Positions 1-51,064 of a stretch of 51,064 bases of DNA are shown here, one piece after another. How positions within the stretch are numbered: the first letter of the stretch is position 1; each line of letters opens with the position of its first letter. Where the stretch lies: positions 1-51,064 of the IMG/VR virus record IMGVR_UViG_3300027791_000033; one strand, 5' to 3'. The notes below the pieces were generated by a model. The model ran no database searches and was not told where the DNA came from. It saw nothing but the letters and a program-made list of their open reading frames with translations. The stretch comes from a virus. The translations under genes were made by a program, and so were the position numbers.

Positions 1-52
1 TAGGCAAAGCATTATCAGCAACATCAATTTTATTGAAGGGTATTTAACATGA
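1..52 (+). other. Possible C-terminal end of an upstream gene
   Basis: Two frames stay open from the window edge. One stops at 45-47; the other stops at 50-52, where its TGA overlaps the next ATG as ATGA. Either could be the tail of a late (perhaps tail) gene cut by the edge. The sequence does not decide between them, so no product is named. Confidence 0.3.
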
Positions 53-303
53 AGACGATTATTGAGAACGACACAAACATCAGCAAGTATATGTTTGCTA
101 ATTCAGTGGCTATTACTATGGGTGCAGATTCTATTACAACTCCTAATTTTATTATTGGAGATATGAATACAAGTAACTGTACCTTGGTTGAGGGCGTAAC
201 ATCTCCCTCTGGTTGGGCTGGATGCAAACACACTTTTGATGGCACAACATGGGCTGCTAACCCAGATTGGGTTGAGCCAGAAGCAGAAGCAGATCCTGAG
301 TAA
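49..303 (+). CDS. Small hypothetical late protein, 84 aa
   Basis: The ATG follows a GAAGGG ribosome site at good spacing. The protein has no membrane segment. It has a Trp/Gly/Cys-containing centre and ends in an acidic tail rich in Glu and Ala. Its start (MKTIIENDTNISKY) resembles small proteins I recall from marine phage genomes, but I know no function. It is the first complete gene of the + strand late block and is followed by other small late genes. A minor virion role is possible but not shown. Confidence 0.75.
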   Translation: MKTIIENDTNISKYMFANSVAITMGADSITTPNFIIGDMNTSNCTLVEGVTSPSGWAGCKHTFDGTTWAANPDWVEPEAEADPE

Positions 304-328
304 TAAAATTAAATGGTAGGAGAATAGT

Positions 329-439
329 ATGGCAGCACCAAAGAAAAAATCTGTTCCTAAAAAAACACATGTAATGCCTGATGGCAGTGTAATGGCAGGC
401 GCAAAGCATAAAAAAAAGAAAGCAAGACCAGGGTATTAA
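329..439 (+). CDS. Very small basic protein, 36 aa
   Basis: This short frame begins after a TAGGAGA ribosome site and ends with TAA at 437-439. It is dominated by lysine, with clusters near both ends and the central peptide HVMPDGSVMAGAKH. The strong ribosome site, tight packing between neighbours and a composition too biased for chance support a real gene. Similar Lys-rich mini-proteins with an MPDG core are familiar from marine phage genomes. The function is unknown; nucleic acid binding is only a guess from charge. Confidence 0.65.
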   Translation: MAAPKKKSVPKKTHVMPDGSVMAGAKHKKKKARPGY

Positions 440-442
440 TAC

Positions 443-673
443 ATGTGGTCTATTATTATTGCTACTATATTAATAGACGCTAAAGAGCCTGCAATGCCTG
501 TAATAGTTTATAGTTATCCAACTCTTAAAGCATGTAGATTAGAGCTAGCAGAAATAGGTAAAAAGTTAGATTACAAATTTGTTGTTAGTCCTTTACTTGG
601 TTATTCTTTAAAAAAGGATACAGATATACAGACCACAATTGTATTTTGTGTACAAAATAAACAAAGTATTTAA
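443..673 (+). CDS. Hypothetical protein, 76 aa, hydrophobic N-terminus
   Basis: It starts four bases after the preceding small gene, and its stop overlaps the next start as TAATG, which suggests coupled translation. Residues 2-11 are hydrophobic (WSIIIATILI) and could be a short signal or membrane anchor. The rest is mixed, with Lys-rich helices and a Cys near the end. No family is recognised. The ribosome site is weak, so expression may depend on the upstream gene. Confidence 0.55.
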   Translation: MWSIIIATILIDAKEPAMPVIVYSYPTLKACRLELAEIGKKLDYKFVVSPLLGYSLKKDTDIQTTIVFCVQNKQSI

Positions 674-855
674 TGTGGTCTAGTCCTTTAGAATTGTACC
701 CAGTACATGTGTCACCTGATTTGGCACCTGTAGGTCAAAGGCTTCTTGTTGAGCCACAGACTTACAAAGTAAATGCGGAGTATCTTGTAGTGCAACCTTC
801 TAGGGAGCCTTACGGAATTCCACAAGAGTATACAAGGAGATTATGGATATGTTAG
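673..855 (+). CDS. Hypothetical protein, 60 aa
   Basis: This frame is coupled to the preceding one by TAATG, and its last 13 bases overlap the start of the next gene. The protein is proline- and tyrosine-rich with no predicted membrane segment. No family is recognised. The compact overlaps on both sides are the main evidence that it is translated; the sequence itself is not diagnostic. Confidence 0.45.
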   Translation: MWSSPLELYPVHVSPDLAPVGQRLLVEPQTYKVNAEYLVVQPSREPYGIPQEYTRRLWIC

Positions 856-1277
856 CTGAACTAGCTATAGCCAATGCTGCATTTCAAGTTATTAAACAAA
901 CTTTATCTAACGGTAAAGAGATAGCAGATGCTGGTTCAGCTTTAACTAAATACTTTGGTGCAAGCCAAGCTATTGAACAAAAAGCAAAGCTAGGTACAGG
1001 TGACGTACTAGCTGCTTATCAGGCAAAGCAAGCAATAGAAAGGCAAGAAAAAGAATTAGAATGGATGTTAAATAAACAGGGACTTCTTGGTTACTACAAG
1101 TATCAACAATTTAGAGATGAGTTTTTTGAAAAACAAAAAGCTGAAGCAGCAAAACAAAGGATAAGAAACAAAAAGATAAAGAACAATGTAGAAACAGGTT
1201 TAGCAATAACAATATTAATTGTAATTTTTTTAGCTGCATTTGTCGGTGTTCTAATTTATATAAAAGGGATTCTATAA
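843..1277 (+). CDS. Helical protein with C-terminal membrane anchor, 144 aa
   Basis: An ATG preceded by AAGGAGA starts a protein that is helical and charged over residues 1-115, with Ala/Gln/Glu/Lys heptad-like stretches. It ends in one strong transmembrane segment at about residues 120-142 (the TILIVIFLAAFVGVLIY region). The shape, a cytoplasmic helical body plus a tail anchor, is seen in phage membrane-associated or virion proteins. It lies upstream of the lysis cassette, so a lysis accessory or DNA-ejection role is possible. I cannot assign a family. Confidence 0.7.
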   Translation: MDMLAELAIANAAFQVIKQTLSNGKEIADAGSALTKYFGASQAIEQKAKLGTGDVLAAYQAKQAIERQEKELEWMLNKQGLLGYYKYQQFRDEFFEKQKAEAAKQRIRNKKIKNNVETGLAITILIVIFLAAFVGVLIYIKGIL

Positions 1278-1355
1278 TTAGCTTAATTAAGGTAACTATT
1301 AATTAGGGTAAACATATGTGTATAATATATATACATTAATTATAAGTTGAAAAAT

Positions 1356-2561
1356 ATGGATTATAGTTCACTGAAGGAATGGGCATCGCCCAGACAGTTA
1401 GAAATACTAGAAGCACTTATATTAACCAAGACTAAAGCACAGGCAGCAAAGAATTTAAAATTATCAGAAGCCACTGTGTATTCATGTATACGCAGAGTGC
1501 AAGCAAAAGCGGCTAAGCAAGGTTATTCGCCTGAACACGACATGACGCACACAGCACCTGATACACATATTGTTAAAGGTGTTAGTAGTTATTATGATGA
1601 TAAAGGAAACTTATCACGTCAATGGGTCAAAACAGACTTAAAGAAAGGAGCAGAGCTTGAAGCTATAAAAGCATTTGCTCAAGGTTTAGCAGAAGATTTA
1701 ACAGGTAAACATACTGTTATTACTAAACCTATTAATACTAATACTGACTTAATGTCGTGTTATGTTATAGGAGACCATCATCTAGGGATGTTGGCACATG
1801 CCGCAATTACAGGCGGAGAAGATTACAACATTGACAAAGCAGAGTCTTTGTTAGTAGAAGCTTTTGATAAGCTGATAACCAGGGGAGTAGATTCCCAGAC
1901 TGGATTACTAGTAAATTTAGGTGATTTTTTACACGCAAATGATGCTACTAACACCACACAAAGTGGACATATATTAGATGTTGATGGGCATTTTAGTAGA
2001 GCATATGAATCAGCAGGAGCTCTAATAAGATTAGTTGTTACTATGATGCTAAAGAAGCATGAAAAAGTAATAATTTTAAATGCCCGTGGTAATCATGATA
2101 GAGATGCTGCATTGTCTCTTAATATTATGATGAAAGTTTTGTATGAGGACGATCCTCGTGTAGAGGTGCTAGATAATGTGTCTAAGTTTGTATCGTATAA
2201 GTTTGGATCAAATTTAATAGTTACACATCATGGTGATAGAATGACACCTCAAAAAGTATATGAGCACGTTACTCGCACTATGTCTAAGCAATGGGGTGAA
2301 ACTGAACATCGTTTTTGTTGGATGGGCCATATCCATCACAAGACGGCTAAAGAGATTGGTGGTATGGTGGTTGAAAGCTGGAATGTATTGAGTCCAGTAG
2401 ACAATTGGCATGCTGATTCTGGATATGGATCTGATAGATCTATGACGTGCGTAGTTCTTCACTGTGAACACGGTGAATATATACGGCACAAAGTCGGTAT
2501 TACGGAGCTCAACAGTGATAGAATTAGTCAAAATACCACAGGTGATTCGCATGGAAGTTGA
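1356..2561 (+). CDS. HTH-metallophosphoesterase fusion
   Basis: Residues about 10-50 form a helix-turn-helix of the LuxR/sigma-4 kind (SPRQLEILEAL, then AAKNLKLSEATVYSCIRR). From about residue 135 it is a calcineurin-like phosphoesterase with the metal-ligand motifs in order: GDHH, GDFLH, GNHD, THHGD and GHIHH. All ligands are present, so the enzyme should be active on phosphoesters, but the substrate is unknown. I chose the ATG at 1356; a TTG three codons upstream is also in frame. The gene sits alone behind an AT-rich gap just before the lysis genes, and the next gene overlaps its end. The HTH suggests nucleic acid binding (inference). Confidence 0.88.
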   Translation: MDYSSLKEWASPRQLEILEALILTKTKAQAAKNLKLSEATVYSCIRRVQAKAAKQGYSPEHDMTHTAPDTHIVKGVSSYYDDKGNLSRQWVKTDLKKGAELEAIKAFAQGLAEDLTGKHTVITKPINTNTDLMSCYVIGDHHLGMLAHAAITGGEDYNIDKAESLLVEAFDKLITRGVDSQTGLLVNLGDFLHANDATNTTQSGHILDVDGHFSRAYESAGALIRLVVTMMLKKHEKVIILNARGNHDRDAALSLNIMMKVLYEDDPRVEVLDNVSKFVSYKFGSNLIVTHHGDRMTPQKVYEHVTRTMSKQWGETEHRFCWMGHIHHKTAKEIGGMVVESWNVLSPVDNWHADSGYGSDRSMTCVVLHCEHGEYIRHKVGITELNSDRISQNTTGDSHGS

Positions 2562-2835
2562 TGCTAGGTTCGACAGGTTAGAAGCCAAGATTGATAAACT
2601 AGCAGACGCTATGGTCAAACTAGTTGAAATTGATACTAAAATTGATGGAATACTTAATCATAACAACACACAAGATAATCGTTTAAATAAACATAGCGAT
2701 ACCTTAGATAAACATGCTGTAAAGCTAGCTGTAGTAGATAAGTCTACTGGGGCTAATGAATGGTTTGTTAGAATATTAATAGCAGCTTTGGTTTCAGCTG
2801 CTACAAGCATTGCAGTATTTATGATGAGGGGATAA
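2551..2835 (+). CDS. Coiled-coil protein with C-terminal TM, holin/XhlA-like
   Basis: The ATG at 2551 follows an AGGTG site and overlaps the phosphoesterase end by 11 bases, giving 94 residues. Residues about 4-60 form a coiled coil built on RLEAKIDKLAD and NRLNKHSDTLDKH. Residues about 72-91 form one transmembrane segment (LIAALVSAATSIAVFMM). This layout matches XhlA-type phage lysis proteins and some holin accessories. It sits directly before the endolysin, which supports a lysis role. A longer upstream start exists but would lie mostly inside the phosphoesterase gene. Confidence 0.7.
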   Translation: MEVDARFDRLEAKIDKLADAMVKLVEIDTKIDGILNHNNTQDNRLNKHSDTLDKHAVKLAVVDKSTGANEWFVRILIAALVSAATSIAVFMMRG

Positions 2836-2837
2836 TT

Positions 2838-3224
2838 ATGTTTCAATTAGGTAAGAACAGTGTAATAAATATGGCCGGCATTGATAGCAGGCTTATGGAT
2901 ATTGTAGAAGTTGCTATTAAGTTATCTAACATTGATTTTGGTATTCCTTCTTCTGGAGGATTGCGAACTACTGAAGATCAAGCAGCGTTATTTACTGCCG
3001 GCAAATCTAAGTGCGATGGAAGGACTAATAAGTCCTACCATCAAACAGGTAAAGCAGTAGATGTATATGCGTACGTAGATGGGAAAGCTAGTTGGGATCA
3101 TTTGCATCTTACTCATATTGCTACAGCTATGTTACAAGCATCTGCTCAATTAGGCTACGAGCTTAAATGGGGTGGTTTGTGGAATTCGTGGCAAGATATG
3201 CCTCATTTTGAAATTAAGGACTAG
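2838..3224 (+). CDS. Endolysin, M15-type peptidase
   Basis: This 128-residue protein is a single-domain LAS/M15 peptidase that cuts peptide cross-links of peptidoglycan. Visible motifs are R43 after the GG turn, the zinc site H68 and D75 in SYHQTGKAVDVY, the catalytic acid D120 and the third zinc ligand H123 in WQDMPHFEI. It resembles the T5 L-alanyl-D-glutamate endopeptidase in size and motif spacing. There is no signal peptide, so it needs a holin to reach the wall. GAGGGG precedes the start. It sits between two membrane-protein genes, forming a lysis cassette. Confidence 0.9.
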   Translation: MFQLGKNSVINMAGIDSRLMDIVEVAIKLSNIDFGIPSSGGLRTTEDQAALFTAGKSKCDGRTNKSYHQTGKAVDVYAYVDGKASWDHLHLTHIATAMLQASAQLGYELKWGGLWNSWQDMPHFEIKD

Positions 3225-3226
3225 TT

Positions 3227-3667
3227 ATGAGTTTCTTAAGTTTTTTAAATCCTATTGCAAGTCTTGGTAAAACATATCTTGAAGGTAAGAATAATGTTGC
3301 TAAGGCTAAGTCTGCTGCAGCTATTATAGGTATTGAAGCAGAAGCAGATGTAAAAGTTGCTAATGCTAAAGCTGCTCATAAGTTGGCAGATAATGGACAA
3401 ACTCAAGATTTTAATTTAGATCTTGTAGCCATGAAGCAAATGGATAAATCACTATTAGACGAAATTATGATTGGGCTATTGTTAATCCCTATAGCAGCTT
3501 CATTTGTAGGTTATCAAGAAGAAGTTACAGCAGCATTTGAATCATTTGCTTCTATGCCAGACTGGTATCAGTATTTGGTTATAGGTGTATATGTTGTTAA
3601 GTTTGGTATGCGTGGATTACTTACTAAATTAGTCTCAGGAAAGCTTAGCGGCATTAAGTTGAAATAG
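3227..3667 (+). CDS. Holin-like membrane protein, 146 aa
   Basis: It starts two bases after the endolysin stop. Residues 1-75 form an Ala/Lys-rich helical part. Then come an amphipathic SLLDEI segment and two hydrophobic spans at about 80-97 (IMIGLLLIPIAASFVGY) and 115-133 (YLVIGVYVVKFGMRGL), ending in a basic tail. This matches the pattern of 3TM/T7-like phage holins that follow or precede an endolysin. I call it holin-like from topology and position; no catalytic motif is expected. Confidence 0.7.
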   Translation: MSFLSFLNPIASLGKTYLEGKNNVAKAKSAAAIIGIEAEADVKVANAKAAHKLADNGQTQDFNLDLVAMKQMDKSLLDEIMIGLLLIPIAASFVGYQEEVTAAFESFASMPDWYQYLVIGVYVVKFGMRGLLTKLVSGKLSGIKLK

Positions 3668-3732
3668 GCTCAAGATTATATTATGTATCTAGTATGTGGT
3701 ACGATACAGCAATTATTTAAGGTATAGACGAC

Positions 3733-5799
3733 ATGTCCGAAAAGTTTGATGATCAAGTGATATATTCAGATGAAACATCTGATAAAAATCTATACAGTGA
3801 AAGTACTGTTGAATTAGCTGATTGGGAAAATGCTCCTAAAGTAGCTGATCTTAAAGCTGACTACACTGAAGCTTTGCCTGCTCATCAATTACAGTTAGCC
3901 AAAGTTAGGACATGGACAGATAATCTTAATATAGAAGGCAGTGCTAAGATTGCAAAGCGCACGGGGCGTAGCGCTGTAGCGCCTAAGTTAATTCGCAAAC
4001 AAGCTGAATGGCGCTATGCTGCGCTTAGCGAACCATTCTTATCTACAGATGATGTATTTAATGTAGAGCCCATTACTTTTGAAGACAAAGCAAGTGCTAT
4101 ACAAAATCAATTAGTTTTAAACAACCAGTTTAATACTAAAATTAAAAAGAATCGTTTTATTGATGAATTTATAAGAGCTGCTGTTGACGAAGGTACAGTT
4201 ATTGTAAGAGTTGGTTGGGATTACGAAGACAAGATTGTAGAAGTAGAACAACCTATTATGGAAGAGATCCAAATACAGGATCCAATGATGGCAGCTCAGA
4301 TGGCTGCTCAGGGAATGCCCCCGGTAGAACAAATACAAATAGGGACAGAGATGGTTGAGGAAACTCAAATCATTAAAAATTGTCCTACTCTTGAAGTATG
4401 TAATATAGATAACGTGTTAGTAGATCCTACTTGTAAAGGTGATCTAGAAAAAGCACAATTTTTAATTTACAGCTTTGAAACAGATCTTTCTGATCTTAAG
4501 AAAGATGGTAGATATACTAATCTAGATAAAATTAATGTTTCTGGTAACTCACTATTATCTGAGCCAGATCATCACTCTACTATGGAAGAAGCTGTATTTA
4601 ATTTTAAAGATAAACCTCGTCAGAAGTTTGTTGCGTATGAGTATTGGGGTTATTGGGATATTAATAAAACAGGCATAGTAGAGCCTATTGTTGCTACTTA
4701 TGTAGGTGACACAATAATTAGAATGGAATCGAATCCATTCCCAGATCAAAAGATTCCGTTTGTCATGGCTCAGATGTTACCTAAGCGTAACTCTAGCTAT
4801 GGTGAACCAGATGGTGCATTACTAGAAGATAATCAAAAAATTGTAGGTGCTGTAACTCGTGGCATGATTGATATCATGGGCCGCTCAGCTAACGGACAAC
4901 TAGGAATACGTAAAGATGCTCTTGATGTAACTAACCGTCGTAAGTATGAGCGAGGTTTAGATTATGAATTTAACGCCCAGGTAGATCCACGTCAGGCATT
5001 TCATATGGGTGCTTACCCGGAAATTCCTAAGTCAGCTGAAACAATGATAGGGCTACAAAATCAAGAAGCAGAATCACTAACAGGTGTTAAAGCATTTTCT
5101 TCTGGCTTAAGTGGTCAAGCACTTGGCAATACAGCTACCGGCATTCGTGGAACACTAGACGCTACAAGTAAGCGTGAGCTAGGTATCTTACGTCGATTAG
5201 CTACTTGTATTAGTGAAGCTGGCCGTAAGATTTTAGCAATGAATGCAGAATTTTTATCGGAAGAAGAAACTATACGCATTACAAACGACGAGTTTGTTCA
5301 AGTACGTAGAGATGATTTAGCAGGTAACTTTGATCTTAGATTAACTATTAGCACTGCTGAAACAGATAACGAGAAAGCTCAAGAGTTAGCATTTATGCTA
5401 CAGACTATGGGTAACTCTATGGATCCATCTATGGGTCAGATGCTATTGGAAGAAATTGCTATGCTTCGTAAAATGCCAGCATTAGCTAAACGAATTAAAG
5501 AATATCAGCCACAACCTAATCCACTTGAAGAAGAAAGAGCTACATTAGAAGTTGAGCTGTTAAGAGCACAAGTTGCTAACGAAAATGCTAAAGCCCAAGA
5601 AAATCAAGTAGACGTCCAACTTAAGATGGCTAAAACTCGTAACTTAGAGAGTAAATCAGATACTGAAGATTTAGCGTTTTTAGAACGTGAATCTGGAGTT
5701 GATGTAGATAAAGAGTTACAGAAGAAAGATTTTGACAGACGTGCGCAGTTAGATTTAAAAGCTGCAGACGGAATGTTAAAAGGTGCCGAGGCACAATAA
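3733..5799 (+). CDS. Portal protein (N4 gp59-like)
   Basis: This 688-residue protein forms the dodecameric ring through which DNA enters and leaves the head. It resembles N4-like portals: an N-terminal LRTWTDNLN-like clip region, the SSYGEPDGALLEDNQ and GMIDIMGRSANGQLG segments in the middle, and a long charged C-terminal helix (about 600-688). N4 gp59 is about 760 residues, so this is somewhat shorter. Residues 175-215 are a Met/Pro/Gln-rich insertion. It leads the head operon, followed by a small helical gene, the scaffold-like gene and the capsid gene. Confidence 0.88.
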   Translation: MSEKFDDQVIYSDETSDKNLYSESTVELADWENAPKVADLKADYTEALPAHQLQLAKVRTWTDNLNIEGSAKIAKRTGRSAVAPKLIRKQAEWRYAALSEPFLSTDDVFNVEPITFEDKASAIQNQLVLNNQFNTKIKKNRFIDEFIRAAVDEGTVIVRVGWDYEDKIVEVEQPIMEEIQIQDPMMAAQMAAQGMPPVEQIQIGTEMVEETQIIKNCPTLEVCNIDNVLVDPTCKGDLEKAQFLIYSFETDLSDLKKDGRYTNLDKINVSGNSLLSEPDHHSTMEEAVFNFKDKPRQKFVAYEYWGYWDINKTGIVEPIVATYVGDTIIRMESNPFPDQKIPFVMAQMLPKRNSSYGEPDGALLEDNQKIVGAVTRGMIDIMGRSANGQLGIRKDALDVTNRRKYERGLDYEFNAQVDPRQAFHMGAYPEIPKSAETMIGLQNQEAESLTGVKAFSSGLSGQALGNTATGIRGTLDATSKRELGILRRLATCISEAGRKILAMNAEFLSEEETIRITNDEFVQVRRDDLAGNFDLRLTISTAETDNEKAQELAFMLQTMGNSMDPSMGQMLLEEIAMLRKMPALAKRIKEYQPQPNPLEEERATLEVELLRAQVANENAKAQENQVDVQLKMAKTRNLESKSDTEDLAFLERESGVDVDKELQKKDFDRRAQLDLKAADGMLKGAEAQ

Positions 5800-5864
5800 C
5801 CTCGTATTTAAACTTAACCAAGATAACCTACAGGTAAAGCTGGGGGACACAAAGGTAAATTGAA

Positions 5865-6197
5865 ATGAATGAAATTGAGCAAATTGAAGTTAGTATTGAC
5901 TCTGCACGTAAAGACGTAGCTAAAATGGAAAGTTTATTACGTCTTATAAGTAATAAAGATTTTCAAGGGTTAGTAGATACTGGTTATTTTGTAGATGAAG
6001 CAAGTCGTTTAGTTATTTTACGTGCTGATCCTGCTATGCAAAGTGATAGTTTACAAAAAACTATTGATGATGGAATTACAGCTGTTGGTCATTTTAGACA
6101 ATACCTAAATACTGTTATGCAAATAGGTCGAATGGCAGAGCAGGGAATTAAAGAAGACGAAGAAACTCGTCAAGAACTTTTAGCAGAGGAGCTGTAA
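5865..6197 (+). CDS. Small helical head-module protein, 110 aa
   Basis: This acidic, helical protein has no membrane segment. Residues 1-30 and 75-110 look amphipathic. It lies between the portal and the scaffold-like gene, with only one base between its stop and the next start. In N4-like phages a small gene occupies this place between portal and capsid genes. A head-assembly or accessory structural role follows from position only. The start is the ATG after the purine-rich GGTAAATTGAA stretch. Confidence 0.7.
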   Translation: MNEIEQIEVSIDSARKDVAKMESLLRLISNKDFQGLVDTGYFVDEASRLVILRADPAMQSDSLQKTIDDGITAVGHFRQYLNTVMQIGRMAEQGIKEDEETRQELLAEEL

Positions 6198-6198
6198 C

Positions 6199-7401
6199 AT
6201 GTCAGAATCAGCTGCTGTTAATCCTTTAGATTTACCTGATGACGAAGTTAATGATGCTATTGCAGCAGAAATGGCTCGGTTAGAATCAGAAGAAGAAATT
6301 GCTACTTCACCTCCAGAAGACGAAGTCGAAGATGAGGTAGAAGAAAATACCTTAGAAGAAACTGAAGAAACTGAGGAAGAAGAAAATGAAGACAATGATG
6401 AAGAACATGCATCTGATGATGACAGTACAGATGAAGCAGCTGAAGGGGCTGGTACAGTCCCTGAAGCTGCATCTGAAGAAGTTGTTACAGATGATACTAA
6501 CGATACTGAAAACCCTTCAGACGATGGTTCTAGAGACAGTACAGAAGCTGATATTGACTCTAAAGGGGAAATAGACTATAAAGTTCAGTATGAAGAGTTA
6601 CTTAGCCCATTTAAGGCTAATGGTAAGGACATCAAAGTAGACACGGTAGAAGATGCCAGGTCATTGATGCAAATGGGTGCTAACTATAACAAGAAGATGG
6701 CTGCTTTAAAGCCTAATCTTAAAATGGTTAAAATGTTAGACAACCATGGCTTGCTAGACGAAGAGAAACTTAGCTACTTGATTGATCTCAGTAAAAAAGA
6801 TCCTGAAGCAGTCAAGAAGTTAGTGAAGGATAGTGGACTTGATCCATTAGATATTGACACTGAAAATATTGCGTATAAACCCAATGCTTACAATGTCTCT
6901 GATAACGAAGTAGCACTAGACGGAATACTCGATGACATTCGAGACACAAGTTCTTTTAACACTACTATTGATATCATTGGTAATAAGTGGGACGAAGCGT
7001 CCAAAGATATGATCGCCAAAGACCCTAATATAATTAAGGTTATCAACGAGCATGTTGGATCTGGGATATACAAAAAAGTAAGTGAAGTAGTAGAACGGGA
7101 GCGAATTTTAGGGAGACTAAGTGGTCTTTCTGATATTGAGGCTTATAAACAAGTAGGCGATGCGATCAATTCTAATGGAGGTTTTGGTGACCCTGTACAG
7201 GCCACCCCAACCCAACCAGTTAGTACATCTAAATCAAATAGTGTTAATAAGACAAACAATCCCGTAGACCCAAAGCTGGCTAATAAGCGAAAAGCTGCAG
7301 GTTCTACGAAAAGTAAGACTAGTAAAACAGCTCCTCAATTTGACGTGCTCAGTATGAGTGATGAAGAATTTGAGAAGATGTCTGCTAGTAAGTTTGTTTA
7401 A
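6199..7401 (+). CDS. Putative head scaffolding protein, 400 aa
   Basis: AGGAGCTGTAAC precedes the ATG. Residues 25-125 are extremely rich in Glu, Asp, Thr and Ser, then a helical charged region (about 125-310), a Ser/Thr/Asn linker and a short basic-to-acidic C-terminal helix (SMSDEEFEKM). High acidity, low complexity, a C-terminal helical end and a place just before the major capsid gene are typical of phage scaffolding proteins. No protease motif is seen, so release without cleavage is likely. The function is inferred from composition and order. Confidence 0.75.
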   Translation: MSESAAVNPLDLPDDEVNDAIAAEMARLESEEEIATSPPEDEVEDEVEENTLEETEETEEEENEDNDEEHASDDDSTDEAAEGAGTVPEAASEEVVTDDTNDTENPSDDGSRDSTEADIDSKGEIDYKVQYEELLSPFKANGKDIKVDTVEDARSLMQMGANYNKKMAALKPNLKMVKMLDNHGLLDEEKLSYLIDLSKKDPEAVKKLVKDSGLDPLDIDTENIAYKPNAYNVSDNEVALDGILDDIRDTSSFNTTIDIIGNKWDEASKDMIAKDPNIIKVINEHVGSGIYKKVSEVVERERILGRLSGLSDIEAYKQVGDAINSNGGFGDPVQATPTQPVSTSKSNSVNKTNNPVDPKLANKRKAAGSTKSKTSKTAPQFDVLSMSDEEFEKMSASKFV

Positions 7402-7428
7402 TCACTATTTAATAGAAGGTGTATGATT

Positions 7429-8610
7429 ATGAGTTTGACATATAACGATCCCAAAGGTGGGACAGCCTCTGACGTTGGTGGTCAGATTAGGACGGATTTC
7501 TACGCGAAAAAGGCTCTCGTAGAAGCCGCAAAAGAGCAATACTTTGGCCAGTTAGCTGACGTTACTGCAATGCCTAAGAACATGGGTAAAACCATTAAAC
7601 GTTTCCATTACATGCCTATTTTAGACGATCGTAACGTCACTGGACAAGGTCTTGATGGTGCCGGTGCTTCTTATGCAAACGGTAACTTGTATGGCTCTTC
7701 TAAAGACGTCGGTGTTATTACTGCTAAAATCCCTGCTTTAACTGAAGCTGGTGGCCGTGTTAACCGCGTTGGTATGAAGCGTTTAGAATTAGAAGGTACT
7801 ATTGAGAAGTTTGGTTTCTTCGATGAGTACTCTCAGGAGTCTATGGACTTTGATTCTGATTCAGAGCTAATGCAGCATCTTACTACTGAGTCTGTTAAAG
7901 CTGCTAACGAAATCACTGAAGACCAACTTCAGATTGATTTGTTAAACGGTGCTGGTGTAGTTCGTTACGCAGGTGTTGCAACTAGTAATGCAACATTGTC
8001 TGGCGAAACTGCTGGTATTACTAAAGTAGATTATGATGATCTAGTTAAGTTAAGCATTGAGCTAAACAATAACCGTACGCCTAAGCAAACCAAAGTTATC
8101 TCTGGTTCGCGGATGGTAGACACTAAAGTAGTTAACGCTGCTCGTGTTATGTACGTTGGATCTGAGTTAGTTCCTGCACTCATGAAAATGACTGATTACC
8201 ACAATAACAAGGCTTTTATTCCTGTTGCACAGTACGCACAGGCTGGCACTGTAATTCGTGGTGAAATTGGTGCAGTAGATGCTTTCCGCATCGTTGAAGT
8301 TCCTGAGATGATGAAGTTTGCTGGTGTTGGCGCTGCAGTAACTGCTGATGATGCCGGTTATCATTCAACTAGTGCTCAGTACGACGTGTTTCCAATGTTA
8401 GTTGTTGGTGATGGCGCGTTTACTACTGTCGGTTTCCAAACTGATGGTAAGACTGTTAAGTTTAAGATCAAGCACGTACGTCCCAGTGAGAACCACAGTT
8501 CTTCTGACCCATACGGCGAGACTGGCTTCTACAGCATCAAGTGGTACTACGGTACTATGATTTTGCGAGCAGAGCGCTTAGCATTACTTAAGACTGTTGC
8601 TGAAGTATAA
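7429..8610 (+). CDS. Major capsid protein, N4-gp56 family
   Basis: Recognised as an N4-gp56-type HK97-fold capsid protein. It has the N-terminal YNDPKGG and QIRTDFYAKKALVEAA, the TIKRFHYMPILDDRN loop, and a C-terminal YGETGFYSIKWYYG followed by ERLALLKT. Length is 393 residues; N4 gp56 is about 400. I chose the ATG at 7429 because GAAGG lies about nine bases upstream; the ATG at 7423 is too close to that site. Its GC content is higher than its neighbours, as usual for highly expressed capsid genes. A strong terminator follows it. Confidence 0.93.
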   Translation: MSLTYNDPKGGTASDVGGQIRTDFYAKKALVEAAKEQYFGQLADVTAMPKNMGKTIKRFHYMPILDDRNVTGQGLDGAGASYANGNLYGSSKDVGVITAKIPALTEAGGRVNRVGMKRLELEGTIEKFGFFDEYSQESMDFDSDSELMQHLTTESVKAANEITEDQLQIDLLNGAGVVRYAGVATSNATLSGETAGITKVDYDDLVKLSIELNNNRTPKQTKVISGSRMVDTKVVNAARVMYVGSELVPALMKMTDYHNNKAFIPVAQYAQAGTVIRGEIGAVDAFRIVEVPEMMKFAGVGAAVTADDAGYHSTSAQYDVFPMLVVGDGAFTTVGFQTDGKTVKFKIKHVRPSENHSSSDPYGETGFYSIKWYYGTMILRAERLALLKTVAEV

Positions 8611-8624
8611 AGTAGCGGTATAAT
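8597..8624 (+). promoter_or_regulatory. Candidate sigma70-type promoter overlapping terminator
   Basis: TTGCTG at 8597-8602 and a perfect TATAAT at 8619-8624 are 16 bases apart. The expected start site, about 8631, lies inside the left arm of the terminator that follows. Transcripts begun there would lack half the stem and should read through into the next genes. This is a pattern match only. Confidence 0.4.
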
Positions 8625-8626
8625 AT

Positions 8627-8652
8627 AACCTCCCTTAACGGGGAGGTTTTTT
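8627..8652 (+). terminator. Rho-independent terminator after capsid gene
   Basis: An 8-bp stem AACCTCCC / GGGAGGTT with a six-base loop is followed by a run of six T. It would end transcription of the head operon just after the major capsid gene or lower expression of the genes beyond. Confidence 0.88.
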
Positions 8653-8694
8653 CATATACAGAGGTATCACCCTCTTCTAAAAGGTAGATGTAAA

Positions 8695-9264
8695 ATGAAC
8701 GAAACAAGTCAACACCTAGAAATTGAACAAGACGAAAATGAAATTCCAACTGAAATTGAATCTCTTCGTGCAAGAGCAGATCAGTTAGGCATTGAGTATC
8801 GACATAACACTGGAGTAGCTAAGTTACGTAAGCTAGTGGATGCAAAATTATCCCCAGTTGAAGAAGTAGTAGAGCCAGTAAGATCTACTAAATTAAGTAT
8901 GTCACAGTTAATTGTTGAAAAACGTAAAGAAGCAGCTGCTCTTATACGTATCCGAATTACATGTATGAATCCAAACAAGAAGAACTGGGAAGGAGAAATC
9001 TTTTCTGTAGGTTCAGCTAAATTGGGTACATTTAAAAAGTTTGTACCGTTTGATGCACCAGATGGTTGGCATGTACCAAACATTATTTATAACATGATTA
9101 AAGAACGTAAATGTTCTGTATTTCACACATCTACTAGTCCTAGTGGTGCTAAAACTCGTAAAAGTAAATTAGTACCAGAGTTTAGTATTGAAATTTTATC
9201 TCCTTTAACACCAGAAGAACTACGTAATTTAACTCGTCAGCAAGCATTAGTTAACGACGAATAA
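8695..9264 (+). CDS. HeH/SAP-like domain protein, 189 aa
   Basis: Residues about 22-52 (SLRARADQLGIEYRHN, then VAKLRKLVDAKL) match a HeH/LEM/SAP helix-extended loop-helix motif, often a nucleic acid or protein contact. The C-terminal 100 residues look beta-rich, with a WEGEIFSVG and PFDAPDGWHVP core. In N4-like phages a protein of this kind follows the capsid gene. A head-associated structural or DNA-contact role is likely but inferred. AAAGGTAG precedes the start. Confidence 0.75.
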   Translation: MNETSQHLEIEQDENEIPTEIESLRARADQLGIEYRHNTGVAKLRKLVDAKLSPVEEVVEPVRSTKLSMSQLIVEKRKEAAALIRIRITCMNPNKKNWEGEIFSVGSAKLGTFKKFVPFDAPDGWHVPNIIYNMIKERKCSVFHTSTSPSGAKTRKSKLVPEFSIEILSPLTPEELRNLTRQQALVNDE

Positions 9265-9276
9265 TAGGAAAAATAT

Positions 9277-9579
9277 ATGTATACCGTGGATTCTACTGTT
9301 TCTTTTACAATTACACGTCCTCAACTAAAAACAGCTGAGGTAGCAGCAGATGCTATAAGCGTAAGATCAGTAGATCCTGATGGTATATTTGGCAGCATCT
9401 CTTTAACGACTGATGCTGTTCCTACTTTATTAGCAGCAGGTGAAATATCTTTCTCAGATGTTTTAAACAAAAAAGGCATATGGCGATACGAAGTTTTAAC
9501 TTCTACTAATGTAGCTCATGTCATCAATGTAAATGCAGTTGCTGTAGATGCTACGTATACATCTACTATTAAATTTTAA
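9277..9579 (+). CDS. Small beta-rich late protein, 100 aa
   Basis: TAGGAAAA lies upstream of the ATG. The protein is rich in Val, Thr, Ala and Ser with alternating hydrophobic residues throughout, which suggests a beta-sandwich, perhaps of the kind used for head decoration or tail proteins. It has few charged residues and no membrane segment. It sits between the HeH-domain gene and a coiled-coil virion gene. No family is recognised. Confidence 0.7.
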   Translation: MYTVDSTVSFTITRPQLKTAEVAADAISVRSVDPDGIFGSISLTTDAVPTLLAAGEISFSDVLNKKGIWRYEVLTSTNVAHVINVNAVAVDATYTSTIKF

Positions 9580-9588
9580 GGTAATATT

Positions 9589-10494
9589 ATGCCCACTATT
9601 GATATAACAGAAATTACTGCAGGAACCTTATCAGGTACAGGTGTATTTGATAAGTTAATGGCAGCAGTAACTGCTCACTTAGACGATCAATATACGAAAG
9701 GTCGTATAAAAGGTGCTGAATATGCAACTGTTTATCTTGGTGCTGTGCAATCTGCAATGCAACAATCAGTATCTTTTGTATTAGGTGAGCAGCAAGCAGA
9801 GCTTGCTCTTACTCAATTAAATGACACTTTAATTACTAATGCAAAACAGCGTGAAGAGATAAACTCACGTGTGGTTTTATTAGATACCCAAATACAAGAA
9901 CAGTTAGATGGTACTGCTCGTGCTAATACCCAACTAACAGATACTTTAACTACTAGCCTTAAACAACGAGTGCAAATGGACAGTCAAATTGACTTGTTAC
10001 ATGTACAAATGGCTGAAGCTGTTGACGGTACTACCAGGGCTAATACTCAGTTACAAGATGGTTTAGACACATCTACTAAACAACGTGAACAGATTACAAG
10101 TGCAGTAGCACTATCTGATGCACAGAAACTAGAACAAGAAGCCCATACTACTAGAACAGACTTAAACTCTACTCAAGATTTAATAATAAAAGCTCAACAA
10201 GCTCTTAAATTAACTGCTGAAAAAACTATGCTTGAAAAGAAAGCATTAACTGAAGTTCAGCAAACAATATTAGTAACTAGACAGCAAGATCTTTACACTG
10301 CTCAAAAAGATGGATTTGCACGAGATGCAGAACAAAAAGCAGCTAAGTTAGTCAGCGAAATTTGGCAGATTGCTAAAGGATCTGATCCAACTAGTACTAC
10401 TTACACTCTTCCTATTGATAATGCATCAATTGGTAACGTATTAAAAAATGCTGTTAAAAGCTCTGGCTTAGAATACTCAAGCCTAACACCTTAG
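9589..10494 (+). CDS. Coiled-coil virion protein with 39-aa repeats, 301 aa
   Basis: Residues about 76-192 hold three tandem copies of a 39-residue unit. Each begins QLxDxL-T, carries KQRxQ/E near residue 12 and ends near xGTxRANT. The third copy is the most diverged. The rest is helical and Gln/Ala/Thr-rich. A long coiled coil of this type fits a rod or an internal virion protein. N4-like phages carry structural genes of similar size between capsid and vRNAP. It is probably in the late operon that ends with the vRNAP gene. Confidence 0.7.
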   Translation: MPTIDITEITAGTLSGTGVFDKLMAAVTAHLDDQYTKGRIKGAEYATVYLGAVQSAMQQSVSFVLGEQQAELALTQLNDTLITNAKQREEINSRVVLLDTQIQEQLDGTARANTQLTDTLTTSLKQRVQMDSQIDLLHVQMAEAVDGTTRANTQLQDGLDTSTKQREQITSAVALSDAQKLEQEAHTTRTDLNSTQDLIIKAQQALKLTAEKTMLEKKALTEVQQTILVTRQQDLYTAQKDGFARDAEQKAAKLVSEIWQIAKGSDPTSTTYTLPIDNASIGNVLKNAVKSSGLEYSSLTP

Positions 10495-10505
10495 TGGAGT
10501 ATTAA

Positions 10506-12491
10506 ATGGGGTGGCATCGAGATGCGTTTGCATATACTTCCCCTATATTTGGGGAAATAGTAGAAACAATCCCTACTATACGTGGGGCAGTAATGACGGC
10601 TTCAATGAGAGGATTAACTCCTTGTGAAGCTGTTAGACGTGCAGTAATTAATAATAAGTATACTTCTGCTAGATCATATTTAAAGGCAGCTAAGCAATCT
10701 TATGTGCACAAACTTCCTACAGTTACTCAGTCTAGTCCATTAAGAGATGAAAGTTATTTTATAAGTTTAGCTTTTCCTGAAGGCGTCCCTGCAATAACTA
10801 ACACTGAGTACAACACTCCTACAGCTATACAGCTTCTTGATTCGTTACAAAGTCCTATTGGCACTTACGATACCTCAGTACACTCTTTTACTTACACAGA
10901 ATACGGTGCAACGCTTACTAAAGCGTACACTGCTGCTGCAATAATAGATGACACTACTTTTTCATACGTAGAAACTGTTAGAAACAGTAGCAACACAGTT
11001 ATTAGTACTACTAATAAAGTAGGTATTAGACCTGCTGGGTATAATACAAAAGTATTAATATATACTTACTTACACCTGGGATTGCCTAAAATAAAGTTGT
11101 ATCACCCGGCTGTTAAAGATGCAAATCTTTTTCATGACATTTTTAGCACGTACGCAAATGCTAATGATTTTGTAGCATATCCAATTTATCCTTTAATGTT
11201 AGACGGCGTGTATATAGACGCAGCATCACGTAAAGAAGAGTATGACGACGCATCAAGATTACTAGACACTATAGCTTTTCCTTTTAAAAAAGTATTTGAA
11301 GCTATGAAGGAAGGTGTACCAACAGATGTTGGTGATGAAGACAACGCTATAACTGATATATTTTTATTAAATGCAGTTAACATTAATACAGGTACTCAGG
11401 CAGGCAAAGCGTATTTATTTGAGTTTTTTGATGCTATATATTTAAATCATTTGGATCCAGGTACCGGTGCTGTTAACTGGACTGCTACTAATTATTCTGT
11501 AAATATTTCAGAAAGTGATTACAACTTTCAGTTAAATTTTAATGGAATAGCTAATACAGTTGTATCAGGGTATAGCACGTCTTACGGAAGTACAGTTGCA
11601 GCTGGTGGAACAATAACTTTAACAGCGCCTAGTGCATACGGGGAAAATACATACCGTAGATTGGTTATAACAGGAATTAGCGCAAGTACAACGGTAGATT
11701 ACCCTTCAGGTAGAAGACAATCTGTAGCTATAGCAGTATCAACTGACCCTGCTTCATTAGACTACGATAATTTTTGTATACCCCTTATACACGGAGTATT
11801 AGCAAATTTACCTTTACTTCATTATAAAGAGCAAATATTTTCAGAAAGTTTTGTAGTAGTTAGTCACAGCTTGTACGAATTTTATTTAAAATGGTACCAA
11901 GAACTGTGGGGAAAGATTAAAAGACTTGTAATCTTAGCAATTTTTGTATTAATAACATTATATTTTACAGCTGTTGATGGTGGATTTACTGCAACTGCTT
12001 TTTATGCAGCATTTATAAAGGCTGTAGTTATTAGTTTTGCATTAGAACAAGTAATGGTTGCAATTGATGATCCGTGGCTAAGAGCTGCGGTACAATTAGC
12101 TATAATAGTAGTAACAGCTAATCCTGAAGGTGGATTTAACCCTGATACATTTGCTTTATCAAACCCGATAAATTTAATAAATGCTGTAAGCGCAGTAGGA
12201 ACTGCTTATCAAGCTCAACAAATGGAAGAGTTATCAGATGAATTACAGGATTTTTTAAAGACTTCTGCAGAACAATGGAAAGAGTTAGAAGAACAAAGAG
12301 AATTGTTAGAAGAGCCAGATTATAGTGATCTCATGCTTTCTGCTAATCTTTCAAACATAAACACTTACGAAGAGCCCAGCACTTTTTATGCACGAACTTT
12401 AAATACTAATCCAGGTGTATTAGTATATGATCAAATAAGAGATTATTTTGATACTAAATTAACGCTACCTCAGTTAAGTCCATTAGCTTAA
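10506..12491 (+). CDS. Large virion protein with C-terminal membrane segments
   Basis: This 661-residue protein has a mainly soluble, beta-containing body (residues 1-460), then a hydrophobic region at about 475-545 with two or three possible membrane spans (IKRLVILAIFVLITLYF, FYAAFIKAVVISFAL, AAVQLAIIVVTA). A charged coiled coil follows at about 570-600. Membrane segments in a virion gene next to the vRNAP gene suggest an ejection or internal virion protein that enters the cell envelope with the DNA (inference). The position matches the N4 gp51-gp54 group; I cannot say which one. Confidence 0.68.
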   Translation: MGWHRDAFAYTSPIFGEIVETIPTIRGAVMTASMRGLTPCEAVRRAVINNKYTSARSYLKAAKQSYVHKLPTVTQSSPLRDESYFISLAFPEGVPAITNTEYNTPTAIQLLDSLQSPIGTYDTSVHSFTYTEYGATLTKAYTAAAIIDDTTFSYVETVRNSSNTVISTTNKVGIRPAGYNTKVLIYTYLHLGLPKIKLYHPAVKDANLFHDIFSTYANANDFVAYPIYPLMLDGVYIDAASRKEEYDDASRLLDTIAFPFKKVFEAMKEGVPTDVGDEDNAITDIFLLNAVNINTGTQAGKAYLFEFFDAIYLNHLDPGTGAVNWTATNYSVNISESDYNFQLNFNGIANTVVSGYSTSYGSTVAAGGTITLTAPSAYGENTYRRLVITGISASTTVDYPSGRRQSVAIAVSTDPASLDYDNFCIPLIHGVLANLPLLHYKEQIFSESFVVVSHSLYEFYLKWYQELWGKIKRLVILAIFVLITLYFTAVDGGFTATAFYAAFIKAVVISFALEQVMVAIDDPWLRAAVQLAIIVVTANPEGGFNPDTFALSNPINLINAVSAVGTAYQAQQMEELSDELQDFLKTSAEQWKELEEQRELLEEPDYSDLMLSANLSNINTYEEPSTFYARTLNTNPGVLVYDQIRDYFDTKLTLPQLSPLA

Positions 12492-12542
12492 CTAGTAATA
12501 ACAATGTAAACTACTATTAATAAAGTATTTAGGAGTACCTTA

Positions 12543-13091
12543 ATGGCTATTAACAACGGTTACAACAGCCCTTTTAGACAACAAATGGGTTTTTTAGATA
12601 ACATGGCTCCAGGGAATATTAGTACAATAAACTCGCAGCAGCCTCAAGATCAGCTTAGAATGTATTCACCAGCTCAAGCTCAATTGCAAAATTACCAACC
12701 TTCAATGGGTGGTGGACATCCCGGTTATGGCGGCTACGGCTCTAAAAATGCTGCTGGTAACCTACTTAACGGTGGCAATAGTACTTTGGGTCAAACTACT
12801 CCTTGGGGCTGGGGTGGTGTAGGAGGTAAAGCAGCAACAGGTATTGCTGGCATATCAGCTTTAGGCTCTATGTATTTAGGTAACAAATCAATGCAACTAG
12901 GTGCTGCAGATTTAGATTTTAGGCAAAAATCTTATGGTGATCAGTATGCCGCTCAAAGAGCGTTACAAAATGATCAAATGTTTGATAGGCAACAATTTAG
13001 AATGGCTGAATCTGGTATGAGTCCAGAACAAGCAAAAGCTGCTGCTGATCGTTATGTCAGTGAGCGTGGCGTTCAACAACGTAAAGCTTAG
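12543..13091 (+). CDS. Gly/Gln-rich virion protein, 182 aa
   Basis: TAGGAGTACC lies before the ATG. The first half is low-complexity, rich in Gly, Gln, Asn, Pro and Tyr (GGGHPGYGGYGSKN), with a short Gly/Ala hydrophobic segment at about 93-115 (GKAATGIAGISALGSMYLG). The second half is a charged helix (FRQKSYGDQYAAQRALQND). This is a common build for internal or ejection proteins. It lies in the run of virion genes leading to vRNAP. No specific family is recognised. Confidence 0.68.
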   Translation: MAINNGYNSPFRQQMGFLDNMAPGNISTINSQQPQDQLRMYSPAQAQLQNYQPSMGGGHPGYGGYGSKNAAGNLLNGGNSTLGQTTPWGWGGVGGKAATGIAGISALGSMYLGNKSMQLGAADLDFRQKSYGDQYAAQRALQNDQMFDRQQFRMAESGMSPEQAKAAADRYVSERGVQQRKA

Positions 13092-13110
13092 CATTACAGG
13101 AATATATAGT

Positions 13111-14901
13111 ATGGCATATCCTAAATGGACACAATTAAGCACTCCAAGTGGAGCTACTGCAGTTAACGCAATGAGTACTGCAGGAGATCTGTGGAAACAA
13201 TCAATGCAGACAATCCAAGGTGGTCTTACAGCTTACGATAAGGGAGTAGAGACTCGACTTCAAGAAGATAGCGATGTAAACACTGCAGCTTTACGTCGTC
13301 GGTTAGAAGGTGCTGGCACTTTATCTGAATTAAATGCTATGCAAGGTGATATTTCTGCCACAGGTTTAGAAGGATACGGTAAACGTATTGATGCAGATGC
13401 TCTAAGCCAATCTTTTAATAAAGAACGTGGTGTAATGCGTGGTGAGTTTCAAGATCAATTTAATGAACAAATAAGCACTGGCTATGCTAACGCTACAACT
13501 GTTGATGAAGTTAAAGCCATAAATAACCAAGTAGCAGCAGCTAATGAGAAAGACTCTTGGTTAGATGTTTCTTCACAAATTACGCAAGGAAGTGCTGGTT
13601 TAAAAACTGCACTAGATAAAGAGGCACAAACTGCTACAGATGCACAAGTACAAAAACAAGCTGGTATGAACGTTGCTGGACTAGAAGCTGCACTTGATGC
13701 CCTAGTGCCTGGATCATTGAATTTCACTGAAAACCAGACAAGAATTACTAATCAAATAGCGGCTACAAAAGATAAAGATCAAAAGTTATTTGATCAGGGC
13801 GCTGTTAGCTCTATGCGTGTTGCATCCGGAAACGGTATAAAAGCGTTAGAAGCTGAACGAGATAAATTGTTAGAAGCTGCTAAAAATAATCCAAATATTA
13901 GTGAAGCTAGTGTACTTAGTACATTTGATGAACGCAGACCTTTTGCACTACAGAAAGTATTAGACAATGTTGCTGTATCCACACGAGAGCGTATAGCAAG
14001 TGAGAAGGCTACTAACTTAACTGCACTAGAAACAGCTAAACAAGGTATACCTGAACAGTTTAGAGGCATGATTGGCATTGATGAGATGGGTAATTTAACG
14101 TTCTCAGATCAATTAGATGATGCTTCAAAAACTGATTTTGCTGAAAGAGCAATGGCTGCTGGGTATATTGGTACAGGTGATAGCTTTGCTGATAGAAATA
14201 CCCAATTTAATACAGCAGAAACATCTTCATTAGGTGAAGAATTTGGCTCATTAGGTGAGCAAGAAAGAGTTTTAGCAAACCAATTAAGACAGATTACTCG
14301 TGATCAGGGGATAGAATTAAGTAAGAAAGCAACTACTGATTTAGCTACAGCAACTTCTGCTGCCGATAAAACTTTAAAGACTGTTACAGCTAGAATAGTA
14401 GAAGATTACCGAGATGCAGTAGTAAGTTATCAGGTTGATCCAGCAGCTCTAAAAGCTTCTCAAGATGCTCAAGGAAGTGCGTATTCTCATATGGTAGCAA
14501 TGGGATTTGATGATAATCAAGAAGGATGGAGAAGAGGCAATGTAGCTCAAGATGAATTACGAACACTGATAAGAGAGGCAAAATCAAACGGATTTACAGA
14601 CTCAGAAATCATACTCTCAATAGACGCAAATACTGAAGCGGGTAAGACATGGGCAGATAAAACAGTAAATGTTGCTAATTTTCTAAAGTTCCTTGGCAAT
14701 CAAACTAATTTAAAAGAACGAGGAGCTAATCTAGATAAGCTAATAGAAGCTAAAGATTTACGAGATGAGGATATACTAAAAGCCGAGATGGCTCGTAGTA
14801 GTGAAGTCTCAACAGCTAATGCGGGTGCATTAAAAGCTTCAGGTGTTAGAAACACTAGTAATGCTGTAAGAATGATAAACAAAGCTTTAGGTGTTGAGTA
14901 A
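13111..14901 (+). CDS. Helical internal virion protein candidate, 597 aa
   Basis: I chose the ATG at 13111 (MAYPKW), just after ACAGGAAT and 20 bases past the previous stop. A longer reading from 13054 would overlap the upstream gene. The protein is almost wholly helical and rich in Ala, Thr, Glu and Asp with no membrane segment. It ends just before a terminator and the vRNAP gene. Long helical Ala-rich proteins in this place are typically packaged and ejected with the DNA (known for T7 and N4-like phages; inferred here). Confidence 0.7.
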   Translation: MAYPKWTQLSTPSGATAVNAMSTAGDLWKQSMQTIQGGLTAYDKGVETRLQEDSDVNTAALRRRLEGAGTLSELNAMQGDISATGLEGYGKRIDADALSQSFNKERGVMRGEFQDQFNEQISTGYANATTVDEVKAINNQVAAANEKDSWLDVSSQITQGSAGLKTALDKEAQTATDAQVQKQAGMNVAGLEAALDALVPGSLNFTENQTRITNQIAATKDKDQKLFDQGAVSSMRVASGNGIKALEAERDKLLEAAKNNPNISEASVLSTFDERRPFALQKVLDNVAVSTRERIASEKATNLTALETAKQGIPEQFRGMIGIDEMGNLTFSDQLDDASKTDFAERAMAAGYIGTGDSFADRNTQFNTAETSSLGEEFGSLGEQERVLANQLRQITRDQGIELSKKATTDLATATSAADKTLKTVTARIVEDYRDAVVSYQVDPAALKASQDAQGSAYSHMVAMGFDDNQEGWRRGNVAQDELRTLIREAKSNGFTDSEIILSIDANTEAGKTWADKTVNVANFLKFLGNQTNLKERGANLDKLIEAKDLRDEDILKAEMARSSEVSTANAGALKASGVRNTSNAVRMINKALGVE

Positions 14902-14944
14902 GATCCTAAGATAACTTGAGATGATTAGCACATTTAAGTAAACT

Positions 14945-14969
14945 AAGGGGGCAGATAATGCCCCTTTTT
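14945..14969 (+). terminator. Rho-independent terminator before the vRNAP gene
   Basis: The stem GGGGCA (14948-14953) / TGCCCC (14959-14964) has loop GATAA and is followed by TTTTT. It lies 18 bases before the vRNAP start, so it would limit read-through from the capsid operon and set a low level of the giant protein. Confidence 0.85.
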
Positions 14970-14987
14970 CTATTGTAGGCAAAAAAC

Positions 14988-17900
14988 ATGGCTCAGAACG
15001 ATTTATTGAATACTCCATTAAACGATCCTAATCAAGAAATTAAACTTGCAGAATCTAGTTTAAAAGCCAGAGATACTTCTGTGCAGCCTGCCACACGTGA
15101 TTACTTTCAAGAAGCAATGGATGTAGCTAGTGGAAACACTAGTGCATTTGATAATGCTCCTATTAGTAAAGCAGAGAATCTATTAAGTGCTAGAACAGAA
15201 AAAGAAAAAAACCTTGCCTTAAATAAAACTTATCGAGACATATTCGCAGGAACAACGCAATCTCAAGATGATTTTCTTAATTCGCAAGGAGGAGCAGCAG
15301 AATTAGTTGCAGATAAAGATGCGTTTATTCAAGAAATAGATAATCCTTTTAAATACGTTGGTAACGTTGCTCTTAATTTAGGAAGTGGCATAACTGACTT
15401 AACTACAGGCTGGGTACAAGCGCCAGCTAGTGACATGATAGACGAAGAAGCAGACACTGCAAATTTAGCTCCATTTTTATTAAGAGATAAAGAACTGCAA
15501 TCTTTGCTAGCTGAAGCAACTGATCCAACAGAAATTGCTAACTTGTCTGCAGAATTAGAATCTATAACTAATATGCTAGATAGTTCATATAATGATGAAT
15601 TAGTTGCTCAACGTGATGCCGCATTAGCAGCTTTAAATGAATCACCAGATAGTTGGCAAGCAAAATCTAACTTATCAGAAATTGAATGGGCTTTAGAGAG
15701 AACTCCTACTAAGCGTCAAGTAAGAGAAAGAGCTGAAAGTAACATTGATGGTGCAGTTGCTACTTACGATTTTCTTGAAAACGTTTCTGAAGTAGTAGCA
15801 TCTAAAGTAAATAAAGCAGGACAACGTAAAATTCAAAGACAAGTAGAACCATACGCAGTAGAAGCGAGTGAGTTTTATGAAAATGGCAATTATGCAAAAA
15901 GTATTGGGGTAATGGCAGATGGTATATTTACAGTAGCTTTAGATAACCCAGGTTCTGCAATAGAGATGTTTGCAAACTCTTTACCTCAAATGTTAGCAAT
16001 GGTTAATCCTTTTACTAGTGCTCCTACAGTTATGGCAGCTTATAGTAAGCATGCTGACACTATGATGGAGGAATTTGTAAAAATAAATGGATATAGAGCA
16101 ACAGGAAAAGATAAAGAAATTTTAAACACAGGTGCCGGGGCTGCAGTATTTTTTGATTTCTTCTCAGATAAAATAGCTTTAAAAGGTGTAAAAGTAATAC
16201 CTACTAATTTAATAAACAAAATTACAACTAAGCTTGGTTCTGGTGCTCCTAAAGGCGCTAAAATACTTACACAATACACTAGTAACATAGCTGCAAAAAC
16301 AGCTGGCCTTGCTATACAACCTGTACAAGAGTTTGTATCAGGAGCTGGAACAGAACTATCTGAACAAGCAGGTGTTGCAGGCGGTCTTGAGGGACTTGAT
16401 AAAGTTAAAATAATTGAACAAGGAATGATAGAGGCAATAGCAGTATCTCCAGCTCAAGCTGCTGTAGGTATAAAAGATGTTGTTAAAGGTACTAAAAGAG
16501 TAAGTACAGATGTTAAAGAAAGTGACTTAGTAAAAAATATACGAGAATCTGCAGGTAAAGCCTTAGAAAAACTAGAAGAAGGTAGACTGGAAAAAAGAAG
16601 TGATCCAGACAGTCTTGTATTTAAAGCATTAAAGTTTTCACAAGATAATGCTGAAGACATTCAAGGCACAGTAGAAGCTGCTACAAAATACGCGTCTACT
16701 ATATCTACATTAATAACTGAAGCATTAGCTGATATTGAAGCTAATCCTGATAAAACATCCCCTGAATTATTAGCAGACTTTCAAAAATTAGTAGATATAG
16801 AAGTTGCTATTACTGATAATCTTACTAAGAGACAAGAAACTGGTGCAGGATTAAATGAAGATGATATTGCGCTAGAGATTGAAAAAAATCTTAAAAAGGG
16901 AATAGTAGCCGCCCTTTCTCCAGAAAGCCGTGAAAAGCTTAAAGGTAGCATTCTTTACAGCATGAAAACCTCTGATACTATTACAGAGGAGCAAGCCACA
17001 GTTCTTTTAGAAGAAGGTGACGTTAGCCAAGAAGAACGTTCTATTGTAACTGAGTACATTAAGCGTGTTAAAGACATGCAAGAAGTATCAAGTAATGTAA
17101 TAGATGGAGAAAACGGTGTATTCATAGGTGTTTTGCAGCATGTTCGTGGTATTGAAGCTGCAGCTGCTAGTGGAGATACAATTACAGCTTCTCAAAACTT
17201 AGGTAAATTTACTCAGTTTGCTGAGTATATGAAAGTTAAAGCTGATACTTTTCAAGCTGTATGGCAGCATAACCGAGATTTAAAAGCAGGTAAGACTCCT
17301 GGTGTACCATCTAAAATTGAGATTGTTTCTCAAGATGAAAAAGGCCATATCACTGAATTTAAGATACTAGATACTGCTAAATTTGGATTTACAGAAGATA
17401 GCGTAGGTAAAGTATGGAACTCTACTAATGATGGGCAAATTAAATCATTACAGAACCAAGTTGCAAAAGAAAATAAAATAATTGCTAGTTACTTAGCTCA
17501 AGTTAATAACACAGTAAATGGTACTAGCGCACCTGCTGTTGGGTATACTTTTGGGTCATCTAATTTAGGAGGCCGTACCGGTAAAGCTTTAACAGATTAT
17601 AGTGATGAAGAACTTGGAAAAGTAAGAGAAAATTTACGTATTAGAATGGAAAAAAATAATGCTAGAGTAAAGTCTGGTAATATTATATCTCCACAAGCAG
17701 CTAACAGTATTAAAGCAAGTCAAAAAAGTGCTCGTTCTGATATCTTAGGTATTAACGAATATTTAGGTGACGATGGTAAAAGCGTAGAAACTGAACTTCC
17801 TCCTTGGGAAATAGATACTGATCAAGCTACTGTAGAGCCAACAACAGAAAATAAAGCTGCTAAGCCACGTTCTGAAACCCCTTTACAAAAAAGAGTAAGA

Positions 17901-20900
17901 GAAGCAGCACCAAAGAATTTAAAAGATGCAGAAGCTGATGTATTAAAATATACAAAAGCTGTTGATGAATCACAATTAGCGATAAATAATAATACAGATA
18001 ATGCACAATCAGCTGAATTATTAGCAAAGAATATAACTAGCAAAGAAAAATTAGCTAGCGCAAATAGACGAGTAGCGCGTTTAGCAAGTAGTATTGCTGG
18101 ATATAATGAACCAAATGTTAGTTCAGTCGAACCAACTGTTAGTCCAGGTGATTACTTATTTAAAACAGGCAAAAGAGCAGGTAAAGCTTTAAAAAACATA
18201 GGTAATGATGTTTTAGAAACGTTACGTGCACGATTGCGTGATAGAGCAAGAAATATTCAAAACCTTACTGTGCGTACAAGTAAAGAGAAAGCACAGTACA
18301 AAGATGCTATTTCAGATCTTCTTGCAATAAAGAAATATCTAGGTGATGACGGTAAAGGTTCTAAAGCTACAACTAGCTCTGTAACTACAGAGGACTTAGG
18401 AGCTCTTATAGAGCCCTCTGAGACAACTACTAAGCAAGTTAAGCGCCCAACTAAGGTAGCTGATACAGTCGCCTCAGAAGAGGCTACAGTGGCTGAAGAG
18501 CCACTTGTATCTAATGCAAAAACAATGCCTACAATATTACGAGTTATAGAGGGCTTAGATGGAGCACTAGCTAGGGCTGATGTTGTAAATCGTGTTATAC
18601 GCGTTAAAGAAGGGTTAACTAAAGCAGAAGTTTTAGAATATCTTAAAAACAGTACAACACCTACTGGACAACAAAAAAGTATTGTAACAACGTTTATGAA
18701 CGCTAAATACGGCATAGACTTTTTAGCTTTATTAGAAAGCATGACTGAAGAAGAAGTTGTTAATTTTGTTATACAACACGAAATGTATCATTTTAAACAG
18801 CATGATAAGCCTGTTAATAAAGGCGTGTTGCACATTAATGACTACATGTCTGACAAAAGCAGATCACATGCAACAGATAGTGGTTTAACAACTGAAGAAG
18901 CAAAAAATAATAAGTATCTAAGCAATACAGCTATTGAAATGGAAGCACAGGCTAATCTTGTAGCTTTAAGAGTGGTATTTAATGATAAGAATATAGGTAA
19001 AGCACCTGAAACAATTGACCCCAATGTGGGTAATACTTCAGTAGGTTTGCTTTTAGCTAAAAGAGCAGTACTTGTTGTACAAGATAAGTTAAATAGTTTA
19101 TTTAATGAAGGTAAAAAGAACGACCCTAAATACGCTAAAATTATTGACACTTGGAACAAAGAAATAACTGAGCTCAATAAAGTAGTAGCTGCTGAACAAA
19201 AGAAAGTAGATACCACTGCTTCAGTAGCAGAGTTAGAGGTGTACGAATTAGTCAATGATATGCTTAAAGGCACATCCATTGATCCAGAGCATGTAGCTGC
19301 TGTTAACCCTGGGGCTAAGAATGTACAGTTTGTACAGAATACTATTTGGCAAACATCTTATGATGTTGCACTTGGATTAGGTAAGACAATAGCTAGTGTT
19401 TTCCAAGCCAAAAAAGAAAAAGAAACTAAGTCTGATGAAGTAATCAAAGAGACTTTAAACAAGCGCAATTTATTTAAAACAGTTCGTAATGTTTTTAATG
19501 CTATTAAAAAGAACTCTGCATTTTTAAACATGAGCAAAGAAGAATTAAAAACTGTTAACATTCTTGTAAGGTTTAATGATGAATTTGTTAAAGCTAGCGC
19601 TAAAGTAATTAAATACACCGTAGACAGTGTTAGTGAAACTGGGAATCAAGCTATAGACCATAGCTGGACGGGTGAAAAAGGAAAAGAAGACCGTCTTGTT
19701 GAAGATCCAATAAACTATCTTTTAAAGCAAATAAGTTACACAGATAAAGATGGAAATATTGTTAATACAGGATACCTGGATCCAAATATATTAAGCATTA
19801 TGGCTATGAGCGCTTACAGTTATTTGAGCACTATGGGCACTGGTTTACTATGGAATGATGACGCTGCTGTAAAACAATTATTAGGTTTAGATAGCAGAAC
19901 TAAATTAACTAACCGACAGATGGCACCATTTCGTAGAATAGGTACAACTCAATCAAATATGGCTGATCTTATAGGCTCTATGATTGTTAAACAATTGGGT
20001 TTAAAAGGTACAGGTGCAGCAAATAAAAACTTAGAAGCACAATTAGTTACGTCATTAGGTTTACACTCAATTCTTATGCTTGAAGAAATGGGCTTAGTAA
20101 CACGACCTTCGCTGCCCCGCTCCGCATTAGATGTAGAGACTATTAATTATGATGGTAAAGGCAGTAAGAACATTAACAATGCTAATGAAGAATCTAGTAT
20201 TGGAACAGCTGAAAGCGAAAACACAGTACAGTTTGTAAGAGTAGCGGTAGTTAAAGTAGGTAAAAAAGAAATAGTAGCACCAAAAGTACGTAAAATGATT
20301 GATGATTATTCTATTACAGATGCTGGAATAGAATCTTCTACTTCAAGTGTTATGGATAAATTATTTAATTTAGAATCACAAAAGGATTTTCCATCTCTTA
20401 TTCCTAGTAAAACTAATGAAAATACTAGATATTTAAACACTAATATTAAGATTCCTAAGAAAGTTAGTGAGGATCTTGATTATGCACAATCTGTTGAGTG
20501 GAGATTTAAACCAGAATTTATAGAGTTATTAAACGGAGACTCTCGTGAAGAAACTATTCAAGCTTTAAAAGATATTTCAGGATACAAAGAAAGTTTGGAG
20601 GATGTACCACTTTATGCAAAAGAAGCTGCAGAAGCTGTTAATAACAGCATACTGCGAGAAATTGAAGATGCTATAACGTTTTTTGACATATTAGCAGAAA
20701 AGAAACAAGATGATTTTTACTATACTTATAACAGCTGGAATAACAGCAGAAGTGGTATGGCACAATCGGCTGTATCTCCTCAGTCTTCTAAGATAATTAG
20801 GCATCTTATATATCCAACAGATAGCACTACAGGAGAGAGCTTTCAACAAGATTTGGATCTAGATAATGCATATCACATGCAAATGCTTAAAGTTGCTATA

Positions 20901-23900
20901 ACTCAAGCTCTTTTAGAGAATCCTAAGCTTTCTGTTGATAAAAATAGTTTCTTAGAGATAAATAAAAACTTTGAACGTGTAATAGGCGATGGTGTTGTAA
21001 ACAAAAGAAACGATATTGGAAAAGCAGGTAGAGAAGTACAAAAAGGTGCTAATCCTTTTGTTGTTGCAGCTAAATATGGTTTAGAAGGTACTTTAGCAGT
21101 AGAGGGTTTAATAGCGCTAGGTAAATACTATAAAGCAGTAGAGACCGGCAATAAAAATGTCACAGTTAACATAAGCATAGAAACAGACGCGACTACTAGT
21201 GGTTTAATTTTAAGTCTTCTTAATGCTGGTTTATTTACTGAATCTGCTTTAATAAAATTAAGAGCTGGTGGTTTATACGACACTGACACTAGTTTCATTA
21301 AGTACGGTAAAAAGAATGCTGATAACTATGTAATGCTTGCTAATTTGTGGGCAGAAGATATTAAAGCATCTGAGCACAATGCAAACGTGCCAGAAGTTGC
21401 AAGTCTTATTAATCTTTTAGGATACCCTGACCGTGATCAAGCTAAAGATCCAGTATTGCAAAGTAACTACGGTGCAGGTGAAGCAGCATTAAAAGAAAGT
21501 TACATAGATTCTGCAGTAACTATGCTTTATGAAAAGCTTACAGACACTGATTTTAATGTACGTAAAGAGGCTTTAGCATTATTAAATGCAGTATTGCAGA
21601 CAGATTACAAAACAATGGGTGGTAAAAATCCATTTAAAGTTCGTGCAATTAGTGAAGATAGAATAAGTGAAGCTAATTATAAAAGTTTTATTTTAGATAC
21701 TAAATGGAAACCTGCTTCAACAGATGCTGAAGGTAACGCTGTACCTGCCGGGTATCGTTTGTACGGCAGAAGCCCAGAAGAAATTAAGTTCCGTGTTATG
21801 GTTAATAAAGTTTATGGAGGAGCTTTAATTAGCAGTATGTCTAAAATAGGTAATGACTTTGCTGGATTAGGGGGTCAGCTTAATGACGTAGGTAATACTG
21901 TATTTCATGTATGGAAAGTATTTCAAGAAATTGCAGAAAAAGGGTATAGAGCAAATGCCGGTATTGATTACACAACTAACGACATGCAGGAACTTTTAGA
22001 TAATGATCCTACTTTAAAAGGCTTGCAACCATTTATAAAATTCTTTGATACAAGCAAAGATAGTGAAAGACTTTACGGTTATAAAAGAGATAAGAAACGT
22101 ACATACGATAGTGGCGTTGATAAAGTTACAGTAAGGCTACCAAACAGCGCTAGAGGCGCTAAAAGCACAAGTTCTGGTATATCTGTAAGCTTAGATCAAA
22201 CTCCTGGTGTTAGCTTAATAGCTAGGCTTATACAGGGCATTGATGATGCAGTTATGCGCACTATTTTAGGTAAAGCTCCTGTAATGCATATGTTTGATGC
22301 AATTTTTTCTAACATACTTAACGCTACTTCTCATGCTCAAGATTACAATGAAGCAATTCTTGCAATTAACTATGAATACTCAATGTTTGATAATGCTGTA
22401 CTTATGCTTGAGAATTCAATTGCTGCTTTTGTAGCTAATCCAGCAGCACGTAGAAAATTTAGTGAAATAGTAAAAGATGATTCAGAAGGTAACGTATTAT
22501 TTAATACAAACTTAGCAGCAATGTTAAAAAGTGTTAAAGAAACACAAAAACTTATGAATGAAAATAAAGAAGTGTTGTTTAAAGAAATACTTCGTAGATC
22601 AGATCATTTAGGAATAGAGACATCAGCTAAGGACAATATTTTAAATCCTGACGTTATACAAGACCCTGAATTTGATTTATTAGATGAGTTGTTTTTAACA
22701 AAAGATGTTGAACAGTTTTTTGAACAAAACAAACCAAAACCATTAAACTCAAGTGTTGATTCTGATATTAATCCAGAGACTTTTGTAGAGTCAGATAGTG
22801 AAATATTGTCTGGGCATAATGCATTAGACATTTTTGATACTTTAGGTAGGGGCGACAGACAAGGTAATTCAGTAGATTCAGTAGAGCATTTATCACATTT
22901 AAGAAAATTATTAGCTACTGTAATTGCACCAGGGCTTAATGCTTTAGGTGATTTTAGTTTAAAAATGAGAAGAGCTGGCAACAAAAATGTTGGAGCTCTT
23001 GAAGATCAAGACATATTACTTAATTTTGGTGTAAACAGTGGTAGTAATATTCTTCTTAATCATGGTTCTGAACGCACTACTTATGTACACGAGTTAGCAC
23101 ACGCAGTTAGCAGATTTATGTTTGATGATGCAAAGCTAGCACCTGTAGCTAATCAAATTATTAATTTACGAGAACGTACTCGTAGATATTTAGATGCTAA
23201 ATATAAAGGAGAAGGTTGGAAAGCATTTATGTCAGAAGATGAATTCTTAATTGGTCATAAATATGATAAAGAAGCAGAGCTGGCAAATGCTAAAGCTACA
23301 TACAATTACATATTTGGACAAGAAGGAGTTTTTTGGACTGCAGGTAATAAAAATAAAGCTAGTCCTAGAGGCATACATGAATTTGTGGCTTTTGGATTAA
23401 CAGATGCTAGGTTAATGTCAGAAATGTCAGAAATGCCTTTTAAAGCTGAAAGAACTGCAGCTACAACTTTAGGTGGCCGTATACAAGAGCTTTTTCTTAA
23501 AATGGTTGACGCAATAATTGGTAGAGTTAAGAACCAAGGAAAAACAGCTGACGAAGCATTAATACAAATGGTAGTTGCTTTAAATAGAGTAGATTCTAAA
23601 AGCCGTTTTAACACCAAAAGATTAATGGGAGCAATGGGTGCATTAGATGGGCCTATTTCAAGAAAAATTACTCAATGGGTGTTTACACCTATGCAAAAAG
23701 CTATGTTAAAAAGTTCTCAATACTCAGGCCCAGGAGGTTTAGTAGTTCGTAATCTAACTAACGTAGTAGGTGCAGCTTTAGAAGCTGAAGTACCCCAGTT
23801 ACCTTTAGAAGAAAATGGCCAAGTAGTAATGGTAGATATGCCATTTAGAGCAAGTTTAGAATTGTCACGTAAACGTTTACGTATAAGTAAAAATAGCTTG

Positions 23901-26327
23901 TTAGTGTATATTTTAAGAACGATAGCCGGCCCTATGAATGACATGGATCGTAAAGTTGAGCATATGCTTGCTATATCAAACACAAAAATTGACCAAAATC
24001 GTAAATCTGTGATTGAAGGTACTAAAGATCATATTGAAATTAGTTTTAAAACTGAAATGGTAAAAAGAGATTGGGAAGCATTTACTAAATCTATTTTAAA
24101 AACTGAGTTATATAGTTTAATACCTAACTTAAACAGGGAAGATTTTCCGAAGTTAATGAACATACTTCGTAACACTAATGGTGTACGTTCTAAAAGAATA
24201 AAAGATATACGTAAACAATTGTTAGCGTTAGGAACTATAGGAGCACATTACGTAAAACAAAGTGAAGGTCTTGGCGTCATGATGGCTACTGGTGTTACTA
24301 GAACTTCAATGTTACGTATGAACGCGTACATGATAGCTAATTCTAAAGGTATTGTATCAGATACTAAAATGCCTAAAGATTTAGTAGCAATGGAAGCTTT
24401 AATTGATGAATTAGCTACTTTATATGCTGTAGACAATACAGCACAATACGTAAATATACATACAGCAGATATTATTGATAGAGAGATTAAAGCTGATCCT
24501 AAAAACAACGGCGCTGTAGTGTTTATGGCTCAAGCTATAAGTGCTAAAAAAGATTCGTTAGAAAGAAACTTTAAAAATGATAAAACGCACACAGTAAAAG
24601 GTTTTATTAAATCAATTACAAATCCAAATATCTCTGTAAAAGTAGCTTTACTTTCTGAAGAAGAAAAAATGAGAAAAATGGGATATAAACTAGTTTCGTC
24701 TATTCCTACAGATTCTATTTCAGATCCATCTAAAGGGCAAAAAGCGCTTTATACTAGTGACTTTGTAACTTTGCAAGATTATAACAGAGGTATAATTTCT
24801 ACTACAGGCATGAAAGCAGCTGGCACATTGTTAAGTCAAATGCTTACTGCTACAAGTGGTGAAAGCTATAATTATGTTTCTTCTAAATTAGCTATAAAAA
24901 ATGCGGTTGCTGCTAATATTAAAGAATATGCAAAACATGTAAACAATCCTGATTATAAAACTACTGATAATGTAATGGTACCAGTTTTTGATACTTATCA
25001 AAATATTGTAGATTTTCGTTATATGATGACTGATCATACAAAAGTTAATGTATTAAAACAGGATATGAGAGCTAATTTTGTTTTAAGTGCTGCAGTAGGT
25101 AGCATGGAAGATAAAGTTCAAACTTCATTAGTAAATGAAGAAGCTTTAAGGCTTATGAAAGCCGACGCAGATGAAAACTTTTTAAAGAGATCTGATGAAT
25201 TTGTTAAAATAGGTCTTAAATCTGGTAAAGCAAAACATCGTGAGTTATACAGCTTACTTCCTGCAGAAACTAGAAGAATGATTGTAAAAATATTTGGTAC
25301 AGATTCAATAGTTATAGATGAAAAATATATTGATGTGTTATTTGGTCAAAGATCTTTAAGTATTGCTAATTTACCTTTTCTAAATCACAGGGTAGTTAAA
25401 ATTGCCGAAGTAATTTGGAAAGAAATAGTTTCTATGGCTAAAAAGAATATTGTTATAAAAACAGGATCTGTTTTGTATCACAACATTTTTTCTAATACTA
25501 TTGTTGGCTGGTTAAATGGTGTTCCGATAGAGTATATGATCAAAGAACAGTTAAGAGCTGCAAAAGATTTAAATGATTACATGACTACTAAACGAGCTTT
25601 ATTTGTAGCTAAATCATCTTTAAAAACTGCAAAAGCTTTAAATGATGTCCAAGGTATGAAAGATGCGCAAAGTTCAATAGATTCTTATTGGAAATCTATT
25701 AATAACAGCTCAGTACGCGAATTAATAAAAAGAGGCATGTTTCAGAGCATAACAGAAGAAATAGATGTTGAATCTGATCCATATTCTTATGCAAGCGCTC
25801 TTTCTGGAAAGATGGATAAATTTGCTAGTAAAAATAAAACTTTAGAAAAAGTTTATAGTGGTGTAAAAAATGTTAGTAGATATACATATATGTCAGATGA
25901 CACATCAATGTTTAAGCTACTGTTAAAAACTACTCAATATAGTGATTTTGTTGCAAGGCAGGCAGTCTTTAAATATAAGACTGAAATAGAAGGGATTGGT
26001 AAGGATGAAACAGAAAACCTTGTAAGGGATTTGTTTGTTAACTATGACATGCCTGATCATCAAATTCTTCAGTACATGAATGAGACTGGAATTACTATGT
26101 TTACTAAATATCCTATGAGGATGTTACGAGTAATCTATAAAATGATGAAAGGAAGACCTGTTGAAGGGTTAATGTTAATATTTCTTGAAGATTTTATAAA
26201 TATGAATATAGATGATCCAAGTGATATGAGTTTAAATATATTAAAGAGTCCTTTTGCTCATTTAGACGATGCGTTTACTCAAAGTGGTATTGAAATGGGT
26301 AAGAATTTCTTACCCAGCAAAGATTAA
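14988..26327 (+). CDS. Giant virion RNA polymerase (N4 gp50-like), 3779 aa
   Basis: A single-subunit RNA polymerase core lies near the middle. R1921 is in a degenerate T/DxxGR element (WNNSRSGM). Motif A is D2067 in ETDATTSGL. Motif B is R2149/K2153/Y2161 in RDQAKDPVLQSNYG. Motif C is D2437 in PVMHMFDAIF. The spacings 146/86/284 are close to the N4 values I recall (135/111/281). N4 vRNAP is 3,500 residues, is packaged, enters with the DNA and transcribes early genes. The N-terminal third has a hydrophobic Ala/Gly-rich region (about 310-500) and a duplicated 75-residue unit (855-930 and 1055-1123). Two HExxH zinc-peptidase motifs are present: H1264-E-M-Y-H1268, and H2701-E-L-A-H2705 with a later HEFVAFGL. 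The C-terminal third probably serves packaging. Confidence 0.93.
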   Translation: MAQNDLLNTPLNDPNQEIKLAESSLKARDTSVQPATRDYFQEAMDVASGNTSAFDNAPISKAENLLSARTEKEKNLALNKTYRDIFAGTTQSQDDFLNSQGGAAELVADKDAFIQEIDNPFKYVGNVALNLGSGITDLTTGWVQAPASDMIDEEADTANLAPFLLRDKELQSLLAEATDPTEIANLSAELESITNMLDSSYNDELVAQRDAALAALNESPDSWQAKSNLSEIEWALERTPTKRQVRERAESNIDGAVATYDFLENVSEVVASKVNKAGQRKIQRQVEPYAVEASEFYENGNYAKSIGVMADGIFTVALDNPGSAIEMFANSLPQMLAMVNPFTSAPTVMAAYSKHADTMMEEFVKINGYRATGKDKEILNTGAGAAVFFDFFSDKIALKGVKVIPTNLINKITTKLGSGAPKGAKILTQYTSNIAAKTAGLAIQPVQEFVSGAGTELSEQAGVAGGLEGLDKVKIIEQGMIEAIAVSPAQAAVGIKDVVKGTKRVSTDVKESDLVKNIRESAGKALEKLEEGRLEKRSDPDSLVFKALKFSQDNAEDIQGTVEAATKYASTISTLITEALADIEANPDKTSPELLADFQKLVDIEVAITDNLTKRQETGAGLNEDDIALEIEKNLKKGIVAALSPESREKLKGSILYSMKTSDTITEEQATVLLEEGDVSQEERSIVTEYIKRVKDMQEVSSNVIDGENGVFIGVLQHVRGIEAAAASGDTITASQNLGKFTQFAEYMKVKADTFQAVWQHNRDLKAGKTPGVPSKIEIVSQDEKGHITEFKILDTAKFGFTEDSVGKVWNSTNDGQIKSLQNQVAKENKIIASYLAQVNNTVNGTSAPAVGYTFGSSNLGGRTGKALTDYSDEELGKVRENLRIRMEKNNARVKSGNIISPQAANSIKASQKSARSDILGINEYLGDDGKSVETELPPWEIDTDQATVEPTTENKAAKPRSETPLQKRVREAAPKNLKDAEADVLKYTKAVDESQLAINNNTDNAQSAELLAKNITSKEKLASANRRVARLASSIAGYNEPNVSSVEPTVSPGDYLFKTGKRAGKALKNIGNDVLETLRARLRDRARNIQNLTVRTSKEKAQYKDAISDLLAIKKYLGDDGKGSKATTSSVTTEDLGALIEPSETTTKQVKRPTKVADTVASEEATVAEEPLVSNAKTMPTILRVIEGLDGALARADVVNRVIRVKEGLTKAEVLEYLKNSTTPTGQQKSIVTTFMNAKYGIDFLALLESMTEEEVVNFVIQHEMYHFKQHDKPVNKGVLHINDYMSDKSRSHATDSGLTTEEAKNNKYLSNTAIEMEAQANLVALRVVFNDKNIGKAPETIDPNVGNTSVGLLLAKRAVLVVQDKLNSLFNEGKKNDPKYAKIIDTWNKEITELNKVVAAEQKKVDTTASVAELEVYELVNDMLKGTSIDPEHVAAVNPGAKNVQFVQNTIWQTSYDVALGLGKTIASVFQAKKEKETKSDEVIKETLNKRNLFKTVRNVFNAIKKNSAFLNMSKEELKTVNILVRFNDEFVKASAKVIKYTVDSVSETGNQAIDHSWTGEKGKEDRLVEDPINYLLKQISYTDKDGNIVNTGYLDPNILSIMAMSAYSYLSTMGTGLLWNDDAAVKQLLGLDSRTKLTNRQMAPFRRIGTTQSNMADLIGSMIVKQLGLKGTGAANKNLEAQLVTSLGLHSILMLEEMGLVTRPSLPRSALDVETINYDGKGSKNINNANEESSIGTAESENTVQFVRVAVVKVGKKEIVAPKVRKMIDDYSITDAGIESSTSSVMDKLFNLESQKDFPSLIPSKTNENTRYLNTNIKIPKKVSEDLDYAQSVEWRFKPEFIELLNGDSREETIQALKDISGYKESLEDVPLYAKEAAEAVNNSILREIEDAITFFDILAEKKQDDFYYTYNSWNNSRSGMAQSAVSPQSSKIIRHLIYPTDSTTGESFQQDLDLDNAYHMQMLKVAITQALLENPKLSVDKNSFLEINKNFERVIGDGVVNKRNDIGKAGREVQKGANPFVVAAKYGLEGTLAVEGLIALGKYYKAVETGNKNVTVNISIETDATTSGLILSLLNAGLFTESALIKLRAGGLYDTDTSFIKYGKKNADNYVMLANLWAEDIKASEHNANVPEVASLINLLGYPDRDQAKDPVLQSNYGAGEAALKESYIDSAVTMLYEKLTDTDFNVRKEALALLNAVLQTDYKTMGGKNPFKVRAISEDRISEANYKSFILDTKWKPASTDAEGNAVPAGYRLYGRSPEEIKFRVMVNKVYGGALISSMSKIGNDFAGLGGQLNDVGNTVFHVWKVFQEIAEKGYRANAGIDYTTNDMQELLDNDPTLKGLQPFIKFFDTSKDSERLYGYKRDKKRTYDSGVDKVTVRLPNSARGAKSTSSGISVSLDQTPGVSLIARLIQGIDDAVMRTILGKAPVMHMFDAIFSNILNATSHAQDYNEAILAINYEYSMFDNAVLMLENSIAAFVANPAARRKFSEIVKDDSEGNVLFNTNLAAMLKSVKETQKLMNENKEVLFKEILRRSDHLGIETSAKDNILNPDVIQDPEFDLLDELFLTKDVEQFFEQNKPKPLNSSVDSDINPETFVESDSEILSGHNALDIFDTLGRGDRQGNSVDSVEHLSHLRKLLATVIAPGLNALGDFSLKMRRAGNKNVGALEDQDILLNFGVNSGSNILLNHGSERTTYVHELAHAVSRFMFDDAKLAPVANQIINLRERTRRYLDAKYKGEGWKAFMSEDEFLIGHKYDKEAELANAKATYNYIFGQEGVFWTAGNKNKASPRGIHEFVAFGLTDARLMSEMSEMPFKAERTAATTLGGRIQELFLKMVDAIIGRVKNQGKTADEALIQMVVALNRVDSKSRFNTKRLMGAMGALDGPISRKITQWVFTPMQKAMLKSSQYSGPGGLVVRNLTNVVGAALEAEVPQLPLEENGQVVMVDMPFRASLELSRKRLRISKNSLLVYILRTIAGPMNDMDRKVEHMLAISNTKIDQNRKSVIEGTKDHIEISFKTEMVKRDWEAFTKSILKTELYSLIPNLNREDFPKLMNILRNTNGVRSKRIKDIRKQLLALGTIGAHYVKQSEGLGVMMATGVTRTSMLRMNAYMIANSKGIVSDTKMPKDLVAMEALIDELATLYAVDNTAQYVNIHTADIIDREIKADPKNNGAVVFMAQAISAKKDSLERNFKNDKTHTVKGFIKSITNPNISVKVALLSEEEKMRKMGYKLVSSIPTDSISDPSKGQKALYTSDFVTLQDYNRGIISTTGMKAAGTLLSQMLTATSGESYNYVSSKLAIKNAVAANIKEYAKHVNNPDYKTTDNVMVPVFDTYQNIVDFRYMMTDHTKVNVLKQDMRANFVLSAAVGSMEDKVQTSLVNEEALRLMKADADENFLKRSDEFVKIGLKSGKAKHRELYSLLPAETRRMIVKIFGTDSIVIDEKYIDVLFGQRSLSIANLPFLNHRVVKIAEVIWKEIVSMAKKNIVIKTGSVLYHNIFSNTIVGWLNGVPIEYMIKEQLRAAKDLNDYMTTKRALFVAKSSLKTAKALNDVQGMKDAQSSIDSYWKSINNSSVRELIKRGMFQSITEEIDVESDPYSYASALSGKMDKFASKNKTLEKVYSGVKNVSRYTYMSDDTSMFKLLLKTTQYSDFVARQAVFKYKTEIEGIGKDETENLVRDLFVNYDMPDHQILQYMNETGITMFTKYPMRMLRVIYKMMKGRPVEGLMLIFLEDFINMNIDDPSDMSLNILKSPFAHLDDAFTQSGIEMGKNFLPSKD

Positions 26328-26488
26328 TTGCTATCGTCATTCATAAATAGCAGCTTGGCCACAAACCAGGCTGCTAATAATGAGAAAAAAATACCGGCTA
26401 TAACAATCATAAAAGGTGCAGCTACAATTAATCCAAAGATTAAACCAGTAGTTAGCAGTACTTTTATATTTGTTATAAATGATTTCAT
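26324..26488 (-). CDS. Small two-span membrane protein, 54 aa
   Basis: Its ATG overlaps the stop of the preceding leftward gene as ATGA, which suggests coupled translation. The protein is nearly all hydrophobic, with spans at about 10-32 and 34-48 and a short acidic end (NDDSN). Its stop overlaps the stop codon of the vRNAP gene on the other strand, so the two blocks converge with no spacer. Phage proteins of this shape often act on the host membrane; the function here is unknown. A hairpin at 26348-26376 lies within it. Confidence 0.75.
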   Translation of the reverse strand: MKSFITNIKVLLTTGLIFGLIVAAPFMIVIAGIFFSLLAAWFVAKLLFMNDDSN

Positions 26489-26883
26489 GAGAATAGACTC
26501 TTAAATTTACTACCAGCTGTAACTGGTTCAGCTACATTCATTGGTAAATCACCGGCAATTTCTAACAACATTTCTAACTGTTTGTCTTCAGACAATTCAG
26601 GAGGTATATTATCCATAATATTTTCTAAGTCGTTAACAATGCTAGTTACATCTTCAGATGCTGCGTTAAATGTTGGAGGAGGTATAATGTCATCTTCAAT
26701 AGGACAAATGTATGCGTCCTTTAAAGTTAATTCTACCGTACCGTTATTAGGCACATCATTGCCTTTAACTTTGCGACCTCCCTTAACGTGGATATCTATT
26801 AATTGATCCCTAGAATACCCCCGTCTTATATAGTACTCTCGGATGGCTTCTTGCACATCTTCGGTTTTCATTTTAATGTCCAT
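26485..26883 (-). CDS. Hypothetical protein of the replication operon, 132 aa
   Basis: I chose the ATG at 26883, which shares a base with the RusA stop codon (TGATG); AAGGAG lies just upstream. The N-terminal 35 residues are basic and helical (AIREYYIRRGYS). The middle is beta-like and the C-terminal half is acidic. The last residues are FKSLFS, nearly the same ending (KSLF plus a small residue) as the probable ssDNA-binding protein two genes upstream. This hints at a shared binding partner. No family is recognised. Confidence 0.75.
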   Translation of the reverse strand: MDIKMKTEDVQEAIREYYIRRGYSRDQLIDIHVKGGRKVKGNDVPNNGTVELTLKDAYICPIEDDIIPPPTFNAASEDVTSIVNDLENIMDNIPPELSEDKQLEMLLEIAGDLPMNVAEPVTAGSKFKSLFS

Positions 26884-27269
26884 CACAACTCCTTAACTTT
26901 AATGATGACTTGTGGATTATCTTTATCTTTTTTACCAAATACAAAAGTAGTACGGACTATGTGCTTATAGTCGTCATCAGGTATGCATCCGAGCTCTACA
27001 AGAGCGTCTTCAAAGTACTTCTGATGAACAGACAGCACATTGCCTAAGTCCGTTCTACGGGCTGTTTTGGGCATTAGACAATACTCAACCTCTATCGGAC
27101 ACTTAAACTTAGAACCAACGAGTTGGTCTCGCATATCTTCTTTATATACGATTTTTGCTTTATTAAGTGTCTGATAGTGAGTGTTCCTATAGTTATTTAG
27201 ATTCAGGATAAACTTCCTTCCTCGCCTATTAACCAGAACACTCAACGGAGAAGAGAATGTCTTCTGCAT
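26883..27269 (-). CDS. RusA-like Holliday junction resolvase
   Basis: RusA enzymes resolve four-way DNA junctions as metal-dependent dimers. At 128 residues this matches the family length (about 120). Visible signature residues are D74 in RRTDLGN, K84, D88 in FEDAL and D98/D99 in PDDDY, followed by the beta strand that usually ends the fold. The gene is joined by one-base overlaps to the ssDNA-binding protein gene upstream and the 132-residue gene downstream. It would clear branched DNA before packaging or during recombination with the Sak4-like protein. Confidence 0.88.
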   Translation of the reverse strand: MQKTFSSPLSVLVNRRGRKFILNLNNYRNTHYQTLNKAKIVYKEDMRDQLVGSKFKCPIEVEYCLMPKTARRTDLGNVLSVHQKYFEDALVELGCIPDDDYKHIVRTTFVFGKKDKDNPQVIIKVKEL

Positions 27270-28012
27270 TAGGCGAACAAACTCTTTTTAGGAGCTGCTG
27301 ACGTATCACTAGATGCAGATGCAGTAGCAACAAATTCACCTGCTTTAGCACTAGACTTATCACGATTAACACCTGTGTTCTTGGCTACCCAACTTGTGTA
27401 GAAATCTGCGTTAGCAGCTTCATCAAGAATCTCAGGAGTAGTCATATGATCACCTGCACGAAAGACTTTATCAATCTCGTTAAGAGTGCGTGTTTCACCG
27501 CTTGAAGCAGAAACCCATGCACCAGATGCATCTTGTTCACGTTTATTCTCAATAACTTTCTTAACGCCAAGAGTAATATCTTTACCTAAGAGAGTCATAA
27601 CCACTGACTTTTGCTGAGGCACTTCTTTGCGCTCATTCCAGTCCATGATTTTAAGAGTTTTAGTTTCAATTTCTTGAGCAGAAATTTCTTCACCAGTAGC
27701 CAACAAACAAATAGAGTTAGCTGTATTAAATCCAGGAAGATACTTTTTTGTACCTGTCCGTTTATCAACATAGGTGTTTAATCCGCCTTTAGCAGTGCCA
27801 GATGTCACGTAAATAGTCTGACGTAATGTTTGACCATCATTAGACTTAAATACAAGATTTAAGCTTGTTGCACCACCTGATGATGTATCGAAATAAGCAG
27901 TTTCAACTGTCATTTCATAAGCACCTGATTCAAGAATGCCACCACCTCCACCTAATGTGTTGGTTTCACCGGCAATTGCTGCAGAAGTTTTTAATTTTTC
28001 TAGAAAATCCAT
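27269..28012 (-). CDS. Probable ssDNA-binding protein, 247 aa
   Basis: It begins MDFLEKLK and has a Gly-rich linker (residues 21-26) and a beta-rich core typical of an OB-like fold (about 30-165). The C-terminal tail is disordered and Ala/Ser/Lys-rich and ends KKSLFA. N4 gp45 is an SSB of similar size that serves replication, recombination and late transcription. The neighbours (Sak4-like ATPase, RusA, helicase-primase) fit this role. Homology is inferred from size, build and place, not from a diagnostic motif. Confidence 0.65.
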   Translation of the reverse strand: MDFLEKLKTSAAIAGETNTLGGGGGILESGAYEMTVETAYFDTSSGGATSLNLVFKSNDGQTLRQTIYVTSGTAKGGLNTYVDKRTGTKKYLPGFNTANSICLLATGEEISAQEIETKTLKIMDWNERKEVPQQKSVVMTLLGKDITLGVKKVIENKREQDASGAWVSASSGETRTLNEIDKVFRAGDHMTTPEILDEAANADFYTSWVAKNTGVNRDKSSAKAGEFVATASASSDTSAAPKKSLFA

Positions 28013-28028
28013 AATTTTAGTACCTGTA

Positions 28029-28751
28029 TTAGATATAGTATTCGTGAAGTCGGTTAATAACCAACTGTATATTGTTATCAGTAAATGTCTCGTTAGTAGA
28101 CCACATACTGAGCGGAGCTCGCATACGCTCGTTAACTGTATCTTTGGTGATACGAGTTTGGAAGACGTATTTAAAGCCTAGTTCTTCTTCATCTGGAGTA
28201 ATTTCCAGTAAGTCGCTCTCATACTTTTTCAAATGCTTGAGATTTACCTTCTTTGTACTAACTATAGTAGAGAAATAGGACTCAATGCCTTGGTTCATGA
28301 GAGAACCTTTCACTTTAACAAGTGTTTCCATCGCCATCTCGGCATCATTCATGATGTCAGAGGTGTGAGCAATAAAGATCACATTCTTAGAGGATTCAGC
28401 AACATATTTACTCATTAACTTCTTGAAGAATTGGGCATAATCGCCCCATGCTTTCATCGTATTAGATGAGTTAAGCACGTAATATGATTCAAACATATCC
28501 ATCATGTAGGTTAAACTATCTACAACAATGGTATGGTAATCGTCCATTTTTTCGGCTTCTTCAAAAGCTTCATAGACCTGTAATGGGTCTGTAATGCCAA
28601 ACTCTTTAAAGTTACTCCGAAAAGGTAATTTTTTATTATTTTCACAATTTAAATAAATGACCCCATCAGGATCTTGAATGTTCATCAGACTAGCTGATTT
28701 ACCCGTGGCACTCTTACCTGATATAAGTACCAGGTTGTCGTTTAATTTCAT
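28029..28751 (-). CDS. Sak4-like RecA-fold ATPase, 240 aa
   Basis: The Walker A is G12-S19 (GKSATGKS) and the Walker B is D78 in HTIVVDSLTY. An IFIAHTSD element follows, with a C-terminal IQLVINRLHEYY helix. Length and motifs fit the AAA_24/Sak4 family, small RecA-like proteins that work with a phage SSB in single-strand annealing recombination. The SSB-like gene lies directly downstream, as is common for Sak4. It starts four bases after the helicase-primase gene. A role in replication-linked recombination is likely. Confidence 0.85.
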   Translation of the reverse strand: MKLNDNLVLISGKSATGKSASLMNIQDPDGVIYLNCENNKKLPFRSNFKEFGITDPLQVYEAFEEAEKMDDYHTIVVDSLTYMMDMFESYYVLNSSNTMKAWGDYAQFFKKLMSKYVAESSKNVIFIAHTSDIMNDAEMAMETLVKVKGSLMNQGIESYFSTIVSTKKVNLKHLKKYESDLLEITPDEEELGFKYVFQTRITKDTVNERMRAPLSMWSTNETFTDNNIQLVINRLHEYYI

Positions 28752-28755
28752 GTAA

Positions 28756-30906
28756 TTACTCCGAATCCCGTTTAGTTACAGCCGACATGGCCGTAGTTAA
28801 AATTGTTTTTTCAAGCTCTTCTTGAGGTAATGGATTGTCCATCTTTTGGTTAAAAGCTATTACAGCATTACGAATGCCTTCGATTGTATGACCACCATCT
28901 ACTAAGACATATGTATATTTAATAAGTGTGTTAGATCTACTACCCACACCTGCGTTAAGCAACAGCCATCTTTCTAAATTAGATAGAGAAGCATGATCCA
29001 TAATTTTCTGACGTTGTTCTGCTTGTTTATTTGTATCAGGGATAAACATTAATGCATCAAGTAACTTACCCTCCTGGTAAGAATGTTCCCCTGGAAAAGA
29101 TTCCCACTTACGTGCAATATCTTTAGTCGAACGGTCAGTTTCAAATGGTAGCCATTCAAACAAGTTAGTCATAAATTTAGAATATAGTGCAGTATTTAAT
29201 TTAACAGTATGTGTAAGAGGCATTATAATTCTAAAACGATTAAGCTCGTCTGTATGTCGCTTAGTTGTAGCAAAGAATGCTTTATAATCTTTTAAAAGCA
29301 TTTTAGCTTGCTTCAATGAAGTACCTTCATCTATATCTAGAATAACTAGATTAAAACCAGGTATGGCTTTATCAGAAGTACGATACTTATCTTGAAAGTG
29401 ATGAGCTGCGTAATGATAATCAGCAGAACTAACTAAATGGTGCAGCTGATCCCAAGGTGCATACTCAGGCTCATAATTATTAACAATGTCTGTAGAATAA
29501 GATATTCTTAAGTTAGATAAATCTGACTCGTCCATTGTCTCTCCCTTAAAGAACTCAATACTATCTGAGTAGGAAGTACGTATAACTATGTTATTACGAT
29601 AACCCCATGCAATAGCTTGGCTCATTATATCTTTGCGATGAGCCGCACCTCCTCTAAAGAAAGGTAAATCTTCCATAAGATCTACATGGGTTACTTCTTT
29701 GCGAACATCTGCTAAGTATATAGCTACACGCTCGTGTGTACGTGGTCTGTTAAGCATTCTTCCGAATGCATCACCAGAGTCTTCCACTAACTTAAATGCA
29801 CTATATAAGTGGCCGGAGGTCACTGTTGAGCTACTATCAATAAATGCATAAGCTCCAGCAAGTTTAAGTGCTTTAAAATATCTATGGCTCATCTCTGCTT
29901 TTTGAATTTCTTCAAATTCACGCATATTGCGAGCACGACTTTCACATAGTTGCTTATACTCTAAAAGAATAAGAGACTCAGGTTTTAATAACGCTAGCTC
30001 ACTATTAAAATTAATAGGATCTGCAAGTTTGTGCATACTAATTGCTAAATCATCTAATACAGTGTCTGACGAGCTATCAGTTAGCATGTCATACAAGTCT
30101 TCTGGAGTAACATTGATGTCTGTTAATACTTTAGTAGAGTAACCAAACAAACAACGTCTTGCGTAACCTGTGTCAAGCATAGATAGATATTCTTCTTCAG
30201 TCTTTCCACCATTCATTAGCTTACTGGGAGTTCCATAAAGCATCATGTTAGTTGGTGTTTTACCGTCAATTTCTTCACTACGCAGATTTTCTGCAGTATT
30301 TTTAATTAGCTTAGCTTTAATTTTACCTACGTCGTACAACTCTAAGAATGAATTTAATACATCAGTATTGTAAACAAGGTTAGAGCCAATTTCGTCAATT
30401 TCTAAATTAATGCTGCCAATACCTGCCATTAGTAATTTTTGACGCATTTGCTTGATAGCAGGTGAAGTACCTGAATCAAAGCTAAACAACAATGGGCCAA
30501 GCATTTCAAATTCTTTGGTTAATTTCTCTTCCATTTCATCGGTAGACATATTGCGTCTTGGAGCTCTACGTATAGCTTCTTTATGTATATTGTGGAGCGC
30601 TAATGCTGGAAATGTTTCACTTAAGAAACGTTCTTTAAATAAATGAATAACATTTTCTTCAAGAATATTAGTACTAAAACCTTTACCTGAGCCAGACACA
30701 CTAAGATTAATAGCGTATGTGTTTACAGGTATAGTTCCCTGGTGCATTGTCTTAACATTGACACGCATCATTGAAGCTATTTTAGAAAAATAATAAACAG
30801 TTAATATACGAAAAAATAAAGGATTATTATTTTGTGTTTTTTGAATTAAAGTTCTAACTAGTTTTTCTTGTGGGACAAAATAGTCCATATCTTCAAAACT
30901 TTTCAT
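28756..30906 (-). CDS. Helicase-primase fusion (DUF3987-like + AEP primase)
   Basis: The N-terminal half is a P-loop ATPase: Walker A at 71-79 (SGSGKGFST) and Walker B D171-E172 (INLEIDEIG), as in phage DUF3987 helicases. The C-terminal part carries archaeo-eukaryotic primase signatures: D524/D526 in VILDIDEG, H551 in TTKRHT, the basic RFRI strand at 557-560, and D591. A helical tail follows (about 620-716). It would unwind and prime at the fork. The domain order is helicase then primase, the reverse of T7 gp4. The start follows AAGGAAAC. Confidence 0.82.
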   Translation of the reverse strand: MKSFEDMDYFVPQEKLVRTLIQKTQNNNPLFFRILTVYYFSKIASMMRVNVKTMHQGTIPVNTYAINLSVSGSGKGFSTNILEENVIHLFKERFLSETFPALALHNIHKEAIRRAPRRNMSTDEMEEKLTKEFEMLGPLLFSFDSGTSPAIKQMRQKLLMAGIGSINLEIDEIGSNLVYNTDVLNSFLELYDVGKIKAKLIKNTAENLRSEEIDGKTPTNMMLYGTPSKLMNGGKTEEEYLSMLDTGYARRCLFGYSTKVLTDINVTPEDLYDMLTDSSSDTVLDDLAISMHKLADPINFNSELALLKPESLILLEYKQLCESRARNMREFEEIQKAEMSHRYFKALKLAGAYAFIDSSSTVTSGHLYSAFKLVEDSGDAFGRMLNRPRTHERVAIYLADVRKEVTHVDLMEDLPFFRGGAAHRKDIMSQAIAWGYRNNIVIRTSYSDSIEFFKGETMDESDLSNLRISYSTDIVNNYEPEYAPWDQLHHLVSSADYHYAAHHFQDKYRTSDKAIPGFNLVILDIDEGTSLKQAKMLLKDYKAFFATTKRHTDELNRFRIIMPLTHTVKLNTALYSKFMTNLFEWLPFETDRSTKDIARKWESFPGEHSYQEGKLLDALMFIPDTNKQAEQRQKIMDHASLSNLERWLLLNAGVGSRSNTLIKYTYVLVDGGHTIEGIRNAVIAFNQKMDNPLPQEELEKTILTTAMSAVTKRDSE

Positions 30907-30917
30907 ATTGTTTCCTT

Positions 30918-31892
30918 TTAAACTACTAATCTACCTGCAGCTATGTAGCCTTTAGCTTGTTTACATATGCTAACAGCAGGACAGTAACTACAAAATTTAA
31001 CTTCTCCCTTAATTTCTACAACTACGCCTACAGAACCATCTTGTAACATGCGTTCATGCGCTTCGTGGTATGTTGTAAAATTTTTAGTAGATCTAGCTCT
31101 ACTTTCAGGGTTTTTATAATATTTAAATACAGGAGCTCTTTCCCATAACTCTTCAGGAGTACAGTCAGGAATTTCTGATTGAGCAGCATCTTGATACATG
31201 TCAATCATATTGATGCGTGATACTACAAATGCTTCTGTATCTTGTACAGATTTAAGGACGTACCGTTGAGGCACAATTCTACTGGATGGATAGTTTTTAT
31301 CTTGTCTTGCTTTAGCAGCACTCCAGTCAGTAAATATGTATTGAATGTACATATAGTCTTCAGTAATTATTTCAGGATGTAGCCATCTGTAGATACTTCC
31401 TTGTTGAATGTACTTTTCAGCATTAGACTGGTTTATGTAACCATACGTACCAGTAGTTTTAAAATCTTCAAGAACTCCGCCAGATACAAAGTCAAACTTA
31501 CCAGAAACAGTGTATTTACCTACTTTTGTAGAGCCACGTAGCTCCATGTAAATAGGCACACTGTCTTCTGTAATCTGACTAGGTGATGGGTTAATAACTA
31601 TGTTATTTACAAGTTTTTGTGAATAATTTAATTTGTGTAATGTTTCTGTTCGAGAAGAATTTAACCAGGCATTCTCTATTGCAGTATGTACTGCAGTACC
31701 CATTCTACTAGCTATTAAATCTGCTACATCTGTATCAGAGTTAGTAGCTACACGGTTGCTTAATACAAGGCTTTTAATAGGTTTAAGAAGGCTAGTGGCG
31801 CTTACATGATATGGGTCACTAGAGTGATCGTAGTCATCGTGTGCTAACCATACAGCGACACTAATAGGCAAATTTGATGTATTTGTGAACAT
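30918..31892 (-). CDS. RecB/Cas4-like PD-(D/E)XK nuclease, 324 aa
   Basis: Visible active-site residues are H69 and E73 in GTAVHTAIE, D134 in KFDFVSGG and D143-x-K145 in LEDFKTT, the order seen in RecB/Cas4 exonucleases. Near the C-terminus are C301, C304 and C310, resembling part of the Fe-S cluster of Cas4/AddB. A clear fourth cysteine at the N-terminus is missing, so the cluster may be absent or altered. It would trim or resect DNA during replication and recombination. It is the first gene behind a GNA-loop hairpin (31914-31926) and leads the replication operon. Confidence 0.85.
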   Translation of the reverse strand: MFTNTSNLPISVAVWLAHDDYDHSSDPYHVSATSLLKPIKSLVLSNRVATNSDTDVADLIASRMGTAVHTAIENAWLNSSRTETLHKLNYSQKLVNNIVINPSPSQITEDSVPIYMELRGSTKVGKYTVSGKFDFVSGGVLEDFKTTGTYGYINQSNAEKYIQQGSIYRWLHPEIITEDYMYIQYIFTDWSAAKARQDKNYPSSRIVPQRYVLKSVQDTEAFVVSRINMIDMYQDAAQSEIPDCTPEELWERAPVFKYYKNPESRARSTKNFTTYHEAHERMLQDGSVGVVVEIKGEVKFCSYCPAVSICKQAKGYIAAGRLVV

Positions 31893-31913
31893 ATGTATTT
31901 CTCTTCATAGAAT

Positions 31914-31926
31914 TGTGCGGAGCACA
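31914..31926 (-). promoter_or_regulatory. Candidate vRNAP hairpin promoter 1
   Basis: On the + strand, which is the template for leftward genes, TGTGC-GGA-GCACA forms a 5-bp stem with a GGA loop. This is the GNA triloop type known for N4 vRNAP promoters. It lies 21 bases before the nuclease gene, the first of five replication genes. The core GTGCGGAGCAC is identical at three other sites. Confidence 0.75.
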
Positions 31927-31947
31927 TTTACATTTTGTTTTATAGTA

Positions 31948-31965
31948 GGGACAGTAAAGTGTCCC
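31948..31965 (-). other. Inverted repeat between polymerase and nuclease genes
   Basis: GGGACA / TGTCCC with a six-base loop lies in the 206-base gap 31893-32098, just upstream of promoter hairpin 1. No T run follows on the - strand, so it is at best a weak terminator of the DNA polymerase operon. A second repeat (TGCTC / GAGCA, 32064-32081) lies in the same gap. Confidence 0.4.
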
Positions 31966-32098
31966 CTCTGTCACCTGCTGCGGGGACTACAGCACTATGG
32001 GGAAAAACACTAACCCTGGCTTATTGATTTTTTAACTTCAGAGAGGGGAAAACCCTGCATGTATGCTCATCAACGAGAGCACACTAACTGTAGCACTT

Positions 32099-33214
32099 TT
32101 AAAGCACTGCTTGTATTATTTCTGCTTCAGTAGAATCATTAGATATTGTAATCTTATTACTCATATCAGGATAATATATTTCTAATGAAGCACCTAGTTT
32201 AACACAATCATGTTCAAGTTCGGGTAAATCTTGCCAAGACATGCTATCTACTAGGTTAGTATTTAACCAACAAATTAGCTTTGGTTCAGCTTTTACCATG
32301 TAGTATTGCGCATCATGTATGTGAGCTATGGGTAAAATGTTATATCTGTATTCAGATGCATGCACTTTGTCCATAAATTCGTTAGCTGCTCTGTTATTTA
32401 ACAATCCGTAAGACTGACCTAGAGCATTACCTGCAGTTCGTCCCTCTGCTTGAGCTTCAAACGGCGTATGACGCGTGTTTAAGATGGTTTTAGCTAACAG
32501 TGGAGTTCTTAGTCGAAGACCAAATGCGCCTGTTACATAGCCGTCTTTGGAAGCCTGAATTAGCTTTTGTTGAACCCATTCATCTGAAACTTTGTAAAGC
32601 TCATGATAATTTTTTTCAATCTCTAGTGCTTCTGCTTTAGGAATACCCAAAGTGTTTATTAAAGTATGTGAAGTGCCCTGATAAGTAAGTGCAAATGTTG
32701 GCCCTTTAGATCTTTGTCTAAGCGCTTCATACTTTGTTTCAATAGAATTAATAGAACTAACAGTGTCTACAATATCGGGCATCTGCTTACTAAAGTAAGC
32801 GAATGCCCTCATGCAGTGACCGTCATAACCATCAGTGTAAACTTTTAGTTTATTTGGATCTTTAGTAGTAAGAGCAGATATTCTGTCTTCCAGACTAAAA
32901 AAGTCGGCACCTACAATTACCCAGCCATCGGGAGCTTTAAAACAACTTTTAATAGCTTTAGCATACTTACTACCAGTAGAAGGTAATTGCTGTAAGTTAA
33001 CTTTAGATGAGCTTAAACGACCTGATTTAGTACCTCCCATGTGAAAATTACCATGTAAAAACCATTTACCCATTTTGAGTATCGTTTTAAACATAAAAGC
33101 AGGAATAAACGCAGTCAATAATTTACTGACTTCATTTATTTCTATTAAGTACTTAAGAATTCTAGCTACTTTGATAGCCTCTTCTTTAGTCTTGATCTTT
33201 TTTTGTCCACTCAT
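32099..33214 (-). CDS. DNA polymerase A, C-terminal half (palm/fingers)
   Basis: This holds the catalytic part of a family A DNA polymerase. The TGRLSS-type motif is at 62-70 (TKSGRLSSS). Motif A is D104 with E109 (GADFFSLEDRI). The O helix is R166, K170, F174, Y178 (RQRSKGPTFALTY). Motif C is H300-D301-A302 (AHIHDAQYY). Both catalytic Asp are present; Ala replaces the usual Glu of HDE. F174 sits where E. coli Pol I has F762. It starts in the thumb and lacks the exonuclease domain, which lies in the gene at 33593-35086. It is in the same frame as that gene but separated by another ORF, whose end overlaps this start by 29 bases. Confidence 0.9.
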   Translation of the reverse strand: MSGQKKIKTKEEAIKVARILKYLIEINEVSKLLTAFIPAFMFKTILKMGKWFLHGNFHMGGTKSGRLSSSKVNLQQLPSTGSKYAKAIKSCFKAPDGWVIVGADFFSLEDRISALTTKDPNKLKVYTDGYDGHCMRAFAYFSKQMPDIVDTVSSINSIETKYEALRQRSKGPTFALTYQGTSHTLINTLGIPKAEALEIEKNYHELYKVSDEWVQQKLIQASKDGYVTGAFGLRLRTPLLAKTILNTRHTPFEAQAEGRTAGNALGQSYGLLNNRAANEFMDKVHASEYRYNILPIAHIHDAQYYMVKAEPKLICWLNTNLVDSMSWQDLPELEHDCVKLGASLEIYYPDMSNKITISNDSTEAEIIQAVL

Positions 33215-33596
33215 AAGTAAGAGTTTCCTGTGCGTCTTTAATATAATTACCTAAAGCAATCTCTGGGAAATCATCTAAAGAAATAAAAGTACGAATAATA
33301 TAACGTGCAATAGATGGATTAACTTCAGTTACGGGCCAAAGTGTGGCTGTTTTATAACCTGCAGTTATACTACCTACGTTAACATCCATATTAGATAATA
33401 GAAGAGTAGTTTTAAGTTTATTAAAATCATCTTCTTCATCTGTATATTCTATAAGAACAACTAGATCCCCTGATATAGCATTAGTTTTTAAATTGTAATC
33501 TACAAGTTCCCAATGTATATCAAATACATCTTGAGAAACTTCTAGAATTTGTGTTTTAAATTTTTCACCTAAATCAGAAAGTTTGAATTGACTCAT
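33186..33596 (-). CDS. Unknown ORF nested between DNA polymerase halves, 136 aa
   Basis: Its ATG overlaps the stop of the N-terminal polymerase gene as ATGA, and its last 29 bases overlap the start of the C-terminal polymerase gene in another frame, so the three are likely co-translated. The protein is soluble and mixed alpha/beta with an acidic middle (EYTDEEDDFNKLK). No nuclease motif (HNH, GIY-YIG, LAGLIDADG) is visible, so it is not an obvious homing endonuclease. Its place at the thumb split suggests it may bridge the halves or act as a polymerase accessory (inference). No family is recognised. Confidence 0.82.
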   Translation of the reverse strand: MSQFKLSDLGEKFKTQILEVSQDVFDIHWELVDYNLKTNAISGDLVVLIEYTDEEDDFNKLKTTLLLSNMDVNVGSITAGYKTATLWPVTEVNPSIARYIIRTFISLDDFPEIALGNYIKDAQETLTYEWTKKDQD

Positions 33597-35086
33597 AATT
33601 CATCCTCATTTATTTTAAATTTAGTTATTAAAGAATCGTACAGTTTTTTTATGGCTTTTTTACCAGTTGCTGGCTTACCTGTATCAGTTGTGTCTAGTAC
33701 AGGTAACCCCAGGAATTCATACAAAAGGTTTCCAATTTGTTTAGGACTACTAGTGTTTAAAACAGATTTAAAATCATCTAAAGGTTTAAAATTCTTCTTA
33801 AGAAGAGTATTTTTTATAATAAATGCTTTCTTTTGCTCTAACCACAAGTAATCTTTGACTAGCTCCTCATTCATTAAGCTATCTGTGCGTTCTTTCATAA
33901 TTTGTTTAAGATCGTCAGACACTTTTACAATTGCACCCATATCCATAGGCATACCCGTAAGCTCCATTTGAGTAATATTTTTTAATGAACGTATAAAAAT
34001 ATTGTTGTAAATGTCTAGCTGATCATCAGCAACCATTTTGTCGTAATATTTATTGAACAAGTAGCAAGTACTTAAACAGTCAGTTAAATTGTATTCCATA
34101 AGTATTACAGTGCGTATCAAATTAATATCTTTAATATCTTCCTGGGCGTAGTTACCAGCAAACTCAATTGAATTGTCTTTTAGTGACAATTTATTTTCTG
34201 CAGTATTGTTAGTAGCTAAATACGTAATTAACTTAGTGTCGTGCACTTTTTTATACATGACATCTAAAGCATCTATCATTCCAACAAAATCAGTACTATC
34301 TTTCATAAAAAAATCATAAATAATACAGCGTATGTCAAATGTAGCATTGTGATATATATGTGTAGCATTAGAGGTTATAAAGTAATCTCTAAGCATCTTT
34401 TTTATTGCAGCATCTTCTTCAAATGTACGAGTAAGATGATGGTTAATATTTATACACACACCTTCATGCTGGTTCCATGCAAATGCAATAGTAGCTATGC
34501 GAGATTTATCAATGCTTAAGCCATAAGTTTCTACGTCACAAGTAAGAAAAGTATGTTTTTTTAACATTTTTAATGTTTTTTCTATTTCACTTAAATCTGT
34601 AACATACGTTGATGAGTGTATAATATTTTGACCTGGCTTTTGGTAACTGCCATCTAAATGAGTTGCAACTGCTGACAAGCTGAGGTCAATTTTTTCTTGT
34701 ATACGTGGGTTATAAAACAATCCTTGGTAGTTAGCAGTCAAAAACACACACATGTGTTCGTACCCGGCTACTGTACAAGGCATTTTGTAACCATAATGTG
34801 GCTCAGCCTTAGATTGACGTGTAGCAGCTTTAAAATAAGCAGTGTCTGCAATAATTACTGTGGTTATGCCTTCAGCATCTAGATTAGCTAGAATAGCCGG
34901 CAAAACTTCTTTAATCATTTTAGCAGGGGCTTTATTTAGAGAATTGTATTCTAATGGCAGGGCTTTTAAGCAGATGTTTAATGGATCTGCGTAATGTTTT
35001 TTTATATCAAAATACTTAAATGCTACTCCTTTTATTAATAGAGCAGCTTCCGGAAATTTATCCGGATCGGTATACAGATGTTTCAT
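33593..35086 (-). CDS. DNA polymerase A, N-terminal half (3'-5' exonuclease)
   Basis: The DnaQ-type proofreading exonuclease is intact: Exo I D184/E186 (TCDVETYG), Exo II N247/D251 (HNATFDIR) and Exo III Y332/D336 (YNLTD). The protein continues into the start of the polymerase domain (NTSSPKQIGNLLYEFLGLP and GKPATGKKAIKKL) and stops in the thumb. Residues 1-165 form an extra N-terminal region. I chose the ATG at 35086 because GAGGTATCT precedes it; a start at 35131 adds 15 residues. The rest of the polymerase is encoded at 32099-33214. Phages of this type usually have one polymerase gene. Confidence 0.9.
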   Translation of the reverse strand: MKHLYTDPDKFPEAALLIKGVAFKYFDIKKHYADPLNICLKALPLEYNSLNKAPAKMIKEVLPAILANLDAEGITTVIIADTAYFKAATRQSKAEPHYGYKMPCTVAGYEHMCVFLTANYQGLFYNPRIQEKIDLSLSAVATHLDGSYQKPGQNIIHSSTYVTDLSEIEKTLKMLKKHTFLTCDVETYGLSIDKSRIATIAFAWNQHEGVCININHHLTRTFEEDAAIKKMLRDYFITSNATHIYHNATFDIRCIIYDFFMKDSTDFVGMIDALDVMYKKVHDTKLITYLATNNTAENKLSLKDNSIEFAGNYAQEDIKDINLIRTVILMEYNLTDCLSTCYLFNKYYDKMVADDQLDIYNNIFIRSLKNITQMELTGMPMDMGAIVKVSDDLKQIMKERTDSLMNEELVKDYLWLEQKKAFIIKNTLLKKNFKPLDDFKSVLNTSSPKQIGNLLYEFLGLPVLDTTDTGKPATGKKAIKKLYDSLITKFKINEDEL

Positions 35087-35144
35087 AGATACCTCAGAAA
35101 TTAGGAGTCCGTTGTGACCATAGGTGGACAAGTCCTACAGGAAA

Positions 35145-35162
35145 ACCGCGATCAATTGCGGT
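35145..35162 (-). terminator. Weak terminator-like hairpin
   Basis: ACCGC / GCGGT with an eight-base spacer is followed on the - strand by TTTT. It lies between a small ORF and the DNA polymerase operon. The stem is short, so termination would be partial. Confidence 0.4.
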
Positions 35163-35165
35163 CGG

Positions 35166-35273
35166 TCATGCGTATGATTTAATAGATATAAGCGTATAAA
35201 AATTATATAAGCTATCACTGCTTAATATTTCTTGGATTTCAACTAAAGTGTAATGTTGCATCATATATTCCAT
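35166..35273 (-). CDS. Possible small protein, 35 aa
   Basis: The frame from the ATG at 35273 encodes a short helical protein (YMMQHYTLVEIQEILSSD) with no membrane segment. The frame is open further upstream to 35357 with only GTG or rare starts, but that part lies on the 36-residue membrane gene in another frame. No strong ribosome site is seen. It is listed because the codon content looks protein-like; it may not be translated. Confidence 0.4.
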   Translation of the reverse strand: MEYMMQHYTLVEIQEILSSDSLYNFYTLISIKSYA

Positions 35274-35287
35274 AAAATGCTTAATTT

Positions 35288-35398
35288 CTATAGCGGTAGA
35301 TTTATCCAATCCATTAGTTTTAGTATTATTAATAGTATTACTCCCACTACAAAACACGTAGCTGACTCTATACTAAGGTCGTCTTCGGTTATTTTCAC
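35288..35398 (-). CDS. Very small membrane protein with GTG start, 36 aa
   Basis: TAGGAGCAATAA lies directly before the GTG at 35398, a strong ribosome site at good spacing. The protein has an acidic N-terminus (KITEDDLSIES) and one membrane span at about 15-29 (CFVVGVILLIILKLM). The ribosome site is paired in a possible hairpin (35403-35421), so translation may be controlled. It follows the SleB-like hydrolase gene. The function is unknown; single-span mini-proteins often act on host membrane processes. Confidence 0.6.
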   Translation of the reverse strand: MKITEDDLSIESATCFVVGVILLIILKLMDWINLPL

Positions 35399-35402
35399 TT
35401 AT

Positions 35403-35421
35403 TGCTCCTAATTTTGGAGCA
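35403..35421 (-). promoter_or_regulatory. Hairpin covering a ribosome binding site
   Basis: TGCTCC and GGAGCA pair across seven bases. In the leftward mRNA the second arm contains AGGAGC, the ribosome site of the 36-residue membrane protein. Formation of the stem would hide that site. The mRNA-sense sequence GTGCTCC also resembles half of the vRNAP promoter hairpin, so it may instead be a decayed promoter. Confidence 0.45.
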
Positions 35422-35435
35422 CATATTATATATTG

Positions 35436-35852
35436 CTATTCCCATCTATAAAAGATGTGATCACCTATAAGACCAACACGAATCATACCAATATCGTTAA
35501 TCCATTTTGGATAGTAACCTATTTTATGGTAATGAGTCGCTCCATCAGTTATATCGGGATGCATGCCTGAAATTATTAAACTAGCAAGTTGGTTAGAATA
35601 TAACCAAGCTTTTATATCGTAAGGTTCGTCAGACTTTCCGTCACACCACCAGCTGAAATGGCAAGCATGTCTTACAGGTTGCTCATTTCTATATTTTCCA
35701 GATTTAACTACATCACACACATTGTTTTTATAGCGGTGATCAGCAACACGGTTCATGACAACATGGTTTACAGCTATCTCACCTGCTGTAGGTTCTCCTC
35801 TAGCTTCGTGGTACCCATTAAGAGCTAGACACATTAACATTTCCGCTATCAT
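35436..35852 (-). CDS. SleB/CwlJ-type cell wall hydrolase, 138 aa
   Basis: The N-terminus NGYHEARGEPTAGEIAV, followed by VVMNRV, is the signature of Hydrolase_2 (SleB/CwlJ) peptidoglycan hydrolases, with E16 as the likely catalytic residue; the HFSWWCDG element is also typical. These cleave the glycan strand. There is no clear signal peptide. The gene lies in the leftward early/middle block, far from the late lysis cassette with its M15 endolysin, so its timing and purpose are unusual. The start overlaps the upstream gene and follows GAGGTTTTAC. Confidence 0.82.
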   Translation of the reverse strand: MIAEMLMCLALNGYHEARGEPTAGEIAVNHVVMNRVADHRYKNNVCDVVKSGKYRNEQPVRHACHFSWWCDGKSDEPYDIKAWLYSNQLASLIISGMHPDITDGATHYHKIGYYPKWINDIGMIRVGLIGDHIFYRWE

Positions 35853-36021
35853 GTAAAACCTCCATTTCCATTACCATATCTTTAAAGTGATTTAATGCAC
35901 GTTGTTTATCAGTAGTTTTAAAAATGTGCACACCGTTTACATTATGTGAATGTACTTGGTGCATTCCTTTAAGAGTCATCATCATGACAATTCCTTCAGG
36001 ATTTTCAAATCGTTTACCCAT
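35818..36021 (-). CDS. Hypothetical protein, 67 aa
   Basis: The ATG at 36021 follows AAGGAATTAAC. The protein is rich in His and Met (GMHQVHSHNVNGVHIF) and helical toward the end (RALNHFKDMVMEMEVL). The clustered histidines could bind metal, but no family is known to me. It lies between the MGCDIH-family gene and the SleB-like gene, overlaps the latter by 35 bases, and is probably in the operon started by promoter hairpin 2. Confidence 0.65.
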   Translation of the reverse strand: MGKRFENPEGIVMMMTLKGMHQVHSHNVNGVHIFKTTDKQRALNHFKDMVMEMEVLHDSGNVNVSSS

Positions 36022-36030
36022 GTTAATTCC

Positions 36031-36492
36031 TTAATTATCAAACCAAAATACAATTCGTTTTTCTGTACTTTCTTCTATGTGAAATTCAAAAGGTATTTGA
36101 TTCATATACTGTAACATATGGTGTAAATAAGCCTTCTGTCTGTTTACTGTATCATCTGCAGTCATTATAGATAATCTAATGATTAAAGCATTTAACTCAA
36201 CTTCTGTAAAATAAGTAACAGAATGGGCATCTACTCCCCAACTTTTGTGCTCAGTACGCACAAGATGAGTTACATCATCAGGAAGACCTTTGCATTCTAC
36301 ACTGTATGGATATTCACCACGCACACCTTCAGCTAACATGCCAAAAGCATCATAGTTTCTAGATGGTGCAGAATCGTCAAAAGCTCTACCCATCTCTGTA
36401 CCTTCACTATACCAATGGTCGTAACTTATCCATTTGTTGTTATGTATATCAGGTGAACGGTATTCTTTGAATAAATGAATGTCGCAACCCAT
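36031..36492 (-). CDS. MGCDIH-family phage protein, 153 aa
   Basis: It begins MGCDIHLF, a start shared by a widespread phage protein family of unknown function. A Trp/Tyr-rich region follows, with the central DAFGMLAEGVRG and KSWGVDAHSVTYFT motifs typical of that family. The Cys-Asp-His start is nearly invariant in those proteins, which hints at metal binding or catalysis near the N-terminus (inference). AAAAGGGGAAC precedes the ATG. The gene lies directly behind promoter hairpin 2 (36514-36528). Confidence 0.8.
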   Translation of the reverse strand: MGCDIHLFKEYRSPDIHNNKWISYDHWYSEGTEMGRAFDDSAPSRNYDAFGMLAEGVRGEYPYSVECKGLPDDVTHLVRTEHKSWGVDAHSVTYFTEVELNALIIRLSIMTADDTVNRQKAYLHHMLQYMNQIPFEFHIEESTEKRIVFWFDN

Positions 36493-36513
36493 GATGTTCC
36501 CCTTTTCATGAAA

Positions 36514-36528
36514 AAGTGCGGAGCACTT
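36514..36528 (-). promoter_or_regulatory. Candidate vRNAP hairpin promoter 2
   Basis: AAGTGC-GGA-GCACTT on the + strand gives a 6-bp stem with a GGA loop. It lies 21 bases before the MGCDIH-family gene and overlaps by two bases the stop codon of the gene upstream. On the - strand it is followed by TTTTT, so it might also act as a weak terminator. Confidence 0.75.
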
Positions 36529-37027
36529 ATGATAATAATAATAGTTTTATTTGTAGCTCATTTAATAAAGCGTACGTTTTTGGATCACGTAAATCTTTAA
36601 TATAATAAGTTTCAGGTGTTACCATTGGAACAAGTTGATTAATGTGAGCAGGTAATGCGTACGCAATATCTACAACATTGTCACTCTTGTTATTTAAATA
36701 ACATAAATACACTTGAATTTCTTTTATAGAATCTTTTAAATTATCTATAAGTTGCAAATGTTTTTTTATTTCTACTTGATTAAAATCAGGTAAATCAAAT
36801 AAACAAATAGTTTTAACTTCATCAGTTAAATAACATGCATCATCAGAAGTATTAATAAAAGATTGATTGCCATTACTTTCTTGAAGTATAAACGTTAAAT
36901 ATTTTGAATTTTCTTCAGTCATACTTTTAAGATAATTAAGCAGAAATTGTTTTCTGTTTTTAATAGCAGGTAAAACAAACTTTGCTTGTATTGAATTCAG
37001 AAGAGTTGTCATAGATAATTTATCCAT
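36527..37027 (-). CDS. Hypothetical protein, 166 aa
   Basis: The protein is mixed and mainly helical, with no membrane segment and a Leu-rich end (LQIKLLLLS). GAGATTGATATGG places the start at 37027, one base past the upstream gene. Its stop codon lies at the edge of promoter hairpin 2. It is probably the last gene of the operon begun at the MoxR gene. No family is recognised. Confidence 0.72.
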   Translation of the reverse strand: MDKLSMTTLLNSIQAKFVLPAIKNRKQFLLNYLKSMTEENSKYLTFILQESNGNQSFINTSDDACYLTDEVKTICLFDLPDFNQVEIKKHLQLIDNLKDSIKEIQVYLCYLNNKSDNVVDIAYALPAHINQLVPMVTPETYYIKDLRDPKTYALLNELQIKLLLLS

Positions 37028-37028
37028 A

Positions 37029-37274
37029 TCAATCTCCTGAAATGGTTTGTTTAATTCTTATTTTATTAACGTTAACTTCGCTAACTAATTCCATAGATAT
37101 TTTACTATCAAAATCAAATCCTTCAATAGCTAAAGTATCTCCATAACCTGTCATTATTTCTGCAGTTTTTAAAGATTTCATTATTGCTACTGCATCGTCT
37201 ACAGGTAATAGGAACTTAGTTCCATACCCTAGACTAACTGTAGCAAGCAATTTACCATGCGTGTTTTGACTCAT
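37029..37274 (-). CDS. Hypothetical protein, 81 aa
   Basis: I chose the ATG at 37274 (MSQNTHGKLL), which follows GGGGAGACC and overlaps the end of the VWA-protein gene by 23 bases. A longer reading would run deep into that gene. The protein is small and mixed alpha/beta with a LLPVDDAVAIMKSL helix. No family is recognised. Its coupling to the VWA gene suggests a related role. Confidence 0.7.
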   Translation of the reverse strand: MSQNTHGKLLATVSLGYGTKFLLPVDDAVAIMKSLKTAEIMTGYGDTLAIEGFDFDSKISMELVSEVNVNKIRIKQTISGD

Positions 37275-38409
37275 AATATATGGTCTCCCCGTATTCTGGT
37301 GCTTCTTGTTCTGAATAACAAATCCACATAGTTTCAAATTCGTATCCATCTTCTGCAGTAATAGATTCTGCATAAAGATCTGTAAAATAAAGCAAAACAT
37401 TTGTAGCATTTTCTTTGCAGTAATCTAATACTGGATAAAATGATGTTCCGCCTCCTCCAGTAAACTTAAGCTTCATAATATCTGTGCTGTCGTCTACTTC
37501 GTGTATGTTATGAATGATTTCATCACAATCAAGTATAGTCATATTACTTGGTTGATACGTATCATAGATACTTTTAACTTCTGTAAGTATTTCAGACATC
37601 ATAGGATCAGTTACAGATCCAGATGTATCTATAGCAACTGTAAGATGCGCTATAGTTTCTGAGTACATAGTAGGCATGTAATGAGTAGGGAAGTAACGTC
37701 TGTTAGGACGTTTCCAAGTATGATCATTTTTAGTATTGCTATCCATAAACCTTGCTAGCAATTGACTCCAGTCTAATACTGGATTGATTAAATCATTAAT
37801 TAAACGATCTACTTCACCAGGTATTTTACCCGCTTCTTCACCACCTTCCATTTTAGCCTGTGCTCTGGCTTTCATTACAGTGTCTTGAATACTAGTAGCA
37901 ATATCGCCTTTAGTTTCAGTGTCTGCATCTTCAGAGAAATCAATATCTCCATCAAGAATGTTAGGTTTATCTTGCTTACCTTGATGTTGAAGAAGGTCGT
38001 TGTAAACTTCTTCAGTGCTCCACCCATGATACTTTGCATCATATAAGTGTGGCTCAGGTAAAACATAACCAGAATTTCGCAATATATCGTTTATAACGTA
38101 ATCACCTGCTTGGTTGTATAAATTATGATCACGCTCTCCTTTACGAAGTGGGTGCATTAAAGCAATGTGCATAATTTCATGAGCTAAAACACCAATGCGT
38201 TCTTGCTTAGATAAGCCGGTAAAAAATGCTGGATTAAAATAGATTCTTTTACCATCTGTAGCAGCAGTACTTACAATTTCTGTAAATACATGCTGCATCA
38301 TTAAACCAACAGCTATGAGGAAAGTTCCTCCTTGCATCATTAAGCCAATTTTTGTTTTATCTAACTCTTTTTGTAGAGCTGGAGTAATTTCAACTGCTGG
38401 ATATTCCAC
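37252..38409 (-). CDS. Metallopeptidase-like + VWA protein (N4 gp25-like)
   Basis: The N-terminal domain has H77-E78-x-x-H81 (AHEIMHIAL) followed by NQAGDYVIN with D103, the DUF2201 zinc-peptidase-like signature. The C-terminal domain is a VWA-type fold with the metal site D261-x-S263-x-S265 (AIDTSGSV) and a later TGGGGTSF. Partner genes of this kind beside MoxR ATPases are thought to act as chaperone or remodelling machines. N4 carries an ATPase/VWA pair (gp24/gp25). The target in the infected cell is unknown. Confidence 0.88.
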   Translation of the reverse strand: MEYPAVEITPALQKELDKTKIGLMMQGGTFLIAVGLMMQHVFTEIVSTAATDGKRIYFNPAFFTGLSKQERIGVLAHEIMHIALMHPLRKGERDHNLYNQAGDYVINDILRNSGYVLPEPHLYDAKYHGWSTEEVYNDLLQHQGKQDKPNILDGDIDFSEDADTETKGDIATSIQDTVMKARAQAKMEGGEEAGKIPGEVDRLINDLINPVLDWSQLLARFMDSNTKNDHTWKRPNRRYFPTHYMPTMYSETIAHLTVAIDTSGSVTDPMMSEILTEVKSIYDTYQPSNMTILDCDEIIHNIHEVDDSTDIMKLKFTGGGGTSFYPVLDYCKENATNVLLYFTDLYAESITAEDGYEFETMWICYSEQEAPEYGETIYYESKHAW

Positions 38410-38419
38410 AATTTTCCCC

Positions 38420-39355
38420 TTATTTTAATTTAAGTTCTGAACGCCAGTACTCATGAACATCACAAGTAAAATAATCTACTTCAATTTCATGTCTATATTG
38501 ACTGTAATGTTTAATCATTTCTCTAATGACATCACGTCCAAGACTATAGCTATGACGCAAATTTTTACGCTCTATAAAAGATTTAAGAGCAAGTTGCCCA
38601 TCGTAATTGTTTTGAATGTATTCATAAGCTTGTTTATGGGCCCACTCAGGCTCGTCATTATGCTTTTGCCACTTTTCTCGTGCAATGTTGTTTAATCCTT
38701 CAGGCATTTTAACATCGCTTCCGTCATCTTTTAGATAACTTAATAAAGTTACTTTTTTTATTAAAGCGTCTATTTTTTCACGATATTCTTTACGTGCTTC
38801 TTTATTAGGAGGCATGTAAAAATTACGTACTGAATCAGTTTGATGGCAATATTTGTAACTAAATTTATTTTGTTTAAATAGTTGAGTACCTTTTTGAGAT
38901 ATATCAAATCTTACACGTCCGTTGTGCTGATTTGATAAATCAACAATCATAAAAGATTCGTTATCTATATTATTTTTAGGTACTTTAATAACATCATTAC
39001 TATTATTACTATGAGCAGTAATATTTCTAAGCCAATGTTTAAAACGTTTTGAAGGAGCTATTAAAATATCAAGAGCTTCAACGTGAAGTAAATCATTTAC
39101 ACTATGATTAACCTGTAATTCAAAATCATTATTTTGAAATAATTTATAAGAAGCTCCAGCGTAATTATTACTATAATAAAACCTTCTTAAATCTTCTTTA
39201 TCAAATCTAGCTGACACATGGTTAGATATAACACACATGTCTTTGACTTTTTTTGGTGTATCGTCAAGATGCATCAAAGCATAATCTGATTCAGAAACGT
39301 TTTTAAATACGTTATGATCTACTGTGGCATCTAAAGCTGTTAGATAATGTCTCAT
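38420..39355 (-). CDS. Unknown protein between MoxR and VWA genes, 311 aa
   Basis: Its start overlaps the end of the MoxR gene as ATGA, so it is co-translated. The protein is soluble, with many Asn, His, Tyr and Lys residues and helical parts at about 200-230 and 240-290. No catalytic motif is recognised. Its fixed place between the ATPase and the VWA protein suggests an adaptor or substrate of that machine (inference). It ends 10 bases before the VWA gene begins. Confidence 0.78.
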   Translation of the reverse strand: MRHYLTALDATVDHNVFKNVSESDYALMHLDDTPKKVKDMCVISNHVSARFDKEDLRRFYYSNNYAGASYKLFQNNDFELQVNHSVNDLLHVEALDILIAPSKRFKHWLRNITAHSNNSNDVIKVPKNNIDNESFMIVDLSNQHNGRVRFDISQKGTQLFKQNKFSYKYCHQTDSVRNFYMPPNKEARKEYREKIDALIKKVTLLSYLKDDGSDVKMPEGLNNIAREKWQKHNDEPEWAHKQAYEYIQNNYDGQLALKSFIERKNLRHSYSLGRDVIREMIKHYSQYRHEIEVDYFTCDVHEYWRSELKLK

Positions 39356-40365
39356 AGCATCTCCTGAGCGTTTTTAGTAACCCATGCATCAATGTATGGT
39401 GCTTCCATTATTTCAGCGTTACGACGTACTGCAGACTTCCAAGTGACTACTTGAAAATCAGCCGGTAAGCGCTCTACGAATTTGGATAGGTTATCAATGT
39501 TTTCTGTCGTTACTTCGTACGCAATGAGACCAGCTAATGCGTAATGCACACTTGGCTCATTAGGTATTTTGACAGTACTAGGTTTACTAATGATGTCCTT
39601 GATTTTAGGTAGACTTTGAAAGATCTCACTAAAGCCTTTGAACTCTAATGCGCAGCCTTCACCTACAGTACCTGCAGCTGTAACTACATCAATATGGCTA
39701 AGCTTTTCCTTACCCTTAATTATGTCGGATAAGAATGCCCATGTACGTGGACAAGCAAACGTATCATCAGCATGTGATGGATTGAATTTAAATAACAATT
39801 CTTTCCTGTACTCAATGAATGATGTAATACGATGGTCGATACCAGCTACGTTAGCCCACTTGAGCCAATGATCTGGATCTACACCCATGTTTAGATGTAT
39901 AAGCCGACTCTGCATAGCAGTACCTATACGTTGAGTGATAGCTTTATCTGTAGCTAGGTTGCCTGCACCTATAACAGCTACATTTTTATGTAGGTTATTT
40001 TGACCTACTTGTCTATCAAGACAGAGCTTATAAGCTGCAGCTTGCACACTTAATGGAGCACTGTTCATTTCGTCTAAAAATAGCAACCAGCCATTGTATC
40101 CTTCAGGTACTGTGTCTCCTTCAATAGGAAACAAAGCAGCTGGTAAGAATGTAGCACGGCCATTTTCAACTCCAGGAAAACCCTGTAAGTCAGTTGGGTC
40201 TGCTTGACTTAAACGAAAGTCAATTACTTTTAGATTAAGTTCTTCAGCAACCTGCTTAATAATGTCAGATTTACCGATGCCAGGGCTTCCCTTCAAGAAA
40301 GGTACTTTGCCTGCATATAATACGTTGACAATCGCTTCTGGAATGTCTTTAGTTGAAAGTTCCAT
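39352..40365 (-). CDS. MoxR-type AAA+ ATPase (N4 gp24-like)
   Basis: Walker A is G26-S33 (GSPGIGKS), Walker B is D98-E99 (WLLFLDEMN) and sensor 1 is N136 (VIGAGNL); all are intact. MoxR ATPases form hexamers that work with VWA-domain proteins to remodel or activate targets, and the VWA gene is two genes downstream. N4-like phages keep such a pair in the early/middle region. It is the first gene behind promoter hairpin 3, with TAGGAAATAC as ribosome site. Confidence 0.9.
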   Translation of the reverse strand: MELSTKDIPEAIVNVLYAGKVPFLKGSPGIGKSDIIKQVAEELNLKVIDFRLSQADPTDLQGFPGVENGRATFLPAALFPIEGDTVPEGYNGWLLFLDEMNSAPLSVQAAAYKLCLDRQVGQNNLHKNVAVIGAGNLATDKAITQRIGTAMQSRLIHLNMGVDPDHWLKWANVAGIDHRITSFIEYRKELLFKFNPSHADDTFACPRTWAFLSDIIKGKEKLSHIDVVTAAGTVGEGCALEFKGFSEIFQSLPKIKDIISKPSTVKIPNEPSVHYALAGLIAYEVTTENIDNLSKFVERLPADFQVVTWKSAVRRNAEIMEAPYIDAWVTKNAQEML

Positions 40366-40397
40366 AGTATTTCCTAAATAATATTTAAATGGTTAAA

Positions 40398-40412
40398 ACG
40401 TGCGGAGCACGT
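40398..40412 (-). promoter_or_regulatory. Candidate vRNAP hairpin promoter 3
   Basis: ACGTGC-GGA-GCACGT on the + strand forms a 6-bp stem with a GGA loop. It lies 32 bases before the MoxR gene and directly after a strong terminator, so it would start a new leftward transcript. Confidence 0.75.
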
Positions 40413-40413
40413 A

Positions 40414-40438
40414 TAAAAAAAGACACCCTTGGGTGTCT
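40414..40438 (-). terminator. Rho-independent terminator, leftward
   Basis: On the - strand AGACACCC / GGGTGTCT folds with a minimal loop and is followed by seven T. It ends the transcript of the small genes to its right, two bases before promoter hairpin 3. Confidence 0.88.
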
Positions 40439-40458
40439 CTTGTTTAGTTTTAATAAAT

Positions 40459-40617
40459 TTAAATTGCGTTTAATTTTACAAGTAATTCTTTCACTTTACG
40501 TTGATAGTATTCAGTGTACTTACTTCCACCTTTAATAGCGTTTTCATAAGTAGTCATTTCATGACGAATGTCTTCAACTTTACGTGCTTTAATTAACTTG
40601 TCTTTTAAAGAAGACAT
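40459..40617 (-). CDS. Small helical protein, 52 aa
   Basis: The ATG at 40617 follows GGAAAGGAGTG, a strong ribosome site inside the end of the preceding gene, with a 13-base overlap. The protein is charged and helical throughout (KLIKARKVEDIRHEMTTYE, then QRKVKELLVKLN), possibly a coiled coil. It is the last gene before a strong terminator. No family is recognised. Confidence 0.7.
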   Translation of the reverse strand: MSSLKDKLIKARKVEDIRHEMTTYENAIKGGSKYTEYYQRKVKELLVKLNAI

Positions 40618-40895
40618 TCATTTTCACTCCTTTCCAGGAATTCCAATTGCATTTGCAATACATGTATTGCTTTTGTAATGTCTTCTTTATGAGTGCCTTT
40701 ATCACGAGTTAAGTATTTACATACTTTAGTGTGAACAGAAGCACGTAAGCCTATGTAACCAAAGTTAGCATAAGTAGCTTCAAGTGGTTGCACTCCAAGG
40801 ACTTGATAATGATTACCACCTACTTGAGATTCTATTGCTGAATCTGTATAAGCTGGATCAGTTTTAGGTTCATCAATTGTTTTTCTTAATCTCAT
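40605..40895 (-). CDS. DUF3310-family protein, 96 aa
   Basis: QVGGNHYQ (residues 24-31), then GVQPLEA and a helical C-terminus with KVCKYLTRDKG, are the marks of DUF3310, a small protein common in phages and sometimes labelled nucleotide kinase. The function is not established. It overlaps the HTH gene upstream as ATGA and contains the ribosome site of the 52-residue gene downstream. Confidence 0.82.
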   Translation of the reverse strand: MRLRKTIDEPKTDPAYTDSAIESQVGGNHYQVLGVQPLEATYANFGYIGLRASVHTKVCKYLTRDKGTHKEDITKAIHVLQMQLEFLERSENECLL

Positions 40896-41194
40896 GATTC
40901 GTTATCTCTTCGTTTAAAATAATGATGTTTTTCAGCGTAAGCTACACCACCATGCGAACAGCCTATTAAACGAGCTATTTGTCTTGTACCAAAGCCTCTT
41001 TCTCTAAGATTTTTAATAGTGCTTAAAGGTAGTTTGACTTTATGGGGAAGATTAGACTTTAAACCCATTTTACTAGCTTTTTTTAAAACAGCTGTTTCAG
41101 TTTTACTTAAAACCAAAGCTAAAGCTACTACTGGAAGTACTCCGTACTTTTCCTTTAATATTTTAGTTTGGTCATAACTCCAAGTTCTATTCAT
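40892..41194 (-). CDS. Small HTH protein, 100 aa
   Basis: Residues 57-93 form a helix-turn-helix of the resolvase/homeodomain type (KNLRERGFGTRQIARLIG, then GGVAYAEKHHYF). The N-terminal half has a second similar pattern (ILKEKYGVLPVVALALVL). A DNA-binding regulator is likely; the target is unknown. AAAGGCTAATC precedes the ATG. A sigma70-like promoter (41236-41263) lies upstream. Confidence 0.75.
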   Translation of the reverse strand: MNRTWSYDQTKILKEKYGVLPVVALALVLSKTETAVLKKASKMGLKSNLPHKVKLPLSTIKNLRERGFGTRQIARLIGCSHGGVAYAEKHHYFKRRDNES

Positions 41195-41235
41195 AGATTA
41201 GCCTTTTTGTGATTTATGTCTTTTTTGTTTCTTAA

Positions 41236-41263
41236 ATTATACAAAGTAAAATATAAGAAACAA
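41236..41263 (-). promoter_or_regulatory. Candidate host-type promoter with inverted repeat
   Basis: On the - strand TTGTTT (41263-41258) and a perfect TATAAT (41241-41236) are 16 bases apart. They are flanked by the inverted repeat GTTTCTTA / TAAGAAAC (41227-41261), which could be an operator. It would drive the HTH gene group. Confidence 0.38.
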
Positions 41264-41276
41264 TTAACTGTTTTTG

Positions 41277-41666
41277 TTAATCCCACAGATTCTCATAGTA
41301 CCTGCCGAACATTTTAAATGCTTTAGTCATTCGTTTTTGATGTTCTTTCAAATTGTCTTTGAACATCCAATCGTCTTCACACTTCTGTTCAAAGGCCCAG
41401 ATCATTTCATCCATTATCCAGTTCCAACGGGCATGGAAGTTGCTATCTGTGTCCCACTTATTTATTTTAGGGCCATCTACTGTGCTACGCAGTTCCTCTG
41501 GCACATCTTCATCATCGGTAAAGGGGCTACCATGTTTAGATTCTTTTAACTGTTTGAGCATCGGTAGGATTACATGTGCTAGGGTATAGTCCATGCTCCA
41601 TGTGTCTTCTTTGTCTATTCTTACCTCGATTTCTGGATCAGGGTATTCCCCTATGTTAACTTTCAT
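41277..41666 (-). CDS. Hypothetical protein, 129 aa
   Basis: The protein is acidic and Trp-rich. It has IEVRIDKEDTWSMDYTLA near the start and helices around HVILPMLKQLKES and WNWIMDEMIWAFEQKCED. This looks like a phage family found beside early genes (an 'IPMLKQLKETKHG' type I recall from marine phages), with no known function. Its start overlaps the gene upstream by 11 bases. Confidence 0.75.
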   Translation of the reverse strand: MKVNIGEYPDPEIEVRIDKEDTWSMDYTLAHVILPMLKQLKESKHGSPFTDDEDVPEELRSTVDGPKINKWDTDSNFHARWNWIMDEMIWAFEQKCEDDWMFKDNLKEHQKRMTKAFKMFGRYYENLWD

Positions 41667-42069
41667 TGTCTTTATCCTTTAGGAATACTTTTAATGTTTT
41701 ACCATCATCTTGATACGACAACTCGACACTAACGTCATAATGCGTCATGTTTACCATTCTACCTGTACCTGCCCATGTATGGTCTATAACCTCGAAGCGT
41801 TCCACACCTTGGTTAAGGTAAATTGTGTTATTTATTAGTTGTTTACGTTTTTTACTAATAGCTTCGTAGAGTTTATTAGTTGAGACAGCCATAGTGCAGG
41901 AAGCTGGCCTTCTTTTAAGAATTTTACCGCAGTCTACAAATGAAACAGAGAGTGCACGTAGCTCCATCAACAGACCTAGATCTGAATCAATCCAAGATTC
42001 TTGGTTACGTACAGCAGTACTAAACGATTCAGGTATTTTAGGTTTAAATCCAAGATTTTTTGATTCCAT
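41656..42069 (-). CDS. Hypothetical protein, 137 aa
   Basis: The ATG at 42069 follows AAGAGGTAATAG. Residues 25-65 (LGLLMELRALSVSFVDCG, then RRPASCTMAV) could form a helix-turn-helix. The C-terminal half is beta-like. No family is recognised. It is packed tightly with its neighbours in a run of small leftward genes between the split RNA polymerase and the MoxR operon. Confidence 0.68.
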   Translation of the reverse strand: MESKNLGFKPKIPESFSTAVRNQESWIDSDLGLLMELRALSVSFVDCGKILKRRPASCTMAVSTNKLYEAISKKRKQLINNTIYLNQGVERFEVIDHTWAGTGRMVNMTHYDVSVELSYQDDGKTLKVFLKDKDNES

Positions 42070-42079
42070 CTATTACCTC

Positions 42080-42307
42080 TTACTTATTATTTTTAATACC
42101 CCGGTAATTAACTTCACTGACGTATTTATTATTCCAAGCAGATTCACCTAAAATAAGATGTTTATTATCAGGTTCTGTTGGAGTCCACTCTCGTTTAGTG
42201 GTATCCCACTCTTCTTCTACACAAGCACTAGATAATGCTCGTTTAATACGATCTTTTGGTCTAGTGTCCTCACCAATAGGTGTCGGTAAATCATTAGGTA
42301 TTTTCAT
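42080..42307 (-). CDS. Hypothetical protein, 75 aa
   Basis: Its ATG overlaps the stop of the membrane-protein gene upstream (ATGA). The protein is soluble, rich in Pro, Thr, Glu and Trp, with no hydrophobic segment or known motif. The coupling and packing support translation. Confidence 0.65.
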   Translation of the reverse strand: MKIPNDLPTPIGEDTRPKDRIKRALSSACVEEEWDTTKREWTPTEPDNKHLILGESAWNNKYVSEVNYRGIKNNK

Positions 42308-42639
42308 TCACGATCCTTTCTAGCTTCGATACTCCTTATTATCTCACTTTCTAGGTCTTGGAGAAATCCTTTAATGTCTTCTTCGTCATGTAAACATGCG
42401 AATATTTCGTCATCATCTTTTTCATCTATGTCTGATGCTAATTCTAATAAATCATTAGCTACTCTTTCAAACAAACCAAATACTACTGTTAGTAATTTAG
42501 TAATAATTGCAAAGAAAGCACACATAAATACAAATGTTAATTCAGGGTTTATACTACCCCCGTTAGCTAAATGAAAAATAGCCACTATTAGTACTAATAA
42601 TGGAAAAGTTAAAAGCCCTTTACTTAAAATTGTTAACAT
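42304..42639 (-). CDS. Two-span membrane protein, 111 aa
   Basis: AAGAGGAAATT precedes the ATG. There are two membrane spans, about 6-25 (KGLLTFPLLVLIVAIFHLA) and 33-54 (LTFVFMCAFFAIITKLLTVV), then a strongly acidic helical cytoplasmic tail (DIDEKDDDEIF, then EEDIKGFLQDLE). This could be an early protein that acts at the host membrane. No family is recognised. Confidence 0.75.
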   Translation of the reverse strand: MLTILSKGLLTFPLLVLIVAIFHLANGGSINPELTFVFMCAFFAIITKLLTVVFGLFERVANDLLELASDIDEKDDDEIFACLHDEEDIKGFLQDLESEIIRSIEARKDRE

Positions 42640-42649
42640 AATTTCCTCT

Positions 42650-43189
42650 TTACAATGTACTTATTAAAGAAATAACAGAGTCACGAAGACCATGTTTACG
42701 TCCATTTATAACCGTTATGCCATGTTGACTTAGTATACCATCAAGTTTGTTAGCTAATTTGTCAGGTAAGCTAAAGGCGTAGGATCTCTCACCAGTGTTA
42801 GCCTGAGTGCCTGTATCAACTAACTTGCTCATGGGTATCTTTTTATACTTCTTAACAAATGCCACATGTCCTAGCTTAACGGTCTCCTTATTGATAGCAG
42901 CTACAAACTTAGTCCATCCAAGACGCTCTAAACAGTACTTCTGCTCTTTCTCTGGCCAGTTAAACTTCTGCATACATGTGTACCCATAGATAAGGTTATA
43001 CACCTCTGCATTAAGATTAGGGATCTCAGCCTTAATCATTGCATCGAATGTCACATACTGAGTGACTTCCCAATCAATGGTGTTAGCCGCCATGTTCAAC
43101 AACTTGGCAAACATGTACTTCTGACCTGTAGATGTACGGCTAAGTTTTTTGATACTTGTTACTAACTGACTTACGTTTAAGTTTTTCAT
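42650..43189 (-). CDS. Hypothetical protein, 179 aa
   Basis: GGAAATATT lies before the ATG. The protein is basic and helical. The first 70 residues carry LVTSIKKLSRTSTGQKYMF; later come RLGWTKFVAAINKETVK and KYKKIPMSKLVD. Charge and fold suggest nucleic acid or protein binding, but no family is recognised. GC content is higher than its neighbours, as in the RNA polymerase genes. It follows the 184-residue gene by nine bases. Confidence 0.72.
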   Translation of the reverse strand: MKNLNVSQLVTSIKKLSRTSTGQKYMFAKLLNMAANTIDWEVTQYVTFDAMIKAEIPNLNAEVYNLIYGYTCMQKFNWPEKEQKYCLERLGWTKFVAAINKETVKLGHVAFVKKYKKIPMSKLVDTGTQANTGERSYAFSLPDKLANKLDGILSQHGITVINGRKHGLRDSVISLISTL

Positions 43190-43198
43190 AATATTTCC

Positions 43199-43753
43199 TT
43201 ATTGATTTTCGAATTTTATTAATCTTCCAAGTACAATTTTAATTCTACGTTGTTCAACAACGTCAGTAGGTATTTCATAAGCTGGAGTGCCAGTCTGTCT
43301 ACAGAGAATACTTCTAACGTAGTAATCAGACACGTTCTCAATATATATACTGGCCACTTCTCTGCCCTTAGCTAGGTAAGTTTCATACCTAATAGGGTCT
43401 TTTAGCCTTTTGGCTAAACACTTCGATTTCTGGGCCTTAGCTTTTTCAGGGTTTTTTAATCGCCACTCTTTCGCATATTTCGCAGCTTTAACTTTTATAG
43501 CTGGATCCGCTAAACTCATTTTATTATAGATCGAGTTGCAATATATCCTATGTTGTTTAAGCTCACTTTTAGTCATGTCTGCAACCAGTTTGTGGCTCCT
43601 CTTACCTGGATAAATAGACAGGCGTTTCGGTAAACGACGTGCCGCATGAGCTCTAGTAGCTGCATTGGCATACACACGATGTTGCTTATGTTCCTCTTCA
43701 GTCATATCAGCAACCTTCTTGCGACACTTCTTACCTGGATATATATTGGCCAT
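43199..43753 (-). CDS. Basic protein with internal duplication, 184 aa
   Basis: Two copies of a 30-residue unit lie at about 4-33 and 47-76. Both carry IYPGK, then VADMT, then KQHRxYxN. A Lys/Arg-rich linker follows. The C-terminal motif DYYVRSIL, then IPTDVVEQRRIKIVLGRLIK, resembles the tail of many small phage proteins related to HNH-endonuclease fragments. No HNH residues are visible. A DNA-binding role is likely from charge and repeats. GAGGTGAAAC precedes the ATG. It is the first gene behind promoter hairpin 4 and a terminator. Confidence 0.75.
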   Translation of the reverse strand: MANIYPGKKCRKKVADMTEEEHKQHRVYANAATRAHAARRLPKRLSIYPGKRSHKLVADMTKSELKQHRIYCNSIYNKMSLADPAIKVKAAKYAKEWRLKNPEKAKAQKSKCLAKRLKDPIRYETYLAKGREVASIYIENVSDYYVRSILCRQTGTPAYEIPTDVVEQRRIKIVLGRLIKFENQ

Positions 43754-43773
43754 AGTTTCACCTCATAATGAGT

Positions 43774-43799
43774 TAAAAAAATACCCCAATTAAGGGGTA
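43774..43799 (-). terminator. Rho-independent terminator or attenuator
   Basis: On the - strand TACCCC / GGGGTA has a six-base loop and is followed by seven T. It lies 50 bases downstream of promoter hairpin 4 and before the next gene, so a transcript from that promoter would meet it almost at once. Confidence 0.85.
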
Positions 43800-43847
43800 C
43801 TAGAGTTTAAAATGGATAAATGCTATTAAAAACATTAGAGTTTAAAA

Positions 43848-43866
43848 AAGGGTGCGGAGCACCCTT
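43848..43866 (-). promoter_or_regulatory. Candidate vRNAP hairpin promoter 4
   Basis: AAGGGTGC-GGA-GCACCCTT on the + strand is the longest of the set, an 8-bp stem with a GGA loop. On the - strand it is followed by TTTTTT, so it could also end the RNA polymerase operon just to its right. Confidence 0.75.
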
Positions 43867-43877
43867 ATATTTTTGAT

Positions 43878-44861
43878 CTACGATAGTGCATATTCTGAGT
43901 TTAATATATGTTTACTTAGATCAGGTGAGTCTTTTATTAATAACACATTATCACCCGTAACATCTAGCATAAACTTATTAAGCGCATCTGAGTCAGCTAA
44001 CTTGGCTAATATTACTCGGTAGTTATCACGCACCTTATTCATATGGTTAGGTGATGCCCAAAATGAGTCATGAATATGAGCTAATTGAAATCCCTGGTTA
44101 TGCGCCATTCTTACCATCATACGAGCTACCCAGGCGTCTAGACTATGAATATAGTTAGGACATAGCGATGTATGTCTAGTACTAGGCTGGTTACTCGTAT
44201 ATCGGTAAGTAAAGGTTGTATGATCTAGCTCATCAACCTCAATGCGTGTATCCATTGCTTCAGTCACTTTGACTTTAGATACATGGCCATCTGGCGTTAC
44301 CCATTTGTGATACAAAGCTGAGTTGTCCCAACACTCATTGATTATATTCATTACGTCTTCTGCACCAGAAAACAAAGAGTTTAATACTTCATGAAAAGCA
44401 TTTTCTCGCTCACCTCTTAGACTGCCTTGTCGTGATTTATTATAGAAATGGGTCATTACAGGCTTTTTTACATCAGCCCGTACAACAGCATCAATTGGAT
44501 CTAAAATAAGATTCATTCCAGTAGCCACTTCTGTGTAAACATCTTCCCTGTCACCTGTATCAATCAAATTGACAGCAGCTGCAGTTTTAAGGCAGCCTGA
44601 TAAACAGGCCATAATTTGTAGCCCTGATGCAGTAGCATCTAAGGCCATTATGTAACCCGTTGGTTTACCAGCTATTGCATCATTGTATGCATTAATAGCT
44701 TTAGTAAATAAAAACGGGTTAGAAGCTGCAGGAGTCATACTGTTAAGATTACTAACGTTGTAATCAAACCAATACAATCTATCTTGCCAAGAGAGTTTGT
44801 CTTTACCAAACTCATTAGCAGCTGCAATCTTTATATACTCTAATCCAGTGAATTTTTGCAT
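43878..44861 (-). CDS. RNA polymerase, large subunit (N4 RNAP2/gp16-like)
   Basis: This holds the catalytic palm of a T7-type RNA polymerase. Motif A is D75 (IMALDATASGLQ). Motif B is R128/K132/Y140 (RADVKKPVMTHFY). H239 is in YIHSLDA, and motif C is H264-D265-S266 (LAHIHDSF). All catalytic residues are present. The DxxGR element is missing because it is encoded by the upstream gene. N4 RNAPII is likewise a heterodimer (gp15/gp16) that transcribes middle genes. The start shares one base with the stop of the other subunit. Confidence 0.93.
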   Translation of the reverse strand: MQKFTGLEYIKIAAANEFGKDKLSWQDRLYWFDYNVSNLNSMTPAASNPFLFTKAINAYNDAIAGKPTGYIMALDATASGLQIMACLSGCLKTAAAVNLIDTGDREDVYTEVATGMNLILDPIDAVVRADVKKPVMTHFYNKSRQGSLRGERENAFHEVLNSLFSGAEDVMNIINECWDNSALYHKWVTPDGHVSKVKVTEAMDTRIEVDELDHTTFTYRYTSNQPSTRHTSLCPNYIHSLDAWVARMMVRMAHNQGFQLAHIHDSFWASPNHMNKVRDNYRVILAKLADSDALNKFMLDVTGDNVLLIKDSPDLSKHILNSEYALS

Positions 44862-45724
44862 TATATTATAACCTCTTGTTTTACAAAGCTTAATAAAGCT
44901 TTCTTATAGTCAGTGGACTGGAAATTGATGTGATAACCTGAAGAGTACATTCTCCCCCGTTTATCAAATTTCCACATGAAGTAAAATGGAATATCTGTAT
45001 ATTCTTTATATACTCTAGAACTAGTAGTTTTCATAAGATCAAACTGCATAGATTTTTCTGGGGTATCTAAAGTTTTATTAGGTTTCTCCCTAAGTTGTAG
45101 GATTTCAGGATCGAGCTCCCATTTAATAGACTGCAAGATATTTAAACAGTCTAAGCTTTGCTTTTCTTTATGATGGTTATGCTGCCCTAAGATGCAGGAC
45201 TCTTGTTGAGTATAATGCCCACCCCCCTGGTTAAACTTCCAAGGTTTAGGAGGTAACACCATTGGTGGTATGTACATAAACTCATCAATTTTCGACAAGA
45301 CACTTAAACTAGGCTTAAGCTTTGGCTCAAGAGCTAGAGTACCAGTAGGATTACTTTCATAATCATGAGCTAGCAAGTCATACAATTTACCTTCACATAC
45401 TGCTAAGATTTCAGCAGCTGTACGTACACCCTCAATTAGTTTAGTGTGAAGCAACGGTGCCATAGACGTGCAAATACTCTGTATAGGAGTAATTTCACCG
45501 TTACATTTAATTACTGACGCCGCTAACTGATAAGCGATGTCAATAGATTCTACTTTGATTGCTTTTACACGAGCATTCTTACTATCATAGGAATACTCTT
45601 GGTTTAAGTAAGTTTCTATTGAAAATACTAAATCTGTAATACTTTCAATATCTACATCATCTTTTAACGAGGCCATAAGACCTCGTCTAGAGAACGTAGT
45701 CTCCAGTAGTTTTTGTTCGTTCAT
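44861..45724 (-). CDS. RNA polymerase, small subunit (N4 RNAP1/gp15-like)
   Basis: This is the N-terminal part of the split polymerase. It ends with the D254-K-R-G-R258 element (FKWKFDKRGRMYSSG-like: FMWKFDKRGRMYSSG), which contacts template and active site in T7-type enzymes. Residues 1-200 correspond to the N-terminal and thumb regions. Its stop overlaps the start of the large subunit, ensuring equal synthesis. The split point between DxxGR and motif A is the same arrangement as in N4-like phages. Confidence 0.9.
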   Translation of the reverse strand: MNEQKLLETTFSRRGLMASLKDDVDIESITDLVFSIETYLNQEYSYDSKNARVKAIKVESIDIAYQLAASVIKCNGEITPIQSICTSMAPLLHTKLIEGVRTAAEILAVCEGKLYDLLAHDYESNPTGTLALEPKLKPSLSVLSKIDEFMYIPPMVLPPKPWKFNQGGGHYTQQESCILGQHNHHKEKQSLDCLNILQSIKWELDPEILQLREKPNKTLDTPEKSMQFDLMKTTSSRVYKEYTDIPFYFMWKFDKRGRMYSSGYHINFQSTDYKKALLSFVKQEVII

Positions 45725-45733
45725 GAGAATTCC

Positions 45734-45991
45734 TTAGAAAGGCACGTCTTCACTAACGTGTTGCAAAACATCTTCTAATGCTGTGCGGTGTATTGTGAGT
45801 ATTTCGGATGAAGTACCCCAATTGATTTGGATTGTTCTCATGTCCCAGTAGGCTGAGGCCATAAGATCGCACACTCCGTTGGTCTTTTGCATAAAACTGC
45901 TAATTTCATCAATACTAACAGGTTTTAACAGGTTTATTTTTACTGCAAGCTTCTTACATTCACATGTATGCCTGCATATCGTGGTAATCAT
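45734..45991 (-). CDS. Hypothetical Cys-rich protein, 85 aa
   Basis: The N-terminus carries C6, C10 and C12 with His (ICRHTCECKK), a pattern that could bind zinc. The rest is mixed alpha/beta with WGTSSEILTIHR. The ATG at 45991 lies 32 bases inside the end of the upstream gene. It directly precedes the RNA polymerase subunit gene by nine bases, so a link with transcription is possible. No family is recognised. Confidence 0.62.
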   Translation of the reverse strand: MITTICRHTCECKKLAVKINLLKPVSIDEISSFMQKTNGVCDLMASAYWDMRTIQINWGTSSEILTIHRTALEDVLQHVSEDVPF

Positions 45992-46136
45992 TTACGATAT
46001 CCTCCGCAGCCTCATAAGCCTGCTTGAAGGTATCGTATTCGCCATCCAATCTCCAATCTCCATTTGAGAAAAACAATAGACCTTGGTTCACGAACTTAAA
46101 TTGGTACCCACGTATGTTAAAATACTCTTCTTCCAT
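45960..46136 (-). CDS. Small early protein, 58 aa
   Basis: TAGGAGGTAAT is one of the strongest ribosome sites in the window and fixes the ATG at 46136. The protein begins acidic (MEEEYF), has a beta-hairpin-like middle (FKFVNQGLLFFSNGDWRLDG) and ends with a helix (TFKQAYEAAEDIVNDYHDM). The shape resembles small phage proteins that modify host enzymes, but no family is recognised. Confidence 0.75.
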   Translation of the reverse strand: MEEEYFNIRGYQFKFVNQGLLFFSNGDWRLDGEYDTFKQAYEAAEDIVNDYHDMQAYM

Positions 46137-46218
46137 ATTACCTCCTAACTATCTTACGTAACTATCTTAGAACTTTTAAGCTTACCCCTACACTTGGTAT
46201 GGATAAGCTCTTTGCGTC

Positions 46219-46380
46219 TCACCCAGGCTCAATTTCGAGCTCTGAGTCCTGGTTTTCGTAAGTTTCCTCACCAATAGTAGAACGCCCCATCAGTTTTAGG
46301 GCATTCTTACGCGGAAACAACCGGTTAAACTCTTCCCGGTCATCAGTTTCCTCGTGCCAGTAATCTTCAGCCAATTTCAT
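46219..46380 (-). CDS. Small acidic protein, 53 aa
   Basis: Its ATG overlaps the stop of the membrane-protein gene upstream as ATGA. The protein is strongly acidic at both ends (MKLAEDYWHEETDDREE at the start, ENQDSELEIEPG at the end) with a small basic centre (LFPRKNALKLMGR). Acidic early proteins of this size often mimic DNA or bind host enzymes; this is only a suggestion. Confidence 0.68.
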   Translation of the reverse strand: MKLAEDYWHEETDDREEFNRLFPRKNALKLMGRSTIGEETYENQDSELEIEPG

Positions 46381-46646
46381 GACTCTTCTCCTACAATTAT
46401 GCAGCCTTTGCCAGACCGCTCTATATCACGTCTTTCGATGCCTAATCGCACCATGTAGGCTATACATTCGTTCTGGGAATCCCAGGTTACTTTGTACGCC
46501 TTATACCCTTTATATTCCTTGATTCCTACAAGGATAACAAGAGCAATTACTGCTGAAATTCCTAGTATTACTGTAACTAAGCCGAATAGCTTAATTACCT
46601 TTTGTGTTGAGACCTGATGTGGTCTACTTTTTATTTTTGGACGCAT
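46377..46646 (-). CDS. Single-span membrane protein, 89 aa
   Basis: I chose the ATG at 46646 (MRPKIK), which follows TTGGAGAATATT. A longer start at 46718 would place a 7-bp hairpin (46673-46694) inside the gene. The basic N-terminus is followed by one membrane span at about 22-43 (FGLVTVILGISAVIALVILV). The remaining tail has two Cys (ECIAYMVRLGIERRDIERS). No family is recognised. Confidence 0.68.
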   Translation of the reverse strand: MRPKIKSRPHQVSTQKVIKLFGLVTVILGISAVIALVILVGIKEYKGYKAYKVTWDSQNECIAYMVRLGIERRDIERSGKGCIIVGEES

Positions 46647-46672
46647 AATATTCTCCAAGTTAATAATTCTAT

Positions 46673-46694
46673 AGACCAGACTTGTGCCTGGTCT
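46673..46694 (-). other. Hairpin upstream of the 89-aa gene
   Basis: AGACCAG / CTGGTCT with an eight-base loop lies between two early genes. There is no T run, so it is not a terminator; it may be an RNA processing or stability element. Confidence 0.5.
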
Positions 46695-46724
46695 CCAACG
46701 ACTAGCTTTCCTAGCCATGTTGCA

Positions 46725-46973
46725 TTACATTTCTCCCCAGCCAGCTGAAGCCAGCCATTCGTTATCAGCTTTCATATCAGCTGCGCGATCTTTTTCAGAT
46801 TCTACATATTGATACAAATCTTCGTACCAATTAGATTCAAAAGCTGGATCCATACTGTATCCCAGTTCTGATTCGTAAGCTGCACACTCCAGCTCTACAT
46901 CATCTATGGTCACATTGGCGCCATAAATACATGACTCTTTATACATATCTACTATAAACTTTGGATATTTCAT
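46725..46973 (-). CDS. Early acidic protein, 82 aa
   Basis: ATAAGGATTAAT precedes the ATG. The protein is acidic and Trp/Tyr-rich with mostly helical stretches (YKESCIYGANVTIDDVELE, then YEDLYQYVESEKD-type segments). No family is recognised. It has its own upstream terminator (47064-47099) and the shared CCAAGTGG-type element (47011-47030), so it begins a separate transcript. Confidence 0.72.
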   Translation of the reverse strand: MKYPKFIVDMYKESCIYGANVTIDDVELECAAYESELGYSMDPAFESNWYEDLYQYVESEKDRAADMKADNEWLASAGWGEM

Positions 46974-47010
46974 ATTAATCCTTATATTTATTAATTTTAC
47001 AATTCCGGTA

Positions 47011-47030
47011 CCAAGTGGAAAGGAGTGAGA
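47011..47030 (-). repeat. Early upstream element, copy c
   Basis: CCAAGTGGAAAGGAGTGAGA on the + strand. This matches copy b at 47501-47520 except for two bases in the centre of CCATATGG and one at the end. It lies 38 bases before an early gene, just past a terminator, as expected for a promoter. Confidence 0.6.
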
Positions 47031-47063
47031 GAGGAGGTCAGTGGAAAGTAACTAACTTATGAT

Positions 47064-47099
47064 AAAAAAAGAGAGACTGAGCTTACGCCCAATCCCTCT
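47064..47099 (-). terminator. Rho-independent terminator, leftward
   Basis: On the - strand a 13-position stem (47099-47087 with 47082-47070), including G-U pairs, closes a GTAA loop and is followed by seven T. It ends the transcript of the 118-residue early gene. Confidence 0.85.
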
Positions 47100-47104
47100 A
47101 CGCT

Positions 47105-47461
47105 TTAGATAAGGTCACCCATATCTGCAGCTGTGGTAGGTACACTGAAGCGTAATACCTCGGTACCAAACTTTTCTAAGAAGACAGCTTTACCGTCTTC
47201 GGCGCCATTTACCCACCCAATATGCACAGTGTTTCCATTTTCCCCTTTCTTGCAAATGGTCACACCCTTATCGTGGGTAGTAAGGAACAGGTCACCCTGC
47301 ATCTTCTCTAAGGCAGATGGGACGATCTTATCCCAAAACTGCCTAATGCTAGAGTGCAGATTAATGATACCTGCTTGCTCACCTGACTGTGTGTTTACGT
47401 AAATGCCTGGTGCTTGCGAACCATTGGCTTGTACAGTCTTATTTGCTTGTGCTTTCTTCAT
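47105..47461 (-). CDS. Early protein, 118 aa
   Basis: I chose the ATG at 47461 because AAAGGAAC lies eight bases upstream; an ATG at 47467 is too close. The N-terminal 25 residues are basic and Gln/Asn-rich. The rest looks like a beta-rich compact domain (GVTICKKGENGNTVHIGWVNG). No family is recognised. It is a single-gene unit, with its own upstream element and a terminator right after its stop, which suggests strong early expression. Confidence 0.75.
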   Translation of the reverse strand: MKKAQANKTVQANGSQAPGIYVNTQSGEQAGIINLHSSIRQFWDKIVPSALEKMQGDLFLTTHDKGVTICKKGENGNTVHIGWVNGAEDGKAVFLEKFGTEVLRFSVPTTAADMGDLI

Positions 47462-47500
47462 GATCATGTTCCTTTAATTAAAGACACGGATTGTGCCATC

Positions 47501-47520
47501 CCATATGGAAAGGAGTGAGG
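47501..47520 (-). repeat. Early upstream element, copy b
   Basis: CCATATGGAAAGGAGTGAGG on the + strand, 39 bases before the 118-residue gene. It shares its core with copies a and c. CCATATGG is a perfect palindrome. Confidence 0.6.
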
Positions 47521-47580
47521 ATTCAACAAGATATAACAATCTTAACTCTCTTGTGTTGTGTGTGGTGTTGAAGTGTCTAT

Positions 47581-47604
47581 AAAAAAAACCAACCCGAAGG
47601 TTGG
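47581..47604 (-). terminator. Rho-independent terminator, leftward
   Basis: On the - strand CCAACC-TTCG-GGTTGG, with a stable UUCG loop, is followed by eight T. It ends the transcript of the 72-residue first early gene. Confidence 0.92.
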
Positions 47605-47628
47605 ATTAGAACTACGGTAGATGGTAGT

Positions 47629-47847
47629 TTATTTAGCTGCTTTGGCTGGGATGCCTGCTCTACGTGCAGTTATGGCATGTAGGTGCGCTATACGCTGTTG
47701 ATGCGTAGTGCTCAACTTGTTGATACCAACTGATGCTGAGTCTAGTGACTCGTGGATGCTTTCGTCCACTGCTATGTCCACCAACGTTAAGATGTCGGTG
47801 AATGATGCACACACTGAGGTGATGGTAGCTGAGATGAATTTAAACAT
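47629..47847 (-). CDS. First early protein, 72 aa
   Basis: This is the rightmost leftward gene. CCAGGAGAATAC precedes the ATG. The N-terminus is mildly hydrophobic (MFKFISATITSVCASFTDIL), then a helical Ser/Asp part and a basic end (RIAHLHAITARRAGIPAKAAK). The frame on the opposite strand is open too but lacks a ribosome site. Position and its own terminator mark it as the earliest gene, probably acting on the host. No family is recognised. Confidence 0.72.
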   Translation of the reverse strand: MFKFISATITSVCASFTDILTLVDIAVDESIHESLDSASVGINKLSTTHQQRIAHLHAITARRAGIPAKAAK

Positions 47848-47885
47848 AAGGTATTCTCCTGGTTATGGCACGATGTTATGCCACT

Positions 47886-47900
47886 CCATATGGAACAAGG
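47886..47900 (-). repeat. Early upstream element, copy a
   Basis: CCATATGGAACAAGG on the + strand, 38 bases before the first early gene. The palindrome CCATATGG and following AA match copy b; the rest is diverged. Confidence 0.5.
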
Positions 47901-48094
47901 GACGTTACTCGTTATTAAGAGGGGGGGTGTCTCTGCTGTTAGTTCTGTGGGTCATTAGTACTACAACCATACCTAATTATTATTTTTCTTTAAATACCTG
48001 TATTAGTATTATCTTATCTATATGTATATATAATATATTACTTGTAATGTTAATATTCCTATTATAGTATGTACTTATACTACTCCTGTTAAGG

Positions 48095-48150
48095 AAGATA
48101 CGAGAAGGAGACAGCGAAGCGAAGCGAGAGCTGTCTTCTTCGAGTATCTT
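48095..48150. repeat. Large imperfect hairpin
   Basis: The arms AAGATAC / GTATCTT and GAAGGAGACAGC / GCTGTCTTCTTC, separated by two mismatches, give about 19 paired positions with a 14-base loop. The loop is rich in GAAGC. No T run follows on either side, so it is not a simple terminator. Confidence 0.75.
48114..48125 (-). promoter_or_regulatory. Overlapping GCGAAGC mini-hairpins (possible vRNAP promoter)
   Basis: GCGAAGC occurs twice, overlapping, on the + strand at 48114-48120 and 48119-48125. This heptamer forms the very stable GAA-loop hairpin associated with N4 early promoters. It is on the correct strand to serve leftward early genes, but lies inside the larger hairpin, so the role is uncertain. 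Confidence 0.45.
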
Positions 48151-48206
48151 TATTATATAAATTATAATAGACTATAACTGTGTTATAAATATAAACGGTT
48201 ATACCT

Positions 48207-48914
48207 ATGGATCAATCTACTGCAGTAACTGAAGTTTACCTCTCAAAAGAAGAGTTTAAGGCTACTCTGCCTAAAGCTATGAAAGGCCGTATAAGCGACG
48301 AGCTTATGGGCAATATCAATTCCCTACTACAAGACCAATCCACTAGAGAAGAACTGCGGGATAACCTAGTCGGCTATGCGAGTGTTTTGGCTCAAGGCCG
48401 GTACAAGGTGGAGGATTATATCTCCGCCGTTAAGTATGTAAGTTATAAGATGCTTGGTTCTAGTAACTTAGAGTCATATGTAAAAACCTTTCCTAAGCGG
48501 TATAAGCGATTGCTCGATGATGGTGTGGATGACCATAGAGTTAGTGCTTATGCTTCTGCATATAATAAAAATCAGCTAGTTAATAAAATATATGAACAAA
48601 CTTTAATACCTTCTCATATCCTTAATGCAGATGTGTTTCAAAGAGCACTTAACGTACAAGCGGAGTTGATGGTTCATGCTAATAGTGAGAAGGTTCGTAG
48701 CGATGCCGCGAATAGTCTTCTGACCCATTTAAAGCGTCCTGAGATTACTAAGATAGAGCTGGACGTTGGTATGAAGGAAGATAAGACTATTAATGATCTA
48801 AGACAAGCTACTATGGCACTAGCTGCAAGCCAGCGGGATATGATAAAGTCAGGAATGATGAATGCTAAAGAAGTAGCACATAGCCAAATTTTAGAAGGTG
48901 AGGTGGTAGAGTAA
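48207..48914 (+). CDS. Probable small terminase subunit, 235 aa
   Basis: The protein is soluble, helical and charged. It has an N-terminal acidic part, a central region rich in Tyr/Lys/Arg (VKYVSYKMLGSSNLESYVK, then FPKRYKRLLDDGVDDHR), and a C-terminal segment with AANSLLTHLKRPE, typical of phage small terminases just before the oligomer tail. It is the first + strand gene and lies two small genes before the large terminase. It would bind the packaging site. The family is inferred from place and build. No strong ribosome site is seen. Confidence 0.68.
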   Translation: MDQSTAVTEVYLSKEEFKATLPKAMKGRISDELMGNINSLLQDQSTREELRDNLVGYASVLAQGRYKVEDYISAVKYVSYKMLGSSNLESYVKTFPKRYKRLLDDGVDDHRVSAYASAYNKNQLVNKIYEQTLIPSHILNADVFQRALNVQAELMVHANSEKVRSDAANSLLTHLKRPEITKIELDVGMKEDKTINDLRQATMALAASQRDMIKSGMMNAKEVAHSQILEGEVVE

Positions 48915-49225
48915 TGGCAGAAATCTCTGGGCTGCAGAGTATTTTATCTAGTATGCACAAGCAATACCTTGCTGGTAACTTGCCCCTTGAGCAATATGCT
49001 ACAGGTGTTAGTAATTTAGAGCAGCAAAGCCCTGAAATGTTTAATATGGCTGTAAATACACCTATCGCTGATCCTGGCAGTTTTAGTATGGATCTACCTC
49101 CGTCAAATAAACCAGAATTAAGTAATATAGATTTTACTAAATCTGCCCCTAATACAGCTGTAGCTGTAGATAAAAGACAACCTGCAGACTGGGAAAACTT
49201 TTCTGGACTATTTAACAAAACTTAA
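48914..49225 (+). CDS. Hypothetical protein of the packaging operon, 103 aa
   Basis: Its ATG overlaps the small terminase stop (TAATG). The first 45 residues are helical (LQSILSSMHKQYLAGNLPLE, an SHOCT-like oligomerisation pattern). The rest is Pro/Asn/Ser-rich and probably unfolded, ending NFSGLFNKT. A packaging or virion-assembly accessory is possible. No family is recognised. Confidence 0.7.
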   Translation: MAEISGLQSILSSMHKQYLAGNLPLEQYATGVSNLEQQSPEMFNMAVNTPIADPGSFSMDLPPSNKPELSNIDFTKSAPNTAVAVDKRQPADWENFSGLFNKT

Positions 49226-49253
49226 CGGGAGCACTTTTGCTTTTGATGGCGAA

Positions 49254-49439
49254 GTGTTCGATTTTTTTAAAATAAAAAACTTTTTCTTCTGTGTAAAAGA
49301 TTTAGTAGTTTTTATAGAATTAATAGAATCTAAAAGAATTATTAAATCTGCTAGTGCAGATGAATTTATTTTTTTATTAAAAAAGATGGAAGCAGCACAT
49401 GTTGTTTTTATTTTTGAGCAAGAAAGCCTATGTCTTTAA
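49254..49439 (+). CDS. Hypothetical protein with non-ATG start, 61 aa
   Basis: The frame has a GTG at 49254 and no ATG before it. It is open further upstream past the end of the preceding gene, adding residues such as STFAFDGEV. The protein is Phe-rich with a helical end (ESKRIIKSASADEFIFLLKK). Its stop overlaps the large terminase start by 10 bases. Coding content looks real, but the start is unsettled. Confidence 0.55.
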   Translation: MFDFFKIKNFFFCVKDLVVFIELIESKRIIKSASADEFIFLLKKMEAAHVVFIFEQESLCL

Positions 49440-51022
49440 CACAAAATCCAAAATCAGTAGAAAGTCTGGTACATGCGGTAAGTTTTGACACAGATCCGTA
49501 CTATGTACCCTCTAATTTTGCACTAGAATTTGTTAACTTTATAAAGTTGGTAAATGGCGCAGAAGGCGAGGAGAACATGACTCCAGTGCTTCATTACAAA
49601 ATGTTAGATCAAATTGCCACAGGCGATGCTGACGTATTAAACATGTTATTTCGAGGATCCGCTAAAACTACTTTAATGGGAGAGTATCTCTTTCTTTATA
49701 TAGCTACTTATGGCGGATTTCCGGAATTTGAAGTCGAATTAGCACTGTATGTCTCAGACAGTATTGAGAACGGTGTTAAAAATATGAGAAAAAATTTGGA
49801 GTACCGTTATGAAAATAGTGATTTTCTTAAAATTTATGTTCCTTATACTAAATTCACCGATATTAGATGGGAGTTCCGGAACGCGGAAGGCAAAACTTTT
49901 ATTGTTAAAGGCTATGGAGCTAGCACAGGTGTACGTGGTAGTAAGGAAATGGGTAAGCGCCCAACGTTAGCCATATTAGATGATTTAGTTTCAGATGAGG
50001 ATGCAAGATCTCCAACTGTTATTAAATCTATTGAAGATACAGTTTATAAAGCCATTAACTATGCTTTACATCCACAAAGGCGCAGAATTATATGGTCAGG
50101 TACGCCGTTTAATTCAAAAGATCCACTTTACAAAGCTGTAGAGAGTGGTGCATGGAGTGTGAACGTTTTCCCAGTTTGTGAAAAGTTTCCTTGTACTAAA
50201 GAAGAATTCAGAGGCGCTTGGGAAGATCGGTTTACTTTTGAGTACATTGAGGAGCAATACAACAGAGCAGTTAAAACTGGTCAAATTGCTTCATTTAACC
50301 AAGAGCTCATGTTACGTATTATGTCTGATGAAGACAGACTGGTTCAAGATGGCGATCTAATTTGGTATGAGCGTAAAGGGCTTCTTAATAATAAAGGCGC
50401 TTATAATTTTTATATTACTAGTGATTTTGCTACAAGTGAGAAAAGTAGTGCCGATTTTAGTGTTATATCGGTTTGGGCACTCAATAGTAATGGCGACTGG
50501 TTATGGGTAGACGGAATATGCAAACGGCAATTAATGGATCAAAACATTGATGACTTGTTTAGATTGGCTCAAATGTACAAACCTCAGCAAGTGGGTGTAG
50601 AAGTAACAGGACAACAAGGCGGATTTATTCAGTGGATACAAAGAGAAATGACTAACCGCAATAATTACTTTACATTAGCGTCTGAAGGCAACAGTAACAG
50701 GCCCGGTATACGGCCAGCTACAAATAAAATGCAAAGATTTAATATTGTTTTACCTTGGTTTAAAACTAAAAAAATATGGTTTCCGGAAGAAATGAAACAA
50801 GACCCTATTATAGTAGAAGCAATGGAAGAGCTTTCATTAGCGTCAGCTGCAGGATTTAAAAGCAAACATGACGATTTTATAGACACTATATCTATGCTGG
50901 GCTCTTTAAACTCTTGGAGACCTAGCCAAGAAGTAGAATCTTCCATTGATGATAATAACTCTGTAATATGGAGCGATGATGATACTGAAAAATCTTCCCA
51001 TTATGATTCATATATTGTTTAG
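49430..51022 (+). CDS. terL: Large terminase subunit (N4 gp68-like)
   Basis: This motor pumps DNA into the head and cuts the concatemer. The ATPase domain has Walker A R75-T81 (RGSAKTT) and Walker B D184-D185 (LAILDDLVSDED). The RNase H-like nuclease has an Asp in YITSDFATSEKS, then VGVEVTGQQGG, and the final acidic cluster D481/D482/D485 (HDDFIDTISML). A Ser/Asp-rich tail follows. At 530 residues it is in the family range. Its order after the small terminase and before the (unseen) tail genes fits N4-like phages. Confidence 0.92.
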   Translation: MSLTQNPKSVESLVHAVSFDTDPYYVPSNFALEFVNFIKLVNGAEGEENMTPVLHYKMLDQIATGDADVLNMLFRGSAKTTLMGEYLFLYIATYGGFPEFEVELALYVSDSIENGVKNMRKNLEYRYENSDFLKIYVPYTKFTDIRWEFRNAEGKTFIVKGYGASTGVRGSKEMGKRPTLAILDDLVSDEDARSPTVIKSIEDTVYKAINYALHPQRRRIIWSGTPFNSKDPLYKAVESGAWSVNVFPVCEKFPCTKEEFRGAWEDRFTFEYIEEQYNRAVKTGQIASFNQELMLRIMSDEDRLVQDGDLIWYERKGLLNNKGAYNFYITSDFATSEKSSADFSVISVWALNSNGDWLWVDGICKRQLMDQNIDDLFRLAQMYKPQQVGVEVTGQQGGFIQWIQREMTNRNNYFTLASEGNSNRPGIRPATNKMQRFNIVLPWFKTKKIWFPEEMKQDPIIVEAMEELSLASAAGFKSKHDDFIDTISMLGSLNSWRPSQEVESSIDDNNSVIWSDDDTEKSSHYDSYIV

Positions 51023-51031
51023 AGATAAAAA

Positions 51032-51064
51032 ATGACTACAGCCGCAGAGTATTTAAGACTAACA
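51032..51064 (+). CDS. Start of a further late gene (partial)
   Basis: An ATG after AGAGATAAAA opens a frame of eleven codons (MTTAAEYLRLT) that runs off the window edge. It is ten bases past the large terminase, so it probably belongs to the same operon. The product cannot be judged. Confidence 0.55.
   Translation, partial: MTTAAEYLRLT

Follow-up and report, generated by a model that had tools for sequence, protein, structure and literature searches.

A zincin-like metallopeptidase (MPTase) was predicted from sequence in the virion RNA polymerases (vRNAPs) of N4-type phages several years ago (Iyer et al., 2017, PMC5512222), and the C-terminal peptidase of these proteins is already known. 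In N4 vRNAP, it occupies residues 2130–2448, corresponding to the C1 domain. Three possible uses were proposed for such a peptidase: processing in the phage head, processing after injection, or an attack on host proteins (Iyer et al., 2017, PMC5512222). The vRNAP of N4 goes into the virion in unprocessed form (Iyer et al., 2017, PMC5512222), and the purified protein showed no evidence of degradation (Bellis et al., 2025, PMC12633501). The structural study placed the polymerase domain of N4 at residues 1007–2101 and described a C-terminal domain that is inhibitory, an N-terminal domain that binds membranes and flexible linkers joining the three units; no structural relatives were reported for the C2 domain (Bellis et al., 2025, PMC12633501). 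HExxH motifs are also found in alpha-ketoglutarate oxygenases, a possibility named for N4 C1 (Bellis et al., 2025, PMC12633501). The publications consulted contain no report of peptidase activity for any vRNAP.

The vRNAP gene and its two HExxH motifs

The DNA considered here (the window) is a stretch of 51,064 nucleotides from a virus, positions 1 to 51,064 of IMG/VR record IMGVR_UViG_3300027791_000033. An open reading frame (ORF) of 3779 amino acids on the plus strand (14988..26327; the features of this gene described below are all on the same strand) encodes, judging from its sequence, a vRNAP, and the phage is N4-like (Schitoviridae). When five segments of the protein were scanned, four matched phrog_2206 ('virion RNA polymerase'), with E-values down to 6e-145, and many N4-like vRNAPs from Schitoviridae are reached by the protein in tblastn searches. 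The portal, major head protein, primase and terminase genes are located nearby. A 615-aa ORF at 13054–14901, directly upstream of the vRNAP gene, occupies the position of an N4 gp51-type ejection protein; it has no match in PHROG. The limits of the T7-like single-subunit RNA polymerase core (aa ~1421–2569; 19248..22694) were mapped by alignment to N4 from the domain limits of Bellis et al. The catalytic positions of N4 are occupied by D2067, K2153, Y2161 and D2437, and both the T7-like catalytic residues and the N4 domain order are present in the window protein.

The vRNAP contains exactly two HExxH motifs, HEMYH (motif 1, aa 1264–1268; 18777..18791) and HELAH (motif 2, aa 2701–2705; 23088..23102). 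Two HExxH arose in 1 of 2000 shuffles of this protein. The preliminary description of this DNA was correct in stating that they flank the polymerase core, because the polymerase maps between them. In a set of 32 further vRNAPs or vRNAP fragments (85,179 aa, partly redundant), HExxH is confined to the two peptidase sites that follow the polymerase on its C-terminal side.

A predicted metallopeptidase at site B

All of the retrieved vRNAPs that extend over this region, including that of N4, have an HExxH motif C-terminal to the polymerase, and its position is one of two that are fixed: site A, about 1260–1335 residues from the C terminus, and site B, mostly 1030–1100 residues from it, the two sites being about 220–230 residues apart. 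The domains at the two sites are homologous (hhalign, E 3e-14). Motif 2 of the window vRNAP, directly C-terminal to the polymerase, is at site B, and alignment to N4 shows site A to be deleted. The surrounding region (aa ~2586–2875; 22743..23612) is assigned, on the basis of homology and modeling, to a zincin-like metallopeptidase domain, in which HEFVAFGL (aa 2797–2804; 23376..23399) would provide the third zinc ligand, E2798, 97 residues after H2701. The two histidines and the glutamate of HExxH and this downstream glutamate are invariant across 11 site-B domains, and the same four positions are invariant in 13 site-A domains. In an alignment of 20 vRNAPs, the downstream glutamate was retained in all 12 site-B sequences with HExxH and was missing from all eight without it. 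This co-loss is the best evidence in the analysis for E2798 as the probable third ligand. The region shares with the described N4 peptidase HExxH and a downstream glutamate in [HA]EF.A.GLT, as well as the similarity of site-A and site-B profiles given above, and it also matches phrog_2206 (E 1.6e-11).

In an AlphaFold2 model of the site-B domain built from 11 sequences (pLDDT 74, pTM 0.78), HExxH lies on one helix and the glutamate on a later one, together with a further helix and a three-stranded sheet. The top structural match in VIA-align was the zincin endopeptidase of lethal factor, with a Z-score of 6.3 that is below 8 and within the range of common arrangements, and the next ranks were mostly occupied by other zincins. 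Foldseek gave no match to the PDB at E<=0.001, and in a viral library the model matched vRNAPs, polyvalent proteins and internal core proteins. Given the low Z-score and the non-significant Foldseek result, it is chiefly the ligand pattern and homology that speak for the fold. The earlier suggestion that HELAH and HEFVAFGL form a peptidase of the polyvalent-protein type, with a third ligand, is borne out by the invariant residues of its relatives, the co-loss and the zincin-like model, and motif 2 is well supported as the predicted active site of a metallopeptidase fused behind the polymerase.

The fate of the two sites differs between phages. HExxH is intact at both in Vibrio phage phi 1 (L026) and on the contig of L030. 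In N4 (L013), LIT1 (L011), EcP1 (L010), KpCHEMY26 (L012) and the vRNAPs of four contigs (L024, L027, L039 and L040), site A is intact and the domain at site B has neither HExxH nor the glutamate, although it is still homologous to its active counterparts at that site (E 1e-26). Many other vRNAPs, like that of the window, have no site A at all, and every vRNAP covering the sites has kept at least one intact HExxH. From these alignments, vRNAPs are considered to carry a tandem A/B peptidase pair, in which deletion or inactivation of one member is common. The vRNAP tree has long branches, and the number of such events was not drawn from it. JA-1 and VCO139 (L009/L037) have the same active-type site-B peptidase as Vibrio phage phi 1 and the window, and their vRNAPs are 96% identical to that of phi 1 but differ by a clean cassette of 226 residues that carries the active-type site A in phi 1 and is missing from JA-1.

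A profile of the domain from the window lineage finds its best match in the solved N4 vRNAP at residues 2443–2607, at the start of C2 (E 9e-7). The start of N4 C2 (aa ~2376–2607) appears to be an inactive metallopeptidase copy behind the active one. The peptidase of the window is on the same side of the polymerase as the MPTase of N4, in the same protein, but the alignments identify it as an ortholog of the dead site-B copy opening C2 rather than of the site-A peptidase. The assignment of the window peptidase to site B and the dead copy in N4 are new, as is the N-terminal insert with a zincin-like signature discussed below. A homologous HExxH/GLT domain is also found in podophage internal virion or tetrameric ejection proteins, which are 1263–1337 aa long and, unlike the proteins considered so far, are not virion RNA polymerases. 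The site-A profile matches chain G of 9sfn at residues 418–560 (E 2e-14), with HExxH and a WGLT motif visible, and gp48 of Pectobacterium phage PhiM1 (8vb2) at residues 380–490 (E 6e-4).

An insert-rich linker bearing a second HExxH

Motif 1 lies in a lineage-specific, insert-rich linker of about 500 residues, which connects the N-terminal domain to the polymerase and was delimited by aligning the protein with L004 and L017 (aa ~914–1415; 17727..19232). The EMEAQAN segment (aa 1317–1323; 18936..18956) that had been noticed about 45 residues after the motif is present, although the distance is 53 residues when counted from H1264; E1317 and E1319 are candidate third ligands, in the register of small phage HExxH...ExEA proteins, a set picked by its motif. 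Most of the linker, HEMYH and EMEAQAN included, has no counterpart in L004 and L017. The closest relatives of the window vRNAP (L004/L020 and L017) are 57–68% identical to it and lack the motif 1 region, so conservation of the histidines and glutamate, which was found for motif 2, does not extend to motif 1. The idea of a general two-protease vRNAP therefore falls, although a lineage-specific enzyme at motif 1 is possible. The only other copies recovered are 100% identical, originate from one IMG/VR contig and therefore add no independent information. The GC composition of the insert bears no mark of foreign origin. The linker also contains a pair of repeats of about 70 residues (GKRAGKAL...LGDDGK; aa 861–931 and 1061–1123, nucleotides 17568–17780 and 18168–18356) that align with a score of 98, whereas none of 500 shuffles scored above 50; no relatives of this repeat were found.

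Searches for homologs of motif 1 in phages, plasmids, IMG/VR and genomes found none. Nothing significant was obtained for the region in Pfam, NCBIfam or PHROG, and tblastn against phages and plasmids gave chance matches only. Scans of viral contigs for DNA patterns encoding HExxH...ExEA or HExYHFxQxD recovered many small phage proteins that are unrelated, or fortuitous matches, and no true relative, a fixed-spacing pattern (QK...HExxH....D) gave a single out-of-frame chance match, and sets of 369 and 198 bacterial genomes, from two classes, yielded one match without HExxH and no match, respectively. Comparison with the known vRNAP peptidase profiles gave hhalign probabilities of 0.6% and 0.9%, and the match to projannalysin had an E-value of 0.3 (phmmer). 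Some resemblance exists to HEMVHxKQ...EVEAYA proteins, small phage proteins of unknown function (phrog_10499) that align in register from HExxH to ExEA (hhalign P 7e-4, probability 26%). They differ in being stand-alone proteins of 145–160 aa, the similarity is weak, and the match is not independent, since that very motif served to assemble the set.

The chance that HEMYH is a fortuitous, non-catalytic HExxH in an unstructured or helical insert is only a little below even. Any HExxH arose in 2.5% of shuffles of the window vRNAP, the insert is missing from L004 and L017, homologs and matches to the known peptidase profiles are lacking in the searches above, and a single-sequence model was all-helical with a pLDDT of 42, HEMYH being placed on a helix in this model only; fold searches were made without it. 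Weighing against chance, HExxH was followed 35–65 residues later by ExEA in 0.05% of the shuffles, the ExEA pattern having been picked after it was sighted; the in-register alignment with the small phage proteins points the same way, despite their selection by motif. From the sequence, a real second zincin in the insert is plausible, with a probability of about one half, and it is an evenly balanced question whether the HEMYH...EMEA insert, which is unique to this phage population, would be an acquired accessory zincin-like module.

Possible roles of the peptidase after ejection

For its two candidate proteases, the preliminary description considered release of the polymerase, processing of further ejected proteins and an attack on host proteins, all of which are conceivable. 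The reading that we favor, with somewhat better than even confidence, is that of a site-B zincin acting mainly in trans after ejection, with motif 1 as a possible accessory module. The identity of the domain, its ligands and its homology, the tandem pair and its pattern of loss, and the absence of the insert from relatives are supported by sequence comparison and modeling; that the domain is catalytic, what it cuts and when, and whether motif 1 is active are matters of inference. The two histidines of HELAH, together with E2798, would bind Zn2+, with E2702 as the general base. Site A would be the active copy and site B the dead one in N4-type phages, whereas the lineage of the window would have lost A and kept B. 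The site-B enzyme would ride in the virion and be ejected along with the vRNAP, after which it would most likely cut mainly in trans in the infected cell, its targets being ejection-channel or host proteins, and self-cleavage would not be obligate. A protease acting in trans is favored because the intact site may be A or B, about 220–230 residues apart, because the domain is kept in podophage ejection proteins with no polymerase, and because the N4 protein enters the virion intact and was purified with no evidence of degradation.

The main rival is self-processing triggered only after ejection, in which the site-B peptidase would cut the ejected vRNAP and free the polymerase from the inhibitory C-terminal domain, the membrane-bound N-terminal domain, or both; in a variant, motif 1, if active, would cut on the other side of the polymerase. 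Such processing was proposed for polyvalent proteins, and DdrB of P1 is indeed processed (Iyer et al., 2017, PMC5512222). The inhibition of transcription by the C-terminal domain of N4 and the flexible linkers between the three units would also suit this explanation. However, the published N4 data speak against routine self-cleavage of the vRNAP, the active site has been freely exchanged between A and B in different lineages, and the related ejection proteins bear the same domain with no polymerase to release, making self-processing unlikely, although it deserves serious consideration. It seems improbable that active proteases lie on both sides of this polymerase, the N-terminal one being a recent acquisition in the linker to the membrane-binding domain, so that after ejection the polymerase would be cut free from both its anchor and the inhibitory C-terminal domain.

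A mainly structural or regulatory function, with zinc serving in folding and in refolding after ejection and with zero proteolysis, would account for the retention of dead copies of the fold at site B in N4-type vRNAPs, and encapsidation depends on the C-terminal region (Iyer et al., 2017, PMC5512222). This seems a poor prospect, given that the general base glutamate of HExxH, which zinc binding alone would not require, does not vary among the retained active sites, and that all vRNAPs covering the two sites have an intact HExxH at one of them or at both. It is still more improbable, to the point of being close to dismissal, that the domain is a metal-dependent oxygenase of the HExxH alpha-ketoglutarate type, the possibility named by Bellis et al. 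for C1. A domain of this kind (8s5f) was among the weak structural matches of the site-B model (Z 2.6), but peptidase-type zincins ranked well above it, and the published profile search likewise reached a zincin peptidase (Iyer et al., 2017, PMC5512222).

Among injected polymerases, those of N4-type phages have been studied best. Catalysis can be argued to be needed, because at least one intact HExxH is always kept despite the loss or death of one copy or the other. The start of C2 in N4 gains an identity, that of a peptidase copy that is dead. Should motif 1 prove to be an enzyme, the linker between the anchor and the polymerase would be a site for the addition of new effector modules.
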